From assembly GCF_030269545.1 (NCBI RefSeq), contig NZ_BSTN01000012.1:62001-126000 (forward strand): a stretch of DNA of 64,000 nt, written 5' to 3'. Positions 1 to 64,000 of the stretch are shown here, piece by piece (the stretch's first letter is position 1; the number at the start of each line of letters is the position of its first letter). The notes below the pieces were generated by a model, which saw only the letters and a list, made by a program, of their open reading frames with translations, made no database searches and had not been told where the DNA came from. The position numbers and the translations under genes were made by a program. The DNA is from Actinomadura sp. NBRC 104425 (lineage in GTDB: Bacteria; Actinomycetota; Actinomycetes; Streptosporangiales; Streptosporangiaceae).

Positions 1-698
1 TGCGGATCATGCCCTCGTGGGAGATCAACGCGTGGGGCCACACGCTGCCGATGAACGTGCTGATACCCGCGCTGGCCGTGCCCGGGGTGCTGTTCGTCGG
101 CCTGGCGGTCTACCCGTGGCTGGAACGCTGGGTCACCGGCGACCACCAGATCCACCACCTGCTGGACCGGCCCCGCGACGTCCCGGCGCGCACCGGCATC
201 GGCGTGGGCGGCGTGGTCGCCTACGGTTCGCTGTGGCTGGCCGGCGCCAACGACATCATCGCCAAGACCTTCGACATCCCGCTGTTCTGGACGACCTGGT
301 TCTTCCGGTTCGCCTTCCTCCTCGGCCCGATCCTGGGGTTCGTGATCGCCTACCGGATCTGCCTCGGCCTGCAGCGCCGCGACCGCGCCCTCCTCGAACA
401 CGGCCTGGAGACCGGCATCATCCGCCGTTCGACCACCGGCAAGTACACCGAGATCGAGCAGAAGCTGTCCGACGAGGACATCGCCGCCATCACCGATCCG
501 CGCCCGCCCGCCGCCCTGCCCATCGGCCGTCCGGAAGGCGACGGCGTCGTGCCGCCCGAGGCCCGCGGGCGCCTGAGCCGGGTCCGCATCGCGCTCAACC
601 GCCGCTTCCGGAGCGACCTCGCCCCCGTCCCGACCCGCGAACCCGAGGAAGGCGCCCCCGGCATGCGCCGCGCCCTCGAAGAACACGAGAAGCACTAG
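1..698 (+). CDS. qcrB: Cytochrome bc1 complex cytochrome b subunit, C-terminal part
   Basis: This is the C-terminal ~230 residues of the actinobacterial menaquinol:cytochrome c reductase cytochrome b subunit. The reading frame is open back to the left edge (codons before the first visible ATG at 9 are sense), so the true start lies outside. The visible part begins with the R-I-M-P-S-W-E-I stretch typical of this family, has hydrophobic segments near visible residues 15-35, 62-80 and 92-115, and ends in a charged cytoplasmic tail of about 110 residues, which is the usual actinobacterial extension. The protein would sit in the plasma membrane with the Rieske (QcrA) and cytochrome cc (QcrC) subunits, whose genes are expected just outside the window. 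It ends 12 bp from the convergent reductase gene. Confidence 0.93.
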   Translation, partial: RIMPSWEINAWGHTLPMNVLIPALAVPGVLFVGLAVYPWLERWVTGDHQIHHLLDRPRDVPARTGIGVGGVVAYGSLWLAGANDIIAKTFDIPLFWTTWFFRFAFLLGPILGFVIAYRICLGLQRRDRALLEHGLETGIIRRSTTGKYTEIEQKLSDEDIAAITDPRPPAALPIGRPEGDGVVPPEARGRLSRVRIALNRRFRSDLAPVPTREPEEGAPGMRRALEEHEKH

Positions 699-710
699 CC
701 AGTCCCGCCC

Positions 711-1772
711 TCACGGCCGCGTTCGGTGGGTGCGGCCGTCCAGGAGGGGGCCGCGGTCGCCGAAAATCCAGGGGCGGGGGCCGGCGTTGAGGTCGGTCGG
801 GTAGCCCGGGTCGAACTCCACCGCCGCGTCCAGGCGGTCCACGGCGCCCGGCGGCAAGGTGACGCCAAGGGCGCCCAGGTTGTCCTTGAGCTGCGCGGCA
901 TCGCGGGCGCCGATGATGGGGTGCACGGCGGGAGAGCGGGTGCGGACCCAGGCGATCGCGACCTGCGACGCGGTCACGCCCAGTTCCTCGGCCACCTGCT
1001 GGACGGCGCGCGCGGCCCGGTGGTCGCGTTCGGTGAGCGACGCGGGGTCGAGCCTGCCGCCGGACGGGGCGCCGCCGGGTCCGGTGTACTTGCCCGACAG
1101 CACACCGCCGGCCAGCGCGCCGTAGGTGGCGACGCTCATGCCGTATGCCTCGGCCATCGGCAGCAGTTCCCGTTCGATGTCGCGTTTGAGCAGGCTGTAG
1201 GGGACCTGGATGCCCGCGAACGGGGTCCAGTCGCGCCATTCGGCAAGGGTGTTCGCGCGCGAGACGAGCCACGCGGGCAGGTTGGACGCGCCGACGTACA
1301 GCACCTTCCCGGCGCGGACGGCGTCGTCCAGCGCCCGCATGGTCTCCTCGATCGGGGTGTGCTCGTCCCAGGCGTGCACCCAGAACAGGTCGATGTAGTC
1401 GGTGCGCAGCCGCCGCAGGCTCGCTTCGAGGGACCGGGTGAGGTTCTTGCGGTGGCTGCCGCCCGCGTTGGGGTCCCGGGCGTCGCGGGTCAGCGTGAAC
1501 TTGGTGGCCAGCACGAACCGGTCGCGGCGGTGCCGGAGGAGGCGCCCGAGCACCTCCTCGCTGTCGCCGTACGCCGAGGCGGTGTCGATGACGTTGCCGC
1601 CCGCGTCCGCGTACAGCCTGATCATCTCGTCCGCCTCGTCCGGCCCGGCGAAGGTCATGGCGCCCAGGAACAGCTCCGAGACGCGCAGCCCGGTCGGCCC
1701 GAACAGCCGGTCGCGCATCACGCCGCGTCCCCCGGCGGCGCCCGTATCGATCTCGTCGGCGGTGAAGGTCAT
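711..1772 (-). CDS. Aldo/keto reductase
   Basis: NADPH-dependent aldo/keto reductase of 353 residues, normal family length. The catalytic tetrad can be read: Asp and Tyr in D-T-A-S-A-Y-G, Lys in A-T-K-F-T and His in F-W-V-H-A-W-D. The C-terminal half carries the I-G-A-R cofactor-binding stretch. Substrate cannot be told from sequence; the YajO/YghZ-like general reductase group is the nearest fit. I chose the ATG at 1772 (M-T-F-T); an inner ATG at 1718 (M-R-D-R) would also keep the fold. The gene is divergent from the MmyB-type regulator at 1873, with about 100 bp between them, which suggests control by it. Confidence 0.9.
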   Translation of the reverse strand: MTFTADEIDTGAAGGRGVMRDRLFGPTGLRVSELFLGAMTFAGPDEADEMIRLYADAGGNVIDTASAYGDSEEVLGRLLRHRRDRFVLATKFTLTRDARDPNAGGSHRKNLTRSLEASLRRLRTDYIDLFWVHAWDEHTPIEETMRALDDAVRAGKVLYVGASNLPAWLVSRANTLAEWRDWTPFAGIQVPYSLLKRDIERELLPMAEAYGMSVATYGALAGGVLSGKYTGPGGAPSGGRLDPASLTERDHRAARAVQQVAEELGVTASQVAIAWVRTRSPAVHPIIGARDAAQLKDNLGALGVTLPPGAVDRLDAAVEFDPGYPTDLNAGPRPWIFGDRGPLLDGRTHRTRP

Positions 1773-1872
1773 GCGTCCACTGTGCGCGGGCGGGCCGGAC
1801 ACCGGGGAGGCCGGGCTGAGGCTGGCCCCGGCGGGGCCAGGATCCGGCGGCGCGGTCCGTACACTCGTCGCC

Positions 1873-2718
1873 GTGAGCGACAATGAGCTGGGCGCGTTCC
1901 TGCGCAGCCGCCGGGAGGCCGTCACTCCGGGCGAGGTGGGGCTGCCCGCCGGGCCGCGTCGCCGCACGCCCGGACTGCGGCGCGCCGAGCTGGCCACCCT
2001 CTCCGGGGTGAGCGTCGACTACCTGACACGGTTGGAACAGGGCCGCGACCGGCATCCGTCGCCGCAGATCCTGGCCGCGCTCGCGGACGCGCTGCGGCTG
2101 TCCCCGGACGAGCGCGTGCAACTGCGCAACCTGGCCAAGGCGGCCTCCGGCGTCGACGTCCTGTGCCCCGGGGCCGTACCGCCCGAACGGCGGGTGCGAC
2201 CCACGATGCGGGCGCTGCTGGACCGGCTGGACTCCACCCCGGCGGTGCTGCTCAACCGGCTCGGCGACATCGTGGCCCACACGTCCTCCTACGAGCGCCT
2301 CGCCGGGCCGATCGGCCTGCTGGACGGCGAGCCGCCGAACCAGATCCGGTTCGTGTTCACCGACGAGCGGGCCCGCGCCGCCTACCCCGACTGGGACCGC
2401 GTCGCCGACGAGCGGGTCGCCGCCCTGCGGGCCGGCTCTTCCCCGAACGACCCGTACTTCGCCCACCTCGTCGACGAACTGACCGTCCTGGCCGGAGCGC
2501 CTTTCACCCGGCGGTTGCAGGCCCCGCCGACCCCGCCGCGCCGCACCGGCGTCGAACGCCTCGTCCACCCCGAGGTGGGGGAGCTGCGGCTGGCCTACGA
2601 GACGCTCGACTCCGAGGGGCAGCGCCTGGTCGTCCACCTTCCCGCCGACGACGCCACCTCCGCCGCCCTGGACCATCTCGACCGTCGGCCCGGCGCCCTG
2701 CACGCGGTACGGGGCTAG
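1873..2718 (+). CDS. XRE-family transcriptional regulator with MmyB-type ligand domain
   Basis: A 281-residue cytoplasmic DNA-binding protein. Residues ~1-90 form an XRE helix-turn-helix of the R-R-x-x-x-x-P-x-x-x-G-L-P type, with L-R-R-A-E-L-A-x-L-S-G-V as the recognition region, followed by a PAS-like MmyB ligand-binding domain (residues ~100-275; H-P-E-V-G-E-L and E-G-Q-R-L-V-V are family hallmarks). The frame is open far upstream, but the GTG at 1873 gives the canonical N-terminus. In this family the regulator commonly controls a divergent oxidoreductase gene, which fits the aldo/keto reductase next door. The ligand is unknown. Confidence 0.9.
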   Translation: MSDNELGAFLRSRREAVTPGEVGLPAGPRRRTPGLRRAELATLSGVSVDYLTRLEQGRDRHPSPQILAALADALRLSPDERVQLRNLAKAASGVDVLCPGAVPPERRVRPTMRALLDRLDSTPAVLLNRLGDIVAHTSSYERLAGPIGLLDGEPPNQIRFVFTDERARAAYPDWDRVADERVAALRAGSSPNDPYFAHLVDELTVLAGAPFTRRLQAPPTPPRRTGVERLVHPEVGELRLAYETLDSEGQRLVVHLPADDATSAALDHLDRRPGALHAVRG

Positions 2719-2797
2719 CGTCATGGCAGGGTGCGGCCAGAACCGGCCGCTGCGCCGTCGCGTCTACCCAGATGCGCACGCCTGACGGGAGGGTGAC

Positions 2798-3790
2798 ATG
2801 CCGCAGCTGGAAGGGGACCTGTGGGGTGTCCCCGACTACGCCTTCCTGAAGGTCGCCGCGATCCTGGGCGGGCTGTCCGTCGTGGTCGCGGTCGTCGTGC
2901 GCTTCAGGCTGCGGCGCGGCCACCCGCCGACGCGGCCGCTGCACCCGTACGAGGTCGCCTACCTCACCGGCGGCGGACGCCACGTCATCGCGGCGGTGCT
3001 GCTTTCACTGCGTCTGGACGGCGCCATCCGGGCCGACCATCCCGGCGGCGACTTGCACGTCACCGGCGAGCGGCGGGCGGCGAACACCCCGCTGGACGAG
3101 GCCGTGCACGAGGCCGTCCGCAGGCGCGAGGCGCGGACGGTGGCGGCGGTGGCCGCGAACGAGACCGTCAAAGAGGCGATCAAGGCCCTGCGCGACGGCC
3201 TGGTCCCGCAAGGCATGTTCATGGACGAGCGCCACCGCCGTCTGGCCCGGCTCACCGCCGTGCCGCTGTGGCTGGTGCTCGGCGTCAGCATGGCCCGCCT
3301 GGCCTGGTACATGGCCGACAACATGTGGTTCGACGGCCCCACCGTCCCGTTCGGCGGAGTCATGATCGTGCCGCTGGTCATGGTGCTGCTGATCGCGTTC
3401 GCCCTGATGCAGGGCGGTACCGACAAGACCCGCGCCGTCAAGGCCGCCCTGAAGGACACCCGGCAGCGGCACGGCCACCTGGATCCGCGCGTGTTCCCCG
3501 CCTGGTCCACCTACGGAACTCCCGCGGCCGCCATGGGCGTGGCCCTGTTCGGCACGGCGGCGCTGATGAGCATCGATCCGATGTTCTCGCAGGCCGCGGG
3601 GCTGGGACGGCTCATGCAGATGGCGGGGGCGGCGTCGTCGTCGGGCGGCATCGGCTACTCGGGGCCATCGTGCTCGTCCTCCGCGTCGGTCTGCTCGTCC
3701 AGCGGCTGCAGCGGCGGCAGCTCCTGCGGCAGCAGCTGCGGATCGTCCTGCGGCAGCGGCTGCGGCAGCGGTTGCGGCGGCGGCAGCTGA
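2798..3790 (+). CDS. TIGR04222-type membrane protein with Cys/Gly/Ser-rich tail
   Basis: A 330-residue membrane protein of the uncharacterised TIGR04222 type: an N-terminal transmembrane helix (residues ~20-35), the P-Y-E-V-A-Y-L-x-G-G-G domain (residues ~48-140), then hydrophobic segments at ~148-170, ~185-205 and ~240-260. The last ~45 residues are almost only Ser, Gly and Cys with eight cysteines in repeats such as S-S-C-G. The start is supported by a GGAGGG ribosome site before ATG 2798. In other actinomycetes I recall this family beside DUF692 (MNIO) enzymes that modify peptide cysteines; no such enzyme is visible here. The function is unknown; the tail could be a modification substrate, a metal-binding segment or an adhesive surface tail. 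Confidence 0.82.
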   Translation: MPQLEGDLWGVPDYAFLKVAAILGGLSVVVAVVVRFRLRRGHPPTRPLHPYEVAYLTGGGRHVIAAVLLSLRLDGAIRADHPGGDLHVTGERRAANTPLDEAVHEAVRRREARTVAAVAANETVKEAIKALRDGLVPQGMFMDERHRRLARLTAVPLWLVLGVSMARLAWYMADNMWFDGPTVPFGGVMIVPLVMVLLIAFALMQGGTDKTRAVKAALKDTRQRHGHLDPRVFPAWSTYGTPAAAMGVALFGTAALMSIDPMFSQAAGLGRLMQMAGAASSSGGIGYSGPSCSSSASVCSSSGCSGGSSCGSSCGSSCGSGCGSGCGGGS

Positions 3791-3805
3791 CACCCCGGTC
3801 CGCGC

Positions 3806-3834
3806 GAGAAGCGGTCATTTTCTGACCGCTTCTC
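3806..3834. terminator. Hairpin terminator between convergent genes
   Basis: A 12-bp perfect inverted repeat (GAGAAGCGGTCA and its complement) with a 5-nt T-rich loop lies between the stop of the TIGR04222 gene and the stop of the methyltransferase gene. It is well placed to end transcription from the left side and possibly from both. Confidence 0.75.
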
Positions 3835-3918
3835 CTGGGACTCTGGTCGCCGAGGTGAACCGAGCCCCCTGAGGAGCCGCCATGCCCGCCGGTGCGACCG
3901 TCCTTGACACCCGTGCGC

Positions 3919-5097
3919 TCAACCGCGCGACGCTCGCCCGATGAGGTTGCCGGGGTCGTCTAGCCACACCTGCTGCCCGTCCGGGGTCACGGTGAGGCCG
4001 AAGCGTTCGAGGGTGGGGCGCCCCCAGCGGATCCACTGGAAGTAGGCGGCTTCGGCCTCGTCCCACAGACGCCGGTCGCCGGCCTGCTCCACGGCGAACT
4101 CGTCTTTGCCGGGGACGTAGTCCACCGAGGCCCAGGCACCGCCGGGGCCGGTGGCCTCCAGCAGCCACAGGGTGGCCTCGCCCGTAGGTTCGGGGTCGTA
4201 CACCAGGTCGGCGCGCACGCCCGGGACGAGGGCGGACATGGCGGCCTCCAACCCGCCGCCGGGGGTGTGCAAGAGCAACCGAGGGTCCAGGCGTGTGGTG
4301 GACGCCGCGAAGTCTTCGACGGCGGCGACCCACTCGCCCATGGGGGTGGTGCGGTGGCCCTGCTGGGACCGCAGCATCATGAACCCGGCCGACCCGGCGA
4401 GACGTCCGGTCGCCACCCCGTCGGGCAGCACGTCGAGCCGGACCCGGTACCCGTAGGAGAAGTCCGGCATCCAGGGGAACACGAGGGCGCCGCCCGGGCG
4501 GGTCTGCCGCACCCACTGGTAGGGGAATTCGGTGACGCCGCAGGTCACGTGCACGAGATCGAACGTTTCATTTTCCGGGAGGCAGGTGACGGCGTCCCCG
4601 GTGATCAGGGTCGGGCGGGTACCGAGGGCCTCCAGGTTCTCCGCCGCCTGCCGGGCCACGTGTTCGTCGATCTCCACCGACACCACGTTGTGGGCGCCGA
4701 CCCGTTCACTCAGCAGGGCGGCGGTCCATCCCGTTCCCGTTCCGACGTCCAGCGTCCGCTGACCGCCGATCGGGTGCAGCAGTTCCAGGAAGGGCAGCAC
4801 GATGTTCGGCGCCGACAGCGACGAGGTGGGGGCGCGCGGCTCGTTGTCGCCGGTGCTGTCGCCGAACCGGGTGAGGATGGCCGTGCCGGGGTCGTACACC
4901 GCCTGCCACCAGCCGGCGGGATCCTCTTCTAGGTTGATCTTGTGCCGCGGACCGCCGAAGGGCGCGGCCCACGCCACCTGCGGGGCGAACAGATGTCGAG
5001 GAACCGCGTGGAGTGCGGCACGCCACGAGTCGTCCGCCAGGTCGCCACGAGCGACGAGCTGATCAACCAGCGCGTCGATTCGTGCGTCCGCGTCCAT
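3919..5097 (-). CDS. PIMT-like O-methyltransferase, probable RiPP (imiditide-type) maturase
   Basis: A 392-residue S-adenosylmethionine methyltransferase homologous to protein-L-isoaspartate O-methyltransferase. The N-terminal half shows V-P-R-H-x-F-x-P, then the SAM site D-V-G-T-G-T-G-W and the acidic V-E-I-D strand. True PIMTs end near residue 220; here ~170 residues follow, ending with R-W-G-R-P-x-x-x-R-F-G and a W-L-D-D-P (W-x-x-x-P) tail. Such C-terminal extensions are known from PIMT homologues that methylate Asp in lanthipeptides, lasso peptides, graspetides and imiditides, where the ester collapses to aspartimide. The start is the ATG at 5097, which overlaps the TGA of the small upstream gene (TGATG); a GTG at 5100 is the alternative. 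That coupling to a tiny charged peptide is the main reason to call it a peptide maturase rather than a repair enzyme. Confidence 0.85.
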   Translation of the reverse strand: MDADARIDALVDQLVARGDLADDSWRAALHAVPRHLFAPQVAWAAPFGGPRHKINLEEDPAGWWQAVYDPGTAILTRFGDSTGDNEPRAPTSSLSAPNIVLPFLELLHPIGGQRTLDVGTGTGWTAALLSERVGAHNVVSVEIDEHVARQAAENLEALGTRPTLITGDAVTCLPENETFDLVHVTCGVTEFPYQWVRQTRPGGALVFPWMPDFSYGYRVRLDVLPDGVATGRLAGSAGFMMLRSQQGHRTTPMGEWVAAVEDFAASTTRLDPRLLLHTPGGGLEAAMSALVPGVRADLVYDPEPTGEATLWLLEATGPGGAWASVDYVPGKDEFAVEQAGDRRLWDEAEAAYFQWIRWGRPTLERFGLTVTPDGQQVWLDDPGNLIGRASRG

Positions 5098-5216
5098 CAC
5101 TTACCTCGCTTCCCGCTGCCTTTGCCGGGGTCCGCCGGTGGAATCGGACGGCCCTTCTGCTGCCGGTCGCCCTGGATCTCCTTCTGGTCCTTGTCCTCGT
5201 GCTTTCCCACCGTCAT
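5097..5216 (-). CDS. Small charged peptide, candidate RiPP precursor
   Basis: A 39-codon gene whose stop TGA overlaps the methyltransferase start. It begins at ATG 5216 or, better placed behind the GAGGAGG ribosome site, at GTG 5210 (37 residues). The peptide has seven Lys, three Arg and six Asp/Glu, no Cys, no Ser/Thr cluster and a basic C-terminus rich in Gly, Pro and Lys. Asp residues are at 8, 10, 17 and 29 counted from the ATG; the one at 29 precedes Pro and cannot easily form an aspartimide. A linear, highly charged substrate is what is reported for imiditide precursors. It is 44 bp downstream of the next gene on the same strand. No leader cleavage site or protease gene is evident. Confidence 0.6.
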   Translation of the reverse strand: MTVGKHEDKDQKEIQGDRQQKGRPIPPADPGKGSGKRGK

Positions 5217-5260
5217 CCTCCTCGCCGTCGCACTTCTCCGCCACCGGTACCCGGCGGCTT

Positions 5261-5812
5261 TTACCTGCGTTGCGTTCCTGCGCCGTCCACCAGCGCATGC
5301 CACCATTTCAGGACGGTCCTGCGCCGCACATCGCGCGGCGTCATCCACACCCGGGTCTCTCCCGCCCCGACCTCGATGCGCCTGATCGCGTACGCGCCAC
5401 CGACCGTGACGAGCTGGTACCGCACCGGGCCGCACAACGAGCACGTGGATTCCAGCACCCGCGCCCGCTCCGGCCCCCACATCCGGTACCAGTGCATTTT
5501 GAGGGCCCGCACGCGCATCGGATGGACATGGATTCCACCGCACGCCCCCGAGACGCTCCGCTGCCCCTTTCCGGCGTCTCCCCTCCGCACCTGCGGATGA
5601 TCATCCGTCGACAGCCCGCCCATTCTGCGGATATGCGCGATGCAGGCGGCGAGTTGCTCCGGGTCGTCGGCCTCCAGCAGCCGATACAGCGGCGGCGGCA
5701 GATAGGCCCAATAGCTCCCCGTGGCGTTCCCGTACCAGGTGAGCACGCCGGTGCCCGCGAACCTCCTCTGGACGTCCTCCGCCAGCGCGTGGCCCACCGC
5801 GTCGCGACTCAT
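5261..5812 (-). CDS. Hypothetical protein with WYGxxTGxxW motif
   Basis: A 183-residue protein without a recognised function. Residues ~10-65 carry W-Y-G-N-A-T-G-S-Y-W followed by R-L-L-E-A-D, a pattern shared with the proteins at 6760-7137 and 53642-53929. The C-terminal half has a C-x-x-C (C-S-L-C-G) and an alternating hydrophobic pattern suggesting a small beta-rich domain. The start at 5812 overlaps the upstream stop as ATGA, so it is translationally coupled to that gene. All three genes of the coupled run lie 44 bp upstream of the peptide/methyltransferase pair on the same strand. No signal peptide or membrane segment is seen. Confidence 0.65.
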   Translation of the reverse strand: MSRDAVGHALAEDVQRRFAGTGVLTWYGNATGSYWAYLPPPLYRLLEADDPEQLAACIAHIRRMGGLSTDDHPQVRRGDAGKGQRSVSGACGGIHVHPMRVRALKMHWYRMWGPERARVLESTCSLCGPVRYQLVTVGGAYAIRRIEVGAGETRVWMTPRDVRRRTVLKWWHALVDGAGTQRR

Positions 5813-6219
5813 CGCGAGCACACCTTCCACAACGCCCTGTCGATGAGAGCGGCCGTCTCCTCCACATCGGTGACCGACCCGACCGCCCAGCCGCCCTCCC
5901 ATCGGAACCGACCACCGTTGCAGGTGACGACCTTCTCCCGCCCGTCAGGCGCACGCACCGTCAGGCAGCCCCCGCACACCCGAGCCCGACGCCCCCGCTT
6001 GCCCAACGCCCGCGCCAGACGCCGCAGCAGGATCTCGGCGTCACCACGGGCGATGACCTCCAGCGCCGCCCGCAGCGCCTCGAAGCCCGCGGCCCGCACC
6101 TGCGTGACCACCAGTGCGGAAAGCCGCAAGCCATCCGCTCTTTCGGCCGACCACCCGTCGCCGTCATGGGTGATGAGCCACCCGGGAAAGTCCCGCCGCA
6201 GCGAGCCCGCGCCGTTCAC
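5809..6219 (-). CDS. Hypothetical protein, FRW-motif family
   Basis: A 136-residue soluble protein. It ends with F-R-W-x-x-G-x-x-V-G-x-V-x-D-V, a motif repeated at the end of the neighbouring protein (6216-6572), so the two are probably distant relatives. The middle has C-G-G-C-L and a V-T-C-N-G-G strand. The start overlaps the upstream stop (ATGA at 6216-6219) and its own stop overlaps the next start (5809-5812), so the three genes form one coupled unit. I do not recognise a function; genes like this sit near XRE regulators in related actinomycetes, which is also the case here. Confidence 0.65.
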   Translation of the reverse strand: MNGAGSLRRDFPGWLITHDGDGWSAERADGLRLSALVVTQVRAAGFEALRAALEVIARGDAEILLRRLARALGKRGRRARVCGGCLTVRAPDGREKVVTCNGGRFRWEGGWAVGSVTDVEETAALIDRALWKVCSR

Positions 6220-6572
6220 TCGCCGACCTCGCGCAGCACGTACATGACCCGCTCCGCGACCCCCGCCACCTCACCCACCGCCCCGATGCCCTGCCCCCAA
6301 GGCCACCGGAACACCTCGCCGTCACAGACGATGTCGTCGTTGAGCCTGGGCTGCTCCGGGTTGCTCACGCGCAGCGCGACACGACGGTCGGTCCTGCGGA
6401 TGTCTGCCTTCCAGCCACGACTGATCAGCTCGTGGCGCAGCTCCTCAAGGTGGGCCATTGCGTCGTGCACAACCCCCGGCAGCTGTGGCACCTCGGCGAA
6501 CGCGTCCACCAGCCGGGGCGGCATCTCCTCCGCCATCGCCGGTCCAACCGACTGGACGAACTCTGACTCCAC
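6216..6572 (-). CDS. Hypothetical protein, FRW-motif family (first gene of coupled run)
   Basis: A 118-residue soluble protein, predicted helical in the first half, ending in F-R-W-P-W-G-Q-x-I-G-x-V like its downstream neighbour. I chose the GTG at 6572 because it follows a GAGGAGGA ribosome site; the open frame continues to 6665 without a better signal. It is the first gene of the leftward set 6572-3919. Function is unknown. Confidence 0.62.
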   Translation of the reverse strand: MESEFVQSVGPAMAEEMPPRLVDAFAEVPQLPGVVHDAMAHLEELRHELISRGWKADIRRTDRRVALRVSNPEQPRLNDDIVCDGEVFRWPWGQGIGAVGEVAGVAERVMYVLREVGE

Positions 6573-6759
6573 CGGCAGTCCTCCTCTTCCTGATCGCTTG
6601 ATCGGCCCGCCCTGACAGCCGACCCGACGTGATCGACTGCCGCTTCTACTGCGGGCCCGAATCACTCACCCGCGAAGGGCCTGCGTGACACGCAAACCCC
6701 GGTGTTGCTGTCCCAGGCGATATCCCGGGTCCCACTGCCGATACGTCACACGCAGCACC

Positions 6760-7137
6760 TCACCCCGTGACGCTGTCTCGCCCTCCGGAACCGCCACCAG
6801 CGCCACCGTCACCTCTGGGACACGGCACTGCAACGCGAGCGCGGCCCCCTGACAGCGGCGCGACGCCGCCGTAGAACATCTCCACCTGAACGATGGCCGC
6901 TCTCAGACCATCCGGGGAGTCGCTCTCCAGCAGACGAGCCCACGGGTGCGGCACCCGGGGCGTCGCCCAGTAGTGCCCGGTGACACGGCCGAACCACACC
7001 ACCCAACCCGTCGTTCGTTCGATGTCCCTCGCGATCACGTCCTCCGGCCGTCTCGCCAGCAGAGCACGAGCCGCAGGAAGCGCAACCGCCACCGGGTTCT
7101 GTGCCTTCAGCCCGTAGGCGGTGCAGTCCACGACCAT
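6760..7137 (-). CDS. Small hypothetical protein with WFGxxTGxxW motif
   Basis: A 125-residue protein sharing W-F-G-R-V-T-G-H-Y-W and R-L-L-E-S-D-S with the gene at 5261-5812 and with 53642-53929. The C-terminal ~25 residues are Gly-rich and low in information. It is divergent from the HTH gene at 7400, across a region holding a strong inverted repeat. The start at ATG 7137 is uncertain; an inner start is possible. Function is unknown; a partner or antagonist of the adjacent XRE regulator is one idea. Confidence 0.6.
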   Translation of the reverse strand: MVVDCTAYGLKAQNPVAVALPAARALLARRPEDVIARDIERTTGWVVWFGRVTGHYWATPRVPHPWARLLESDSPDGLRAAIVQVEMFYGGVAPLSGGRARVAVPCPRGDGGAGGGSGGRDSVTG

Positions 7138-7332
7138 TCGACTGCGGACAAACGCGTACCCAACACCACCAACTGATTGCAGTAGTCTTTTTGGCCCCTA
7201 AGATCGGGCATATGCCGAAACTCCCTCCGGTCAAGGACTCGGCCAACGGGGCAATCGCTGCGTCCGAGCCCGCCTCGTTTTGTGTCTCATGAGGATGCGC
7301 CCTCTTCGCCGGACGCTTGAACACCGTTCCTG

Positions 7333-7382
7333 GGACGTCCAGGACGTTTTCGCGTTACCGTTCAAGAACGTCCCAGACGTCC
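7333..7382. promoter_or_regulatory. Large inverted repeat upstream of HTH gene
   Basis: Two 16-bp arms (7333-7348 and 7367-7382) match as inverted repeats at 14 of 16 positions across an 18-bp spacer; each arm itself holds two copies of a GGACGT-like half site. The repeat ends only 17 bp before the GTG start at 7400. It is either the regulator's own operator or a transcript hairpin controlling translation. Confidence 0.6.
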
Positions 7383-7399
7383 AACCGAGGGGGCCGGCT

Positions 7400-8164
7400 G
7401 TGGCCAACGACGCACTGCGGCAGGCCATGATCAGTGCCAAACTGACAGAGCAGGAACTAGCCGAAGCGTGTCAGGTTGACGTTAAGACCGTGTCCCGGTG
7501 GGTAGCGGACGAAGGTCGCACGCCGCACCCGCGTCACCGATGGGCAGCTTCAGAGGTCTTGGGAGTTGATGAGGCCGTGCTGTGGCCCGACGCCATCCGC
7601 AAGAACGTGAAGACCGGACCAGACCGCGAAATCGTGGCAGTATACCCCTATCGGTCGGCTTGTCCAAAGTCCGTCTGGCGTCGACTTATCAGCGAAGCGG
7701 GCAGGGAACTTACGTTCGCGGGATACACCAACTACTTCCTGTGGCTGGAGATCCCCAACCTCCGGACCGTCCTCCGCCGCAAGGCCGAGCGGGGATGCCG
7801 AGTCCGCTTCTTGCTCGGAGATCCCGAAAGCGACGTCACGCGGCGCCGGGAGGAACTCGAGCAGGTGCCCCTGACCGTGAGCACCCGAATCAAGATCACC
7901 CTTGACGAGTTGTCAAAGATCATCGATGTCCCGGGGATCGAAGTCCGCTTCGGCGATGAGCACATCGCCATGAGCGTCTTCATCTTCGACGATGAGATGC
8001 TCGTGACGCCGCATCTGGCGCACTTGGTCGGCCACGACTCCCCCATGCTGCATGTGCAGCGCCACCAGGAAGACGGCCTCTTCGACCGGTTCGCCTACCA
8101 CGTTGCCGAACTGTGGAACTGCGGGCGCCCCATCACCATCACCGACCAGCAAAACCGTGAGTGA
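7400..8164 (+). CDS. XRE-type HTH protein with DUF5919-like C-terminal domain
   Basis: A 254-residue cytoplasmic protein. Residues ~1-65 are a helix-turn-helix (L-T-E-Q-E-L-A-E-A-C-Q-V and T-V-S-R-W). Residues ~75-245 form a mixed alpha/beta domain beginning A-V-Y-P-Y-R-S that resembles the DUF5919 domain seen behind XRE helices in actinomycetes; it has some phospholipase-D-like strands but I see no H-K-D catalytic motif. I chose GTG 7400 because GAGGGGG precedes it by 7 bp and the HTH follows at once, although the frame is open back to 7280. Probably a ligand- or stress-sensing regulator. It is divergent from 6760-7137. Confidence 0.75.
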   Translation: MANDALRQAMISAKLTEQELAEACQVDVKTVSRWVADEGRTPHPRHRWAASEVLGVDEAVLWPDAIRKNVKTGPDREIVAVYPYRSACPKSVWRRLISEAGRELTFAGYTNYFLWLEIPNLRTVLRRKAERGCRVRFLLGDPESDVTRRREELEQVPLTVSTRIKITLDELSKIIDVPGIEVRFGDEHIAMSVFIFDDEMLVTPHLAHLVGHDSPMLHVQRHQEDGLFDRFAYHVAELWNCGRPITITDQQNRE

Positions 8165-8253
8165 GACGGTGAACCCAGCAGCGAGCGGGCCCGGCCACGA
8201 ACACGGTCACGCATGACGCGGAAGGCGCCCACGCCGCAGCCAGGCCGGGGCTG

Positions 8254-9501
8254 TCAGTGCGGGATGCCCATGCGCGAGGCCATGCCCCGAAGCTCGCGCG
8301 CCAGTCCAGTGGCCCTGACTCTGCCCAGCAGGTAGGTCACGGTCTCGTGGGCCACCGTGCTGTTGCGCATACGCTGCGGCGCGGCGTCCTCGGCCTGCTT
8401 CAGCGTCATGACCGCCTGGCGCTCCTTGCCGCGCTGATGCGCCAGAGAACGCCCGACCTCAAGATGGAACTGGCATCGCCGGTTAGCAGGTAGCGGCGAC
8501 AGGTCGACGTCGCGCGCCAACCCCACGGCCGTCGGGTAATCCCCATACTCGGCGGCGACCATGACCTGCCACACGCCGACATTGGCGGCGTTGAAAGACA
8601 TCCCGAACGCGTTACCGCCTTGGGAGAGCCGCCCGGCCAGATCCGCGGCCTCAGCCAGATGGTCGTTCGCAGAGTCCATGCGGTACGAGTTTGCGGACGC
8701 GGCGAGGGCGGCCGTCAGGTGGAGCATGCCGTACACCTGGATGCCGACTTCGTCGGTGACGTGGGGTTCCAGCCTGTTCACGGCGTCTTCGCTGATCTTC
8801 AGGATGCGGTCCCACGATCCGGCCCGCGGCGCGGTCATCACCCGCATGAAGTCGGCGACGCCCTGATAGACCGGATCATCCAAATAGCGGGCCGCCTCGG
8901 CCGCCTGCACCGCCGCGAGCCGCGCCAGATCAGAGGACCCGAGTACGGCGCATACGAAGGCCGCAGGGTGCAACACATCAATGAGAAGCCTGAGCGCGTC
9001 CGCGCGCTGCCGCTCGTCAGCCGCGGCAACGAGATAATGAATCTCGTCGATCATGTCGGGCAGAAGGCCGCCCAGCGCGGAGAGGTTCGACTCCTGCCGA
9101 AGCTTGGGCACCGTAGTGACACGGCCGTCGCCCACCTCTACGGTGGTGCGTCCATAAAAGATGTCTTGCAGTTGCGCCAAAGGCCGCGCCCGATCGATGA
9201 CAGCGTCGCCGATCTCGTTGGTCGCCAGCGCCCTCCGCATAGCAGCGATCTTGGCGTGCGGCCCGTTCTCTCCATCGTCGGCGGTCATGTAGGGCTGGCC
9301 GGTCAGATCGGCCTCCGACACCCGCAACGCGGCGGCGACCGCGGAGATGTGCGACCGCCGATCGAGCATCCGATGACCGTGCTCGACCATCGATATGAAC
9401 GAGGTCGACAACCCCGCCTGATCCGCAAGCTGAGACTGCGTCATCCCCCGCCAACTGCGCAGCGCCCGCAGCCGAGCCCCGATGGTGACCTCGTCATGCA
9501 T
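8254..9501 (-). CDS. XRE-family regulator with TPR-like C-terminal region
   Basis: A 415-residue protein with an N-terminal XRE helix-turn-helix (L-R-A-L-R-S-W-R-G-M-T-Q-S-Q-L-A, then S-x-S-F-I-S-M-V-E-x-G) and ~330 residues of alpha-helical, Ala-rich repeats that look like degenerate tetratricopeptide repeats. This architecture is common in actinomycete regulators that may bind peptides. The start ATG 9501 is preferred over GTG 9537 since a GGGAGG stands upstream and the HTH follows directly. It is convergent with the HTH gene ending at 8164. Confidence 0.8.
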   Translation of the reverse strand: MHDEVTIGARLRALRSWRGMTQSQLADQAGLSTSFISMVEHGHRMLDRRSHISAVAAALRVSEADLTGQPYMTADDGENGPHAKIAAMRRALATNEIGDAVIDRARPLAQLQDIFYGRTTVEVGDGRVTTVPKLRQESNLSALGGLLPDMIDEIHYLVAAADERQRADALRLLIDVLHPAAFVCAVLGSSDLARLAAVQAAEAARYLDDPVYQGVADFMRVMTAPRAGSWDRILKISEDAVNRLEPHVTDEVGIQVYGMLHLTAALAASANSYRMDSANDHLAEAADLAGRLSQGGNAFGMSFNAANVGVWQVMVAAEYGDYPTAVGLARDVDLSPLPANRRCQFHLEVGRSLAHQRGKERQAVMTLKQAEDAAPQRMRNSTVAHETVTYLLGRVRATGLARELRGMASRMGIPH

Positions 9502-9537
9502 CCGCCCCGGCACCTCCCGCGCATCGGCGACACCCAC

Positions 9538-9840
9538 AGGCTAAAACGCAAACCCCAGCCCGTCAGGAGACCAATCGGAATACACGCATATGCCCGTCGG
9601 ACGAAACGATCCGAAATTCATCAATGCCGCCGGCCAGCCTCCGACAGCGGCCTCAAGGCGGCCTGCCCAACCGCCCCCGACCGCGTGGACGAGGTCGGCG
9701 CGCTGGCCGAACCCCGCCGAGCGGGGGCGGTGGCCCTGCCCGACCCGCCGGGCGTCCCCAACCAAGCTCGCGCCGCCCGCGCCGCTCTGCAATGGCAGCT
9801 CAACCGGACAGGCCGGCCATGACGCGAAGGCGGTCGCGGT
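9538..9840. other. Intergenic region, no supported gene
   Basis: About 300 bp upstream of the XRE regulator and downstream of the SGNH hydrolase. Short open frames exist on both strands but none has a ribosome site or a recognisable product. A moderately AT-rich stretch at 9560-9620 probably holds the regulator's promoter. Confidence 0.5.
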
Positions 9841-10998
9841 TCAGGTGAACGGGCCTTTGGCGCCGAAGACGAGCCTTGTGAAGTTGTCGGCGATGCGTTG
9901 ATGGCCTGCTTGGTCGGGGTGGATCGCGTCGGGCAGCGGGAGTTCGGCGTGGTCCTTTTCGCCGTAGAGTTCGCGGCCGTCCAGGTAGTGCAGGTTCGGG
10001 TCGTCGGCGGCCCGCTGCCGGACGATGCGGGCGAGTTCGTCGCGGATGACGTTGAGCGTCAGGCGGCCGGCGGCGCGTTCGGCCGGGTCGCCCGTGGCCT
10101 TGAAACGCAGGGTCCCGCCGTCGAAGTCGGGCATGAGGGGGCCGGGGGTGTCCTCCTGGACCGGGCACAGGACGGGTGACACCACCAGCAGGGGCGCATC
10201 CGGGTGCCCTTCGCGGATGGTGTCGAGGAAGCCGTGCACCGCGGGGGCGAAGGCGCGCAGGCGCATCGCGTCGCTGTTGACGATGTTGATGCCGATCTTG
10301 ATGCTGATCAGGTCCGCGGGGGTGTCGCGCATCGCGCGGGCGGTGAACGGGTCGAGCAGCGCGCCGCCGCCGAAGCCCAGGTTGACCAGTTCCACTCCGC
10401 CCCGGGCCGCGGCCAGGGCGGGCCAGATGGCGGTCGGGTGGGTCGCGTTCGAGCCGTGGCTGATGGAGCTGCCGTGGTGCAGCCACACCTTGCGGCCGCC
10501 GGCGGTCGCGGGCGACACCGGGGCGTCGGTGCGCAGGGCGATCACTTCGGTGATCTCCGTGTGCGGCAGCCAGATCTCGATGTCCTTGTCACGCGCGGGC
10601 AGGTCGGTGAACCGGGCGGTGCCGGGAGGGCCTTCGCGCAGTTCGACGGCCTGGGTGACCATGTCGAGGACCGTGCGGACATTGCCGCCGGTCACCGTGG
10701 CCTGGGCTGTGAGACCGCCGTCGACCAGCAGGTCGTACACGCCGTCCGCCAGGGCCGGGACACCCCGGTAGGCCCGCTTGGTGGGCAGCGTCTCCAGCTC
10801 GATGACGGTGGCCCGGGTGCGGAAGGCCAGCCGCACGCCGGACGGCTGGGCCTCGGCCAAGGCCAGGTGGTCGTCCGGGATCTGCCGACGAGCCCAGCCG
10901 GGCAGCCGGTGCGGCAGCAGCCCGCGCGCCGTGTGCTCCACGTCGAGAGCGCCGCGCAGCATGTCGGTGGTGACCGGTGTGGTGATCAAGTTGTTCAT
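9841..10998 (-). CDS. SGNH/GDSL-family hydrolase
   Basis: A 385-residue esterase-like enzyme. The N-terminal ~165 residues look like a beta-sandwich, then the SGNH hydrolase fold follows: block I as H-H-G-S-S-I-S-H-G (catalytic Ser), block II G-F-G-G-G, block III G-I-N-I-V-N and block V D-A-I-H-P-D (catalytic Asp/His). No signal peptide is seen, so it is probably cytoplasmic. The substrate is likely an acetylated sugar or another small ester; this cannot be settled from sequence. It starts 4 bp after the TetR gene's stop and so is co-transcribed with and probably regulated by that repressor. Confidence 0.88.
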   Translation of the reverse strand: MNNLITTPVTTDMLRGALDVEHTARGLLPHRLPGWARRQIPDDHLALAEAQPSGVRLAFRTRATVIELETLPTKRAYRGVPALADGVYDLLVDGGLTAQATVTGGNVRTVLDMVTQAVELREGPPGTARFTDLPARDKDIEIWLPHTEITEVIALRTDAPVSPATAGGRKVWLHHGSSISHGSNATHPTAIWPALAAARGGVELVNLGFGGGALLDPFTARAMRDTPADLISIKIGINIVNSDAMRLRAFAPAVHGFLDTIREGHPDAPLLVVSPVLCPVQEDTPGPLMPDFDGGTLRFKATGDPAERAAGRLTLNVIRDELARIVRQRAADDPNLHYLDGRELYGEKDHAELPLPDAIHPDQAGHQRIADNFTRLVFGAKGPFT

Positions 10999-11002
10999 CG
11001 CC

Positions 11003-11623
11003 TCAGCCTGATGTCGCGGGTCGGCCGGGCGCGGGTGGCGCCTCGTCCGACGGCGGGTGCGTGGTCCGGTTGCGCAGCAGGACGTCCAGGGAATCGACCA
11101 TCCAGGCCCAGGACTCCTGCGTATCCACAGGGGTGTGGGCGAATCCCCCGGCCCTCTCCAGGCTGATGAAGCCGTGGAAGACGCCGCCCAGCATCCGGAC
11201 GGCGTGCGTCTGGTCCGGCTCGCCGATGTCGTAGGCGCGCAGGATCGCCCGGGTCATCTGCGAGTGCCGGACGCCCGCGCCGGCAGCCGCCGTCTCCGGG
11301 TCGAGCCTGAACCGCGCGGCGTCGTAGCGGCCGGGGTGCTCGCGGGCATAGTCGCGGTAGGCGGCCGCGAAGGCGGCGAGGGCGTCCTTGCCCGCGCGCC
11401 CGGCCACGGCGTCGGCGACCCGGTCGGCCAGTTCCTCCAGAGCGAACAGGGCGATCCTGGTCTTGAGGTCGTGGGAGCTGCGCACGTGCGAATACAGGCT
11501 CGCGACCTTGACGCCGAAGCGCCGGGCAAGCGCCGAGACGGTCACCTGGTCGAAGCCGACCTCGTCGGCGAGTTCCGCCCCTGCCCGCGCCAGACGCTGC
11601 GGGGTCAGCCCGACTCGAACCAT
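11003..11623 (-). CDS. TetR/AcrR-family transcriptional regulator
   Basis: A 206-residue repressor with an N-terminal TetR helix-turn-helix (V-S-A-L-A-R-R-F-G-V-K-V-A-S-L-Y-S-H-V) and a C-terminal ligand domain of the WHG/TetR_C_33 kind with the H-G-F-I-S-L-E motif. The ATG at 11623 is preferred because GGAGGAGGGG precedes it; 11647 is an upstream alternative. A perfect 15-bp palindrome lies 39 bp upstream of the start. It is the first gene of a two-gene operon with the SGNH hydrolase. Confidence 0.9.
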   Translation of the reverse strand: MVRVGLTPQRLARAGAELADEVGFDQVTVSALARRFGVKVASLYSHVRSSHDLKTRIALFALEELADRVADAVAGRAGKDALAAFAAAYRDYAREHPGRYDAARFRLDPETAAAGAGVRHSQMTRAILRAYDIGEPDQTHAVRMLGGVFHGFISLERAGGFAHTPVDTQESWAWMVDSLDVLLRNRTTHPPSDEAPPAPGRPATSG

Positions 11624-11661
11624 GCCCCTCCTCCCGATTGCCGACATGCATTATCCGTCTA

Positions 11662-11676
11662 CCTAAAAGATTTAGG
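11662..11676. promoter_or_regulatory. Candidate TetR operator (palindrome)
   Basis: CCTAAA-AGA-TTTAGG, a perfect 6+3+6 inverted repeat in an AT-rich patch just upstream of the TetR gene. Position and shape fit autoregulation. Confidence 0.6.
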
Positions 11677-11748
11677 CAAATCGGTTAACGGTCAAGGAGG
11701 CGCTCCCTCCGCCGACCGCCACCAAGTCCGTCGAGATCATCGGCCCGT

Positions 11749-12016
11749 GTGCATTGCATCTGCTTGCCGAGACCGGCGCGGCGGCCGATCGTCGGCGCCT
11801 ACAGGGTCGGCCGCTACCTCATCGGCGGGAGCGAGGGCGCGATCACCTCGAACCCACGGTGGTCAACGGCGGCCCGGCGCTGCTCCTGCGCCAGGACGGC
11901 GTACTCAAAGGCCCGTGTCGAGGACGGCCGCATCACCGGCCTCTACTTCGTCCGCACCTCTGGGAAGCCGACCCGCGTGGAATCGGAGACCCGTCTGCGC
12001 ATCAGGCCCACCTTCC
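11749..12016 (+). pseudogene. Remnant of ECF41 (SigJ-like) sigma factor C-terminal domain, frameshifted
   Basis: Three pieces of the SnoaL-like C-terminal domain of ECF41 sigma factors can be read in two frames: A-R-R-P-I-V-G-A-Y-R-V-G-R-Y-L at ~11776-11823, then L-E-P-T-V-V-N-G-G-P-A-L-L-L-R in another frame at ~11850-11890, then R-V-E-D-G-R-I-T-G-L-Y-F-V-R back in the first frame at ~11917-11960. The order matches the intact family, so at least two frameshifts have broken the gene. The sigma2 and sigma4 regions are absent. It is a decayed remnant and should not be annotated as an ORF. Confidence 0.72.
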
Positions 12017-12091
12017 GCCGCTTCGCGACGGAAGCATGGGCCCGGGGCGGAACCGCGGGCGCGGCGCGGGCATCCATATCGGAGACGAGAC

Positions 12092-12838
12092 GTGGGGGTG
12101 CCTGTGGGTGCGAAGCGGTGGGCGCTGGTGGTGGGCGGGCTCGTACTGGGCGCCGCGGTCGTGCTCACCGTCGTGGTGACGAAGCCGTGGTCGGCGCACT
12201 CCGACCACGTCTGCTGCCAGTTGCCGCCGGACACCAGCGCGATCGAAGACGTCCCTGAGCGGTGGCAAGCGGCCGTGGCAGACGGCGACGTCGCGACGGC
12301 GTGGGGCATGCTCACCCCCGAGGCGCAGCGGCGGTACGGCACGCGGCACGCCTTGGCGGCGGCGCTGGACGACCTCAAACCGTCGCCGCGTGCGGCGGCG
12401 TCCTGGCAGCTGATCGCCTCCTCCACACAGGGGCGCGGCACGCCCGGTCGGTTCCTCTACCTGCTCGTGGAGGACGACTCGCTGCGGCCGGTGCGCGCGG
12501 TGGTCGTCCACTCCCGGGCGGACGGCACACCCGACGGGCGGATCGACCCGGACGTGCCCGCCACCGTGCGCATCCAGGAACCGGCCGACCGCGCCGTGGT
12601 GGGCCTCCGGCCGCGGATGCGATCCGCCACCGGGATCCCGCCCGCCTACACCGCCGTGCAGGCCGGACGCATCGTCCGCGGCGCCGTCGGAGCGATCCGC
12701 GAGGCCGACGGCCACGACGCGCCCTTCACACCGGCCGGGCCGTCACTGCGCCCCGGTCCGGCACTCATCGTCGCCGTACAGGACGACGACCGGTACACCT
12801 ACGGCACGGTTCGCGTGACGGTCCGCCGAGACGCCTGA
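12092..12838 (+). CDS. Membrane-anchored hypothetical protein
   Basis: A 248-residue protein with a short positive N-terminus and one hydrophobic helix (residues ~8-32), so it is anchored or exported. The outer part has a W-Q-A-A-V-A-D-G-D-V-A-T-A-W pattern reminiscent of NTF2-like or DUF4878-like lipoprotein domains. The GTG at 12092 is chosen because GGAGA precedes it; the open frame upstream crosses the sigma-factor remnant. Its stop is 7 bp from the convergent ccr stop. Function is unknown. Confidence 0.68.
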   Translation: MGVPVGAKRWALVVGGLVLGAAVVLTVVVTKPWSAHSDHVCCQLPPDTSAIEDVPERWQAAVADGDVATAWGMLTPEAQRRYGTRHALAAALDDLKPSPRAAASWQLIASSTQGRGTPGRFLYLLVEDDSLRPVRAVVVHSRADGTPDGRIDPDVPATVRIQEPADRAVVGLRPRMRSATGIPPAYTAVQAGRIVRGAVGAIREADGHDAPFTPAGPSLRPGPALIVAVQDDDRYTYGTVRVTVRRDA

Positions 12839-12845
12839 CCAGGGG

Positions 12846-14180
12846 TCACCGGCGGTAGAGCGTGAGCTTCTCCTCGCCGATGCGTTCGCGCAGGGCGGGG
12901 TCGTCCACGCCCTGCCCCTCCTCGGTGGCGCCGCACAGCACGGCCACCTTGCCGATATGCCGGTTGGTCTGCACGACGCGGGCGGCCTCGCCCGTCTGCT
13001 CCAGGGGGTACACGGCCGACAGGGTGGGGTGGATCATGCCGAGCGAGATGAGGCGGTTGACCTCGACGGCCTCGGCGTAGTTGAAGCCGTGTGAGCCGAT
13101 GATGCTCTTCAGGCGCATCCACAGGAAGCGGTTGTCGTACTCGTGCCGGTAGCCGGTGGACGACCCGCACGTGACGATCTTGCCGCCGCGCTTGGCGACG
13201 TAGACGGAGGCGCCGAACGTCTCGCGGCCGAGGTATTCGAAGACGATCCCCGGGTCCTCGCCGACGCGGCGGCGGATCGCCTCGCCGAGGACGCGGCCCG
13301 CCTTCGGGTGGCGCATCCCCTGCTCGCCCAGGTCCAGTTCGGTGCGGTTGATGACGTGCTCGCAGCCCTGGGCGCGCACCAGCTCGGCCTTCTCCTCCGA
13401 CGACACCACGGCCACCGGGATGCCGCCGCCGTTCTTCACCAGCTGGGTGGCGTACGAGCCGAGCCCTCCGGTCGCGCCCCAGATGAGCACGACGTCGCCC
13501 TGCTTCATGCGGGCGCCGTGCGAGCCGACGAGCATGCGGTACGCGGTGGCCGCGCACAGGGTGTTGGACGCGGCCTCCTCCCAGGTGAGGTGGCCGGGCT
13601 TGCGGATGAGCTGGTTGGCCTTGACGACGCAGTACTCGGCCAGGCCGCCGAAGTTGGTCTCGAAGCCCCAGGCGAGCTGGGTCTCGCTCATCATGCCGTC
13701 GTCGTAGGAGCCGTGGTCCTCCTCGTCGACGTAGGCCGGGGACACCACCACGCGGTCGCCCGGCTTCCACTTTTTGACACCCGCGCCGGTGCGCACGACG
13801 ACGCCGGCGGCGTCCGAGCCGACGATGTGGTACGGCAGGTCGTGGCGGGCGCCGTACCAGCCCTGCCGGCCGAACTTCTCCAGGAACGCGAACGTCGGCA
13901 CCGGTTCGAAGATGGCCGACCAGACGGTGTTGAAGTTGATCGCGGCGGCCATGACGGCGACCACGCACTCGTCGGGCGCCGGTTCGGGCATCTCGACCTC
14001 GCCGACGTGGATGGAGCGGCGCACGTCCTTGTCGGTCTGGCCCTCGAAGATGCCCACCTCGTCCCTGCGGAGGTGGGCGGCGCGGAACCGGGTGGGGAGC
14101 GGGCAGTCCAGCAGCTGCCGGCCGTCGGCTCCGGCGCGGACGGCGTCGAGCAGGGCATCGGACGAGGCGGGCTGAACCAT
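12846..14180 (-). CDS. ccr: Crotonyl-CoA carboxylase/reductase
   Basis: A 444-residue medium-chain dehydrogenase/reductase matching Ccr in length and motifs: N-F-N-T-V-W-S-A near residue 85, Y-H-I-V-G-S-D-A-A-G, W-G-F-E-T-N-F-G-G-L-A, and the NADPH site W-G-A-T-G-G-L-G. Ccr reductively carboxylates crotonyl-CoA to ethylmalonyl-CoA, and relatives act on longer 2-enoyl-CoAs to make alkylmalonyl-CoA extender units. It lies 45 bp downstream of the PKS on the same strand, so it probably supplies the PKS extender; a role in the ethylmalonyl-CoA pathway is the alternative, but no partner genes for that are in view. A GGAGGAG site precedes ATG 14180. Confidence 0.93.
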   Translation of the reverse strand: MVQPASSDALLDAVRAGADGRQLLDCPLPTRFRAAHLRRDEVGIFEGQTDKDVRRSIHVGEVEMPEPAPDECVVAVMAAAINFNTVWSAIFEPVPTFAFLEKFGRQGWYGARHDLPYHIVGSDAAGVVVRTGAGVKKWKPGDRVVVSPAYVDEEDHGSYDDGMMSETQLAWGFETNFGGLAEYCVVKANQLIRKPGHLTWEEAASNTLCAATAYRMLVGSHGARMKQGDVVLIWGATGGLGSYATQLVKNGGGIPVAVVSSEEKAELVRAQGCEHVINRTELDLGEQGMRHPKAGRVLGEAIRRRVGEDPGIVFEYLGRETFGASVYVAKRGGKIVTCGSSTGYRHEYDNRFLWMRLKSIIGSHGFNYAEAVEVNRLISLGMIHPTLSAVYPLEQTGEAARVVQTNRHIGKVAVLCGATEEGQGVDDPALRERIGEEKLTLYRR

Positions 14181-14224
14181 GGATCTCCTCCGTGATGGGC
14201 GGGGGGTTGGGGGTGCCCGGAAGC

Positions 14225-17200
14225 CTAGGGCGCCGGCGCGGTCGCCGGCAGGCCGTCCTCGTCCGTCGCGCCCACGGCGAGCCGTTCACCCAGGTCGGCC
14301 GCGAGAACGTGCACGGCAGGGGGGTCGAGCAGGTTGAGATGGTGCGCCCCGGGGATCGGCACGATCTCCAGGTTCGGGCACAGCGGGCCGAACCCGTTGG
14401 TGGCGTCGAGCACGTAGCGGGCGTCCTGGACGGTCCAGGGCGTCTTCTCCGGGGCGCGGTAGAGCACGACGCGGCCGTCGTAGGGCTGCGGCTGGTACGC
14501 CTCAAGGGAGCGGGTGTCCTGGTGGGAGGTGAGCTGGTGGGTGAGCGCGGCCGGGGGGATGTGGTCGACCAGGGGGGCGGCGCGCTCCATGACCAGCGCG
14601 AACTGCTCGTCCTCCGACAGCCCGGACAGCTCCTCGTAGGACAGGACGATGTCGAGATCGTAGGTCTGGTTGACGTAGTCGACGAACGCGGCGAAGCGGC
14701 GGGCCAGGGTGTCGGACTCGTCGTCGACCGGCAGCGGCAGCCCCGCGTCGAACAGCGCCACCAGTTCGACCTCGCGTCCGGCGGCGGTGAGCTGCCGCGC
14801 CGTCTCGTAGGCCAGCACGCCGCCGAACGACCAGCCGCCGAGCCGGAACGCGCCCTCGGGCTGCGCCTCCACCAGGCGTTCGGCGTAGCGGGCGGCGCGT
14901 TCGGTCACCGGCGGGGCGTCGTCGAACCGTTCGAGGCCGTGGACGGGCTGGTCGTCGCCGAGGAGGGCGGCGAGCTGCCGGTAGCAGGCGGTGGTGCCGC
15001 CCGCCGGGTGCGCGACGAACAGCGGGCGGCGGGTGCCGGCGGCGCGCAGCGGGCGGATCATCTGCCGCGCGGCCCGCTCGTCGGCGGCGCGCAGGAACCC
15101 GGCGACGTGCTCGGCGGTCGGCACGGCCAGCAGTTCGCCCCGGGTGACCTCCCCGCCGAACTCGGCCGCGACGCGCGCGACGATCCGGTCGGCGTGCTCG
15201 TCGCCGCCGCCGAGGTCGGCGAACAGGTCGGCGGTGACGCTGACCCGGTCCAGGCCGAGCACGTCCTCGAAGATCCGCACGGCGAGGCGTTCGGCGGCGT
15301 CGCGCGGCATGACGTACCCGTTGACGGCGTTGGCCGTGGCCGACGGGGAGGCGGGCGGCGCGGCGGAGGCGAGGCCGAGCTCACCGGCGGCCCACTCCTC
15401 GAACACGTCGACGCTGGCGCCCTTGAGCAGCACCGACGGCGGGACGGTCAGGCCGAGGTCGTGTTCGACGCCGCTTTTGATGCGCACGGCCACCAGGGAG
15501 TCCAGGCCGAGGTCGGTGAGCGGGACGGACGGGTCGAGCCGTTCGGGGTCGAAGCCCAGCACCGAGGCGATCCGGTGGCGGACGCGGGCGGCGATGGCGG
15601 CGCGGGCCTCGGCGGCGTCGAGCCGGCGGATCTCGTCGATGCCGGGCCAGTCGTCCGCGCCGCTCCCCTGCGCCGCGGCGGCCGCCTCGGTGAGCGCCGC
15701 GAAGTACGGCATGTCCGTGATTTCGGGGAACAGCTCGACGGCCGCGGCCGCGTCGAAGCGCAGCACGCCGGTCGCGGGACGGTCGGCCGCCAGCAGCGCC
15801 TCCAGCGCCTCGGCGCCCTCCTCCGGGCTGATCGGGTCCAGCACCGCCACCGACAGCTTCGCGGCGCCGCCGACCCGCGACCAGGTGCCCCAGTTGACCG
15901 TCGTGGCGGGGCGGCCGTGGGCGCGGCGGTAGGCGGCGAGGGCGTCGAGCGCGGCGTTGGCGGCGGCGTAGGCGGCCTGGCCCGGGGAGCCGAGCAGCGC
16001 GGCGGCCGACGAGTGCGTGACGAACCAGTCGAGGTCCAGGTCCCAGGTGGCGGCGCTGAGCGCCCGCGCGCCCTCCACCTTCGCCGCCCACACCCGGTGC
16101 AGGTCGTCGGCGCGCAGGTCGGCGATGAGGCCGTCGGCGAGGACGCCCGCGCCGTGCACGACCCCGCACAGGCGCTTGCCGCCGTCGCGCGCGGCGGCGA
16201 CGAGCCGGTCGGCGGTGCCGGGCGCGGCGATGTCGCCGAGCACGACGTCCACGTCCACGCCGCTCTCCCGCAGCCGGGTGATCTCCTTCTCGGCGTCGGC
16301 GTCCGGCCCCGACCGGCCCGACAGCACCAGCCGCCCGGCGCCGCGTTCGGCCAGCAGCCGGGCGGTGACCAGGCCGATCCCGCCGTACCCGCCGGTGATG
16401 ATGTACGCGCCGCCGCGCCGCACGACGCGGCGGGGCCGGCCCTCGGCCGCGGGCAGCTGCGCGCGGGCGAGGCGGGCGACGCGGCGGACCCCGCGCCGCC
16501 AGGCGACCTCGCGGGCGGCGCCGTCGCCGAGCAGCTCGTCCACCAGGTCGGCCGGGCGGTCCACGTCGACCAGCGTGGCGCGCAGGGCGGGCCGCTCGAA
16601 CGCCAGCACACGGGTGAGCGCGCGGACGAACCCCTGGTTCGGTTCGCCGCTCTCACCGTCCTCGACGGGCAGGGCGCGGCGGGTCGCGACCCACAGGCGC
16701 GCGGTGTCGGGCAGCGCGCGGGCGACCCCGGCGACGGTGAGGACGAGTTGCTCGTCGACCAGGTCGGGCGGCGGCACGACCAGCACGCCCGCCGCGTCGC
16801 CGGGCACGGCGGGCGGCTCGGCGGACAGTTCGCCGCGCACGACGCGGTGGCCGTGCGCCTCCAGCTCGGACGCGACGGCGGCGGCCAGGGCGTCGTCGCG
16901 GTCGGCGAGCAGCAGCCAGTCGCGGGGCCCGGCCGGTGCGGGCGCGGGCTGCTCGTCCCACACCACTTCGGCGATCTTGTCGGTGAGCGGGACGGGCACG
17001 TCCGCGCGTTCCACCTTGCGCAGGGCGATCTCGGTGGCCTCGGCGAGCACGTCGCCGTCGGGGCCCAGCAACTGCAGGGCGCCGAGCAGCCCCTCGCCGA
17101 CGGGCTTGATCTCGGTGCGGACATGCCCGCCGCGGTGCGTCGGCCCGTACACGCCCAGCCCGCCGATCGACTCGGGCAGCCACACGCCCTCGTCGGCGCG

Positions 17201-20200
17201 CGCCGCCTCGGCCGTCAACACGGCCAGGCAGCGGTCGAACACCTCGGGATGCAGCAGGTAGTGGCGGCTGCCCCGGTCGGCCCCGGCCACCTGCGCGGAC
17301 GGCCCGGTCAGCGGGGCGGGCGGCGGGCGGTGGTCGGCGCCGACGTCCGCGACGGCCAGCCGCGTCCAGGTGCCGGCGGGGGTGCGCGCGTGGATCTCGA
17401 CGCGGTGGTCGTCCTCGGTGAAGGTGGTGGTGACGGTGGTGTGCTCGGTCAGCGCGAGCGGCCGCTCCATGCTCAGGCCGGTGACGCGCATCCGCCGGTC
17501 GCCGAGCGCGGCGGCGCCCGCCGCCAGGGCCATTTCGGCGGCGGCCGCGGCGGGCAGGATGTTCGCCCCGTGGACGCGCACGTCCGCCAGCCACGGCTGC
17601 GCGGCGGTGCCGACGTCGGCGCGCCAGGCGTGCCGGTGCTCGCCGGGCAGTTCGACATGCGCGCCGAGCAGCGGGTGCTCGTCGCGGCTCCCGGTGCGGC
17701 GGCGGGACAGGTCCACCCAGTGGCGTTCGTGCCGCCACGGCGAGTGCGGCACGTCGATCACGTCGCCGTCGGACGGGACGGCCGTGGCGTGGCCCTGGCA
17801 GGCGAGGGCGCCGAGCTGGGCGTGGAAGGTCAGCGTGTCGTCGGTCTGCTTCCCCTTGGGGGCGCGTTTGAGGGTGTGGGTGACGAACGCGCCGGTGCCC
17901 TCCAGGGTCTCGCCGAGCGCGTGCGTCAGCAGCGCGTGCGCGTTGACCTCGACGAACGTGCGGAAGCCGTCTTCGGACGCGGCCGTCACCGCGTCGGTGA
18001 GCCGCACCGGGTTGCGCAGGTTCGCGGCCCAGTGGTCGGCGCCGAGCGAGGGCGCGTCGTGCAGGTAGGCGCGCGGGTCGTCCAGCGCGGTCGTGTAGAA
18101 GCGGACGCCGTCGGCGAGGGGCGTGCCGGGTTCGGCGCCGACCTCGGCGAGCTGCTCGCGCAGCTCCGGCACCAGCGGATCGACCTGCGGGGAGTGGCCC
18201 GCGCCCTCGGCCTTGACCATGCGGGCCAGCCGGCCCTCCGCCTCGGCCCGCGCCACGACCTCGGCGATCTGGTCGGCGTCGCCGGTGACGACGGTCTGCC
18301 GGGGCGAGGAGTGGACGGCGGCGTGCACGTCCGGCAGCCCGCTCGCCAGCCGCTCCGCTTCGGCGGCGGACGCGCCCAGCACCGCCATGGCGCCGCCGCC
18401 GACCAGCCGGGTCAGCAGCCGGGACCGGCGGTGGATCACCCGGACGCCGTCCGCCAGGGTGAGCGCCCCGGCCACGACGGCGGCGGCGACCTCGCCCATC
18501 GAATGGCCGATCACCGCGCCCGGCGTCACCCCGTACGACGCCCACGTGCGGGCCAGCCCGATCTGCACGGCGAACAGCGCGCACATCGACTCGACCGGGC
18601 CGCCCGGTGCGGCGCCCGACTCCAGCAGGTCCCAGATCGCGGGGCCGCCCTCCTCGGCGAACAGCGCGTCCAGGTCGTCGATGGCCTCGGCGAACGCGGG
18701 CTCCTCCTCCAGCAGGGCCTGGCCCATGCCGGCGCGTTGCGCCCCGTACCCGGAGAACACCCACACGGGTGCGCCGGGCACGCCGAGCGCGGTGCCGGTG
18801 ACGACTCCGGGGTGGGGACGGCCCTCGGCCAGCGCGGCGAGCCCGTCCAGCAGCCCGGCCCGGTCGCGGGCGGCGACGGCGGCGCGGGCCCGGCCGCGTC
18901 CGTTTCGGCGGTGCAGGGTGCGGGCGAGGTCGGCCAGCGACACCTCGTCGCGGCCGCCCAGCCACTCGGCGAGCACGGCCGCGTGGTCGCGGACGCGGTC
19001 GCCGGCCGTGTCCGACAGCAGGAACAGCCGCGTCGCGGCGGGAGGCGAGGGGCGCGGCGCGGGCTCGGGCGCCTCCTCCAGGATGAGATGCGCGTTCGTC
19101 CCGCCGAAGCCGAAGCCCGACACGCCCGCCAGCGCGGGACGGTCCCGCTCCGGCCACGGCGTCTCGTCCGCCACCACCCGCAGCCGCAGATCGTCGAACG
19201 GGATGTGCGGGTTGGGCTCCTTGTAGTGGATGCTCGGCGGGATCACCCGGTGGTGCAGGGCGAGCACGGTCTTGACCAGCGCCGCCGCGCCCGCCGCCGA
19301 CTCCAGGTGCCCGAGGTTGGACTTGACCGACCCGATCAGCAGCGGGGCATCGGCGTCCCGGCCCGCGCCGAGCACCTCGCCCAGCGCGGACGCCTCGATC
19401 GGGTCGCCGAGGAACGTGCCGGTGCCGTGCGCCTCCACGTAGTCGACGTCGCGCGGATCGACGCCGGCCGCCGCGTACACCTGCCGCAGCAGCGCCTTCT
19501 GCGCCTCGGAGTTGGGGGCGACCAGGCCGTTGGAGCGCCCGTCGGAGTTGACGCCGCTGCCGCGGATCACCGCCAGCACCCGGTCGCCGTCGCGCCGCGC
19601 GTCCGACAGCCGCTTGAGCACCAGCGCGCCGCAGCCCTCGGCGCGCACCATGCCGTCGGCCGACGCGTCGAACGCCTTGCAGCGCCCGTCGGCGGCGGTG
19701 CCGCCCGCCTGGTCGAACGTCATCGTGATCGTCGGGGACAGCAGCACGTTGACGCCGCCCGCCAGCGCCACGTCCGCCTCCCCGTCGCGCAGCGCCCGCA
19801 CCGCCAGATGCGCCGCCACCAGCGACGACGAGCACGCGGTATCGACGATCATGCTGGGGCCGCGCAGGTCCAGCAGGTACGACAGCCGGCCCGCGACGAT
19901 GCTGAGCGCCGCGCCCGTCGCGGTGAACGCCTCCAGCGCGGCCAGGTCGGAGGCGGTGAACGCGGCGTACTCGGGCGCCGACACGCCCACGAACACGCCC
20001 GTGCGGGAGCCGCGCAGCGCCGCCGGGCCGAGCCCCGCGTGCTCGAACGCCTCCCAGGCCACCTCCAGGACGAGCCGCTGCTGCGGGTCCATCACGGCGG
20101 CCTCGCGCGGGGTGATGCCGAAGAACTCGGCGTCGAACGCGGCGACGTCGTCCAGGAAGCCGCCCAGCCGGGTGGTGGCGGCGAGCCGGTCGGCCACCTC

Positions 20201-20692
20201 GGGGGACCCGTCGTCGAACGGCGCCCAGCGCTCCTCGGGCACTTCGCGGATCGCGTCGCCGCGCCCGGTCAGGAACCGCCAGTACTCGCCCGGGCCGCAC
20301 AGGTCGCGGTCGCCGCCGGGGAAGCGGCAGCCGACGCCGATCACGGCGATCGGCTCGTCCGCGCGCGGCCGCTCGGCCGGCGGCGCCGCCTGTTCCGGGG
20401 CCTGTTGCGGGCGGTCGCCGGAGACGAGCGCGGCCGACAGCCGGTCGATCGTCGGATGCTCCCAGACGAGCGTCGCGGGCAGCGCCCGGCCGAGCAGCCG
20501 TTCCAGCTCCCCCGCGACCGCCACCGCGTCACGCGAGGCCAGCCCGAACTCCTCCAGGGGGCGGGCGGTGTCGATGTCGGCGGCGGGGACGCCGGAGCGG
20601 CGCGCGATCTGCTCGACCAGAAACCGGCGAACCGAATCCTCGCTGATCCGCGTGCCGTCTGGCGCGGCTCCGGAACGATCGGTGCTCTGCAT
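14225..20692 (-). CDS. Type I polyketide synthase (ACP-KS-AT-DH-KR-ACP-ACP*-TE)
   Basis: A ~2155-residue single-module PKS. Domains from the N-terminus by genome position: carrier domain ~20670-20450 (G-L-A-S-R, Ser at ~20540); KS ~20370-19090 with Cys in D-T-A-C-S-S-S and His in E-A-H-G-T-G-T and K-S-N-L-G-H; AT ~18780-17900 with G-H-S-M-G-E and the specificity motif G-A-G-H; DH ~17670-17000; KR ~16990-15800 with G-G-Y-G-G-I-G and a Ser-Tyr-Asn triad; carrier ~15610-15400 with G-L-D-S-L; a carrier-like fold ~15290-15090 lacking the Ser; TE ~15020-14230 with G-W-S-F-G-G and G-A-H-H. No ER is present. An N-terminal ACP and C-terminal TE around one condensation module is a Pks13-like plan, and a FadD32-like ligase is at 29850. 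ATG 20692 is chosen; GTG 20758 is the alternative. Confidence 0.93.
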   Translation of the reverse strand: MQSTDRSGAAPDGTRISEDSVRRFLVEQIARRSGVPAADIDTARPLEEFGLASRDAVAVAGELERLLGRALPATLVWEHPTIDRLSAALVSGDRPQQAPEQAAPPAERPRADEPIAVIGVGCRFPGGDRDLCGPGEYWRFLTGRGDAIREVPEERWAPFDDGSPEVADRLAATTRLGGFLDDVAAFDAEFFGITPREAAVMDPQQRLVLEVAWEAFEHAGLGPAALRGSRTGVFVGVSAPEYAAFTASDLAALEAFTATGAALSIVAGRLSYLLDLRGPSMIVDTACSSSLVAAHLAVRALRDGEADVALAGGVNVLLSPTITMTFDQAGGTAADGRCKAFDASADGMVRAEGCGALVLKRLSDARRDGDRVLAVIRGSGVNSDGRSNGLVAPNSEAQKALLRQVYAAAGVDPRDVDYVEAHGTGTFLGDPIEASALGEVLGAGRDADAPLLIGSVKSNLGHLESAAGAAALVKTVLALHHRVIPPSIHYKEPNPHIPFDDLRLRVVADETPWPERDRPALAGVSGFGFGGTNAHLILEEAPEPAPRPSPPAATRLFLLSDTAGDRVRDHAAVLAEWLGGRDEVSLADLARTLHRRNGRGRARAAVAARDRAGLLDGLAALAEGRPHPGVVTGTALGVPGAPVWVFSGYGAQRAGMGQALLEEEPAFAEAIDDLDALFAEEGGPAIWDLLESGAAPGGPVESMCALFAVQIGLARTWASYGVTPGAVIGHSMGEVAAAVVAGALTLADGVRVIHRRSRLLTRLVGGGAMAVLGASAAEAERLASGLPDVHAAVHSSPRQTVVTGDADQIAEVVARAEAEGRLARMVKAEGAGHSPQVDPLVPELREQLAEVGAEPGTPLADGVRFYTTALDDPRAYLHDAPSLGADHWAANLRNPVRLTDAVTAASEDGFRTFVEVNAHALLTHALGETLEGTGAFVTHTLKRAPKGKQTDDTLTFHAQLGALACQGHATAVPSDGDVIDVPHSPWRHERHWVDLSRRRTGSRDEHPLLGAHVELPGEHRHAWRADVGTAAQPWLADVRVHGANILPAAAAAEMALAAGAAALGDRRMRVTGLSMERPLALTEHTTVTTTFTEDDHRVEIHARTPAGTWTRLAVADVGADHRPPPAPLTGPSAQVAGADRGSRHYLLHPEVFDRCLAVLTAEAARADEGVWLPESIGGLGVYGPTHRGGHVRTEIKPVGEGLLGALQLLGPDGDVLAEATEIALRKVERADVPVPLTDKIAEVVWDEQPAPAPAGPRDWLLLADRDDALAAAVASELEAHGHRVVRGELSAEPPAVPGDAAGVLVVPPPDLVDEQLVLTVAGVARALPDTARLWVATRRALPVEDGESGEPNQGFVRALTRVLAFERPALRATLVDVDRPADLVDELLGDGAAREVAWRRGVRRVARLARAQLPAAEGRPRRVVRRGGAYIITGGYGGIGLVTARLLAERGAGRLVLSGRSGPDADAEKEITRLRESGVDVDVVLGDIAAPGTADRLVAAARDGGKRLCGVVHGAGVLADGLIADLRADDLHRVWAAKVEGARALSAATWDLDLDWFVTHSSAAALLGSPGQAAYAAANAALDALAAYRRAHGRPATTVNWGTWSRVGGAAKLSVAVLDPISPEEGAEALEALLAADRPATGVLRFDAAAAVELFPEITDMPYFAALTEAAAAAQGSGADDWPGIDEIRRLDAAEARAAIAARVRHRIASVLGFDPERLDPSVPLTDLGLDSLVAVRIKSGVEHDLGLTVPPSVLLKGASVDVFEEWAAGELGLASAAPPASPSATANAVNGYVMPRDAAERLAVRIFEDVLGLDRVSVTADLFADLGGGDEHADRIVARVAAEFGGEVTRGELLAVPTAEHVAGFLRAADERAARQMIRPLRAAGTRRPLFVAHPAGGTTACYRQLAALLGDDQPVHGLERFDDAPPVTERAARYAERLVEAQPEGAFRLGGWSFGGVLAYETARQLTAAGREVELVALFDAGLPLPVDDESDTLARRFAAFVDYVNQTYDLDIVLSYEELSGLSEDEQFALVMERAAPLVDHIPPAALTHQLTSHQDTRSLEAYQPQPYDGRVVLYRAPEKTPWTVQDARYVLDATNGFGPLCPNLEIVPIPGAHHLNLLDPPAVHVLAADLGERLAVGATDEDGLPATAPAP

Positions 20693-20800
20693 GCGTGCGG
20701 ATCCCCCAATGAATCCAGGATCGTTCGAAGCGGAGGGTCCACCTTGTCCTACGATCACCGGCCCCCGATGCGCATCCAGACCACTTTCTTCGGGGCTTGC

Positions 20801-20818
20801 TTGTCACCGCCATGACAA
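20801..20818. promoter_or_regulatory. Inverted repeat TTGTCA-N6-TGACAA in PKS/MFS divergon
   Basis: A perfect 6-bp (7-bp with flanking C/G) inverted repeat with spacer CCGCCA in the 310-bp divergent promoter region of the PKS and the MFS exporter. Nearly the same 18 bp occurs at 31849-31866 upstream of the acyl-AMP ligase. Shape and spacing fit a dimeric repressor's operator. Confidence 0.65.
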
Positions 20819-21002
20819 GACCCCACGCCCGCCGCTGTGGCCTCATGGGATAGTTGGACGACCCGGTCCGAGCACAAGGAACGGTGACCACCCGCAAACA
20901 AACCGTCACAATAGCCACTCACGCTTGTAGGGGGAAGCGGCCCGTTTCCCCGCGTTCCGGCCCGGCCGTCCGGGCCCAGGGGAAGAGCGCCGCGCAGGTG
21001 CG

Positions 21003-23564
21003 TTGACCCACGGCCGATACAGATGGGCGCTGGCGGTCGTCGCCGTCAGCGCGTTCATGATCACCATGGACAACACGGTGGTCGCCAACGCCCTGCCCAC
21101 GATCATGGCCGACCTGCACATGTCCGCCACGGCCAAGGACTGGGTCGCCACCGGCTACATCCTGATGTTCTCCTGCCTGATGATCGCGGGCGGGCGGCTG
21201 ACCGACGTGTACGGCTGCCGGATCACGTTCGTGTCCGGCATGACGGTGTTCACGGCGGCGTCCGCCGCCTGCGGTCTGGCGCCCGATGCGACCGTGCTGG
21301 TCCTGGCCCGGGTGGCGCAGGGGGCGGGCGCCGCGCTGGCGCTGCCCGCCACCCAGGTCATGGTCACCGTGGGCCGCAGCGACAAACAGCGCTCGCTCGG
21401 CATGATCGTGTGGGTGGGCGCGGGCTCGGCCGCCACCGCCCTCGGCCCCACCATCGGCGGGCTCATCGTCCAGCACTGGCACTGGGGCTGGATCTTCCTC
21501 ATCAACATCGTGCCGGGCGTCCTGGTCATCCTGCTCGGCCTGGTCGTGCTGACCGGCCACGGCGAGAACGCCGACGCCCGGGTGGACCTGCCCGGCGTGC
21601 TGATCTCGGCGACCCTGCTGTTCGCCTTCACCTACGGGCTCGAGGAGGGGCGCACGATCGGCTGGACCGACCCGTCCGTCCTCAGCGTGTTCGCCCTGGT
21701 GCTGATCGCCCTGGTCTGCTTCGTGGCGGTGGAGAGCTGGGCCCCCGACCCCATGATCGACCTGCGGTTCTTCCGCAACCGGGTGTTCACCGGGGGCCTG
21801 CTGTCGCAGATGCTCTACGGCATCGGCTTCAACGGCATGATCTTCTACTCGGCCACGTTCCTGCAGCGCTACCTGGGCTTCACCCCGCCCGAGGCGGGCC
21901 TGGTCATGCTGCCCCCGTCCATCGCCATCATGGTGCTGACCCCCGTCGGCTTCTGGCTGGCCGCCAAGGCCGGGCCGCGCGGCGCCATCGGCGGCGGCAT
22001 GGCGCTGATGGCGTTCGGCATGTTCCTGTTCGCCACCCTGCGGCGCGGCGACGGCTACGCCGAGCTGATGCCCGGCGTGATGATCGTCGGCGCCGGGGCG
22101 GCTCTCGCCATGCCCCTGGTGATGTACGTGCTCAAGGCGATCCCCGAGCACCAGGCCGGCGTGGCCAGCGGCATCATCAACGTGATCCGCGAGGCGTCCG
22201 GCGCGTTCGGCATCGCCATCGTCGGCCTGCTCGTCCACGAGGTGCCGGAGCCCGGCGCGAGCGCCGAGAGCCTGGAGACCTTCCGCCAGGGCACCGCCTC
22301 CGGCCTCATCGTCGGCGCCGCGGCCGTGCTGATCGGCGGCGTCATCTGCGCTCTGACCCTCCCCAGCAAACGCGGCTGGCTGGGCCCCAAACACGGCAAG
22401 CACTCCACCCCCGTGGAAGCCGCCCCCGCCCCCGAACCCGCCCTGGCCGCCCCCGTCCCCGCCACGCGCCAGGCCTCTGCCCACCGCGCGGACACCGCCG
22501 GGGCGGCACACCCCCACGCCCCCTTGACCCGTCACAGGGCGGCACCACCCGCCGCGCAACCGCACGCCCCCGCACCCCGCAGGCCGGCGCCCCCTGAACA
22601 CCTCCCACCGCCCCACCGCGTCGCACCACGCGTGTCCCCCCGATACGGCCAACGACGCCACACCAACCCCATCGGCGACGCGATGCCGCCCAGCCCTCCC
22701 GAATCGGGACACCCCTGGGGCACACCCCCCAACGCCGTGCCCACACACGGGCAACTACCAGACGACACCGGACCAACTCAGGACGTCACCCGAGCCGCAA
22801 ACGCGCTGCCGCCCGGCGACGTACCGCCGCCCACCGACACGGCACACGCACACAGGCCCCTACCAGGCGACGCCGAAGCACCCCAAGACGTCACCCGAAC
22901 CCCAACCGGGGGCGGTCAGCTCCAACAGACCCAACCCCCCAGTGACGCTGCGCCACACCCCACCAAAACGGCGCCACCTCACGACATGCCCACACACGGA
23001 GCACCACCAAGCAACACCGCCCCAACTCGGGCCATCGCCCCAACCCACGACGCAATGCCACCCGGCAACACCCCCTGGGACACACCACCGCCCACCCAAA
23101 CACCACCACCCAACGCGGCACACGCACACAGGCCGCTACCAGGCGACGCCGGAGCATCCCAAGACGTCACCCGAACCCGCGACGCCCAACCCCCAACCGG
23201 GGGCAGTCCGCTCCAACAGACCCCAGCCCCCAGTGACGCTGCGCCACGCCCCACCGAAACGGCGCCACCTCACGACGCGCCCACACACGGAGCACCACCC
23301 GACGCGGCACACGCACACGGGCCGCTACCAGGCGACGCCGGAGCCCGGGGCCGTGAAGCCATGCCCCCGACCGGGGGCGGGCCACACCGGGACGACCTAC
23401 CCCCTGGCGGTGCGCCCCGCTCCGAGACTGCGGCGTCCGGTGAGGCGACGTCACGTAGCCCCTTCCCTCCGCCACCCGAAGGCTGGTACCACCCGTACAT
23501 CCCCGAGGACGACACCGATCCGTGGGGCGAGTGGGAGGCGCCCCGCCGCGGCGACGCCTGGTGA
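21003..23564 (+). CDS. MFS transporter (DHA2/EmrB-QacA type) with long repetitive tail
   Basis: An 853-residue protein. Residues ~1-460 are a 14-helix DHA2 drug:H+ antiporter with the family signatures M-D-N-T-V-V-A-N-A-L-P in helix 1, G-R-L-T-D-V-Y-G-C-R-I in the 2/3 loop and the helix-5 motif around G-P-T-I-G-G-L. Residues ~470-853 are a hydrophilic Pro/Thr/His/Ala tail containing an imperfect tandem repeat; this is far longer than normal for the family. The TTG start at 21003 is used because it precedes the first helix closely; the ribosome site is weak. It is divergent from the PKS and 9 bp upstream of the glycosyltransferase, so it likely exports the PKS product or a glycosylated form. 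Confidence 0.88.
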   Translation: MTHGRYRWALAVVAVSAFMITMDNTVVANALPTIMADLHMSATAKDWVATGYILMFSCLMIAGGRLTDVYGCRITFVSGMTVFTAASAACGLAPDATVLVLARVAQGAGAALALPATQVMVTVGRSDKQRSLGMIVWVGAGSAATALGPTIGGLIVQHWHWGWIFLINIVPGVLVILLGLVVLTGHGENADARVDLPGVLISATLLFAFTYGLEEGRTIGWTDPSVLSVFALVLIALVCFVAVESWAPDPMIDLRFFRNRVFTGGLLSQMLYGIGFNGMIFYSATFLQRYLGFTPPEAGLVMLPPSIAIMVLTPVGFWLAAKAGPRGAIGGGMALMAFGMFLFATLRRGDGYAELMPGVMIVGAGAALAMPLVMYVLKAIPEHQAGVASGIINVIREASGAFGIAIVGLLVHEVPEPGASAESLETFRQGTASGLIVGAAAVLIGGVICALTLPSKRGWLGPKHGKHSTPVEAAPAPEPALAAPVPATRQASAHRADTAGAAHPHAPLTRHRAAPPAAQPHAPAPRRPAPPEHLPPPHRVAPRVSPRYGQRRHTNPIGDAMPPSPPESGHPWGTPPNAVPTHGQLPDDTGPTQDVTRAANALPPGDVPPPTDTAHAHRPLPGDAEAPQDVTRTPTGGGQLQQTQPPSDAAPHPTKTAPPHDMPTHGAPPSNTAPTRAIAPTHDAMPPGNTPWDTPPPTQTPPPNAAHAHRPLPGDAGASQDVTRTRDAQPPTGGSPLQQTPAPSDAAPRPTETAPPHDAPTHGAPPDAAHAHGPLPGDAGARGREAMPPTGGGPHRDDLPPGGAPRSETAASGEATSRSPFPPPPEGWYHPYIPEDDTDPWGEWEAPRRGDAW
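22842..23345 (+). repeat. Imperfect tandem repeat inside the MFS tail
   Basis: Two long copies (about 22850-23010 and 23128-23303) and the start of a third (from ~23315) repeat at a spacing of roughly 280 and 190 bp. They encode P-L-P-G-D-A followed by Q-D-V-T-R-T and T-A-P-P-H-D-x-P-T-H-G-A-P-P. Identity at DNA level is high, so the duplication is recent or homogenised. Confidence 0.75.
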
Positions 23565-23573
23565 GGAGGACCG

Positions 23574-24815
23574 TTGAGCCGCCGAATTGTGATCTTCGCC
23601 GCGGGGTCGCGCGGCGACGTCCAGCCGTGCGCGGCGCTCGGGCGGGCGCTGGCCGCACGCGGGCATCACGTCCGCCTGGTCGCCAGCAGCCGCTACGCCC
23701 CCCTCGCCCTCGCCGCCGGGCTCGACCTGGCGCCGCTCACCGCCGACCCCACCGAGATCCTCAACTCGGACGCGGGGCAGGAACTGCTCGCCGGGGGCCG
23801 CAACCCGGTGGCGTTCCTCGGCGGCTTCCGGCGCATCCTCGGCCCCATGGCCGAACGGCTGCTGAACGAATGCCGGGACGCCGCCAAAGACGCCGACCTC
23901 ATCCTCAGCCCCACACTGGGCCTGCTCGGACGCCACCTGGGTGAACACCTGGGCATCCCCTGGGCGCTGATCCACTTCCAGCCCAGCCAGCCCACGGGCG
24001 CGTTCCCGCACCCGTTCCTCCCCCAGGCGCGCGTGCTCGGCGCCTTGGGCAACCGGGCGAGTTACCTGGTCGTCGACCAGCTCGCCTGGCAGCTGTCCCG
24101 TCCGTTCATCAACGCGTGGCGCCGCGACGCCCTCGCGCTACCGGAACTGTCCGTGCGCGGCCCCATGCACGAAGCGCGCCGCGAGGGCCGCCCCGTGCTG
24201 GCGTGCTTCAGCCCATGCGTCGTCCCCCGCCCCCGCGACTGGCCCCGGTACGTGCATGTGACGGGCTACTGGTTCCTGGACGAGCCGTCCTGGCAGCCGC
24301 CCACCGAACTGAAGGACTTCCTCTCCTCCGGGACGCCACCCGTCTACGTGGGCTTCGGCAGCATGGTGCCCAAGGACCCGGTGATGACCGACCGCATCGT
24401 ACGTACGGCCCTGCGCCTGGCCGGGGTGCGCGGCATCGTCCAGGGCGACCCGTCCACATCCGACGACGACGTTCTCGCCGTGCAGGACGTGCCGCACTCG
24501 TGGCTGTTCCCCCAGACGGCGGCGGTCGTCCACCACGGCGGCGCCGGAACCACGGCCGCCGGGCTGCGCGCGGGTGTTCCCACGGTGGTGTGCCCGTTCT
24601 TCGGCGACCAGCCCTACTGGGCCGAACGCGTCGCCGCGTTGGGCGTCGGCCCGCGCCCCGTCCCCTTCCGCACCCTGACGGTGCCGCGCCTGGCCCAGGC
24701 CATCCGGCAAGCCGTCCAGGACGAGGACATCTGGCGACGCGCCACCGCCCTGGGCCGCCGCATCCGCACCGAAAACGGCCTGGAAAAAGCCTGCCTCATA
24801 ATCGACACCCTCTAA
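23574..24815 (+). CDS. GT1-family (UGT/sterol-type) glycosyltransferase
   Basis: A 413-residue GT-B enzyme. The N-terminal domain starts I-V-I-F-A-A-G-S-R-G-D-V-Q-P; the C-terminal nucleotide-sugar domain has the signature H-H-G-G-A-G-T-T-A-A-G-L-R-A-G-V-P followed by P-F-F-G-D-Q-P-Y-W, as in macrolide, sterol and mycobacterial glycolipid glycosyltransferases. It would transfer a sugar to a lipophilic hydroxyl acceptor; the 3-hydroxy lipid expected from the PKS is a plausible acceptor by context. The TTG at 23574 follows GAGGAGG. It is probably co-transcribed with the MFS exporter. Confidence 0.92.
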   Translation: MSRRIVIFAAGSRGDVQPCAALGRALAARGHHVRLVASSRYAPLALAAGLDLAPLTADPTEILNSDAGQELLAGGRNPVAFLGGFRRILGPMAERLLNECRDAAKDADLILSPTLGLLGRHLGEHLGIPWALIHFQPSQPTGAFPHPFLPQARVLGALGNRASYLVVDQLAWQLSRPFINAWRRDALALPELSVRGPMHEARREGRPVLACFSPCVVPRPRDWPRYVHVTGYWFLDEPSWQPPTELKDFLSSGTPPVYVGFGSMVPKDPVMTDRIVRTALRLAGVRGIVQGDPSTSDDDVLAVQDVPHSWLFPQTAAVVHHGGAGTTAAGLRAGVPTVVCPFFGDQPYWAERVAALGVGPRPVPFRTLTVPRLAQAIRQAVQDEDIWRRATALGRRIRTENGLEKACLIIDTL

Positions 24816-24942
24816 CCCCCCGCAGCACCCCGACCGGCCAGAACACCGCTCAGCCGCAACTCCGAGCAAGAACGACCGACACGACCCACACTGAAACAGG
24901 CCATAGCGGCGTGTCTTCCCGAGTGCGTGGCGGAAGTCGCGA

Positions 24943-24974
24943 TACAATTCTTTTGTCATGACAAGTCATGACAA
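24943..24974 (+). promoter_or_regulatory. Probable leaderless promoter and TGACAA repeats of SnoaL-like gene
   Basis: TACAAT at 24943-24948 is a good -10 box and places the transcript start at or just before ATG 24958; no ribosome site is present. The start codon lies inside a perfect 12-bp palindrome TTGTCATGACAA (24953-24964), followed by another TCATGACAA, giving three TGACAA-type half sites. They resemble the half sites of the 20801 and 31849 repeats but with different spacing. Confidence 0.5.
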
Positions 24975-25341
24975 CTTCGACGACCCGGCTGCCCTGTCCG
25001 CGCGGTTCGTGACCGCGTTCAACGCCGGGGACCTCAACCGACTCGACGCGCTCTACGAAGAGCGTGGTGTCGTGGTGCCCGTTCCCGGACACGCCGTCAC
25101 CGGTCCCGAACGTTCCGCCGCCAACCGCCATCTGCTCGGGCTCGGCCTGCCCATGGCCGCTGAGACGCGGCGTGTCTACGTGGCCGACGACATCGCGCTA
25201 CTGCTGGTCGACTGGTCGCTGAACGGCACCGGGCCGGACGGTCGCAAGATCGCCATGAAAGGGACCGCTACCGATGTGATCCGGCGTGGCGCTGACGGAA
25301 CGTGGCGTTACGTCATCGACAACCCGCACGGCATAGCCTGA
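24958..25341 (+). CDS. SnoaL-like/DUF4440 NTF2-fold protein
   Basis: A 127-residue NTF2-like protein with the usual F-V-T-A-F-N-A-G-D-L-x-x-L-x-x-L-Y-E opening, a small central strand set and a C-terminal R-R-G-A-D-G-T-W-R-Y-V-I-D-N-P end, which is full length for the family. Such proteins act as cyclases, isomerases or small-molecule binding proteins; no catalytic residue can be assigned. It is 140 bp downstream of the glycosyltransferase but appears to have its own leaderless promoter. Confidence 0.82.
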   Translation: MTSHDNFDDPAALSARFVTAFNAGDLNRLDALYEERGVVVPVPGHAVTGPERSAANRHLLGLGLPMAAETRRVYVADDIALLLVDWSLNGTGPDGRKIAMKGTATDVIRRGADGTWRYVIDNPHGIA

Positions 25342-25780
25342 CCGGAAGGCGCCGCCGCGCCTTTTCACACAGCAGGTTCTCCAAACGGGGGCGGGCAGGC
25401 CGTCCCGGTCAAGAATGGGGGGCGGCTGCCAGCCCGGCTCGGCGGGCCCGCCCCCCGAGCATTCGGCTGTCGCACAGCATGGCGCCGCGATGTTCCGGCT
25501 CAGGTGTATGCGGTCTTCGGGTGTCGACAAGGGGCCCTCACTAGGCGTCGGCCGAGCGGCGAGTGCGGCCGACCCCGGTCCCCTGACCATGCAGATCATC
25601 GGACTGCCCGAAAGAGACGTCCTGCGGCCAGGCGGTCGAGCTTGGAGTCCTCTTGCCCCTCTGCCAGAGCGCGACGGAGGTCGCGAGGCGACGTTGGCTG
25701 CAGGGGCGGCGTGCCTCATTGGGCCGCCGGCCGCACCCGACAGCGGCGCTACGCGGCGCGCGAGCGAGTACGCCGGAAGC
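25342..25780. other. Intergenic region, no supported gene
   Basis: About 440 bp between convergent SnoaL-like and MarR genes. Open frames here are short, lack ribosome sites and encode Arg/Ala-rich low-complexity sequence. No clear terminator hairpin or repeat was recognised. Confidence 0.5.
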
Positions 25781-26311
25781 TCAGTCTCCGACCTGGCCGG
25801 TCGGGAGCGGGCCGCCGAGACCGGCGAGCAGGTCGCGGAGCAGGTCGGCCAGCTGCTCGCGGCGTTCGGGGGCGAGGTGGGCGATGAGGCGGTCTTCGGC
25901 GGCGAGCAGGTCGGCGACGACGCGGTCGAGCAGGGCGTTGCCCGCGTCGGTGAGGGTCACCGCGCGTGCGTGGTAGCCCGACCCGGTGGTGGTCCGTTCG
26001 ACCAGGCCCGCCCTGACCGCCCGCTCCACCCGCTGGGTGATCGCGCCGCGCGTCACCATGCACGCGTCGGCCAGCTCCCCCGGGCTCATCCGGTACGGCG
26101 GGCCGGCGCGCCGCAGCGTGGACAGCAGGTCGAGCGTCGCGACGTCCACGCCGTGCCGGGCGAGGAGACGGCGGCGCTCGTCGCCGAAGAACTTGGCGGC
26201 CCACCAGATCCGGGTGATGACCCCGATCGACTCCACCGGGACGCCCGGCAGCTCGCGCCGCCAGGCGTCCTGGATGGCGTCGGCTTGGTCGCGCGGCGGC
26301 TCAGCGGCCAC
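25781..26311 (-). CDS. MarR-family transcriptional regulator
   Basis: A 176-residue winged-helix protein with the MarR recognition region (M-S-P-G-E-L-A-D-A-C-M-V-T-R-G-A-I-T-Q-R-V-E-R) and the wing R-T-T-T-G-S-G-Y-H-A-R-A-V-x-L-T-D-A-G. The start at 26311 overlaps the end of the upstream SDR gene by 11 bp, so the two are coupled. A palindrome upstream of the SDR (27041-27052) is a candidate site for it. It may sense a lipid or an aromatic effector of the surrounding cluster. Confidence 0.9.
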   Translation of the reverse strand: MAAEPPRDQADAIQDAWRRELPGVPVESIGVITRIWWAAKFFGDERRRLLARHGVDVATLDLLSTLRRAGPPYRMSPGELADACMVTRGAITQRVERAVRAGLVERTTTGSGYHARAVTLTDAGNALLDRVVADLLAAEDRLIAHLAPERREQLADLLRDLLAGLGGPLPTGQVGD

Positions 26312-27023
26312 GTTCGGCTCCGCCGTTCACCTGGACGATCTGCGCGGTGACGTGCCCGGCGCCGGGCGAGGCGAGCCAGTGCACGGTCTCGGCGACGTCC
26401 TGCGGCGTCCCGGCCCGGCCGGTGTGGGTCTGGGCGACGAGCGTCGCGCGGCGTTCGTCGTCCAGCGTGCCGCCGAAGAACTCGGTGTCGGCGATGAAGC
26501 CCGGCGCGACCACGTTCACCGTGACGCCGCGCGGCCCGAGGGCGGCGGCGAGGTCGAACGCGTACGGATGCAGGGCCGCCTTCATCGGGCCGTACGAGGT
26601 GCCGCCCGATCCGCGCAGGGCCGCGATCGAGGAGATGAACACGATGCGCCCGGACGGGTTCAGCAGATCGCGGAACGCCTCGGTCGGCAGCACCGCCGTC
26701 AGCACGTTGGCCCGGAAGTTGCCCGTCCACCGCTCCGCGACGCCGCCGGGCACGCCGTGCCGTTCGAAGTTGCCGCCCGCGTTGTTGACCAGCACGTCGA
26801 TCGAGCCGAAGCGATCGGCCAGAACGGCACGCACCCGCTCGACCTGCGCCGGCTCGCTCAGGTCGGCCGGAACCGCGGTGGCGCCCAGCTCCCCGGCCGC
26901 CTTCTCCAGGACGTCCGCGCGGCGACCGATGATCACCACCCGCTCCCCGTCCGCACCGAAGCGCGCCGCCACCGCTCTGCCGATGCCGGTGCCCCCGCCG
27001 CTGACCACGATCGTGCGTGACAT
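26301..27023 (-). CDS. Short-chain dehydrogenase/reductase
   Basis: A 240-residue classical SDR: cofactor site S-G-G-G-T-G-I-G-R, N-N-A-G motif, catalytic Ser in I-S-S-I-A-A and Tyr/Lys in S-Y-G-P-M-K, and a C-terminal V-N-G-G. It is probably NADP-dependent from the Arg after the glycine motif. The substrate is unknown; a ketone or acyl-chain reduction in the lipid locus is possible, but linkage to MarR rather than to the PKS makes that uncertain. Confidence 0.92.
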   Translation of the reverse strand: MSRTIVVSGGGTGIGRAVAARFGADGERVVIIGRRADVLEKAAGELGATAVPADLSEPAQVERVRAVLADRFGSIDVLVNNAGGNFERHGVPGGVAERWTGNFRANVLTAVLPTEAFRDLLNPSGRIVFISSIAALRGSGGTSYGPMKAALHPYAFDLAAALGPRGVTVNVVAPGFIADTEFFGGTLDDERRATLVAQTHTGRAGTPQDVAETVHWLASPGAGHVTAQIVQVNGGAERGR

Positions 27024-27040
27024 GCTTCAACCCCCATGAC

Positions 27041-27064
27041 TTTAGATCTAAACTCAAGTCTAAA
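27041..27064. promoter_or_regulatory. Candidate MarR operator
   Basis: A perfect 12-bp palindrome TTTAGATCTAAA (27041-27052) followed 6 bp later by another TCTAAA half site, 18 bp upstream of the SDR start in an otherwise GC-rich stretch. Size and AT-rich symmetry fit a MarR-type operator for SDR-MarR autoregulation. Confidence 0.65.
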
Positions 27065-27142
27065 GCGGGCTGCGCTCCGCCGGTTCGCACCAGGTTTCCG
27101 GGGCGACGGGCCTCTTCGCCGCGCCGTCGCGGCCCGCAGTGG

Positions 27143-29773
27143 CTAATCGTCCTCCCAGCGCCAGCCGGTTCCGTCCGGGTCCGGCACGATCTTGCGTTTG
27201 CCCTGGACGGTTTGCCGCTGCGGCGGTGCCGGCTGCCCGTCCGCCCAGGGCCGCCACGGCCCGTCCGCGCGGGCGTGGCCGTTGGCGCCCTCCCGCGGGC
27301 GCCCTCGCCCGGCGTCGGAAGACGCATGCACGTCTGCAGCGGCCGCGTTCGTGCCCGCCGCCGAGGGTCGGGCGGGCCCTGTCGCGGGAGGCGGTTCGGG
27401 GGCGGGCTTCCACTGCAGGGGGATGGGAGGCGGCGCCGGGGACGCCTCGGGGGCGGGGGCAGGCGACGCCTCGGCGGCGGACGCAACCGCGTCGTCGCGT
27501 TCGCGCAGGTCGATGCGGGAGTGCAGGCCCGCCAGCGGGCGCGGCAGCCACCAGTTGGCGGCCCCCATGAACCGCATGGTGGCGGGGACGAGCAGGGAGC
27601 GGACGAGCACCGCGTCCACCACCACCGCCACGAACATGCCGACGCCGATGAGCTTGACCACCGTGATGCCGGCCGTGCTGAACGCCGCGATGACGACGAG
27701 GAACAGCAGCGCGGCGCTGGTGATGATGCCGCCCGTGCGCTGCATGCCGACGGCGACGGCGGCGCGGTTGTCGCGGGTGCGGTCCCATTCCTCGCGGATG
27801 CGGCTGAGCAGGAAGACCTCGTAGTCCATGGACAGGCCGAACACCACCGCCAGGATGAGGATCATGCTGGTGGCCTCGACGCCGCCGGTGGGGGTGAAGT
27901 CGAGCGGCCCGGCGAGGTGGCCGTACTGGAAGCCCCACACGATCGCGCCGAACGACGCGCCGATGGACAGCACGTTCATCACGATCGCCTTGACCGGCAG
28001 GACGAGCGAGCCGAAGAACATGAACAGCAGCAGGAACGTCGCCACGCCCACGAACACCGCCATCTTCGGCAGGCTGCGCATGAGGCTGGCCATCAGGTCC
28101 ATCTGCGCGGCCGTGCTGCCGCCGACGTCGATGTGCAGCGGGTAACCGTCCTTGGACAGCTTCATCGCCCGGATGCGTTTCACCAGGTCCTGTGCCTGGG
28201 GCGCCATCGGCTCGTACCGGTGGGTGACGGAGATGCGCACGCCGCCGTAGGTGCCGGAGTAGCCGCTGAAGCGGGCGTCGGTCACGCCCGGGAGGGCGGC
28301 CAGGGTCTTGCGGAAGTTCTCCAGGTAGGGCGGGATGTTGTCGCCCTGGCCGCTTGGCCGCCAGTTGCGCGGGATGAGGTCCCCGGAGATGACCACGTCG
28401 ATGGGTTCGGCCGAGCCGTTGGGGAAGTCGCGCTTGACCGTCTCGACAACGGCGCGGGTCGGGCTGTCCTTGGGCAGGACGCGCGCGTCCACGCTGGAGA
28501 ACTGCACGTTCAGGAACGGCCCGAACAGCACGGCCAGGATCGCCAGCGTCACCGCGAAGTACGGCAGCGGATGCTTCATCACGCTGTGGCCGAGCCGGTA
28601 CCAGAACCCCGAGTCGGGGTCGCGCCGCGCGCGCCCGGGACGCCGCCACGGCATGCGCCCGAACTCCACCCTGGGGCCGAGCAGCGCCAGCATGGTCGGC
28701 AGCAGGACGGTCGCGCCGAACACGGCGACGAGCACGGTGGCGATGCCGGCCAGGCCGATGGTGCGCAGGAACATCTGCGGGAACAGCAGCAGCCCGCCGA
28801 GCGCCGCCGACACCGTCACGCCGGAGACGATGATGGTGCGTCCCGCCGTGGCCAGGGTGCGGGCGAGCGCGGCCTGCCGGATCGGGGCCAGTGTCCTGCG
28901 GTAGGCCTTCTTGGCGGCGCGGCGTTCGCGGCGGCCGCCGGCGGTCTTCCACGGTTTGCCGTCGGGGACGCCGCGTTCGGCCATGCCGCGCGCCAGCTCC
29001 TCCCGGAACCGGGACACCACGAACAGCGAGTAGTCGATGGCCAGCCCGACGCCCATCATCGTGACGACCTCCAGCGCGAAGGACGTCACGTCGGTGACGT
29101 AGGTGACGGCGTGCAGCACCGCCAGGCCGCCGACGATGGAGAACAGCGCCACCGCCATCGGCAGCAGGGACGCGGTGATCGCGCCGAACAGCAGCAGCAG
29201 GAGGACCAGCAGCGGCAGCGCCGTGATGGTCTCGGCGCGCACGATGTCGGCCACCACCTGCTCGCCGAACTCCAGGCCGAGCGGGACGTTGCCGCCCAGC
29301 CGGGTGTCCAGGCCGGGTGCGTTCAGCCGGTCCTTGATGGCGTCGTAGTTGCGCGCCTTGGCGGCGTCGTCCGCGCCGCGCAGCTTGATGGCGACGAACG
29401 TCTGGTGCCGGTCGCGGGAGGCGAACGAGGCGGCGTCGCGGCCCTCGAACGACCAGTACGACATCTGCTCGGCCACCCGGTCGGTGGGCAGCCGGGCGAC
29501 GGTGGTGACCACGGCGGCCATGTACCGGGGGTCGTCCACGGTCATGGTGTCGCTGCGGTACAGGACGAGCACGTCGGGGTTGGTGCTGCCGAAGTAGGTG
29601 GCGCCCAGCTTGGCGACCAGGGTGGACGGCGCCTTGGGGTCCTCGAAGCCGCCCTGCTTGAACCGCTCGAACACGCCCAGGCCCCAGGCGCCGGCCAGTG
29701 CGGTGCCCAGCAGGATCAGCACCAGGCAGGTCCAGCGCCGTCGGTGGATGACACGCCCCAGCCCGGCGAGCAT
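27143..29773 (-). CDS. MmpL-family lipid transporter (RND superfamily)
   Basis: An 876-residue membrane transporter with the MmpL/RND plan: helix 1 at residues ~15-33, an outer domain, a block of five helices with G-L-A-I-D-Y-S-L-F, then a second outer domain and helix block with G-L-S-M-D-Y-E-V-F; the Asp-Tyr pairs are the proton-relay residues. The last ~150 residues are a Pro/Ala-rich cytoplasmic tail. MmpL proteins move complex lipids across the membrane, and here the gene is 76 bp downstream of the acyl-AMP ligase on the same strand. It is the most likely exporter of the PKS-derived lipid. Confidence 0.93.
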   Translation of the reverse strand: MLAGLGRVIHRRRWTCLVLILLGTALAGAWGLGVFERFKQGGFEDPKAPSTLVAKLGATYFGSTNPDVLVLYRSDTMTVDDPRYMAAVVTTVARLPTDRVAEQMSYWSFEGRDAASFASRDRHQTFVAIKLRGADDAAKARNYDAIKDRLNAPGLDTRLGGNVPLGLEFGEQVVADIVRAETITALPLLVLLLLLFGAITASLLPMAVALFSIVGGLAVLHAVTYVTDVTSFALEVVTMMGVGLAIDYSLFVVSRFREELARGMAERGVPDGKPWKTAGGRRERRAAKKAYRRTLAPIRQAALARTLATAGRTIIVSGVTVSAALGGLLLFPQMFLRTIGLAGIATVLVAVFGATVLLPTMLALLGPRVEFGRMPWRRPGRARRDPDSGFWYRLGHSVMKHPLPYFAVTLAILAVLFGPFLNVQFSSVDARVLPKDSPTRAVVETVKRDFPNGSAEPIDVVISGDLIPRNWRPSGQGDNIPPYLENFRKTLAALPGVTDARFSGYSGTYGGVRISVTHRYEPMAPQAQDLVKRIRAMKLSKDGYPLHIDVGGSTAAQMDLMASLMRSLPKMAVFVGVATFLLLFMFFGSLVLPVKAIVMNVLSIGASFGAIVWGFQYGHLAGPLDFTPTGGVEATSMILILAVVFGLSMDYEVFLLSRIREEWDRTRDNRAAVAVGMQRTGGIITSAALLFLVVIAAFSTAGITVVKLIGVGMFVAVVVDAVLVRSLLVPATMRFMGAANWWLPRPLAGLHSRIDLRERDDAVASAAEASPAPAPEASPAPPPIPLQWKPAPEPPPATGPARPSAAGTNAAAADVHASSDAGRGRPREGANGHARADGPWRPWADGQPAPPQRQTVQGKRKIVPDPDGTGWRWEDD

Positions 29774-29849
29774 GGTCCTCCCGTGTTGTCGGGGCCGCCG
29801 GTTGCGCTCCGGCGGCCGTGGCCCCGTCCGGTGGCGGCCAAGGCCGAGG

Positions 29850-31658
29850 CTAACCGTCCTTGCGGCGCGACTCCAGCCGCTGCCGGGTGGTGGGCAGCGC
29901 GCCGTCCAGGTACCGCTGCCGCGTGGCGGAGCGGGCGATCTTGCCGCTGGAGGTGCGGACGACCGCGCCCGGCTCGACCAGCAGGAAGTCGTGCACGCTC
30001 ATCTCGTGTTCGACGTTGACGGCGGCGCGCACGGCGTTCTCCACCTCGTCCAGGTCCAGCCGGGCCAGCGGGACGCGGCGGTTGCGTTCGGCCACCACCA
30101 CCAGCAGCTCCCCGGAGTCGTCGCCCTGGACGGAGAACGCCGCGACGTGGTCGGGCCGGATGGCGTTGTGCGCCTCCTGCGCGGTGACCTCGATGTCCTG
30201 CGGGTAGTGGTTGCGGCCGTCGACGATGATGAGGTCCTTGATGCGGCCCGTCACGTACAGCCGGCCCTCGTGGACGACGCCGTAGTCGCCGGTGCGCAGC
30301 CACGGCCCGGCGGGCAGGCCGCCCGGTTCGGCCAGCTCGCCGCCGAAGGTCTCCCGGGTGCGTTCGGGGTTGCGCCAGTAGCCGCGCGCGGTGTTGGGGC
30401 CGTGCACCCATATTTCGCCGACCCGCCCGTCCGGCTGTTCGCGCCGGGTCTCCGGGTCGACGATCGCGACGAGCTGCCCGACGGGCCCTCCGCACGACAC
30501 CAGCGCCGCGGCGCGGTCGGAGCCCTCGGCGCAGGCGACCAGCTCGCCGCGCGTGAGGGCCTCCCGGTCGGCGTGGACGATGGTGGGCGGGGTGTCGTCG
30601 GCGTTGGCGGACACGAACACCGTCGCCTCGGCCAGCCCGTATCCCGGAGCCTGCGCGCCCGGCCGCAGCCCCGCCGGGCCGAACGTGTCGGCGAACATCG
30701 ACAGTGTGGACGTGCGGATCGGCTCGGCCCCGTTCAGGCAGGTCACCAGGCCGGACAGGTCCAGCCCGGCGAGCCGTTCGGGGGTGGCCTGGGACGCCAC
30801 GTACTCGTAGGCGAAGTTCGGCCCGGCCGTGTAGACGTTCTTGCTGGGCCGTTCGGCGATCAGCTCCAGCCAGCGCATCGGGTTCATGACGAACGACACG
30901 GGGTCGGTGTAGATGGCGTGGTCGCCGTTCACCATCGGCAGCGCCATCGTGGAGATCAGCCCCATGTCGTGGAACAGCGGCAGCCAGCTGACCAGCTCCG
31001 GCTGGGGCCGGTCGGGCGCCCAGCCCGCCCACAGCTGCGCCGCGTTGGCGGTCACGTTGCCGTGGGTGATCTCCACCCCGGCGGGGCTGCGGGTCGAGCC
31101 GGAGGTGTACTGCAGGTAGGCCAGGTCGTCGAAGCCGATGGGCTCGTCGCGCCAGTCGGCGGCGAGCGCGTCGTCCACCTCGTCGGCGACGACGATCTCG
31201 CGGGGCCGCGGCACGTCGTTGTCGGCGAGGAACTTGTCCACGTGCGGCAGCGCGTCCCGCGAGGTGACGATCACGGCGGGCGCGGAGTCGGTGTAGGCGC
31301 CCAGCAGCCGCTCGGCGTGGCCGGGCAGGTCCGGGGAGAACAGCGGCACCGCCACCACGTGCGAGTACAGCGCGCCGAGCATCGTCATCATGTAGTCGAG
31401 CGTCTGCGGCAGCAGCAGGGCGGCGCGTTCGCCCGGCTCGGCGGCGGCGCGCAGCCGGGTCGCCATGGCGCGGGCGCGCCGGTGCGTGTCCGCCCACGTC
31501 GCGGTGACCTTCACGCCCGCGGGGTCGAGGGAGTAGTCGACGAAGGTGTAGGCGGGGGCGTCCGGCTTGTCCGCGGCCCACCGGGCGACCCGCTCGATCA
31601 GAGGGGTACGGCCCGAACCGCCGGGCGCCAGTTCGGGAAGCAGCGAGCCCAGTGCCAT
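29850..31658 (-). CDS. Fatty acyl-AMP ligase, FadD32-like
   Basis: A 602-residue adenylate-forming enzyme with the FAAL form of the P-loop, Y-T-S-G-S-T-R-S-P-A-G-V, then G-Y-G-L-A-E-A-T, W-L-R-T-G-D and the hinge/lysine region G-R-I-K-D-L-I-I-V-D-G-R-N-H-Y-P-Q-D-I-E. FAALs activate long-chain fatty acids as acyl-adenylates and pass them to a PKS carrier domain rather than to CoA. The natural partner here is the N-terminal ACP of the PKS at 14225-20692. The ATG at 31658 follows GGAGAAG; the frame is open to 31766. The TTGTCA-N6-TGACAA repeat is 190 bp upstream. Confidence 0.93.
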   Translation of the reverse strand: MALGSLLPELAPGGSGRTPLIERVARWAADKPDAPAYTFVDYSLDPAGVKVTATWADTHRRARAMATRLRAAAEPGERAALLLPQTLDYMMTMLGALYSHVVAVPLFSPDLPGHAERLLGAYTDSAPAVIVTSRDALPHVDKFLADNDVPRPREIVVADEVDDALAADWRDEPIGFDDLAYLQYTSGSTRSPAGVEITHGNVTANAAQLWAGWAPDRPQPELVSWLPLFHDMGLISTMALPMVNGDHAIYTDPVSFVMNPMRWLELIAERPSKNVYTAGPNFAYEYVASQATPERLAGLDLSGLVTCLNGAEPIRTSTLSMFADTFGPAGLRPGAQAPGYGLAEATVFVSANADDTPPTIVHADREALTRGELVACAEGSDRAAALVSCGGPVGQLVAIVDPETRREQPDGRVGEIWVHGPNTARGYWRNPERTRETFGGELAEPGGLPAGPWLRTGDYGVVHEGRLYVTGRIKDLIIVDGRNHYPQDIEVTAQEAHNAIRPDHVAAFSVQGDDSGELLVVVAERNRRVPLARLDLDEVENAVRAAVNVEHEMSVHDFLLVEPGAVVRTSSGKIARSATRQRYLDGALPTTRQRLESRRKDG

Positions 31659-31848
31659 AGATCTTCTCCGGGGGAAGGGCCGCGTGCGGCGTCGGACGAA
31701 AGGTCCGGCCGGCTCCGCTGGTCCCGGCCGGCCTCCCGGCATCCGGCGCCCTCCGGTGGGGGGCACGCGGCGGTGATCGTGCAGCGCGAAGTTACCCGAT
31801 GGTACAGAATAGTGAAACGCGTTCGCGGCACATTACCGCCGAAACGAT

Positions 31849-31866
31849 TTGTCACGCCGATGACAA
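31849..31866. promoter_or_regulatory. Second TTGTCA-N6-TGACAA inverted repeat (ligase upstream region)
   Basis: TTGTCA, spacer CGCCGA, TGACAA: a perfect inverted repeat differing from the 20801-20818 copy only inside the spacer. It lies in the 245-bp gap between the surface-protein gene and the ligase, 190 bp upstream of the ligase start. Confidence 0.62.
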
Positions 31867-31903
31867 GCGGGATCACCGGCCCGTATGCGTTTCCCGGAAA
31901 CGG

Positions 31904-33115
31904 TCACCCAGGGTGGCCGTCGCCCGTGCGGCGGGCGGCCCGCAGCGCCATGGACGCGATCAGGCGGCTGCGCAGCAGCGCCAGGCAGGTCGCCAGCCAC
32001 AGCAGCGCCACCTCGGCGACCAGCACCATGCCGAACACGACGATCCAGGGCGTCCCCTTCTCCCCGTACAGGCCGGTCGGGGAGATCAGCGTCATGCCGT
32101 TGCCGGCCATCGGCAGGCGGCCGGCGGGCGGCGCCACGGCCGGTGCCGCGGGCGGCATGGGCGGCAGCGGCTGCCCCGCGCCCGGCGGCGGCACGGCGCC
32201 CGGCGGCGGCACGGCGCCCGGCGACCGGTTCGGGGCGCTGCCCGGCGCCTTGCTGGGCGCGGTGCTCGGCGCGGTGCCGGTGGTGCGCTGCGGGACGGGC
32301 ACCAGTCCGGACGGCTTCTTCGACGGCTCGCGCCCGGCCTTCGACGTCGGCGATGCGTGCGGCACGGGCCGCGTGTGCTTTGCGGACGGCTTCTTCGGCT
32401 TTTTGGTCTTTTTGGGAGCGGCCGGGACGTCGCTTTTGTCGGCCTTCGGCCTCTGCTTGTCCTTCGGTCTCTGCTTGTCCTTCGGCCTGCCCTTGTTCTT
32501 GCGCGGCTTGTCCGGCTCCGGCGTCGGGCTCGTCGTGGCGGGCGCGCCCGGGGAGTCCAGTTCGGGCGGCGTCTTGGGCCCGTCCGGGGCCTTCGGCATC
32601 GCCGGAACCTTCGGCATCGGCGGCACATCGGCCGGGACGCCGACGGGCGGGGGCGCGATCCGCAGCCGGGACGGCCGGTCGGCGTTGCCCGCCGTCACCA
32701 GCACGGTGAGCGCGGGGAGGCGCGCCATGCGGAACGCGCGCGGGGCGTGGACGTCGACGCGCAGCCGCCGCGACCGGTCGACGTCCCCGAGCGCGCATCG
32801 CAGCCGCCGCTGCGCCGCCGTGCACCGCGCGGGAGGCCGTCCCCACGACAGCGGCGAGGGCGCGGACAGGCTCAGCCGCACGTTGCGGGCCGCGCCGCCG
32901 TGGGCGCGCACCGTGAAGACGTAGGTGTGGACGCGTTCGCGGGCGAGCGTCCGGGTGCCCGCCAGCGCCGCCGAGGCGGTCAGCCGCACGTCCCCGGCGT
33001 CCGCCTGCGGGCCGGTGAGCAGCACCGGAGGGACGGCCAGCGCCGCCCCGAGCGTCGCGACGCCCCACCGCCGGGCCCGGACGCGTCCGAACACGACACA
33101 TTCGCCGGTAGGCAC
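31904..33115 (-). CDS. Secreted, C-terminally membrane-anchored surface protein
   Basis: A 403-residue protein with a signal peptide (residues ~15-40), a ~120-residue beta-rich domain of DUF11/Ig-like appearance, a long Pro/Lys/Thr-rich spacer with K-D-K-Q-R-P repeats (residues ~165-330), then L-P-M-A-G, and a strong hydrophobic helix (~360-385) followed by Arg residues. L-P-M-A-G is a poor sortase signal and lies ~25 residues before the helix, so simple membrane anchoring is as likely as sorting. The GTG start follows GGGGGAG. Function is unknown; it is likely envelope-associated. Confidence 0.75.
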   Translation of the reverse strand: MPTGECVVFGRVRARRWGVATLGAALAVPPVLLTGPQADAGDVRLTASAALAGTRTLARERVHTYVFTVRAHGGAARNVRLSLSAPSPLSWGRPPARCTAAQRRLRCALGDVDRSRRLRVDVHAPRAFRMARLPALTVLVTAGNADRPSRLRIAPPPVGVPADVPPMPKVPAMPKAPDGPKTPPELDSPGAPATTSPTPEPDKPRKNKGRPKDKQRPKDKQRPKADKSDVPAAPKKTKKPKKPSAKHTRPVPHASPTSKAGREPSKKPSGLVPVPQRTTGTAPSTAPSKAPGSAPNRSPGAVPPPGAVPPPGAGQPLPPMPPAAPAVAPPAGRLPMAGNGMTLISPTGLYGEKGTPWIVVFGMVLVAEVALLWLATCLALLRSRLIASMALRAARRTGDGHPG

Positions 33116-33238
33116 CCGCTCCCCCTTGTCTGCGGCCTCTTCCGCCCGGGGGGCGGCGCCGGTCGGCGCCGGGCTCAGAAGATTATTTCCAGGTGATCAC
33201 TGCGGGTAACATACGCCGTCTCTTTCGCGCACCGAAAT

Positions 33239-33256
33239 CGACTCTCCGTAGAATCG
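33239..33256. promoter_or_regulatory. Candidate IclR operator overlapping -10
   Basis: CGACTCT-CCGT-AGAATCG, an inverted repeat matching at six of seven pairs, overlaps TAGAAT (33249-33254), a good -10 box about 28 bp before the IclR start. Placement fits autorepression. Confidence 0.5.
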
Positions 33257-33281
33257 GACGGTCGCGAGAAAGGAGCCGCCG

Positions 33282-34070
33282 GTGGCGCAGGCCGGGAACG
33301 CCCGGGCGGGCGGTGCCCAGGCGGGGGGCGCCCAGGCCGTCCGCTCCCTGGAGCGCGCCTTCGAGCTGCTGGAGCACCTGGCCGACGCGGGCGGCGAGAT
33401 GGCGCTGTCGGAGCTCACCGAGGTGTCCGGGCTGCCGATGCCGACGATCTACCGGCTGATGCGGACGCTGGTCAACCGCGGTTACGTCCGGCAGGAGCCG
33501 TCCAAGCGGTATGCCCTGGGTCCGCGCTTGATCCGGCTCGGCGAGGGCGCCAGCCGCCTGCTGGGCACGTGGGCGCGCCCGGTGCTGGCCCGGCTGGTGG
33601 ACGAGGTCGGCGAGACCGCCAACATGGCGGTCTTGGAGGGCGATGAGGTCGTCTACGTGGCGCAGGCCCCGTCCCGGCACTCCATGCGGATGTTCACCGA
33701 GGTGGGGCGGCGCGTCCAGCCGCACTGCACGGGCGTGGGCAAGGCGCTGCTGTCGCTGCTGCCCGAGCCGACCGTGCGCGACATCCTCGCCCGCACCGGC
33801 ATGGCGGCCCAGACGCCGCGCACCATCACCGACGCCGACGCGCTGGTGGCGGAGCTGGCGCGCGTGCGCGAACGCGGCTACGCGGTGGACGACGAGGAGC
33901 AGGAGGTCGGCGTGCGTTGCGTGGCCGTGCCGCTGCCCGGGGCGCCCACGCTGACGGCGATCTCGGTGTCGGGGCCGTCGGCGCGGCTGACCGCCGAGGC
34001 CGTCACCGACATCGTGCCGGTGATGCGCGCCGCGGCCGAACGCTTCATCCGAGAGCTCACCCCGTCGTGA
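33282..34070 (+). CDS. IclR-family transcriptional regulator
   Basis: A 262-residue regulator: winged helix at residues ~20-80 (L-S-E-L-T-E-V-S-G-L-P-M-P-T-I-Y-R-L-M-R-T-L) and the IclR effector domain with H-C-T-G-V-G-K-A-L-L, ending with the normal R-x-x-A-x-x-F-I-R-E. The GTG at 33282 follows AAAGGAG. The effector and targets are unknown; flanking genes give no pathway. Confidence 0.92.
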   Translation: MAQAGNARAGGAQAGGAQAVRSLERAFELLEHLADAGGEMALSELTEVSGLPMPTIYRLMRTLVNRGYVRQEPSKRYALGPRLIRLGEGASRLLGTWARPVLARLVDEVGETANMAVLEGDEVVYVAQAPSRHSMRMFTEVGRRVQPHCTGVGKALLSLLPEPTVRDILARTGMAAQTPRTITDADALVAELARVRERGYAVDDEEQEVGVRCVAVPLPGAPTLTAISVSGPSARLTAEAVTDIVPVMRAAAERFIRELTPS

Positions 34071-34117
34071 GCGCCCGCCCGGTGCGGGCCGCTGGCCGAT
34101 GCCGCTAGTCGATGCCG

Positions 34118-34483
34118 CTAGTCGACGACGTCGCCGACGATGACCGTCGGGCGTCCGCCGCGCTCCCATTCCAGATAGTCGCCCGCCGCCTTGACCAGCA
34201 CGGCCGCCAGCCACAGCGCGACGCCCATGTCGTCGGTGAACCCGACGAGCGGCACAAGGATCTCGGGGATGGCGTCGAGCGGCGACAGGATGTAGACCAG
34301 CCCCACCGCCAGCAGGCCCAGGGTGCGGTACGGCAGCCCCTTGTACTCGCCGCGCAGGACGGCCTTGACCATGCGCGGCACGGCGCGCATCCGCGTCATG
34401 AGCCCGGGCGTGTCGGGGCCGAGCGTCTGGCTGTAAATGTGCCATGCCTGGCCCGCGGCCTCCGCTCTGCGTCTGCTGTTCAC
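34118..34483 (-). CDS. YkvA/DUF1232-family membrane protein
   Basis: A 121-residue protein with the DUF1232 signature Y-I-L-S-P-L-D-A-I-P-E-I-L-V-P-L-V-G-F-T-D-D preceded and followed by hydrophobic stretches. Length and motif match the family; its role is unknown. It starts at a GTG and is convergent with the IclR gene. Confidence 0.85.
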   Translation of the reverse strand: MNSRRRAEAAGQAWHIYSQTLGPDTPGLMTRMRAVPRMVKAVLRGEYKGLPYRTLGLLAVGLVYILSPLDAIPEILVPLVGFTDDMGVALWLAAVLVKAAGDYLEWERGGRPTVIVGDVVD

Positions 34484-34887
34484 AGGCTCTCCCTCGTCCG
34501 ACTCGTGTGGCCGGGGTGCGGGGCGCGGCCGACCGGACCCACCTGCCGCGCCGCCCTATTGGACGCCCGATTCGCCAGACTTGTTCCCCTGAGCCGTCTT
34601 CGCCCTCCTCACCAGGGGAACGCGACGCATGTCCCCGTGCCCGAGGTCGGTATTCCTCTCCTGGTGGAGGCGGTCATGTTACCAGAAGTGAGGAATTCAT
34701 CACTGCGGCGTGCGAGCTACGGGGATTCGGCCGCATTATCCGCCGTCCGCTGCGAACATGATGTCGGGGAACCGTCTGGGTTGTGGGATGGGGCGCCGGC
34801 TCCCAACGCTCCGGCCCCCGGCGTTCCCGGCACGAGCCGGTCCACACGCCCGGCACAGTCGACACCCCCAGGAGCTGACACGAGCAG
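34484..34887. other. Intergenic divergent region
   Basis: About 400 bp between divergent DUF1232 and hydrolase genes. Short open frames have no ribosome site. An AT-richer patch at 34670-34740 may hold promoters; no clear repeat was recognised. Confidence 0.5.
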
Positions 34888-35913
34888 ATGAGCGGCGACC
34901 GACCGTACCGCCCCGACGTCGGCCGGCCCATCTCCGGCACCGCCGACGGCATCGGCTACCTGGCCCTGCCGCCGACCGCGGTGGACGCCCGCCCGGCGGG
35001 CCCCACCCGGCTCATCGTGGCCTGGCCGGGCTTCGACCCGCCCCGCACCGCGCCCGCGCTGGCCGCCGCGCTGCCGCTGACCGGGGTGCCGACCTGGCGC
35101 GTCTACCTTGAACTGCCCGCCGTGGACGGCCGCCCGGCCGGCGGCCTCGACTCCGGCGCGCTGCTGACCTCCGAGGGCGTCGAGGCGTACGGGGCCGCGG
35201 TGGAGCAGGCCGCCGAGCGGCTGCCCGCCGTGCTGGCCGACCTGCGGCGCGACCTCGGCCTCGGCGACGGTCCGATCGGCCTGGCCGGGTTCTCCACCGG
35301 CGGCGCCGTCGCGCTGCTGACGCTGGCGCGCGACATCGTGCCGGTCACCGCCGCCGCGCTGGTCGCGCCCATCGTGGCGCCCGCGCACGCCGCCCGCTCC
35401 CTGGAGAAGCGCTCGGCCCGCGAACGCGACTGGAACGAGCGGGCCACCGCGCTGGCCGAACGGCTCGACCTCGGCGCCCGCGCCGGCGACATCGCCGCCC
35501 GGGACGCGGCCCTGCTGCTCGTCGCCGGCACCAAGGACCGCCTCGTTGCGCCCGGCGAGATCACCGCACTGCGCGACCTGCTGCGGCGGCGCGGCGCGGC
35601 GTCGGTGGAGGCGGCCACCTTCCGGATGGGGCACGCGCTGGCCGCCGAACCCGGCACCGAGGCGCGCCCGCCCACCACCGAGGCCGTGCGGGTGGACGGC
35701 GCGGTCACCGACTGGTTCCGCGACCGGCTCGCCGAGGTGACCCCGGACCTCGGCTCCGGCCAGGTCACCGCCGGCGCGGGGTCGCCGTCGCAGACGCTCC
35801 CGGACGTCGCGACGGCCTCAGGCGGCACCGACCCCACCCCGCCCGCAGCCGCACAAGGCGGCACGACTGGCGACGGTCCCGCCCCGGTGCGCTTCGAGGG
35901 CTCGAGAGTCTAA
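34888..35913 (+). CDS. Alpha/beta hydrolase
   Basis: A 341-residue hydrolase of dienelactone-hydrolase-like shape: nucleophile elbow G-F-S-T-G-G, acid in G-T-K-D-R-L and His in M-G-H-A-L. The last ~55 residues are Pro/Thr/Gly-rich and poorly conserved. No signal peptide is present. The substrate cannot be told. A GGAGC lies upstream of ATG 34888. Confidence 0.85.
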   Translation: MSGDRPYRPDVGRPISGTADGIGYLALPPTAVDARPAGPTRLIVAWPGFDPPRTAPALAAALPLTGVPTWRVYLELPAVDGRPAGGLDSGALLTSEGVEAYGAAVEQAAERLPAVLADLRRDLGLGDGPIGLAGFSTGGAVALLTLARDIVPVTAAALVAPIVAPAHAARSLEKRSARERDWNERATALAERLDLGARAGDIAARDAALLLVAGTKDRLVAPGEITALRDLLRRRGAASVEAATFRMGHALAAEPGTEARPPTTEAVRVDGAVTDWFRDRLAEVTPDLGSGQVTAGAGSPSQTLPDVATASGGTDPTPPAAAQGGTTGDGPAPVRFEGSRV

Positions 35914-36001
35914 AGCCGCGCCCAGCGCACCCGAGCCCGGCGACCGGGGCGCCCTCGGCCGGTGACGTTCGGGGGCGTCCGGTGGACGCCCGGGTGTGTG
36001 C

Positions 36002-36682
36002 TCAGGTGCCGGCCAGTACCTCGTAGCGGATGGGGATCACCCCGGAGCCGGTGCCGCCGACCTTGGCCATCGCGGCCCGCGACAGGTCCAGGCAGCGGCC
36101 GCCGACGAACGGGCCGCGGTCGTTGATGCGCACGGTCACCGAACGGCCGTTGTACTTGTTGATCACACGGACCCTGGTGCCCATCGGCAAGGTCCGGTGC
36201 GCGGCGGTCAGCGCGTCGGGGTCGAACCGCTCGCCGCTGGCGGTCGTCTGCCCCTGCGAGTAGTAGGACGCCTCGCAAGAGCCGGTGCGCACGACCCGCG
36301 ACCTGCGCTTCTTGGTTTTCTTCTTCTTTTTCTTCGCCTTGGTCCTGAGCGTGTTGCGCATGCCCGTGGACTCGGGCGCGTCCGGCGCCTTGGTCGGCGT
36401 GGGCGTCCCGGTGGGCTGCGACGGCTCGGGGGACGCGGACGGTGGGCCGGTGGATACGGACGGGTCGGGGGAGCGCGTCCCGCCGCGGCTGGCACGGTCG
36501 CCGGGGGCGGTGCGCGGCTGGTCCGGCTGCGGCGGTGTGTCCAACGCGGCGCCTGTGGCCCCGGAAGTGCGGCCGGCCGAGGCCAGCGCCCAGGCGCCCG
36601 CCGCGAGGACGGCGGCGGCGACGCCGAAGATGATGATGTTCCTGACGTGGCGTTTGAGGCGATGTTCGCCGGACTTGCCCAC
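36002..36682 (-). CDS. RlpA-like double-psi beta-barrel protein
   Basis: A 226-residue protein with an N-terminal membrane helix (residues ~15-35), a Pro/Ser/Thr-rich spacer, a lysine-rich block, then a septal-ring RlpA-like domain: C-E-A-S-Y-Y-S-Q-G-Q-x-T-A-S-G-E-R-F, A-A-H-R-T-L-P-M-G-T, and I-N-D-R-G-P-F with D-L-S-R-A-A. RlpA proteins cleave naked glycan strands of peptidoglycan. It is probably exported or anchored at the cell wall. Confidence 0.9.
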   Translation of the reverse strand: MGKSGEHRLKRHVRNIIIFGVAAAVLAAGAWALASAGRTSGATGAALDTPPQPDQPRTAPGDRASRGGTRSPDPSVSTGPPSASPEPSQPTGTPTPTKAPDAPESTGMRNTLRTKAKKKKKKTKKRRSRVVRTGSCEASYYSQGQTTASGERFDPDALTAAHRTLPMGTRVRVINKYNGRSVTVRINDRGPFVGGRCLDLSRAAMAKVGGTGSGVIPIRYEVLAGT

Positions 36683-37163
36683 AGAGAATCCTTCGGTCGG
36701 GAACAGGACCCCGGACGCCCGGCGGGCCTTGGGCGCCGCCGTTCGGCGCGGCGGGCAGGCCGCGCGGACATCGTCACGTCACGGAATCCCCCGCCGCGCA
36801 CGGTCGGCCCGTCCGGGGTGAACGGCCCCGCGGGCGCCTGCCGTGGGCCATCGGCGAGCCCCGGCTGACCGTGCGCCTGTATTCAGCGCCACCGCATCAT
36901 CGCGGAAATCCGGCGTCCGGCAGGTGCGGCGCCGCACTCGCGCATCACGGATCCCTTGCGGACACCGCACACAAGTCCATGACCGTACGTTGAAATCCGT
37001 GGGAATCAACCGGTGGGCCGTTGTTTGTGGGGTTTGTCACGATGAGTTTTTGCCCGCTGGAGTCGATCACATACGCACCGTGATCAAATTACAGGATGGC
37101 CTTTATTGTCCTTTGGATGTCGATCTTGTGGGCGAAACCGGGGTTCCCCCGAAATGTTCACAA
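36683..37163. other. Upstream region of rlpA-like gene, no supported gene
   Basis: About 480 bp. The part at 36980-37160 is clearly AT-richer than its surroundings and should carry promoters. I looked for a ydaO-type c-di-AMP riboswitch, common before cell-wall hydrolases in actinomycetes, and could not find its conserved core. Confidence 0.45.
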
Positions 37164-37167
37164 AAGG

Positions 37168-37205
37168 CGAACGGGGCGTCGCGCGATCGCGCGACGCCCC
37201 GTTCG
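37168..37205. terminator. 38-nt perfect palindrome, strong hairpin
   Basis: Nineteen base pairs of perfect dyad symmetry (centre between 37186 and 37187, with no spacer), ending 11 bp beyond the stop of the secreted-protein gene at 37217. The stem is GC-rich in the middle and AAC/GTT at the base, and forward readthrough has no long T run. It most likely terminates the leftward gene; with no loop it could also be a protein-binding palindrome. Confidence 0.7.
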
Positions 37206-37216
37206 GCGGGATCTGC

Positions 37217-38137
37217 TCAGCCGGCGGTGCGGAACTTGTCGAAGCCGGGCAGGCGCCAGTCTCCCTGCGTCTGCTCCTGCGCCGTCGGACTCGCGGCGGA
37301 CGCCGACTTGACGGACGCCGCCTCCTGGCCGGACGCGGGCTTGGCAGCGGACGGCTTGGCAGCGGACGGCTTGGCGGCGGGCTTGGCGGCGGTCGACGGC
37401 CGCTGCGCGGTGCCCTGGTCGGCCTTCTGCTGCCGCTGGTTGCCGGCGGGCCTGCCCAGCAGGCCGGCCAGCAGCTGGCGCAGCACGCCGCCGGCGCCCG
37501 CCTCCGGCGCGGGCCCGTCGGCCTGGGCCTTGGTCGACGCCTCGGCCGGGCGGGCGGGCCGGGCCGACTTACCGGGCGTCCGCGCGAGGCGGCCGTTGAC
37601 CGGCGCGAAGTCCCCGGTCAGTGCGGTGTCGGAGGCGAACCGGAACTCCGGCGCGTCCTCGCCGCTGGACGTGGCGACATGCTTGTTGCCGGAGCAGTCG
37701 CGCGAGGACTTGGGCTTTTTGGTGGTGGTGCCCGAGCCTTGCCCGGTGGTGCTGTTGTTCACCTTGCAGTCGCTCTTGACCTCGGCGAACTGCTCCTGGG
37801 TGTGGTCCAGGCCGGCGGACCTGGGCTTGGTCGCCGTGTGGTAGGCCCCCAGGGCGCGGCGCGCCGTGAATTGGACGTCCGCGTGCCCGCCGCCCTTGAC
37901 GGACCGGGCCTTACCGCCCACCCCCAGCATGCCGTCGACCGCCGCAGAGGGCCCCTTGGCGACCTTCCCGACGGCGGGCGCCACCGACACGGGGGCGAAC
38001 GTGTCGATGCCCTCCCGGACGGGACCGCCGACCGACCCCTGACCGGCCAGCACCCCCGGTGCGGCGGCGACGGTCACGGCGGCGGCCACGGGGGCCAGTA
38101 CCGCGCCCCTGAGCAGGCTCCTGACGGATCGATTCAT
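37217..38137 (-). CDS. Secreted Ala/Lys-rich hypothetical protein
   Basis: A 306-residue exported protein with a signal peptide ending near A-P-G-V-L-A (residues ~8-31). The mature part has two Cys (D-C-K-V and D-C-S-G) that could form a disulfide, then a Pro/Ala/Lys tail with K-P-S-A-A-K-P repeats. No catalytic motif is seen. ATG 38137 with GGGGGGA upstream is preferred. Function is unknown; length and composition suggest a cell-wall-associated protein. Confidence 0.72.
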   Translation of the reverse strand: MNRSVRSLLRGAVLAPVAAAVTVAAAPGVLAGQGSVGGPVREGIDTFAPVSVAPAVGKVAKGPSAAVDGMLGVGGKARSVKGGGHADVQFTARRALGAYHTATKPRSAGLDHTQEQFAEVKSDCKVNNSTTGQGSGTTTKKPKSSRDCSGNKHVATSSGEDAPEFRFASDTALTGDFAPVNGRLARTPGKSARPARPAEASTKAQADGPAPEAGAGGVLRQLLAGLLGRPAGNQRQQKADQGTAQRPSTAAKPAAKPSAAKPSAAKPASGQEAASVKSASAASPTAQEQTQGDWRLPGFDKFRTAG

Positions 38138-38368
38138 ACATCCCCCCGGCGTTTGGTCGTCTCGACCCTTTGCACGTGTGCGCGCCGCCGAACCGGTTCC
38201 TTTCACCGGACGCGGATTTCTGGCACACCGACGTACGGGGACGTTAATACGCCCCCGAGGGTCGCGGCACGAACCACCGGGTCGCTTGGCCAACGCGGAA
38301 GAAGATTTAGCGCAGCGATATACGCCGAATCGCAGCCCGTACGCGGTCTTGACCGTGCGGCGGAGAAT

Positions 38369-38402
38369 CGTCCCGGCCGGTCATATCGGCCCGGCCGGGA
38401 CG
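38369..38402. terminator. Hairpin downstream of ferritin-like gene
   Basis: A 12-bp perfect inverted repeat CGTCCCGGCCGG with a 10-nt loop, about 70 bp past the stop of the leftward ferritin-like gene and 230 bp before the next leftward start. Confidence 0.65.
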
Positions 38403-38472
38403 AAATACGGCCGCAAACACATTTCGCGCCCGGGCGGCTCCGGGGGGCGGCCGACCGATCCGAATCGGCGGG

Positions 38473-39579
38473 TCAGGACTCCCGGCCGAGGGCGATGGCC
38501 TCGTCGACCTCCTGCTTGCGGACGGCCAGCTCCTGCTCGTAACGCTCCCGGTCGACGGCGTCGGCGATCTCCTCGTCCTGACGCATCAGCGCGTCCAGAT
38601 CGGCCTTGGCGTTGTCGAGGACGCCCATGTCGGCATAGGCGGACCGCACCTTCTCCCCCCACAGCCCGATGTCCTTTACACACGGGACGATCCGGCTGAA
38701 CAACAGGGACTGGTACAGCGTGTACATCTCGGATTTCTCGACGTACTCCATGCACTCGTCCACGGGCAGGCCGAGGTTCTCGACCACCTCGCGGCCCTTG
38801 AACCGGTCGCGCATGAGGTAGCAGCCCTCGACGACGAACTCCTCGCGTTCGGCCCGCTCCTTCTCGGTGAGCTCGGCGTAGTAGTCCTTGAGCGCCAGGC
38901 GGCCGAACGCCACGTGCCGGGCCTCGTCCTGCATGACGTACGCCAGCAGCTGCTTGACCAGCGGGTTGGTCGCCATGTCCCGGTAGACGCCGAACGCGGC
39001 CAGCGCCAGCCCCTCGATGAGCACCTGCATGCCGAGGTACGGCAGGTCCCAGCGGCTGTCCTCCAGCGATTCGGCGAGCAGCTTGGCCAGGTCCTGGTTG
39101 ATCGGGTAGTACATGCCGATCTTCTCGTTCAGGAACCGGGTGTACAGCTCGACGTGGCGCGCCTCGTCCATGGTCTGGGTGGCGGCGTAGAACTTGGAGT
39201 CCAGGTCGGGCACGGTCTGCACGATGCGGGCCGAGACGTTCAGCGCGCCCTGCTCACCGTGCAGGAACTGGCTGAACAGCCAGGAGCCCTGGTGGCGGCC
39301 GTACTCCTGGCGCTCCTTCTCGGTCATCCGGTCCCAGATGCGCGAGCCGAACAGCGGGTTGAACTGCTCGGGCAGGCCGACCACGTTGTTCGGGTCGACC
39401 TCCAGGTCCCAGTCGATGCGCTTCTGCGCGTCCCACTGCTTGTCCTTGCCCTTCTGGTACAGGCTGAGCAGCCGGTCGCGGCCGTCGTCGTACTCCCAGG
39501 TGAAGCGGGTGTCACCGGACATCGGGACGTTCCACGTCTCCTGGGGGACGGGGGTGGTGTAGAAGTCGAACGAAGTCAC
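38473..39579 (-). CDS. Ferritin-like diiron protein (ribonucleotide-reductase R2-like)
   Basis: A 368-residue all-helical protein with the carboxylate-bridged diiron ligand set: Glu in H-G-E-Q-G-A-L, Glu/His in M-D-E-A-R-H-V-E-L-Y, Glu in I-E-G-L-A-L and Glu/His in Q-D-E-A-R-H-V-A-F-G. This matches the R2-like/AurF-like ferritin superfamily of oxidases and oxygenases. No partner R1 gene is present, so a role in oxidation or oxygen protection is more likely than nucleotide reduction. The GTG at 39579 follows GAGGAGG. It is divergent from an exported esterase across a perfect inverted repeat. Confidence 0.85.
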   Translation of the reverse strand: MTSFDFYTTPVPQETWNVPMSGDTRFTWEYDDGRDRLLSLYQKGKDKQWDAQKRIDWDLEVDPNNVVGLPEQFNPLFGSRIWDRMTEKERQEYGRHQGSWLFSQFLHGEQGALNVSARIVQTVPDLDSKFYAATQTMDEARHVELYTRFLNEKIGMYYPINQDLAKLLAESLEDSRWDLPYLGMQVLIEGLALAAFGVYRDMATNPLVKQLLAYVMQDEARHVAFGRLALKDYYAELTEKERAEREEFVVEGCYLMRDRFKGREVVENLGLPVDECMEYVEKSEMYTLYQSLLFSRIVPCVKDIGLWGEKVRSAYADMGVLDNAKADLDALMRQDEEIADAVDRERYEQELAVRKQEVDEAIALGRES

Positions 39580-39654
39580 CGGGGTGCCTCCTCGGGCGTC
39601 GACGCCGCTGCCGCGACGCGAGGGGTTGTACCGCGAGCCTGGTACCGCCCACGC

Positions 39655-39683
39655 GCTTTACATCACTTCGTAACATGTAAAGC
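39655..39683. promoter_or_regulatory. Inverted repeat GCTTTACAT-N11-ATGTAAAGC
   Basis: Nine-bp perfect arms with an 11-bp spacer centred between the divergent ferritin-like and esterase genes, in an AT-rich patch. It is a strong candidate operator controlling one or both genes; no regulator gene is adjacent. Confidence 0.65.
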
Positions 39684-39750
39684 CCGCGAAGGCCATACCC
39701 CCGCGGCCGCGCACCGCGCCGCGGACGACCGGGGCACTACGATCGAAGAC

Positions 39751-40785
39751 GTGCTCCGCCAGGTCGCCGCGCCGCTGCTCGGCATGGCGCTGACGCTGAC
39801 CGCCTGCTCGGTGAACGGGTCGCGCGGCGCGTCGTCCGGGCGCCCGCCGACGAGCGCGGGCGGCACCGCCGCGGCGGCCGCCCCGAGCGCGGGGTGCAGG
39901 CGGACGCCCACCGCCACCAGCGGCCGGTACCGCTTCGGCGGGCGTTCGTACCTGCTGACGCTGCCGCGCTCCCGCGGCCGCACACCCGTCCCGCTGGTCC
40001 TCGACCTGCACGGACTGCGCTCCAACGGCTTTCAGGAGGCCGTTTACAGCCGGGTCGCGAGCCTGGGCGCGGCGCGCGGGTTCGCCGTCGTGGAACCGAA
40101 CGGCGCGACCCAGCCCCGGGGCTGGCGGCTGCCCGGCATGGCGGACGGCACGGCGGACATCCGCTACATCCGCGACCTGCTCGACCACCTGGAGGGCACG
40201 CTGTGCGTGGACACGCGGCGCGAGTTCGCCACCGGGTTCTCCAACGGCGCGGGCATGTCGGCTGCGCTGGTGTGCGGGCTCGGCGGACGCCTGGCGGCCG
40301 TGGCGCCGGTGGCGGGCCTGAACCTGACGCGCCCGTGCGGCAACCCCCGGCCCACCACGATGCTCGTCTTCCACGGCACGGCCGACCCGATCGTCCCGTA
40401 CGGCGGCGGCGCCCCGTACAAGGGCAACGTGGCGCGCGTCCCGGGCTGGATGCGCCCGGCGGGCGGCGGTTCGCTCGTCCTGCCGTCCGTGCGCGACCAG
40501 GTCGATCGCTGGGCGCGGTCGTTCGGCTGCGGACGCACCTCCCGGCGGCAGGCGGCCACGGGCGTCACCCTGGTGAGCCGCACCGGATGCCGAGACAGCG
40601 CCCGGGTGGACTTCTACACCGTGGCCGGCGGCGGCCACAGCTGGCCGGGCTCCCCCTCACTGGGCGCCGGCCCCAGCACCACGCGAATCGACGCAACCCG
40701 GATCATGCTGAACACGTTCGCCACGACAAGCTCCCGCCGAACGGACACAGCCGCAGACCACCCCGCACCACGCCCCGGCCAATAA
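39751..40785 (+). CDS. Secreted lipoprotein esterase, PHB depolymerase/LpqC-like
   Basis: A 344-residue exported protein. The signal peptide ends in a lipobox T-L-T-A-C (Cys at residue ~18). The body is an alpha/beta hydrolase of the polyhydroxybutyrate-depolymerase/feruloyl-esterase group: L-V-L-D-L-H-G oxyanion strand, nucleophile G-F-S-N-G-A-G-M-S, acid in G-T-A-D-P-I-V-P-Y and His in G-G-H-S-W-P-G. These residues fit LpqC-like enzymes. It would act on esters outside the membrane. GTG 39751 places the signal peptide correctly; the open frame starts far upstream. Confidence 0.88.
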   Translation: MLRQVAAPLLGMALTLTACSVNGSRGASSGRPPTSAGGTAAAAAPSAGCRRTPTATSGRYRFGGRSYLLTLPRSRGRTPVPLVLDLHGLRSNGFQEAVYSRVASLGAARGFAVVEPNGATQPRGWRLPGMADGTADIRYIRDLLDHLEGTLCVDTRREFATGFSNGAGMSAALVCGLGGRLAAVAPVAGLNLTRPCGNPRPTTMLVFHGTADPIVPYGGGAPYKGNVARVPGWMRPAGGGSLVLPSVRDQVDRWARSFGCGRTSRRQAATGVTLVSRTGCRDSARVDFYTVAGGGHSWPGSPSLGAGPSTTRIDATRIMLNTFATTSSRRTDTAADHPAPRPGQ

Positions 40786-41064
40786 CCGCACACAACCCAG
40801 CACGAAAGACACCGGGCCGGCACCACCGCCCCGCCCCCGCAGAGCACCCGACACCGCGCCCCGGGCAACGACCGAACGGTCGGCCCGGTGCGAGGCGCCA
40901 GGGCCGGCAGCGGCCTGCGCACGGCGCCCCACGCCACGACCCCGACGATGGCTGAACACCGACCCGACGCCCGACGCCGGGCCCGCAGCGGCCGGCACAC
41001 GTCCCCGCGGAGCGTCCGACGCACGGTTCCGGCAGCGACCCGCGCAGTCCTTGCGGGGCGCGGA

Positions 41065-41688
41065 TCAGCGGTCGCTGATGTGGTGGGCGAGGTAGGCGTG
41101 AATCATCCGCTCGGCCTCGGCGACGATGGCCGGGTCGCCGTCGGGATCGCGGCGGAAGGCCATCTTGAGCACCGCATCGCCGGCCTCCACGGAGATGGCC
41201 AGCGCGCGGGCCAGCTCCGGGGTGTCGGCGACGCCGAACCGCTCCACGATCAGGGCGCGCAGCCGGTCGGCCACCACCGAGTTGTTGTCGGCGGCGGCGT
41301 CCAGCAGGTTGACGTCGGCGACGTCGCCGAAGCGCAGCACCCGGAAGCCGGGCACGGTGCGGTGCATGTCCACGAAGATTTCGATGACGGCGCCGACCGT
41401 GTCGGACCAGTGGTCGAAGTCGCCCTCGGCCAGCCGCCGGGAGACCCGCTCGCCGAACCGGTCCAGGTTGCGCAGGGCCAGCGCCTGCGCCACGGCCCGC
41501 TTATCGGGGAAGAACTGGTACACCGAGCCGATCGCCACCTCGGCGCGTTGGGCGATGCGCGTGGTGGTCAGTCCGTCATAGCCGTCCTCGTCCAGGATTT
41601 CGGCGCAGGCGTCGAGCATGCGCTGCACGCGTTCGGCACTGCGGCGTTGGGCGGGACGGCGGCGCAACGGCGTACGAAGCTCGGTCAC
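41065..41688 (-). CDS. TetR-family transcriptional regulator
   Basis: A 207-residue repressor with the HTH T-T-T-R-I-A-Q-R-A-E-V-A-I-G-S-V-Y-Q-F-F-P-D-K and an acidic C-terminal ligand domain. The GTG at 41688 is chosen; the open frame runs to 41976 over the neighbour's start and is not credible there. It is divergent from the GH1 glucosidase, with an imperfect CGAA-N5-TTCG repeat at ~41806-41818 in the gap that could be its site. Confidence 0.9.
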   Translation of the reverse strand: MTELRTPLRRRPAQRRSAERVQRMLDACAEILDEDGYDGLTTTRIAQRAEVAIGSVYQFFPDKRAVAQALALRNLDRFGERVSRRLAEGDFDHWSDTVGAVIEIFVDMHRTVPGFRVLRFGDVADVNLLDAAADNNSVVADRLRALIVERFGVADTPELARALAISVEAGDAVLKMAFRRDPDGDPAIVAEAERMIHAYLAHHISDR

Positions 41689-41836
41689 CCGACCATTGTC
41701 TCCTGTGCGGAGCGGGTGCCGCACCGCTACGCGTGCCCGTCCGGACCAGCCGTTTCCGCCGGACGCGGACGTCTGGTGGACGGAACGTCCAACCCCTACG
41801 ATCCGAACAATATTCGCGTTTGACCAGGGGGTGGCG

Positions 41837-43168
<1,332 letters not shown>

Positions 43169-43217
43169 CCGGGACAGTTCCCGCCGGGCGCGGTCGTCCC
43201 CGGCCGGTGAGGGCCGC

Positions 43218-44306
43218 TCAGGGGGTGGCGGACAGGCCGGTGCAGCCGCGCAGACCGTTGTAGCGCTTGAGCTCCGCCGTCGCCGCCGCGCCCGTCAGCA
43301 GGCGCGGCAGCCCGGCGGAGATGCGGGCGGGCTTCCACTTCGCCGCGGTGATCCTGCCGTTCTCGGCCCGCAGCACCAGCACCCCCGAGTTGGCGGTCTG
43401 GCCGCGGGCGGACGAGAACACGAAGTTGCCCAGCCCGTAGTGGACGTACTTGCCCTCCATGAAGCCGCCGCCCAGCGGGATGTGCGCGTGCCCGCCGACG
43501 ATCACGTCGGCACCCGCGTCGATGAGCTGCTTGGCCAGCTCCTTCTGCCGGGGCAGCGGGCACGGCTGCAGCTCGGCGCCCCAGTGCAGGTGGACGATGA
43601 CCAGGTCGGCGCCCTTGCGGGCCTCGCGGACGGCGCGCACCATGCGCGGCACGTTCTTCGCCGACGCCAGGCCGCCCTTGGTGTCGGTGGCCGTCCACGC
43701 CGGGATCAGGTGGTCGTCCAGCACCTGGGTGGCGCCGACGATCGCCAGCCGGTTGCCCTTCACGGTGACCCGGTACGCGCGGTACGCCTCGTCGGCGTTG
43801 CGTCCGATGCCCACGGTGGGGAATCCGGTGCGGCGGATCGCCTGGAGGGAGTCGCGCAGGCCCGTCTCCATGAAGTCCATGCCGTGGTTGTTGGCCATGG
43901 AGGTGACGTCCACGCCCGCGGCCTTCAACGCGGTGAACGCCGACGCGGGGGCGCGGAAGGTGAACTGCTTGCCCGGCGCGGGCGTGCCGCGCGTCGTGAT
44001 GGCCGTCTCCAGGTTCACCATCGCCAGGTCGGCGGCGCGCAGCGTCTTGGCGATGGGGCCGAGCGCGGTGGACGGCTGCGCCAGCCGCGCGCGCAGGTGG
44101 TCTTCGAAGTGCACGTCCCCGCCGAACGCCAGGGTGATCGGCTGCTTGGCCGCAGCTGCGGTGGACGGCGCCGCCGTACGGGACGCCGATGGCGGGGCGG
44201 ATGTATTCCCCTCGGCCTCGGCCTCGTCGGACCGGCCGCCGCACGCCGTCAGGGCCAGCGCTCCCGCCATGACCGTCGCAAGCGCAGCGTACTTCCGTCT
44301 GATCAC
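43218..44306 (-). CDS. CapA-family lipoprotein (metallophosphatase fold)
   Basis: A 362-residue lipoprotein with lipobox A-L-T-A-C-G, a Ser/Thr/Ala linker and a CapA (poly-gamma-glutamate synthesis type) domain: F-G-G-D-V-H-F, N-L-E-T-A-I, M-A-N-N-H-G-M-D-F, H-L-H-W-G-A-E and G-G-H-A-H, which are the metal ligands of the phosphoesterase fold. No capB/C genes are nearby, so polyglutamate synthesis is not implied. The GTG start follows GGGGGAG. Confidence 0.9.
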   Translation of the reverse strand: MIRRKYAALATVMAGALALTACGGRSDEAEAEGNTSAPPSASRTAAPSTAAAAKQPITLAFGGDVHFEDHLRARLAQPSTALGPIAKTLRAADLAMVNLETAITTRGTPAPGKQFTFRAPASAFTALKAAGVDVTSMANNHGMDFMETGLRDSLQAIRRTGFPTVGIGRNADEAYRAYRVTVKGNRLAIVGATQVLDDHLIPAWTATDTKGGLASAKNVPRMVRAVREARKGADLVIVHLHWGAELQPCPLPRQKELAKQLIDAGADVIVGGHAHIPLGGGFMEGKYVHYGLGNFVFSSARGQTANSGVLVLRAENGRITAAKWKPARISAGLPRLLTGAAATAELKRYNGLRGCTGLSATP

Positions 44307-44382
44307 TGAACTCCCCCGTTCGCCGGCACAAGCATGCCACGGGTCCGGCGCGTGTTCCGGCGAGCGGTGCGGCCATATGCGG

Positions 44383-44628
44383 CTAATGGAGGATGTCGGG
44401 GAACGCGCCCTCGCTGTCGCTGCCGGCGCTGCCCGGGCCGCGGTTGAGGTTCAGCGTCCGGTCGACTTCGAGAATGCTGTCGTTCCCGCTGTCGGCGCCG
44501 GTGTTGTTGAAGACGACGACGCTCGGCGCGCAGTTGCAGACCACGTCGGCCGCCGCGGACGGCGCCGAGACGAGGGCGACGGCGCCCAGCAGCACCGCGC
44601 CGACCAGAACCTTGCCGATGACGTGCAT
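44383..44628 (-). CDS. Small secreted protein with C-x-C motif
   Basis: An 81-residue exported peptide: signal peptide (residues ~1-27, cleavage likely after S-A-A-A), then D-V-V-C-N-C-A-P and an Asn/Asp/Ser/Gly-rich mature part of ~54 residues that is strongly acidic. GGAG precedes ATG 44628. It resembles small structural surface peptides in size but lacks the chaplin repeat. It lies 59 bp downstream of the symporter gene on the same strand. Function is unknown. Confidence 0.7.
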   Translation of the reverse strand: MHVIGKVLVGAVLLGAVALVSAPSAAADVVCNCAPSVVVFNNTGADSGNDSILEVDRTLNLNRGPGSAGSDSEGAFPDILH

Positions 44629-44687
44629 GAGTACTCCTGTCGAGGTGAGGCGAGACCCGACCCGCCGGTCAGGCCGGGTACGCGGGT

Positions 44688-45746
44688 TCAGCGGGGCCCA
44701 CCCGCCGGGGCCGAACGCGCCAGCCGCTGGGCCAGCCATGTGCAGACCAGCAACTGGAGTTGGTGGTAGAGCATCAGCGGCAGCACCGTGATGCCGACGA
44801 CCGCGCCGGGGAACAGCACGGTGGCCATGGGCAGCCCGCTGGCCAGGCTCTTCTGCGAGCCGCAGAACAGGACCGCGACGCGGTCGCCGTGCGCGAAGCC
44901 CAGGCCGCGGGAGACCAGCGCCGAGCACGCCGGCACACACGCCAGCAGCCCGGCGACGACCGCAAGCAGCGCGGGCAGGTCCGCTGGAGCCACCCGGCCC
45001 CAGACGCCGCCGGTCACGCCCTTGCCGAACGCGGTGTAGACGGCCAGCACGATGACGGCACGGTCGAACATGGCCAGCCGCGCCGTCCACGCCTGCGCCC
45101 GCTCGTCCCCCAGCAGCCCGCGCGCCGCCTGCCCGGCCGCGAACGGCACCAGCAGCACGAGCACGGTGTCAACGACGACCGACAGCGGCAGGCCGCCGTC
45201 GCCCACCGAGAGCATCCCGGCCACCAGCACGGGTGTCAGCACAACGCCCAGCAGGTTGGACAGCGAGGCGCTGCAGATGGCGGCCGCCTCATTGCCGCGG
45301 GCCAGCGAGGTCAGCATGATCGAAGACTGGACGGTGGACGGCAGCACGCACAGGAACACCACGCCCGCGGCCAGCACGTCGGGCACCAGCGGCGCGCACC
45401 CGAACGCCAGCAACGGGAAGAGCCCGAAGGTGATCGCCAATATCACCCCGTGCAGCCGCCAGTCGCGCATGCTCGCCACCGCCCGCCGGGTGGGCAGCCG
45501 CACGCCGTACAGAAAGAACAGGCCGGTGATCGCCACGTCCACGCCCCGATCGAGCCATTCCGCCGCCTCACCACGGGCCGGAACCAGCGCAGCGGCCGCC
45601 ACCGCCCCGAGAACGGCCGCGACGAACGGCTCGACCCGCACCCGCCGGACCACCGCCCCGACGAGTCTGTGCACCGCCCGGAACGACCGCGCCGAGCCGC
45701 TGCGGAGGGGGGTAGGGGCGGTCCTGGCCGTCCGGCGCGTGGCCAC
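44688..45746 (-). CDS. Bile acid:sodium symporter-like (SBF/YfeH-type) transporter
   Basis: A 352-residue protein with about nine or ten hydrophobic segments and the SBF-like stretches L-P-S-T-V-Q-S-S-I, A-S-L-S-N-L-L-G-V-V-L-T-P and C-G-S-Q-K-S-L-A-S-G-L-P. This matches the YfeH/DUF4137 branch of the bile acid:Na+ symporter superfamily; real substrates are unknown. The start at GTG 45746 gives a rather long basic N-terminus, so an inner start is possible. Confidence 0.88.
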   Translation of the reverse strand: MATRRTARTAPTPLRSGSARSFRAVHRLVGAVVRRVRVEPFVAAVLGAVAAAALVPARGEAAEWLDRGVDVAITGLFFLYGVRLPTRRAVASMRDWRLHGVILAITFGLFPLLAFGCAPLVPDVLAAGVVFLCVLPSTVQSSIMLTSLARGNEAAAICSASLSNLLGVVLTPVLVAGMLSVGDGGLPLSVVVDTVLVLLVPFAAGQAARGLLGDERAQAWTARLAMFDRAVIVLAVYTAFGKGVTGGVWGRVAPADLPALLAVVAGLLACVPACSALVSRGLGFAHGDRVAVLFCGSQKSLASGLPMATVLFPGAVVGITVLPLMLYHQLQLLVCTWLAQRLARSAPAGGPR

Positions 45747-45794
45747 CCGCGTGGGGTGGGAGGTTGCGCGGGGGGCACGGTGAACTCTGGTTGG

Positions 45795-46688
45795 TCACAT
45801 CGTCGACCCTGCGGTCTGCCTGGGCGACCGGAAGTCTCGGGAACGGTGACGGCTGATGTTCTTTTCGAGCAGGGCGAGGGCCTCCTGGACACCGACGGCG
45901 CCGGAGCCGTCGGCCACCTCGGGCAGCCGCCCCTCGTTGAGCTTGAGTTCGAGCAGCGCCTCGTCCATCGCGCGCTGCGCGGCGAACAGGCACGGCGTGC
46001 TGTAGATGGCCACGTCCACGCCGAGTTCGGCCAGCTCGGGCAGGGACAGGCGCGGAGAGCGACCGCCGGCGATCTGGTTGAACAGCAGCGGCTTGCCGCC
46101 GATGACCGCGCGGACCTTGTCGATCCAGTCGACGCTGCGCACGCCGTCGACCAGGATGACGTCGGCGTCGGTCTCGGCCAGCGCCCGGGCGCGGCGCAGG
46201 ATCTCCTCCTCGGTGGTGGCGTCGGTGCGGGCCACCACGACCAGGTCGCGGCGGGTCTGCAGCACCAGCTCCAGCTTCTCCAGGTACTCCTCCAGCGGGA
46301 GGATGCGCTTGCCGTCGACGTGGCCGCAGCGGCGGGGCCGGGCCTGGTCCTCCAGGATCACCCCGGACGCGTCGGCCATCTCCAGCTGCTCGACGACGTG
46401 GCAGGCGACCTCCGGGTCGACGTAGCCGTCGTCGATGTCGACCAGCAGGTGGTGTCCGGGGAAGGCCAGGCGCAGCCGCTGGACGAAGGCCACCATGTCG
46501 GGCCAGGCGATGAACCCGATGTCGGGCAGGCCGTAGTGGGAGGCCGCGAACCCGAATCCGGAGACGAACATCCCGTCGTAGTGCTTGGCGGCGACGGACG
46601 CGGAGAACATGTCGAACACCCCGATCAGCGGGGTGGTGCCCTCCCCCTTGATGTCGCGCCGCAGTGCGGTTCCGTAGCCCATGGTCAT
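45795..46688 (-). CDS. Isocitrate lyase/PEP mutase-family protein
   Basis: A 297-residue TIM-barrel enzyme with the Mg-binding D-I-D-D-G-Y, the E-D-Q strand and R-T-D-A of the isocitrate lyase/phosphoenolpyruvate mutase superfamily. The K-K-C-G-H loop of true isocitrate lyase is replaced by R-R-C-G-H, so it retains a lyase-like Cys. It could be an oxaloacetate hydrolase, a methylisocitrate-lyase relative or a PEP-mutase-like enzyme; no phosphonate genes are seen. ATG 46688 is preferred over the longer frame to 46748. Confidence 0.85.
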   Translation of the reverse strand: MTMGYGTALRRDIKGEGTTPLIGVFDMFSASVAAKHYDGMFVSGFGFAASHYGLPDIGFIAWPDMVAFVQRLRLAFPGHHLLVDIDDGYVDPEVACHVVEQLEMADASGVILEDQARPRRCGHVDGKRILPLEEYLEKLELVLQTRRDLVVVARTDATTEEEILRRARALAETDADVILVDGVRSVDWIDKVRAVIGGKPLLFNQIAGGRSPRLSLPELAELGVDVAIYSTPCLFAAQRAMDEALLELKLNEGRLPEVADGSGAVGVQEALALLEKNISRHRSRDFRSPRQTAGSTM

Positions 46689-46982
46689 GTTCCGTGACTT
46701 CTCCCTCCCGGCGTCTGCGCCCGATCGAGAACAGGTGGCGGCGCACATCGCGCACGACCGACCGGCGGTCGAGCTGCATCTTCATGTCGCCGCATGAATA
46801 GTCACTCATACGGAGCCGATGCTTACCAGTTACCGAGTGGATACAGAGAGTAAAAGAACATTTGCAAACTGTGGCCACCCCTTGCCCTTTCCTGTAGGCG
46901 GAGCGTCAGGGGGTGATTGTCGTTTTGCACGCCCCCGCCCACGCCGAGAAGCCCGTCGCGTACGGCGCTCCGGCGATGCCCG

Positions 46983-47203
46983 CTAGGGCATGTTTCGAAC
47001 TCGGCCAGAGCCGTTCGTTGATGGCGGCGATATGGACGGTGGCCTGGTAGCGGACGCCGAGCTCGCCGAACCCGGACGGTCGGCCGCCGCGGACGCCGGG
47101 TCGGCGCCGGCGGTCGGCCTGATTCACAGATCGTGGCCGCGATGCCTCACTGCGTCCGGCGTGCGACATGCCGCCACTCATCACACTTCGAAACAGGTCC
47201 TAG
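46983..47203. mobile_element. Internally deleted IS5-type element (MITE-like remnant)
   Basis: A 221-bp unit bounded by CTAG on both sides and by terminal inverted repeats (GGCATGTTTCGAA and, on the other strand at the right end, GACCTGTTTCGAA; 11 of 13 match). Next to the left end, on the minus strand, the C-terminus of an IS5-family transposase can be read (G-V-R-Y-Q-A-T-V-H-I-A-A-I-N). CTAG target duplications are usual for IS5-group elements. The rest of the transposase is missing, so the element cannot move by itself. The ~290 bp between it and the PEP-mutase-like gene holds an AT-rich promoter stretch (46790-46880) and no gene. Confidence 0.75.
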
Positions 47204-47370
47204 CGCCCCGCCCACCCGACGGCGGACGGCCGACGCACTGACGAGACCACCGGCTCGCGCCGCCGACGACCTCTCCGACCACTCTCCGTGACCGCCGCCC
47301 GAAGGTGTCCGATTATGCAGATCAGGGCGGGACCGAGCAGCACCCCACAACTCTGGGGCTCCTCAAAGAC

Positions 47371-47407
47371 TTGAATGATTCAGATTTAGCCGGGTATGTT
47401 GGCGGCA
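47371..47407 (+). promoter_or_regulatory. Leaderless promoter with Fur-type operator
   Basis: TTGAAT (47371-47376) and TATGTT (47395-47400) make a -35/-10 pair with an 18-bp spacer and place the transcript start at about the ATG at 47407. The perfect palindrome TGAAT-G-ATTCA (47372-47382) covers the -35 box, as expected for an autorepressing Fur-family protein. Confidence 0.65.
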
Positions 47408-47922
47408 TGACCGATCCCGCGTTCCAGACCGCCGCCGCCCAGCTGCGGCAGGCCGGCCTGCGGGTGACGGCCGCCAGGGTCGCGATCCTGGAGACCGTCC
47501 GGACCGGTGACCACCTCGGTGTCGAGGCCGTCGCCGGAGGCGTGCGCAAGCGCGTCGGGCATGTCTCCCTGCAGGCGGTGTACGAGGCCCTGCACGCGCT
47601 GACCGCGGCGGGACTGGTCCGCCGGATCGAACCGGCCGGCGGCCCGGCCCGGTTCGAGGGACGGGTCGGTGACAACCACCACCACCTGGTCTGCCGCCGG
47701 TGCGGAGCGGTCAGCGACGTCGACTGCGTCGTGGGACGCGCCCCGTGCCTGCGACCGTCCGACACCGCCGGATACGTGGTCGACGAAGCGGAGGTCACGT
47801 TCTGGGGGCTGTGCCCGGACTGCCGTGACAGGCTCGTGGACGACCTGTCCGACACCGCCCTGTCCGACACCGCCGCGGCGGTGTCACCGGGTGCACCGTC
47901 CACCGCCCGCGGATCCGAATAG
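47407..47922 (+). CDS. Fur-family regulator (FurA/CatR-type)
   Basis: A 171-residue regulator: winged helix (residues ~10-80; R-V-T-A-A-R-V-A-I-L) and the metal/dimer domain with D-N-H-H-H-L-V-C-R-R-C-G, then a second C-P-D-C pair that with the first forms the structural zinc site. In actinomycetes such genes sit directly before a catalase and repress it until peroxide oxidises the protein; here the catalase starts 27 bp downstream. ATG 47407 appears leaderless. The last ~25 residues are Ser/Ala/Thr-rich. Confidence 0.92.
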   Translation: MTDPAFQTAAAQLRQAGLRVTAARVAILETVRTGDHLGVEAVAGGVRKRVGHVSLQAVYEALHALTAAGLVRRIEPAGGPARFEGRVGDNHHHLVCRRCGAVSDVDCVVGRAPCLRPSDTAGYVVDEAEVTFWGLCPDCRDRLVDDLSDTALSDTAAAVSPGAPSTARGSE

Positions 47923-47949
47923 CCAACGAGACACGGAGGAACCGCGTTC

Positions 47950-49395
47950 ATGACCGACAGGCCCACCACCACGACCGACGCCGGCATCCCGGCGCCGAGC
48001 GACGAGCATTCGCAGTCCGTCGGGCCCAACGGCCCGCTGCTGCTGCAGGACCACTACCTGATCCAGAAGATGGCGCACTTCAACCGCGAACGCGTGCCCG
48101 AGCGGGTCGTGCACGCCAAGGGCGGCGGTGCGTACGGGGTCCTGGAGATCACCGAGGACGTCAGCCAGTTCACCAAGGCCAAGCTGTTCCAGAAGGGCGC
48201 CCGCACCGAATCGCTGGTGCGCTTCAGCAGCGTCGCGGGCGAGCTGGGCAGCGCGGACGCCGGACGCGACCCGCGCGGCTTTGCGATCAAGTTCTACACC
48301 GAGGACGGCAACTACGACCTCGTCGGCAACAACACCCCGATCTTCTTCATCCGGGACCCGCAGAAGTTCTCCGACTTCATCCACTCGCAGAAGCGGCGCG
48401 CCGACAACCACCTGCGCGACCACAACATGCAGTGGGACTTCTGGACGCTGTCGCCCGAGTCGGCCCACCAGGTCACCTTCCTGATGACCGACCGCGGCAC
48501 CCCGGCCAGCTGGCGCCACATGAACGGGTACGGCTCGCACACGTTCCTCTGGTACAACGCCGCCGGCGACAAGTACTGGGTGAAGTACCACTTCAAGACC
48601 GACCAGGGCATCAAGAACTTCACCGCGGAGGAGGCCGACCGCCAGCCCCCGGACGTCCACATCAAGGACCTGTACGAGGCCGTCAAGCGGGGCGACTACC
48701 CGTCCTGGACCGTCCAGGTGCAGATCATGCCGTTCGAGGAGGCGGCCGACTACCGGTTCAACCCGTTCGACCTGACCAAGGTCTGGCCGCACGCGGACTA
48801 CCCGCCGATCACCATCGGCAAGTGGACGCTCACCCGCAACCCGGAGAACTACTTCGCCGAGATCGAGCAGGCCGCGTTCGAACCGGCCAACTTCGTGCCC
48901 GGCATCGGCCCGTCCCCGGACAAGATGCTGCAGGGGCGGCTGTTCTCCTACCCCGACGCCCACCGCTACCGCATCGGCCCGAACTACCTGCAGCTGCCGG
49001 TCAACCGGCCGAAGACCGAGGTGCACTCGTACAACTTCGACGGCCCGATGGCGTACCGGAACCCGAAGGACCCGGTGTACGCGCCGAACTCCTTCGGCGG
49101 CCCGGTCGCCGACCCCGAGCTGTGGAAGGGCGAGTCCTACGAGGTGGCGGGCGAGATCGTGCGCAGCGCCTACACCCTGCACCGCGAGGACGACGACTAC
49201 GTCCAGCCGCGCGCCCTGTGGGAGAAGGTGCTGTCGGACGTCGACCGCGACCACCTGGTGAGCAACATCGTCGGCCACGCCTCGGCGCCCGAGGTCACCG
49301 CCGACATGAAGAAGCGCATCGTGGAGTACTGGCGCAACGTCCACAAGGACCTCGGCGACCGCGTCGCCGCGGGCCTGGGCGTCAACGGCTCCTGA
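47950..49395 (+). CDS. katA: Monofunctional haem catalase
   Basis: A 481-residue small-subunit (clade 3) catalase. Catalytic His in R-V-V-H-A-K-G, Asn in V-G-N-N-T-P-I-F, proximal haem Tyr in R-L-F-S-Y-P-D-A-H-R-Y and NADPH-type residues are all visible. It breaks hydrogen peroxide into water and oxygen in the cytoplasm. GGAGG precedes ATG 47950, and the upstream Fur-family gene is the likely peroxide-responsive repressor. Confidence 0.97.
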   Translation: MTDRPTTTTDAGIPAPSDEHSQSVGPNGPLLLQDHYLIQKMAHFNRERVPERVVHAKGGGAYGVLEITEDVSQFTKAKLFQKGARTESLVRFSSVAGELGSADAGRDPRGFAIKFYTEDGNYDLVGNNTPIFFIRDPQKFSDFIHSQKRRADNHLRDHNMQWDFWTLSPESAHQVTFLMTDRGTPASWRHMNGYGSHTFLWYNAAGDKYWVKYHFKTDQGIKNFTAEEADRQPPDVHIKDLYEAVKRGDYPSWTVQVQIMPFEEAADYRFNPFDLTKVWPHADYPPITIGKWTLTRNPENYFAEIEQAAFEPANFVPGIGPSPDKMLQGRLFSYPDAHRYRIGPNYLQLPVNRPKTEVHSYNFDGPMAYRNPKDPVYAPNSFGGPVADPELWKGESYEVAGEIVRSAYTLHREDDDYVQPRALWEKVLSDVDRDHLVSNIVGHASAPEVTADMKKRIVEYWRNVHKDLGDRVAAGLGVNGS

Positions 49396-49417
49396 GCACG
49401 CCATCCCCTCCCGGATC

Positions 49418-49462
49418 GAGGCAGGGGCGGCTCCCGCACTCGGGGCCGCCCCTGCCTCTTCT
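49418..49462 (+). terminator. Rho-independent terminator after catalase
   Basis: A 14-bp perfect inverted repeat GAGGCAGGGGCGGC with a 13-nt loop, followed by a short pyrimidine run (TTCTTC), 23 bp past the catalase stop. Confidence 0.8.
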
Positions 49463-49966
49463 TCACGCGGACACCGAACAGACACATACCGCCGGACAGC
49501 GCACACGTGTCCGACCGGCCCTACCGCAACAGCGGCCAGGCGCGCCCGCTTCTGGCGGCTGGGCGGCAGCCCCCCGCCCACACCAGGTCGGCGCCCCGTG
49601 CCGGGCCTGTGGTGGCGGTAACCACCACAGACTCGGCCAGCACATCCCCGCCAGGCTGCGTCCCCAGCAGCCACACCACACCCTGCCGCAACGGCGGCCA
49701 AGCGTGAGTCATGCTGCCCACCACTGCCAGCCCAGGCGAAGCCGTGGCCGCCACACAGCAAGACCGCCACCACAGGTTCGGCGGGCGCATCCCTCTGGAA
49801 AGCACACACGGTGGCCGCAATCGTCGGGCCGACTCTGCCACAGCAGCGGCAAGGTGTGGGAGCGCGACCCGCCTGCCGCCACCGGCCCAGGCGAGGCGGT
49901 GGCCGCCGCACCGCGAGGACGCCGCACCGGTCGCTCACGCGGGCGTGTCTCGCACCCTGGGGGCGG
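49463..49966. other. Non-coding region with degenerate repeats
   Basis: About 500 bp between the catalase terminator and the end of the SPFH gene. Pieces such as G-C-C-C-A-G-G-C-G around 49732 and 49888, and C-C-G-C-A-A-C-x-G-C-G-G-C-C-A around 49521 and 49683, recur at spacings of roughly 150-160 bp, suggesting an old degenerate tandem repeat. No open frame has a ribosome site or family resemblance. Confidence 0.4.
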
Positions 49967-50965
49967 TCATCGCTGGCCGGGGGCCAGTTCGTAGGGCGGG
50001 GTGTGGGTTTCGACTCCGTCCGGTTCCGGTTGCGGGGGCAGGCCGGCGGTCGCCGCCGGGGTCCGGGCGGGCTGCCCGGCGGGCGCGGCGCCGGCGAACG
50101 CCTTGGCGAAGGACTGCAGGGCGGCCGTCATCTCGCTGGGGACGACGAAGAACGTGCTGCCCTCCCCCTGCGCCAGCTTCGGCAGCATCTGCAGGTACTG
50201 GTAGGCCAGCAGCTTGGGATCGGCGTCGTTGTCGTGGACGGACCGGAACACCCGCTCCACCGCGATGGCCTGTCCCTCGGCCTCCAGGACGGCCGACCGC
50301 TTGGCGCCCTCGGCCTTGAGAATCGCCGCCTGCTTCTCCCCCTCCGCGGTGAGGATCTTGGATTGCCGGATGCCCTCGGCGGTCAGGATCGTGGCGCGCC
50401 GCTCCCGTTCGGCGCGCATCTGCTTCTCCATGGCGTCCTTGATCGTCACCGGCGGTTCGATCGCCTTGATCTCCACGCGGGTGACCCGGATGCCCCACTT
50501 GCCGGAGGCGTCGTCCAGCACCCCGCGCAGCGCGGTGTTGATCCGGTCCCGGGAGGTCAGCGTCTCCTCCAGGTCCAGGGTGCCGATGACGTTGCGCAGC
50601 GTGGTGGCGGTGAGCTGCTCGATCGCCTTGATGTAGTCGACGATCTCGTAGTCGGCCGCGCGCGGGTCGGTGACCTGGAAGAACAGCACGGTGTCGATGT
50701 GCACCACCACGTTGTCCTCGGTGATCACCGGTTGCCCCTTGAACGAGACCACCTGTTCGCGCAGGTCGATCAGGGGCTTGACCCGGTCCACGAACGGGAC
50801 GACGAAGCTGATCCCCGGCTGGAGCGTGCGGTGATAGCGGCCGAGCCGCTCCACGTTGCGCGCCCTGGCCTGCGGGATGATCCACATCGACCGCATCACC
50901 GTGATGCCCAGCACCAGCACCCCGGCGATCACCACCACCAGGAGCGCCAGGGCGATGTCGGTCAT
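49967..50965 (-). CDS. SPFH/Band 7 (stomatin/prohibitin-like) protein
   Basis: A 332-residue membrane-anchored scaffold: N-terminal helix (residues ~4-24), SPFH domain (R-L-G-R-Y-H-R-T-L-Q-P-G and D-L-R-E-Q-V), then the helical A-E-G-E-K-Q-A-A-I-L-K-A-E-G coiled-coil repeats and a Pro-rich tail. With NfeD it likely organises membrane microdomains. It overlaps the upstream NfeD stop (ATGA at 50962-50965), so the two are coupled, as in many bacteria. Confidence 0.94.
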   Translation of the reverse strand: MTDIALALLVVVIAGVLVLGITVMRSMWIIPQARARNVERLGRYHRTLQPGISFVVPFVDRVKPLIDLREQVVSFKGQPVITEDNVVVHIDTVLFFQVTDPRAADYEIVDYIKAIEQLTATTLRNVIGTLDLEETLTSRDRINTALRGVLDDASGKWGIRVTRVEIKAIEPPVTIKDAMEKQMRAERERRATILTAEGIRQSKILTAEGEKQAAILKAEGAKRSAVLEAEGQAIAVERVFRSVHDNDADPKLLAYQYLQMLPKLAQGEGSTFFVVPSEMTAALQSFAKAFAGAAPAGQPARTPAATAGLPPQPEPDGVETHTPPYELAPGQR

Positions 50966-51465
50966 GACGTCTCCTTCCCGGTCCCCCTGTCAGCCGCCGT
51001 CTCCCCGGCGGTGTCACGTCCCCCCGGGCCGCCGGTCGTCGTGGGGTAGAGGAGGGCCGTGGCTCCCTCGATGGCCAGGACGTCGGCGGTGGCGCCGGCG
51101 GGGATGACCGCGGCCGGGTCGTAGGGGCGGGCCGACCACTCCTCGCCGCCGATGCGCACCCGGCCGCCCGTGCGGCTGACCTCGGTAAGCGTGTACGCCT
51201 CGCGGCCGACCAGGGCGGCGGTGCCGGAGCGCAGCGGGGGCGGCTGCCGGACGTGCCGGCGCACCACCGGGCGGACGACCACCAGCCCGGCGACCGAGAC
51301 GACGGCGAACACCGCGGCCTGGGCGCCCGCCGGCAGCCCGAGTGCGCCGGTCAGGCCCGCGACCAGGGCGGCGACGGCCAGCAGGCCGAGCGCCAGCGTG
51401 AGCGTGAGCAGTTCGGCGATCCCGAGCAGCGCGGCGGCCAGCAGCCAGATGACCCACGCCTCCAT
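50962..51465 (-). CDS. NfeD-family membrane protein
   Basis: A 167-residue short NfeD: two or three hydrophobic helices (residues ~5-75) followed by the OB-fold domain with G-R-E-A-Y-T-L-T-E-V and G-E-E-W-S-A-R. It is the standard partner of the downstream SPFH protein. ATG 51465 follows AAGGTGG; a GTG at 51474 is possible. Confidence 0.93.
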   Translation of the reverse strand: MEAWVIWLLAAALLGIAELLTLTLALGLLAVAALVAGLTGALGLPAGAQAAVFAVVSVAGLVVVRPVVRRHVRQPPPLRSGTAALVGREAYTLTEVSRTGGRVRIGGEEWSARPYDPAAVIPAGATADVLAIEGATALLYPTTTGGPGGRDTAGETAADRGTGKETS

Positions 51466-51743
51466 CGCAACCACCTTGTTGCGCTCGAAGTCCTATTTGT
51501 CACGGTATCTCCGATTAGTTCCCCGGGGCCATGGGGGGCGCTGCCGGGCTTTCGCATGTCCGGCGCGTCCGGAACGGGGGTTTAGGTCCCACTACCGCCA
51601 GGTACGTAAGAGTGACCGCGCGGGCCGCGGCAGATCGTGGACGGCCGGAGAGCGCCCAGGGTGGCCGCGGATGACCGGGGGGACTACTGTCGCAGACGGG
51701 CGAGCCGCGAGGCCGATTCGGGACCGCGTACCCGAGGAGGGAC

Positions 51744-52670
51744 ATGAACCGACGGGCGAGCAACATCTTCCGGCGCGGCCCCCGGCCGTCGGTCCGGTCG
51801 CACCCTGTGGAGATGGTGGAGGGCCTGGAGCACGCCAGCGCCCTGGACCGCGTCATCCGCGGCGTGTCCACCGTCGTACGGCGGACACTGCGCCCCGGCC
51901 CGGCCAAAGACCTGCTGCACGGGGTCCCGTTCGGCCACCCGGCCCATCCGCCGCTGACCGACCTGCCGATGGGCTGCTGGATGTCGGCCGCCGTGCTGGA
52001 CCTGATGCCCCCGGCCGCCGGCACGCAGCGCGCATCCCGGGCGCTGGTCGCGGCGGGTCTGTCCACGGCTGTGCCGACCGCGCTGACCGGGCTGGCCGAC
52101 TGGTCGGTGCTGCACCGCGAGCAGCAGCGGGTCGGTGTGGTGCACGCGGTGAGCACGGCGACGGCGACGGCCCTGTACGCGGCGTCGCTGGTGGCGCGCC
52201 GGCGGGGCCGGGAGGTCGTCGGGCGGACGCTCGGGTTCGTCGGGCTGACCGCACTGCTGGCCGGCGGCTACCTCGGGGGGCACCTGGCGTTCCGCCAGGC
52301 CGCCGGGGCCAGTCACGCCGACCAGATCGCGCACCTGGTGCCGCTGGGCTGGCACGACCTGTGCCCGGTGACAGAGCTGCCGGACGGGTGGCCGGTGCTG
52401 CGCCGCCTGGGCTACATCAGCCTGTTCGTCCTGCGCGAGGGCGACGACATCCACGTCCTGGCCGACCGCTGCAGTCACCTGGCGGGGCCGCTGCACCAGG
52501 GCCGCATCATCACCGACGACAAGGCCGAGACCTGTGTCGTCTGCCCCTGGCACGGCAGCACGTTCCGGGTGCGCGACGGCTCGGTCGTGCGGGGCCCGGC
52601 CACAGGACGCCAGCCCGCCTTCGAGTCCCGAGTGACAGAAGGCACCGTCCAAGTACGCGCCATCCCGTAA
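51744..52670 (+). CDS. DUF2231 membrane domain fused to Rieske [2Fe-2S] domain
   Basis: A 308-residue protein. The N-terminal ~190 residues have H-P-A-H-P-P-L-T-D-L-P and four hydrophobic helices (DUF2231). The C-terminal ~100 residues are a Rieske ferredoxin with cluster ligands C-S-H and C-P-W-H-G. It would transfer electrons at the membrane; this fusion is known in actinomycetes but its partner is not. A GAGGAGG lies before ATG 51744. Confidence 0.92.
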   Translation: MNRRASNIFRRGPRPSVRSHPVEMVEGLEHASALDRVIRGVSTVVRRTLRPGPAKDLLHGVPFGHPAHPPLTDLPMGCWMSAAVLDLMPPAAGTQRASRALVAAGLSTAVPTALTGLADWSVLHREQQRVGVVHAVSTATATALYAASLVARRRGREVVGRTLGFVGLTALLAGGYLGGHLAFRQAAGASHADQIAHLVPLGWHDLCPVTELPDGWPVLRRLGYISLFVLREGDDIHVLADRCSHLAGPLHQGRIITDDKAETCVVCPWHGSTFRVRDGSVVRGPATGRQPAFESRVTEGTVQVRAIP

Positions 52671-52815
52671 CCCACCCCACACGCCACAGAACTCCCACAG
52701 CCGGGCGATGTCCCGGTGGCCGTCGGCGGGCCCCCAACCGCCGACGACGAAAAGCGTCTTGATGACGGCCGTCGCGATACGGCCGCAGCGCATGACATGG
52801 GTGCTCGCGGAAGTC

Positions 52816-52941
52816 TCAGAACGGGGACCTGTGGCGGCCGACGTAACGGGGCCTCCGGCGGTCGGCGACCACCAGCACCGCGGCTCCGGCCGGCAGACCG
52901 AAGCCGACCGCGGCGACCAGCACGATCGCGAAAGTCAGCAT
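52816..52941 (-). CDS. Small single-helix membrane protein
   Basis: A 41-residue protein: one hydrophobic helix (residues ~3-27) and a basic, Arg-rich tail. Its ATG overlaps the region of the upstream stop (ATGCTGA), so it is translationally coupled to the 52935-53216 gene. Function is unknown; in size and layout it resembles small membrane regulators, but nothing more can be said. Confidence 0.5.
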   Translation of the reverse strand: MLTFAIVLVAAVGFGLPAGAAVLVVADRRRPRYVGRHRSPF

Positions 52942-53216
52942 CGGCCGTCCCCCTCGCCGCGCAGGTAGGCGCGCCGCCGCTCGACGGCCTTCGCGTCGCC
53001 CGTCTTCATCGGGAGCCGCGCCCACAGCGCATCGAGGCGCCGCGTCTCGCGGATGCAGGCGGCGCGGTCCGGCCCGAAGGCGCGCAGCTCCACTCCCACC
53101 GCGAGTTCGCCGGGGGTCGGAGGCTGCGTGAGACTCGCGGTCCAGTACCCGCCTTCCTCGACGTACTCCGGCTCACTCCAGCGCCGGGACACGCCAGACG
53201 TAGCATTGCGGTCCAA
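52935..53216 (-). CDS. Small hypothetical soluble protein
   Basis: A 93-residue protein, predicted helical in its C-terminal half (R-A-C-I-R-E-T-R-R-L-D-A-L-W). TTG 53216 is preferred because GGGAGG stands 8 bp before it; the ATG at 53324 lacks a ribosome site. No family was recognised. It is divergent from the GntR gene and coupled to the small membrane protein. Confidence 0.5.
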   Translation of the reverse strand: MDRNATSGVSRRWSEPEYVEEGGYWTASLTQPPTPGELAVGVELRAFGPDRAACIRETRRLDALWARLPMKTGDAKAVERRRAYLRGEGDGRC

Positions 53217-53386
53217 GGTCGGTCGCCTCCCTACAAGGCGGTCGATCCAGGCCCCGCACGGCGGTCGCGTCGCCGTGTCGGGGCCGTCTTTGTGTACCCA
53301 GTGTTCTGCTCCGTTATACGTCATGCTAGTGCGGACAGCCCATTATGGCTCGTCTAGCACGTCCTATTACGTTCTAACCTGGCTAG

Positions 53387-53620
53387 GTGGGACGGCTCGA
53401 CTTCGACCAAGATCCGCGGCCTATCTACGTGCAGATTGCCGACGATCTATGGCAACGCGTCGCGGCCGGGGAACTTGGGCCGCGCCTGCCCAGCGTTCGG
53501 GCAATAGGAAGCGAATACGACGTAGCTCACGCAACTGCCGCGCATGCGGTTCAAGAACTCGTACGGCGCGGGCAGGCCATCACCACACCCGGGCGGGGCA
53601 CGTGGGCGGTTCGTGATTGA
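53387..53620 (+). CDS. GntR-type winged-helix protein without effector domain
   Basis: A 77-residue protein that is only a GntR winged helix: P-I-Y-V-Q-I-A-D-D-L, L-P-S-V-R-A-I, T-A-A-H-A-V-Q-E-L and P-G-R-G-T-W. Such stand-alone GntR domains occur in actinomycete integrative elements and accessory islands. The GTG at 53387 lies inside ACCT-GGCT-AGGT, a small palindrome that may be its own operator. There is no clear ribosome site. Confidence 0.82.
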   Translation: MGRLDFDQDPRPIYVQIADDLWQRVAAGELGPRLPSVRAIGSEYDVAHATAAHAVQELVRRGQAITTPGRGTWAVRD

Positions 53621-53641
53621 GCCGCGCTACACGAGACCCGC

Positions 53642-53929
53642 TTACAAGAAGAGCTCCCGGGCGGTGATACGTCGCTCATCGGGTCGCGGGCTCGACGCCT
53701 CGACCGGAACCGTCCGCCGCTCCAGGCGCGTCAGGATGGACACCAGCTCGGCGAAGTCAGCCGCCTCGACCAGCCGGTCGCGTCCGGCCCGGTCTTTCAC
53801 CAGGCTCCACAGACTGCCGGTGTAGCGGCCGTACCACAACAGCACCCCGGTGAATCGGGCGCGCAGTTCGGCGAGCGTCCACTCGATGTGGATCACCCAC
53901 CATGGCGGCCCGGGCGCCAACGTGTTCAT
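53642..53929 (-). CDS. Small hypothetical protein with WYGxxTGxxW motif
   Basis: A 95-residue protein with W-Y-G-R-Y-T-G-S-L-W and R-L-V-E-A-A-D, matching the pattern in the proteins at 5261-5812 and 6760-7137. GGAGG lies 7 bp before ATG 53929. It is divergent from the XRE regulator at 54085, the same arrangement as at 6760/7400. Function is unknown. Confidence 0.62.
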   Translation of the reverse strand: MNTLAPGPPWWVIHIEWTLAELRARFTGVLLWYGRYTGSLWSLVKDRAGRDRLVEAADFAELVSILTRLERRTVPVEASSPRPDERRITARELFL

Positions 53930-54084
53930 CGGTCGTACCTCCGGCGAGGTCGTCTCGGCGACGCCACTGCGGCATCGACACTTTGGTGACTGTGAGTGAA
54001 CACGCGGTACACATGCCGCCACCAGAGGCACAATGAGGAGCAGGGGGGGAGCACGCCGGAGCACGACGAGCCGAGAGGCATGCG

Positions 54085-55305
54085 ATGACCACCGCCGACG
54101 AGCGGCGCCGCATCGGCGCCCTCCTCCAGAGCGAGCGCAGACGCCGCCGCTGGTCCAAACCCGACATGGCCCGACGCCTCGCCGCGCACGTCCCCGACCA
54201 ATGCCCCGACCGGGAAACCCTGATCTCCTACATCAAACGCTGGGAAGCAGGAAAAGTCAGCATCAGCGAGCGCTACCAATTCGCCTACGCCGCCGCATTC
54301 GACATGGACATAGAGGAGCTGTTCGGGCGGCAAGCGGCTGCCGGACCACCGGACGAACTCGCCGCCGCGGGCGCGCTTGGCCCGCCCAACTCGAACGGCC
54401 GTCCAGCCGACATGGAATACGTGGCGAATCTCCGGGAGACAGGTCAAACGCTCGTCAAGCTGGATACCGTCTACGGCGGCGATGAAGTATTCCCGCTGGC
54501 GCTGCGCGTCTTTCGCGATGCCCGCCGGAAACTCGCCGTCGGAGCATATGAGCCCAAGGTGGAGCGAGACCTTGTCGCGGCGACCGGGGAGGTCGGCGAG
54601 ATCGCCGCGTGGCTGGCATACGATGCGGATCGGCAAGCCGAGTCACGGCAGATCATCCTTGAGGCGTTGCTGCTGTCCCGGCAGGCCGGGGACCGCAACA
54701 TGGAGCTGTTCGAGCTCGCCCACTTGTCCATGCAGTCGGTGTATCTCGGCCACCCGGCGGAAGCACTGCGGATCGCAGACGGGCTTCTCGGAGCCCAGCA
54801 CCTCGCGCCGCGCGTAGCGGCAGTGCTCAACATCCGGCGGGGCAGGGCGCTGGCGCAACTCGGCGACCGGAATGGCGCTTTCGACGCCATCGGCAGCGCA
54901 CGGTCGGCCATCGCGGGCGGTATCAGTGAACGCGATCCCTACTGGACATGGTGGGTCACCGAAACGGAGGTCGCATGGCATCAGGGGATGGCCCATGCCG
55001 AACTCGGCGACTGGGGAGCCGCCATCCCTCTGCTCCATGAAACGGTCGAAGGGCGCGCGGCCTTCCAACGTGCCCTGTACAACGATCGCGCCCACCTATT
55101 GAACGCCCTGGTCCATGCCGCCTCATGGGCGGACGCCGAACAGGTCATCGGCGATATCTCCGCCCAGGTCGGCGAGGTGGGTTCGAGCCGTACCACCAAT
55201 CTGCTCCGCCGCATCGTTCGCCATATAGGTGATGCGGACGCACCGTCCACGGTCTCGGACATCGCGCATGACCTCTTGGGGCGTCTGGATGAGCAACCGC
55301 ACTGA
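54085..55305 (+). CDS. XRE-like regulator with TPR-like region (copy 1)
   Basis: A 406-residue protein: helix-turn-helix region in residues ~1-80 (R-R-R-W-S-K-P-D-M-A-R-R-L and T-L-I-S-Y-I-K-R-W-E), then ~320 helical residues resembling tetratricopeptide repeats with E-I-A-A-W-L-A-Y-D-A-D and M-E-L-F-E-L. It is a tandem paralogue of the next gene, with the same length and an almost identical first 75 residues. A small protein gene is divergent upstream. Probably a DNA-binding sensor. Confidence 0.82.
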   Translation: MTTADERRRIGALLQSERRRRRWSKPDMARRLAAHVPDQCPDRETLISYIKRWEAGKVSISERYQFAYAAAFDMDIEELFGRQAAAGPPDELAAAGALGPPNSNGRPADMEYVANLRETGQTLVKLDTVYGGDEVFPLALRVFRDARRKLAVGAYEPKVERDLVAATGEVGEIAAWLAYDADRQAESRQIILEALLLSRQAGDRNMELFELAHLSMQSVYLGHPAEALRIADGLLGAQHLAPRVAAVLNIRRGRALAQLGDRNGAFDAIGSARSAIAGGISERDPYWTWWVTETEVAWHQGMAHAELGDWGAAIPLLHETVEGRAAFQRALYNDRAHLLNALVHAASWADAEQVIGDISAQVGEVGSSRTTNLLRRIVRHIGDADAPSTVSDIAHDLLGRLDEQPH

Positions 55306-55386
55306 GAGCCGCACATACGCAATCGACTGCCTGCAAAGCGGACACGCACTGCCCATGCTCGTAGCGAACCCACCGGGAGACATGCG

Positions 55387-56607
55387 ATGACCACCGCCGA
55401 CGAGCGGCGCCGCATCGGCGCCCTCCTCCAGAGCGAGCGCAGACGCCGCCGCTGGTCCAAACCCGACATGGCCCGGCGCCTCGCCGCGCACGTCCCCGAC
55501 CAATGCCCCGACCGGGAAACCCTGATCTTCTACATCAAACGCTGGGAAGCAGAAAAAGTCAGCATCAGCGAGCGCTACCAATTCGCCTACGCCGCCGCAT
55601 TCGACATGGACATAGAGCAGCTCTTCGACCAGAAGGCGGCTACCGGTCCTGACCTGGACGTCCTACGCCTATCGCACTCCAACGGACGTCCGGCCGACAT
55701 GGAATACGTGGAGTCTCTCCGGGAGACGAACCAGGCACTTGTACGACTGGACGCTCTCCACGGAGCGTCCGATGTGTTCCCTTTGGCCGCGCGTGTCTTC
55801 CGCACGGCGGACCAGAAAATCGCCACCGGTGCCTACGTGGCCAAGGTCGAGCGCGATCTCATGGCCGCAGCCGGAGAGACGGGCGAGATCGCCGCGTGGC
55901 TGGCGTACGATGCCGACGACCAGGCCGTGTCACGGCAGATCATTCGTGAGGCGCTCGAGCTGTCCCGGGCCGTCGGCGACCGCGACATGGAGCTGTTCGA
56001 GCTGGGTCATCTCGCCATGCCGTCCTTGCACCAGCGTCGGCCTGCCGAGGCGCTGAGAATCGCGAACCGGGCACTGGCGGAGAAGCTGCCCGCCCGTGTC
56101 AGCGCGATGTTCGAGATCCGCAAGGGTCGAGCGCTCGCCCAACTAGGCGACGAATCGTCCGCCCTCGCCTCGTTCGCCAAGGCGAGGAGCACCCTGTCGG
56201 AGAGCATCGGCCCGCGCGATCCGCAATGGACGTGGTGGCTGGACGAAACCGAGCTGACCCGGCACATGGCGACGGCACACGCACAACTCGGCCAGTGGAA
56301 CCGTACCGTTCCGCTACGTGAGCAGGTGGTGCTGGCCTGCCGGGGCGAATACCTGTATGGAAAGCTCGACCTTGCCCAGCTACTCGAAAGCTTGATACAG
56401 GTGCGCGATTGGACGCGCGCCGAGGAAGTGATCGCCGACATCGCGGGCATCGCGGACGCGATCGCGCCCGGACGTACCGCGAACCTTTTGCGGCGGCTCT
56501 TCGCCCAGATCGGCCGTGCGGAAGGCGTCCCCTCGACCGTCTCCGACGCCGCCGCCCACCTGCGCGGGCTCATGGAGAGCACCGCATCCCGAGCGGCGCC
56601 GCGCTGA
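55387..56607 (+). CDS. XRE-like regulator with TPR-like region (copy 2)
   Basis: A 406-residue paralogue of the gene at 54085. The first ~75 codons are almost the same at DNA level (about four differences in 225 bp, offset exactly 1302 bp) while the remainder has drifted to roughly half identity, so DNA-binding specificity should be shared and ligand sensing should differ. It is followed by a broken reductase fragment. Confidence 0.82.
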   Translation: MTTADERRRIGALLQSERRRRRWSKPDMARRLAAHVPDQCPDRETLIFYIKRWEAEKVSISERYQFAYAAAFDMDIEQLFDQKAATGPDLDVLRLSHSNGRPADMEYVESLRETNQALVRLDALHGASDVFPLAARVFRTADQKIATGAYVAKVERDLMAAAGETGEIAAWLAYDADDQAVSRQIIREALELSRAVGDRDMELFELGHLAMPSLHQRRPAEALRIANRALAEKLPARVSAMFEIRKGRALAQLGDESSALASFAKARSTLSESIGPRDPQWTWWLDETELTRHMATAHAQLGQWNRTVPLREQVVLACRGEYLYGKLDLAQLLESLIQVRDWTRAEEVIADIAGIADAIAPGRTANLLRRLFAQIGRAEGVPSTVSDAAAHLRGLMESTASRAAPR

Positions 56608-56669
56608 CCAGGGCGCGTCGGCACAGCGCCGCCGAGCCGGGCGATGGCCGCGCCAGGCGTCGCGGGCGG

Positions 56670-56857
56670 TCAGGAGTCTGCGCGTTCGTAGGTCAGGTGG
56701 ACGACGCCGTTGCCGAAGGTCTTGGAGTCGGCCAGGCGGAGAGGGACCTGGGGTGCCGTCGTCGAAGAGGCGCTTGCCGCTGCCGACCATGATCGGGTGC
56801 ACGGCACCGTGGCGAGGGGGGCGCTCCTCGACCCGCGTCGCGGCGGCGCCGGTGCTC
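56670..56857 (-). pseudogene. Remnant of dihydrofolate-reductase-family (RibD C-terminal) protein
   Basis: The minus strand reads H-P-I-M-V-G-S-G-K-R-L-F-D-D-G in one frame and, after a frameshift near 56755, Q-V-P-L-R-L-A-D-S-K-T-F-G-N-G-V-V-H-L-T-Y-E in another, ending at a TGA at 56672-56670. This is the C-terminal third of a RibD/DHFR-like reductase; the N-terminal two thirds are missing. It is a truncated and frameshifted relic. Confidence 0.72.
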
Positions 56858-57308
56858 AGGATCCGTCGCCCCAAAGCTTGCGGACCGTTTCGAAGACCTT
56901 CTGGTTGTGGGAGATCTCGACGACGTTGCCGTCGGGGTCCTTCAACGCGCAGATGTAGCCGACGGGGCCGGGCATGTCGCGGGGCTCCCAGTGCAGGCAG
57001 CCCATCTCGCGGGCGCGTTCGGCCATGGCGTCCACGTCGCCGCGTTCGGGGACCTCGATGCCGATGTGCGCGAATGGCTGGAGCAGCCCCTGCGGCTTCC
57101 CCCTGCCCTTGTTGAAGGACACCAGCACCAGCACGAACGGCGTCTCGGCCTGGCCCTCGTTGGACAGCCAGGCGCTCTCGCCGTCCGCGTCCTGGAACCG
57201 CTCGACCACCACCAGCGGGGTGAGGGCGGTGTAGAACTCGAGCGCCTTGTCCAGGTCGCCCGTGGGAAGCGCGACGTGCGTCCAGCGGGCGCGGGTCAGT
57301 CCTGCCAT
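56856..57308 (-). CDS. VOC-family (glyoxalase-like) protein
   Basis: A 150-residue vicinal-oxygen-chelate protein with the two beta-alpha-beta modules: W-T-H-V-A-L-P-T-G-D-L-D-K-A-L-E-F-Y at the start and F-A-H-I-G-I-E-V-P, D-P-D-G-N-V-V-E-I at the end, supplying possible metal ligands His and Glu. The substrate is unknown. ATG 57308 is preferred over the longer frame to 57326. It follows 57313-57561 with almost no gap. Confidence 0.88.
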   Translation of the reverse strand: MAGLTRARWTHVALPTGDLDKALEFYTALTPLVVVERFQDADGESAWLSNEGQAETPFVLVLVSFNKGRGKPQGLLQPFAHIGIEVPERGDVDAMAERAREMGCLHWEPRDMPGPVGYICALKDPDGNVVEISHNQKVFETVRKLWGDGS

Positions 57309-57312
57309 GGCG

Positions 57313-57561
57313 TCACCGCGGGTCACGGGGCCGGTGCCCCTGCTCGTCCAGCACCGGGTGCTCGACCAGCGCCAGCACCCGGCTCGCCATGAAACGCGCG
57401 GTGCGGACCGGCCCGCCGGTCCGGGTCACCTCGCTGACCTCCACCACGCCGCGCCGGTTGGTGATCTCCACCCGGCGGCCGGCGCGGGTGGCGACCACCT
57501 CGTACGTCCGCGTCCCCTCCCCGCCGACGTCGATCACGATCTCGACCCTGTCGCCCTTCAT
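57313..57561 (-). CDS. Small hypothetical beta-rich protein
   Basis: An 82-residue protein with alternating strands (V-E-I-V-I-D-V, Y-E-V-V-A-T, V-E-I-T-N-R). GGAGGGG precedes ATG 57561. Its stop is 4 bp before the VOC start, so they form an operon. No family was recognised with certainty. Confidence 0.68.
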   Translation of the reverse strand: MKGDRVEIVIDVGGEGTRTYEVVATRAGRRVEITNRRGVVEVSEVTRTGGPVRTARFMASRVLALVEHPVLDEQGHRPRDPR

Positions 57562-57625
57562 GCGCGCCCCTCCGACTCGAACAGGTATTCGATATATACC
57601 CGGACGAAACACGCACAACACGCGC

Positions 57626-58405
57626 TCAGGCCAGCAGGTTCACGATGGCCAGGACGCCCACCGCGACGATCACCCCGCGCAGCACCGTCGGCGGGATCCG
57701 CCGCCCCAGCGTGGCGCCCAGCAGCCCGCCCAGCGACGAGCCGACCGCGATCAGCAGCGCCGCCGCCCAGCTCACGTCGGTGCGCCCGATCGCCCACATC
57801 AGCACGAACAGCAGCGCGGCGACGGTGTTGACCACCGTCGCCAGCACGTTCTTGACGGCGTTCAAAGACTGCAGGTCATCGTCCAGCGCGATGGCCAGCA
57901 TCGCGATCAGGATGACGCCCTGCGCCGCACCGAAGTAGCCGCCGTACATGCCCGCGCCCAGCACGCCCAGCCACAGCCAGGCGCCGCCGTGCGGCGAGTG
58001 CTGCTCGCGCCGCGCCAGCACCCACTTCTGCATCCTGGGCTGCACGATCACCAGTACGACCGCGATCCCGATCAGACCCGGTACGATGATCTTGAACGCC
58101 TCGGCGGGCAGGGTGAGCAGCAGCAGCGCGCCCGTCAGCCCGCCGACCAGCGACGCCGCCCCCAGCCGCAGCAGCCGCTCGCGCTGCCCCTTCAGCTCGC
58201 GCCGGTATCCGTAGACGCCGGAGGCGTTCCCCGGCACCAGGCCGAGGTTGTTGGACACGTTCGCCACCACCGGCGGATACCCGAGCGCCACCAGGGTGGG
58301 GAATGTGATGAGGGAGCCCGAACCGACGATGGTGTTGATGCCCCCTGCGGCGACCCCGGCTGCGAACACGGCGGCCGCGTCCAAAATGTTCACGTTCATC
58401 CCCAC
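57626..58405 (-). CDS. TauE/SafE-family permease
   Basis: A 259-residue membrane protein with about eight helices and the TauE/SafE signatures G-G-I-N-T-I-V-G-S-G-S-L and the repeat G-A-G-M-Y-G-G-Y-F-G-A-A-Q-G. Family members export sulfite, sulfonates or similar anions. GTG 58405 or ATG 58399 may be the start. Confidence 0.93.
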   Translation of the reverse strand: MGMNVNILDAAAVFAAGVAAGGINTIVGSGSLITFPTLVALGYPPVVANVSNNLGLVPGNASGVYGYRRELKGQRERLLRLGAASLVGGLTGALLLLTLPAEAFKIIVPGLIGIAVVLVIVQPRMQKWVLARREQHSPHGGAWLWLGVLGAGMYGGYFGAAQGVILIAMLAIALDDDLQSLNAVKNVLATVVNTVAALLFVLMWAIGRTDVSWAAALLIAVGSSLGGLLGATLGRRIPPTVLRGVIVAVGVLAIVNLLA

Positions 58406-58478
58406 CCATTTCGGCGCGTCGCTGATCGACCCACGATGGTAGGGATCGCCGGTTCACTGTCCGTGCACGGGGGTGGCG

Positions 58479-59267
58479 CTAGCGCACGGTGCGCGCGTAC
58501 CAGCGGCCGTCGCGCCGCTCCACGGTCAGCGGCAGGCCGAAGCAGTTCGACAGGTGCTCGGGGGTGAACACCTCGTCCACCTTGCCCTGTGCCACGACCG
58601 TGCCCTTGCGCAGCAGCAGCGCATGGGTGAAGCCCTCCGGGACCTCCTCCACGTGGTGGGTGACCAGCACCATCGTGGGGGCGCCGGGATCGTCGGCCAG
58701 CCGCCCGAGCCGACCGACCAAATCCTCGCGGGCGCCGAGGTCGAGCCCGGCGGCGGGCTCGTCCAGCAGCAGCAGCTCGGGGTCGGGCATCAGGGCGCGG
58801 GCGATCTGCACCCGCTTGCGCTCGCCCTCCGACAGCGTGCCGAACCTGCGGCGCAGCAGGTCGGCGCAGCCCAGCGCCTCCAGCAGCGCCACCGCCCGGG
58901 TCACGTCGGTGGAGTCGTACTCCTCCTTCCAGCGCCCCAGGATCGCGTACGAGCCGGTCAGCACCACGTCGATGACGTTCTCGTCCGGCGGCACCTTCTC
59001 CGCCACCGCCGCGCTGGCGATGCCGATCCGCGGCCGCAGCTCGAACACGTCGGTGCGGCCCAGCTCCTCGCCCAGCACCCGGACCGTACCCGTCGTCGGA
59101 TACAACAGCGCCCCGGCGACCTGCAGCAGCGTCGTCTTGCCCGCGCCGTTGGGACCGACGACCACCCAGCGTTCGTCCTCGTTCACCGTCCACGACAGCT
59201 CGCGCAGCAGGTCGGCGCCCTCCCGCCGGACCCCCACCGCGCGCAGGTGCAGCACCTCGTCGGTCAT
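58479..59267 (-). CDS. ABC transporter ATP-binding protein
   Basis: A 262-residue ATPase with Walker A G-P-N-G-A-G-K-T-T, signature L-S-E-G-E-R-K-R-V, Walker B L-L-L-L-D-E-P and His-loop V-T-H-H. No permease gene is adjacent, which matches the stand-alone YlmA-like/Rv3041c-type ATPases. ATG 59267 is chosen over GTG 59285. Confidence 0.92.
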   Translation of the reverse strand: MTDEVLHLRAVGVRREGADLLRELSWTVNEDERWVVVGPNGAGKTTLLQVAGALLYPTTGTVRVLGEELGRTDVFELRPRIGIASAAVAEKVPPDENVIDVVLTGSYAILGRWKEEYDSTDVTRAVALLEALGCADLLRRRFGTLSEGERKRVQIARALMPDPELLLLDEPAAGLDLGAREDLVGRLGRLADDPGAPTMVLVTHHVEEVPEGFTHALLLRKGTVVAQGKVDEVFTPEHLSNCFGLPLTVERRDGRWYARTVR

Positions 59268-59658
59268 CGCCTGCCCGTATCCCACAACTAGCTCCGTCCG
59301 TCGGGAATGAACCTATGCGATTTCCCAGCACCCCGGGAGCAGCAAGCCACCGCTTCCACCTCTCGTGACGAAAACTGCAACTCCGACGAATCGCCCACCG
59401 CGGGCGTCCGCCCGCCGCGCACGGACACCGACCCGCAACCGTCCTCACGTGCGTGGCGCGCTGCCGGCTCCGTCCGCCTCTCATGTGATCGGCCAGGCTC
59501 ACCCGCGACGACGCTGCCGGCGGAAGGCGCGGCGGGACGTGCCGCCGCGCCATCCGCAGGACGGTATCCGCCCGGCGGCCGAGCTGTCGGAGCCTGAGTC
59601 CAAACGGGTGCGAGCACTTATGGTGGTCTGCATGTACGCAGGGGCTCGGCGGGGCGCG
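59268..59658. other. Divergent intergenic region
   Basis: About 390 bp between the ABC ATPase and the gene at 59659. No supported gene or clear repeat; it should contain both promoters. Confidence 0.5.
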
Positions 59659-60447
59659 ATGAACGGGCTTGGAGGCGTGGCGACCGCGCTGGTCGCCTGG
59701 GGCAACGCGTGGCTGACCGGGCACGTCGGCCTGGATGAGGCGGTCGACACGGTGGAGAAGACGGCCGGGCCGCAGATCGTCGGCGGCGGCGTGCCGGGCA
59801 CCGGCGGCACCGAGCGGGATCTGCCGCTGCGGGCCGGGCTGGGCGAGCTGCGCGTCGCGGGCCTGGCGGCGCTGCGGGTCGCGCTGCCCGCGCCGGGCGA
59901 CCCGCTGGGGCTGACCGGCCCGCCCGACTTCAACCGGGCGGCGCTGGACGCCCAGGCCGCCGTCATCGCCGTGCTGCCGGACCGCGCGGTCGGCCTGATC
60001 CCGGCCGAGGACCGGCGCGGCTCGTCGTACGTGGGGGTGCGGTGGCAGGCGCGGGACGCGGCGACCGGTGTGCCCGACGTGCCGTCGCTGCCCGATGCCG
60101 ACCGGCAGCTGCAGCTGGCGATGCGGGACGCGACCGAGGTGCTGCTGACGGTGGACGATGCCGCGTCCGGCGCCGTCCCGCCCGAGATCGCCGACGCGCT
60201 GGCCGACCTGCGCGAGCCGGGGCCGGACGACCATCCGCTCGCCCCGGGCTATCCGCAGCGCGCGCACCGGGTGGCGGCGCTGGCCGGGCGGCTGTCGCTG
60301 GTGGTCGACCTGGCGCGGCGCATGGACGACCGCGGGTTGACCGCCGAGCAGATGCGGCGGCGCGGTGAGGCGCTGCGCATGCTCGACCGGGCGGTGCGCC
60401 GCGCCATGGTGGCCGCCTGCAACAGCTCCTTCGACCCCGTCCTTTGA
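59659..60447 (+). CDS. Conserved hypothetical protein
   Basis: A 262-residue soluble, Ala/Leu-rich protein beginning M-N-G-L-G-G-V-A-T-A-L-V-A-W-G-N-A-W-L. I recall similar proteins beside this ABC ATPase in other actinomycetes, but no function is known. Alternative starts at 59620 and 59632 are in frame; none has a good ribosome site. It ends at a bidirectional hairpin. Confidence 0.75.
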   Translation: MNGLGGVATALVAWGNAWLTGHVGLDEAVDTVEKTAGPQIVGGGVPGTGGTERDLPLRAGLGELRVAGLAALRVALPAPGDPLGLTGPPDFNRAALDAQAAVIAVLPDRAVGLIPAEDRRGSSYVGVRWQARDAATGVPDVPSLPDADRQLQLAMRDATEVLLTVDDAASGAVPPEIADALADLREPGPDDHPLAPGYPQRAHRVAALAGRLSLVVDLARRMDDRGLTAEQMRRRGEALRMLDRAVRRAMVAACNSSFDPVL

Positions 60448-60475
60448 ACGGGTCCGCGACCGGCCCTGAACAGCG

Positions 60476-60507
60476 GACGGGGCACCCGCCGTGGCGGATG
60501 CCCCGTC
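60476..60507. terminator. Bidirectional hairpin terminator
   Basis: A 15-bp inverted repeat with one mismatch and almost no loop, between the convergent genes ending at 60447 and 60524. Confidence 0.72.
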
Positions 60508-60523
60508 GCAGAGGGGGAGTGCG

Positions 60524-61219
60524 TCAGCTGCGCACGACGAAGGTGTTGCAGATCTTGTCGCCGAAGGTCTGGCGCTTGTCGTCCCACAGCGGCCACAGGA
60601 AGCCGAGGGCGCAGACCCAGCCGTCGATGGTGCTGTGGCACAGCTGCCGCAGGAACGCCCAACCGAAGCCGACCGGCTGGCCCGTCTGCGCGCTGACCAG
60701 CTTGATGCCCATCTGGCGCTTGCCGATGGTCTGGCCGGTGGTGCCCTCCTGGTAGCACAGCCACAGACCGGCCCCGAGCGCCGCCACGTACCCGAGCATG
60801 ATGAGCAGGAAGCCGAGGACCGCGGCGGCGTCCCCGGCGGCGCTCAGGATCGCGCCCAGGATGTACAGGACGATCACCGGCACGGCGACGATCAGACCGT
60901 CGATCAGCCGGGCGGCGAACCGGGCGCCCCAGGTGGCGAGCTGGCCGCTGGAGCCGTAGTAGTGGTGGTGCACCTCCTGGTAGGCGGGCTGCTGGGCGGC
61001 GGCCGGAGGCTGCCCGTACCCGGGCTGCGCGGCCGGCTGAGCGTAACCCGGCTGGGCCGGGGGCTGACCGTACCCGGGCTGCGCGGGCGGCTGGCCGTAA
61101 CCCGGCTGCGCGGGGGGCTGTCCGTACCCGGGCTGCGCGGGGGGCTGTCCGTACCCCGGCTGGGCCGGGGGCTGACCGTAGCCCGGCTGCTGACCGTACG
61201 GGTCGTAGGGGTTACCCAC
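60524..61219 (-). CDS. RDD-family membrane protein with QPGYGQPPA repeats
   Basis: A 231-residue protein. Residues ~12-75 are tandem Q-P-G-Y-G-Q-P-P-A repeats, residues ~76-90 have H-H-H-Y-Y, and the RDD domain follows with three helices, starting A-x-R-L-I-D-G-L-I and including G-K-R-x-M-G-I-K-L-V. Pro/Tyr/Gly-rich N-termini of this kind occur in many actinomycete RDD proteins. The GTG at 61219 follows AAGGAG. Confidence 0.92.
   Translation of the reverse strand: MGNPYDPYGQQPGYGQPPAQPGYGQPPAQPGYGQPPAQPGYGQPPAQPGYGQPPAQPGYAQPAAQPGYGQPPAAAQQPAYQEVHHHYYGSSGQLATWGARFAARLIDGLIVAVPVIVLYILGAILSAAGDAAAVLGFLLIMLGYVAALGAGLWLCYQEGTTGQTIGKRQMGIKLVSAQTGQPVGFGWAFLRQLCHSTIDGWVCALGFLWPLWDDKRQTFGDKICNTFVVRS
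61009..61195 (-). repeat. 27-bp tandem repeats in RDD N-terminus
   Basis: About seven 27-bp units encoding Q-P-G-Y-G-Q-P-P-A, with some units nearly identical at DNA level. Copy number is likely to vary among strains. Confidence 0.82.
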
Positions 61220-61308
61220 ACTTGCTCCTTTTTGATTGACCCTGTGGTTATGTGACGCCCGCCGGACTCGGAGGGCTCCGCAAGTCAGGCCGACGTTCTG
61301 ACGGCGAC

Positions 61309-61833
61309 TCAGACCCGCAGGAGCCCGAACCGGGCGAGTTGCCACAGTTCCGACCCCACGAGGGCGATCCCGAGCACCCAGGTGCGAGTGCTCGGCGCCA
61401 GCGCCCACCACCGGCGCCCCAGTCCCAGCGGCGCGAGGGCGAGTCCGGCCGCGCCCGTGAGCGCCACCGGGTTCGCCAGCAGCGCCGCGCCCGGGCGGCC
61501 CGAACCCAGCTCGATGAACACCGTCGTGCCACCGCACAGGGGACAGGGGATTCCGGTGAGCGCCCGCAGGGGGCAGAGCACGCCGGGATCGTTGACACGG
61601 TGGATCCACGCCACGGCGACGGCCGCGACGGCCATCGCCGAGACGCGCAGCACCACCCCGCGTGGGCCGTACTGCGCCGCGGCGAGAATCCGGCCGACCA
61701 GGCCGCCGAGCGCACTCCGCTGTGCACCGGCAGCCGTCGCCTCGGACTCTCCCCCCAACGAATCCTCCGCCTCGATGACTGGTCCGGTGACCCGTATACA
61801 GGGAACACCCTGAGGTAGGTCAAGTCGCGACAA
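61309..61833 (-). CDS. DUF2752-family membrane protein
   Basis: A 174-residue protein with the DUF2752 signature C-P-L-R-A-L-T-G-I-P-C-P-L-C-G-G-T-T and three hydrophobic helices. The role is unknown. The TTG start at 61833 is tentative; an internal GTG near 61777 is a shorter choice. It is 89 bp upstream of the RDD gene on the same strand and probably co-transcribed. Confidence 0.88.
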   Translation of the reverse strand: MSRLDLPQGVPCIRVTGPVIEAEDSLGGESEATAAGAQRSALGGLVGRILAAAQYGPRGVVLRVSAMAVAAVAVAWIHRVNDPGVLCPLRALTGIPCPLCGGTTVFIELGSGRPGAALLANPVALTGAAGLALAPLGLGRRWWALAPSTRTWVLGIALVGSELWQLARFGLLRV

Positions 61834-62434
61834 CGATCCGCAGCCGGACCGTTACCTCAATCCTGACCAATGCCGCCCCGAATAAGAGGGTAGGATAAAC
61901 CAGGCACCGCACGCCTCAACTTTCCCCGGAAGCCCGTCCGGATCTGGTATGCGCGTGCCGCGCCGGAGCGCCCCATGAGCCGCGTCGCAGGGGCCCGACG
62001 ACCGGTTCGCAAAGAGAGCAACGTCACACAAGCGAACCCGGCGAGTCGGCGGCGCCCCCCTGAGGTCACCGCACCGACCGCATGACACGGCGCCTTCCAC
62101 GGCCCTCCAGCGGCGCACCTGCCGTCACCGAATGCTCGACAGGAATTCACGCCTCAGACAGGCGCACACCACTCGGCCGGCCACCGGCGGCGGCTGCCGA
62201 CGGGCACAGCGCAGCCCCGGATGCGGCGTCCGCGCACAAGGAAGATCGGTCGGACCTGCCGATGCACGGTGGGCGCCTGGGCGCCCTCACGTGCGCGTGT
62301 GGGCGGGCCGAAGCGGCGCTCCCGGGCAGGCTCCGGGCCTGCAGGCGGCCGCAGAGCGGCAGGGCGGAACCCGGGGTGTTCGGACGGCCGCGCATCGGCG
62401 GCGACGCGTGAACGACCGCGGGCCGGCCGCCGGG
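61834..62434. other. Intergenic region, no supported gene
   Basis: About 600 bp upstream of the DUF2752 gene and downstream of the PP2C gene. Open frames on both strands overlap, lack ribosome sites and show no family resemblance. No tRNA-like fold or clear terminator was recognised by eye. Confidence 0.45.
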
Positions 62435-63223
62435 TCAGACGTGAGCGGCCGCGCCGACGGTGTAGGGGCCGCGCTGCTGCTCGGTGACGTGGTCGATCTC
62501 GATGACGTCGGCGATCACGGCGGTGATGTTGTCCGGGCCGCCGCCCTCGCGGGCCAGCTGCACCAGCGCCTCGATGGCCCGGCCGGGCTCGGGCTCGGCG
62601 GTCAGCACCTCGTAGATCGTCTGCGGGTCCACCACGTTGCTCAGCCCGTCCGAGCACAGCAGGTAGCGGTCGCCCAGCCGGGACTCGCGCAGCTGCAGGT
62701 CGGGCTCGCGGTCCTCCCGGCCGTCCAGCACCCGGTACAGCACGTGCGCCAGCCGGGACGACTCGGTCTGCTCGGGGGAGCCGCCCTGCTGCTCGGCCTC
62801 GGCCTTGAGCAGCTCCTCCATGGTGTGGTCCTTGGTGATCTGGAACAGCTCGCCGTCGCGCAGCAGGTAGCCGCGCGAGTCGCCGATATGGGCCAGCGCC
62901 ACCGTCTGCCCCTGCCAGAGCATGGCGGTCAGGGTGGTGCCCATGCGGCTGAGGTCGGGCCGCTCCTCGCGCACGATCCGCAGCTTCTCGTTGGCCTCGG
63001 CGACGGCCCGGCCCAGCGCCTCGACAAGATCGTCAATATGGGCGTCGGTGTCCAGCGAGCGCAGCGAGCCGATGACGGTGGAGCTGGCCACCTCGCCGCC
63101 GGCATAGCCGCCCATGCCGTCGGCGACCGCGATCAACCGCGCGCCGGCGTACCCGGAGTCCTCGTTGTTCTCCCGGCTGCACCCGATGTCGCTGCCTGCT
63201 GCGTACTTGATTATTACGTCCAT
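62435..63223 (-). CDS. PP2C-family serine/threonine phosphatase
   Basis: A 262-residue metal-dependent phosphatase with the PP2C motifs: R-E-N-N-E-D, V-A-D-G-M-G-G, H-I-G-D-S-R-G, S-D-G-L and G-G-P-D-N-I-T. This is close to the catalytic domain of PstP-type phosphatases but lacks a membrane helix. It would reverse Ser/Thr kinase phosphorylation in the cytoplasm. It is 39 bp downstream of the response regulator. Confidence 0.94.
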   Translation of the reverse strand: MDVIIKYAAGSDIGCSRENNEDSGYAGARLIAVADGMGGYAGGEVASSTVIGSLRSLDTDAHIDDLVEALGRAVAEANEKLRIVREERPDLSRMGTTLTAMLWQGQTVALAHIGDSRGYLLRDGELFQITKDHTMEELLKAEAEQQGGSPEQTESSRLAHVLYRVLDGREDREPDLQLRESRLGDRYLLCSDGLSNVVDPQTIYEVLTAEPEPGRAIEALVQLAREGGGPDNITAVIADVIEIDHVTEQQRGPYTVGAAAHV

Positions 63224-63262
63224 ACTGATATTTCGATGACGATCCTGTCAGAGGAGTTGTAA

Positions 63263-63958
63263 TCAGCCGCCGGCCGCTTCCCCGGCCGCACCGGGGGAGT
63301 CGATGCCGTGCCGGACGGCGTAGAGCGCCGCCTGCGTCCGATCCTGAACTCCCAGTTTCATGAGCAGATTACTGACGTGCGTCTTGACCGTCTTCTCGGA
63401 GACCATGAGCGCGCGGGCGATCTCCCGGTTGGACCTGCCCCGTGCGATCTGCACCAGCACCTCCCGCTCCCGTTCGGTCAGCGCGGCGCGGCCGCGCTCT
63501 GCGTCCGCGGCGGAACCGGCGTGCGGCGCCGGCCCCGGCCGCGATGTCCCGCCCGCGAGCACCGCCTCGGCGGCGTCGGGCGCGAACAGGACGTGCCCGT
63601 CGTGCACCGCTCTGATCGCCTGGACGAGCGCCCGCGGGTCGACATCCTTGTAGAGATACCCAGCCGCCCCCGCCTGTACAGCCGGGAGGACGTGGTCGCG
63701 TTCGGTGACGCTCGTCAGCACCAGCACCCGGGCCGTCACCCCGCGGGCGCGCAGCTCGGTCAGCGCCGCCAGTCCGCCGGCACCGGGCATCTTCAGATCC
63801 AGCAGCACGATATCGGGCCGCAGCGTCTCGGCCAGCCGCACCGCCGCCGCGCCGTCCCCGGCCTCCCCGACGACCTCGATGTCGTCCTGGACGCCCAGGA
63901 AGGTACGCAGCCCCTGCCGGACCACCGGGTGGTCGTCGGCGATCAGCACCCTGATCAC
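63263..63958 (-). CDS. NarL/FixJ-family response regulator
   Basis: A 231-residue two-component regulator: receiver domain with phosphate acceptor Asp in L-L-D-L-K-M-P, D-D-H near the start and Lys in Y-K-D, then a LuxR-type helix-turn-helix (L-T-E-R-E-R-E-V-L and S-N-R-E-I-A-R-A-L-x-V-S-E-K-T-V-K-T-H-V). The GTG at 63958 overlaps the end of an upstream gene, as is usual with a sensor kinase. Confidence 0.95.
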   Translation of the reverse strand: MIRVLIADDHPVVRQGLRTFLGVQDDIEVVGEAGDGAAAVRLAETLRPDIVLLDLKMPGAGGLAALTELRARGVTARVLVLTSVTERDHVLPAVQAGAAGYLYKDVDPRALVQAIRAVHDGHVLFAPDAAEAVLAGGTSRPGPAPHAGSAADAERGRAALTEREREVLVQIARGRSNREIARALMVSEKTVKTHVSNLLMKLGVQDRTQAALYAVRHGIDSPGAAGEAAGG

Positions 63959-64000
63959 GGCGTCCCCCGCTCACCGCGTCCCGACTCGTCGGGCCCCGCG
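63955..64000 (-). CDS. C-terminal end of probable sensor histidine kinase
   Basis: One frame is open from the right edge to a TGA at 63957-63955 that overlaps the response-regulator GTG start (GTGA). Only ~14 residues are visible (ending G-R-G-E-R-G-T-P), too few to identify; the call rests on the coupled position before a NarL-type regulator. Confidence 0.4.
   Translation of the reverse strand, partial: AGPDESGRGERGTP

Follow-up and report, generated by a model that had tools for sequence, protein, structure and literature searches.

A predicted stand-alone imiditide (type I pamtide) locus in Actinomadura sp. NBRC 104425, with Asn-Gly sites and domain loss among its relatives

The stretch of DNA analyzed here (the window; 64,000 nucleotides of Actinomadura sp. 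NBRC 104425) carries a short gene for a highly charged peptide, coupled to the gene for a PIMT-homologous methyltransferase (PAMT) with a C-terminal domain, and very probably constitutes a stand-alone imiditide (type I pamtide) locus, the product of which is predicted. The gene pair, its coupling, the selection acting on the peptide, and the family membership of both partners are established here. The more interesting matter lies in the relatives of the pair, where Asn-Gly sites and loss of the C-terminal domain of the enzyme are encountered.

The gene pair in the window

Translation confirmed the arrangement described in the first-pass annotation, namely a small peptide ORF whose stop codon overlaps, as TGATG, the start of the gene for an unusually long PIMT homologue, which proves to be a protein of 392 aa with a C-terminal domain. 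The features of the locus are as follows.

5217..5223, minus strand: Shine-Dalgarno-like GAGGAGG, read from the sequence, six bases 5' of the GTG start
5097..5210, minus strand: gene of the precursor peptide read from the GTG, 37 aa and a stop codon (translation, orthologue starts, dN/dS, profile match of 8.7e-12)
5097-5216, minus strand: longer peptide ORF from the in-frame ATG at 5216, 39 aa
5166..5168, minus strand: codon of Asp15 (Asp17 from the ATG), the predicted modification site, in G-D-R seven residues before PIPP, a conserved family position
5130..5132, minus strand: codon of Asp27 (Asp29 in the numbering from the ATG), which precedes a Pro and is not predicted to be modified
3922..5097, minus strand: PAMT gene, 392 aa, stop codon at 3919-3921
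3922..4362, minus strand: part of the PAMT gene that encodes the C-terminal domain, approximately residues 246-392, from an AlphaFold2 model; absent from relatives lacking this domain
4015..4035, minus strand: WxxxGxP motif, W355-I-R-W-G-R-P361, in which W355, G359, and P361 are invariant or nearly so in the enzyme alignment

The peptide of 37-39 residues with a good ribosome site that had been claimed is real, and its start can be refined. The GAGGAGG sequence abuts the ATG at 5216 and lies six bases from the GTG at 5210, and orthologous peptides begin with M/V-GKH at the position of this GTG. On account of the spacing and of these orthologue starts, comparison of the sequences makes the GTG the likelier start codon, giving 37 aa. 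The resulting peptide, MGKHEDKDQKEIQGDRQQKGRPIPPADPGKGSGKRGK, contains 7 Gly, 4 Pro, 4 Asp, and 7 Lys residues, a single Ser and no Cys, and carries a net charge of -2 in residues 1-15 and of +6 in the remainder, a composition and charge layout that fit the type I precursors described in PMC10787088. Its Asp residues lie at positions 6, 8, 15, and 27 from the GTG (8, 10, 17, and 29 from the ATG).

Elsewhere in the window, a TIGR04222 membrane protein (2798-3790, plus strand; 133 bits against a cut-off of 43) with a Cys/Ser/Gly-rich tail converges on the methyltransferase gene. Upstream of the pair and on the same strand (5261-6665, minus) are three small overlapping or abutting ORFs, which gave no match in Pfam or NCBIfam.

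The methyltransferase

The PCMT domain of Pfam is matched by residues 92-208 of the enzyme at 4.1e-22. The best NCBIfam model is that of a graspetide methyltransferase, at 255 bits below its 380-bit cut-off, and the four models for repair PIMTs among the matches listed score far below theirs (79/188, 64/282, 66/359, and 58/159 bits, score/cut-off). The W-x-x-x-P tail noted at first pass is present as W378LDDP and, in addition, W355IRWGRP fits the WxxxGxP motif that PMC13001092 gives for the PIMTs of lasso peptides, graspetides, and imiditides.

An AlphaFold2 model built from 40 aligned relatives has a mean pLDDT of 93.7 and supersedes an earlier, mediocre one from seven sequences (pLDDT 69.9); it predicts a PAMT-like fold of two domains. 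The modelled C-terminal part runs in the order beta, alpha, four beta, alpha plus hairpin, the same order of secondary structure as is described for PAMTs in PMC10787088. The top PDB matches of the model in Foldseek are both chains of 1DL5, with 381-383 alignment columns; since the rmsd is near 8 despite this coverage, the two domains would appear to be set differently in the window enzyme and in 1DL5.

Conservation of the pair in close relatives

The enzyme finds a match at E 1e-100 in 26 of the 341 genomes of the bacterial family. The nearest enzymes are those of Actinomadura litoris (genome G246; 72% identity), G326 (71%), and A. atramentaria (G229; 67% + 71%, the match being split in two pieces by an in-frame insertion). 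An orthologous peptide gene lies directly 5' of all three, although the G326 copy runs out of the family frame after PIPP. Absence of the peptide beside homologous methyltransferases had been named in advance as a finding that would refute the assignment; the nearest three enzymes (67-72%) all have the peptide, and distant homologues without a recognized peptide do exist (31 of 105; see below).

The purifying selection anticipated for the peptide codons was borne out. In the three pairs formed by the window, A. litoris, and A. atramentaria, dN/dS of the peptide is 0.26, 0.24, and 0.25, and pN/pS of the shifted frames in the same pairs is 0.63, 1.30, 1.31, 1.51, 1.62, and 2.10. The window peptide is therefore under purifying selection in its own frame, and the shifted frames are not consistently so.

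When 14 kb of the window was compared with the flanks of the relatives (4 kb per side in A. litoris and A. atramentaria and 1.5 kb in G326), no credible match was obtained outside the two genes; conservation is thus confined to the pair. An HTH regulator (window 8254-9537) was considered as a conserved neighbor, having relatives in nine other loci, but regulators of this kind are common in actinomycetes and it was judged unspecific. The other large clusters of neighbors are the enzymes themselves or frames antisense to them.

Several of the related loci have peculiarities of their own. In A. litoris (L083:4001-6389), tandem PAMT genes, 71% and 45% identical to that of the window, follow one peptide gene. 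The catalytic part of the A. atramentaria enzyme (L101, between 4001 and 5572) contains long in-frame low-complexity repeats resembling GTAPH. In genome G264 (L056), a peptide of 21 aa keeps only the start and the PIPP-ADP tail in resemblance to the window peptide, and its enzyme (at 1590) is ~46% identical.

The PIPP-type peptide family and its enzymes

A search with the single peptide sequence gave matches at E up to 1 in 321 of 341 genomes, which were taken as nearly all due to chance, and besides the genome of origin only G229, G246, G264, and G326 were used from it. A profile of 11 peptides gave 80 matches at E 1e-4 in 62 of the 341 genomes. Across the 70 loci examined (71 of the 80 matches, nine being left out), a PAMT match lies directly downstream in 68, starting between -80 and +400 nt from the peptide stop. 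The exceptions are L213 and L222, and near L213 there is a PAMT match with two internal stop codons.

Approached from the other side, 105 distinct enzymes were chosen by enzyme sequence alone, and the presence of a peptide was decided by a composition rule that 12 of 1420 positions drawn at random from these contigs also satisfied. A peptide accompanies 60 of these enzymes (10 of them PIPP-type), a further 11 adjoin an ATP-grasp-like sequence and three a UvrA-like gene, and the remaining 31 have neither. At L031, L032, L036, L085, and L088, PAMT genes lie directly 3' of a gene that by eye resembles the final part of UvrA, and no peptide was recognized there. PIPP-type peptides are found beside several clades of enzyme, requiring 11 changes on the tree against a mean of 49.7 when shuffled, which indicates that the two partners have not always been inherited together. 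A search of plasmids gave matches in 297 of 72,556 records, all at <60% identity.

These data bear on whether the enzyme might instead be a house-keeping isoaspartate repair methyltransferase, in which case the small ORF would be an upstream frame that has a regulatory function or is due to chance. The catalytic domain of the enzyme is indeed of the PIMT type, but the repair models score far below their cut-offs, purifying selection falls on the peptide codons and not consistently on shifted frames, peptides of this family, followed by an enzyme gene, turn up in 62 of 341 genomes, and the genome of origin alone has 14 enzyme matches at E 1e-20. We consider repair a very improbable function for the window enzyme.

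Other PAMT loci of the same genome

The genome of Actinomadura sp. NBRC 104425 contains 29 matches to the window enzyme at E 0.001, of which 14 reach E 1e-20; among 65 genomes of the genus, this one included, the number at the latter threshold ranges from 0 to 17, with at least one match in 60. By eye, six type I-like peptide loci can be recognized (on C12, that of the window, on C36, C6, and C5, and at the ends of C29 and C70), together with four loci whose peptides have two CxxC motifs (three on C18 and one on C2), and many of these ten peptides start with M/V-G-K/R-H. Several contigs break inside PAMT genes, such that copies may have been collapsed.

Maturases were sought on two scales, the ATP-grasp RiPP maturase model being run genome-wide and the models of other RiPP maturase families on ten ORFs neighboring the pair. 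The former gave three matches, on C32, C38, and C43, and none on the window contig C12; the latter gave none among the ten ORFs. Two PAMTs of the genome adjoin the ATP-grasp maturases on C38 and C32, and this, along with the graspetide methyltransferase being the best NCBIfam model, is what might be expected if the window enzyme acted second in the maturation of a graspetide or another RiPP, on a peptide first cross-linked by a primary maturase encoded elsewhere. The lack of maturase matches on C12 and in the neighboring ORFs stands against such a role, as do a peptide with no Cys and one Ser and the grouping of the window enzyme with peptide-associated enzymes, and we give it next to no credence.

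The proposed pathway

By analogy with characterized relatives, from which binding, methylation, and aspartimide formation are carried over, a stand-alone imiditide pathway would begin with ribosomal synthesis of a linear, highly charged precursor of 37 residues, with an acidic N-terminal part and a basic tail of Gly, Lys, and Arg. The co-translated PAMT would bind this precursor, mostly via its C-terminal domain, and methylate one Asp side chain using SAM. Ring closure of the methyl ester with the following backbone amide would then yield the aspartimide, which would hydrolyze in part to isoaspartate. The imiditide class and two-gene layout suggested at first pass agree with the relatives found and with the imiditide and type I pamtide literature (PMC13001092, PMC10787088), and the same sources and relatives bear out the remark that such a peptide is easily missed in annotation. 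Counted against the assignment are a site Asp that is not invariant (it is Asn, Glu, or absent in parts of the family), an Arg after Asp15 where Gly predominates, the spread of PIPP peptides over several enzyme clades, a best NCBIfam model that is named for graspetides and scored below its cut-off, and the 31 of 105 enzymes that have no recognized partner.

The predicted site of modification

The first-pass annotation had proposed Asp8, Asp10, or Asp17 (from the ATG) as the modified residue and had regarded Asp29, which precedes Pro, as unlikely. Conservation within the family singles out Asp17, that is, Asp15 from the GTG, as the likely one. The peptide strings were aligned with the site in a register of seven residues before PIPP, or six where W-[DPE]-[RK] precedes PIPP. 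Among 67 strings (L199 being counted twice, under two start codons), the residue at this position is Asp in 53, a count that includes the initially misregistered L202 (52 without it), Asn in 12, always as Asn-Gly, and neither in two, namely L207, which has Glu-Gly, and the short G264 peptide (L056), which has nothing there. The residue that follows the site Asp (52 strings) is Gly in 32, Ser in eight, Arg in five, Ala in four, Thr in two, and Glu in one, and is never Pro. The Arg of the window peptide is thus a minority choice; the nearest orthologues have Gly.

Within the same class, the enzyme might instead methylate Asp27, in which case the product would halt at a stable methyl ester, because the Pro that follows has no amide hydrogen. 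This site was suggested by the first 11 aligned peptides, in which the Asp after PIPP was the sole invariant Asp, and the Ala-Asp-Pro sequence is shared with A. atramentaria and with the short G264 peptide, of which it contains the only Asp. It was dropped once 67 strings were available: downstream of PIPP, 12 of them have Asp-Pro alone and three have no Asp at all (one of these, G326, being frame-broken), in keeping with the earlier doubt about Asp29, and 65 have Asp or Asn-Gly at the upstream site. The G264 peptide, moreover, has lost its first half, and its enzyme is only ~46% identical to that of the window. We regard methylation of Asp27 as unlikely. With Asp15 favored over Asp27-Pro by conservation across the 67 strings, the comparison predicts sharply, for one sub-family, which residue is modified.

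Asn-Gly sites and loss of the C-terminal domain

Outside the window, some enzymes that follow peptides of this family have lost all or most of the C-terminal domain.

L205:713-1465: PAMT without C-terminal domain, Asn-Gly peptide
L212:629-1360: PAMT without C-terminal domain, Asn-Gly peptide
L214:1077-1829: PAMT without C-terminal domain, Asn-Gly peptide
L215:1163-1921: PAMT without C-terminal domain, Asn-Gly peptide
L207:623-1444: PAMT of 274 aa with most of the C-terminal domain gone, Glu-Gly peptide

The first four, from four genomes, are 244-253 aa long and end where the C-terminal domain would start. A further short enzyme, L237 in G264, accompanies a peptide whose site is occupied by neither Asp nor Asn and whose upstream part is unlike the family. 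In a tree of the catalytic part, the five short enzymes listed fall in two separate places. A site Asp is found opposite none of these five (none of six with L237) and in 49 of the 58 strings opposite full-length enzymes. Of these 58 cases, 55 were read directly and three were judged by alignments reaching residues 382-391, the reading frame of the A. atramentaria enzyme extends beyond the locus examined, and neither L222 nor the minus-strand peptide of L193 is included. The corresponding Fisher values (2.8e-4, or 6.7e-5 with L237) overstate the evidence, because near-identical peptides of related species are counted separately and, by the tree, the domain was lost only twice. Eight other Asn-Gly peptides sit with full-length enzymes, so that Asn alone does not entail loss of the domain. 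Purifying selection acts on both members of the Asn-Gly pairs (dN/dS of 0.08-0.23 for the enzyme and 0.02-0.24 for the peptide, with some dS near saturation).

Asn-Gly is the dipeptide that forms a succinimide most quickly. The sequences suggest a branch of imiditides that starts from spontaneously deamidating Asn-Gly, and we put forward, as a tentative reading that is possible rather than probable, that PIPP-type imiditides need a residue competent to form an aspartimide rather than Asp as such, and that in the Asn-Gly branch lacking the C-terminal domain (four genomes), the peptide ages spontaneously while the enzyme recycles isoaspartate. On that reading, the C-terminal domain lost in two lineages may be the one that recognizes the substrate, and a repair-like PIMT would serve as an enzyme of peptide maturation. 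Some RiPP PIMTs also accept isoAsp (PMC13001092). None of the literature passages searched names Asn among pamtide core residues, and a literature search listed no further paper on the subject. The published survey of PAMTs left out proteins of <300 aa (PMC10787088) and would therefore have excluded the short enzymes. Natural variants such as these, in both site and enzyme, could reveal what the C-terminal domain does and whether Asp is needed.

Comparison with known systems

The closest likeness is to the imiditides, or type I pamtides, exemplified by NmaA-NmaM of Nonomuraea maritima and SpaA-SpaM of Streptomyces sparsogenes. With these, the window shares the layout of two genes, a short charged precursor rich in Gly, Pro, Asp, and Lys that has a conserved Asp, a PAMT with a C-terminal domain and the WxxxGxP motif, and the lack of another maturase nearby (for the window, in the ten ORFs and, for the ATP-grasp model, on C12). 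An N. maritima locus (L131) was itself recovered, with an enzyme that is homologous to that of the window (42% identity) and contains DEDGD, preceded by the peptide MGRHAEDPESQKVVPFDPKKRQDTDSADHNETPSGKHSDHGKGGKK, in which Asp-His occurs twice. NmaM is reported to have a DEDGD loop, and in NmaA the Asp that is modified lies in Asp-His (PMC13001092); given both features, we infer that L131 is the nma locus. The window peptide differs from NmaA in belonging to the PIPP-motif sub-family and in its predicted site, G-D-R as opposed to Asp-His.

In the cysimiditides, or type II pamtides (FcaA, TceA, NalA), the PAMT is the sole modifying enzyme, as is proposed for the window, but their precursors have two CxxCxGxG-like motifs and the window peptide has no Cys. 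Four cysimiditide-like peptides recognized by eye in the same genome share the (M/V)GKH start with it. The graspimiditides, which combine an ATP-grasp enzyme with a PAMT, have a methyltransferase homologous to that of the window, and two loci of this appearance occur in the same genome; their clusters, like those of graspetides, include an ATP-grasp maturase, for which the window contig gave no match. The repair PIMTs (3LBF of Escherichia coli and 1DL5 of Thermotoga) share the catalytic fold at 20-26% identity, and 1DL5 also has a C-terminal extension. Unlike them, the window enzyme is coupled to a dedicated peptide gene and falls below the cut-offs of the repair models. The pamtide class numbers >1000 predicted members, of which two type I examples have been expressed in E. 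coli (PMC13001092), and the window pair adds one more member to this already known class of imiditides and type I pamtides.
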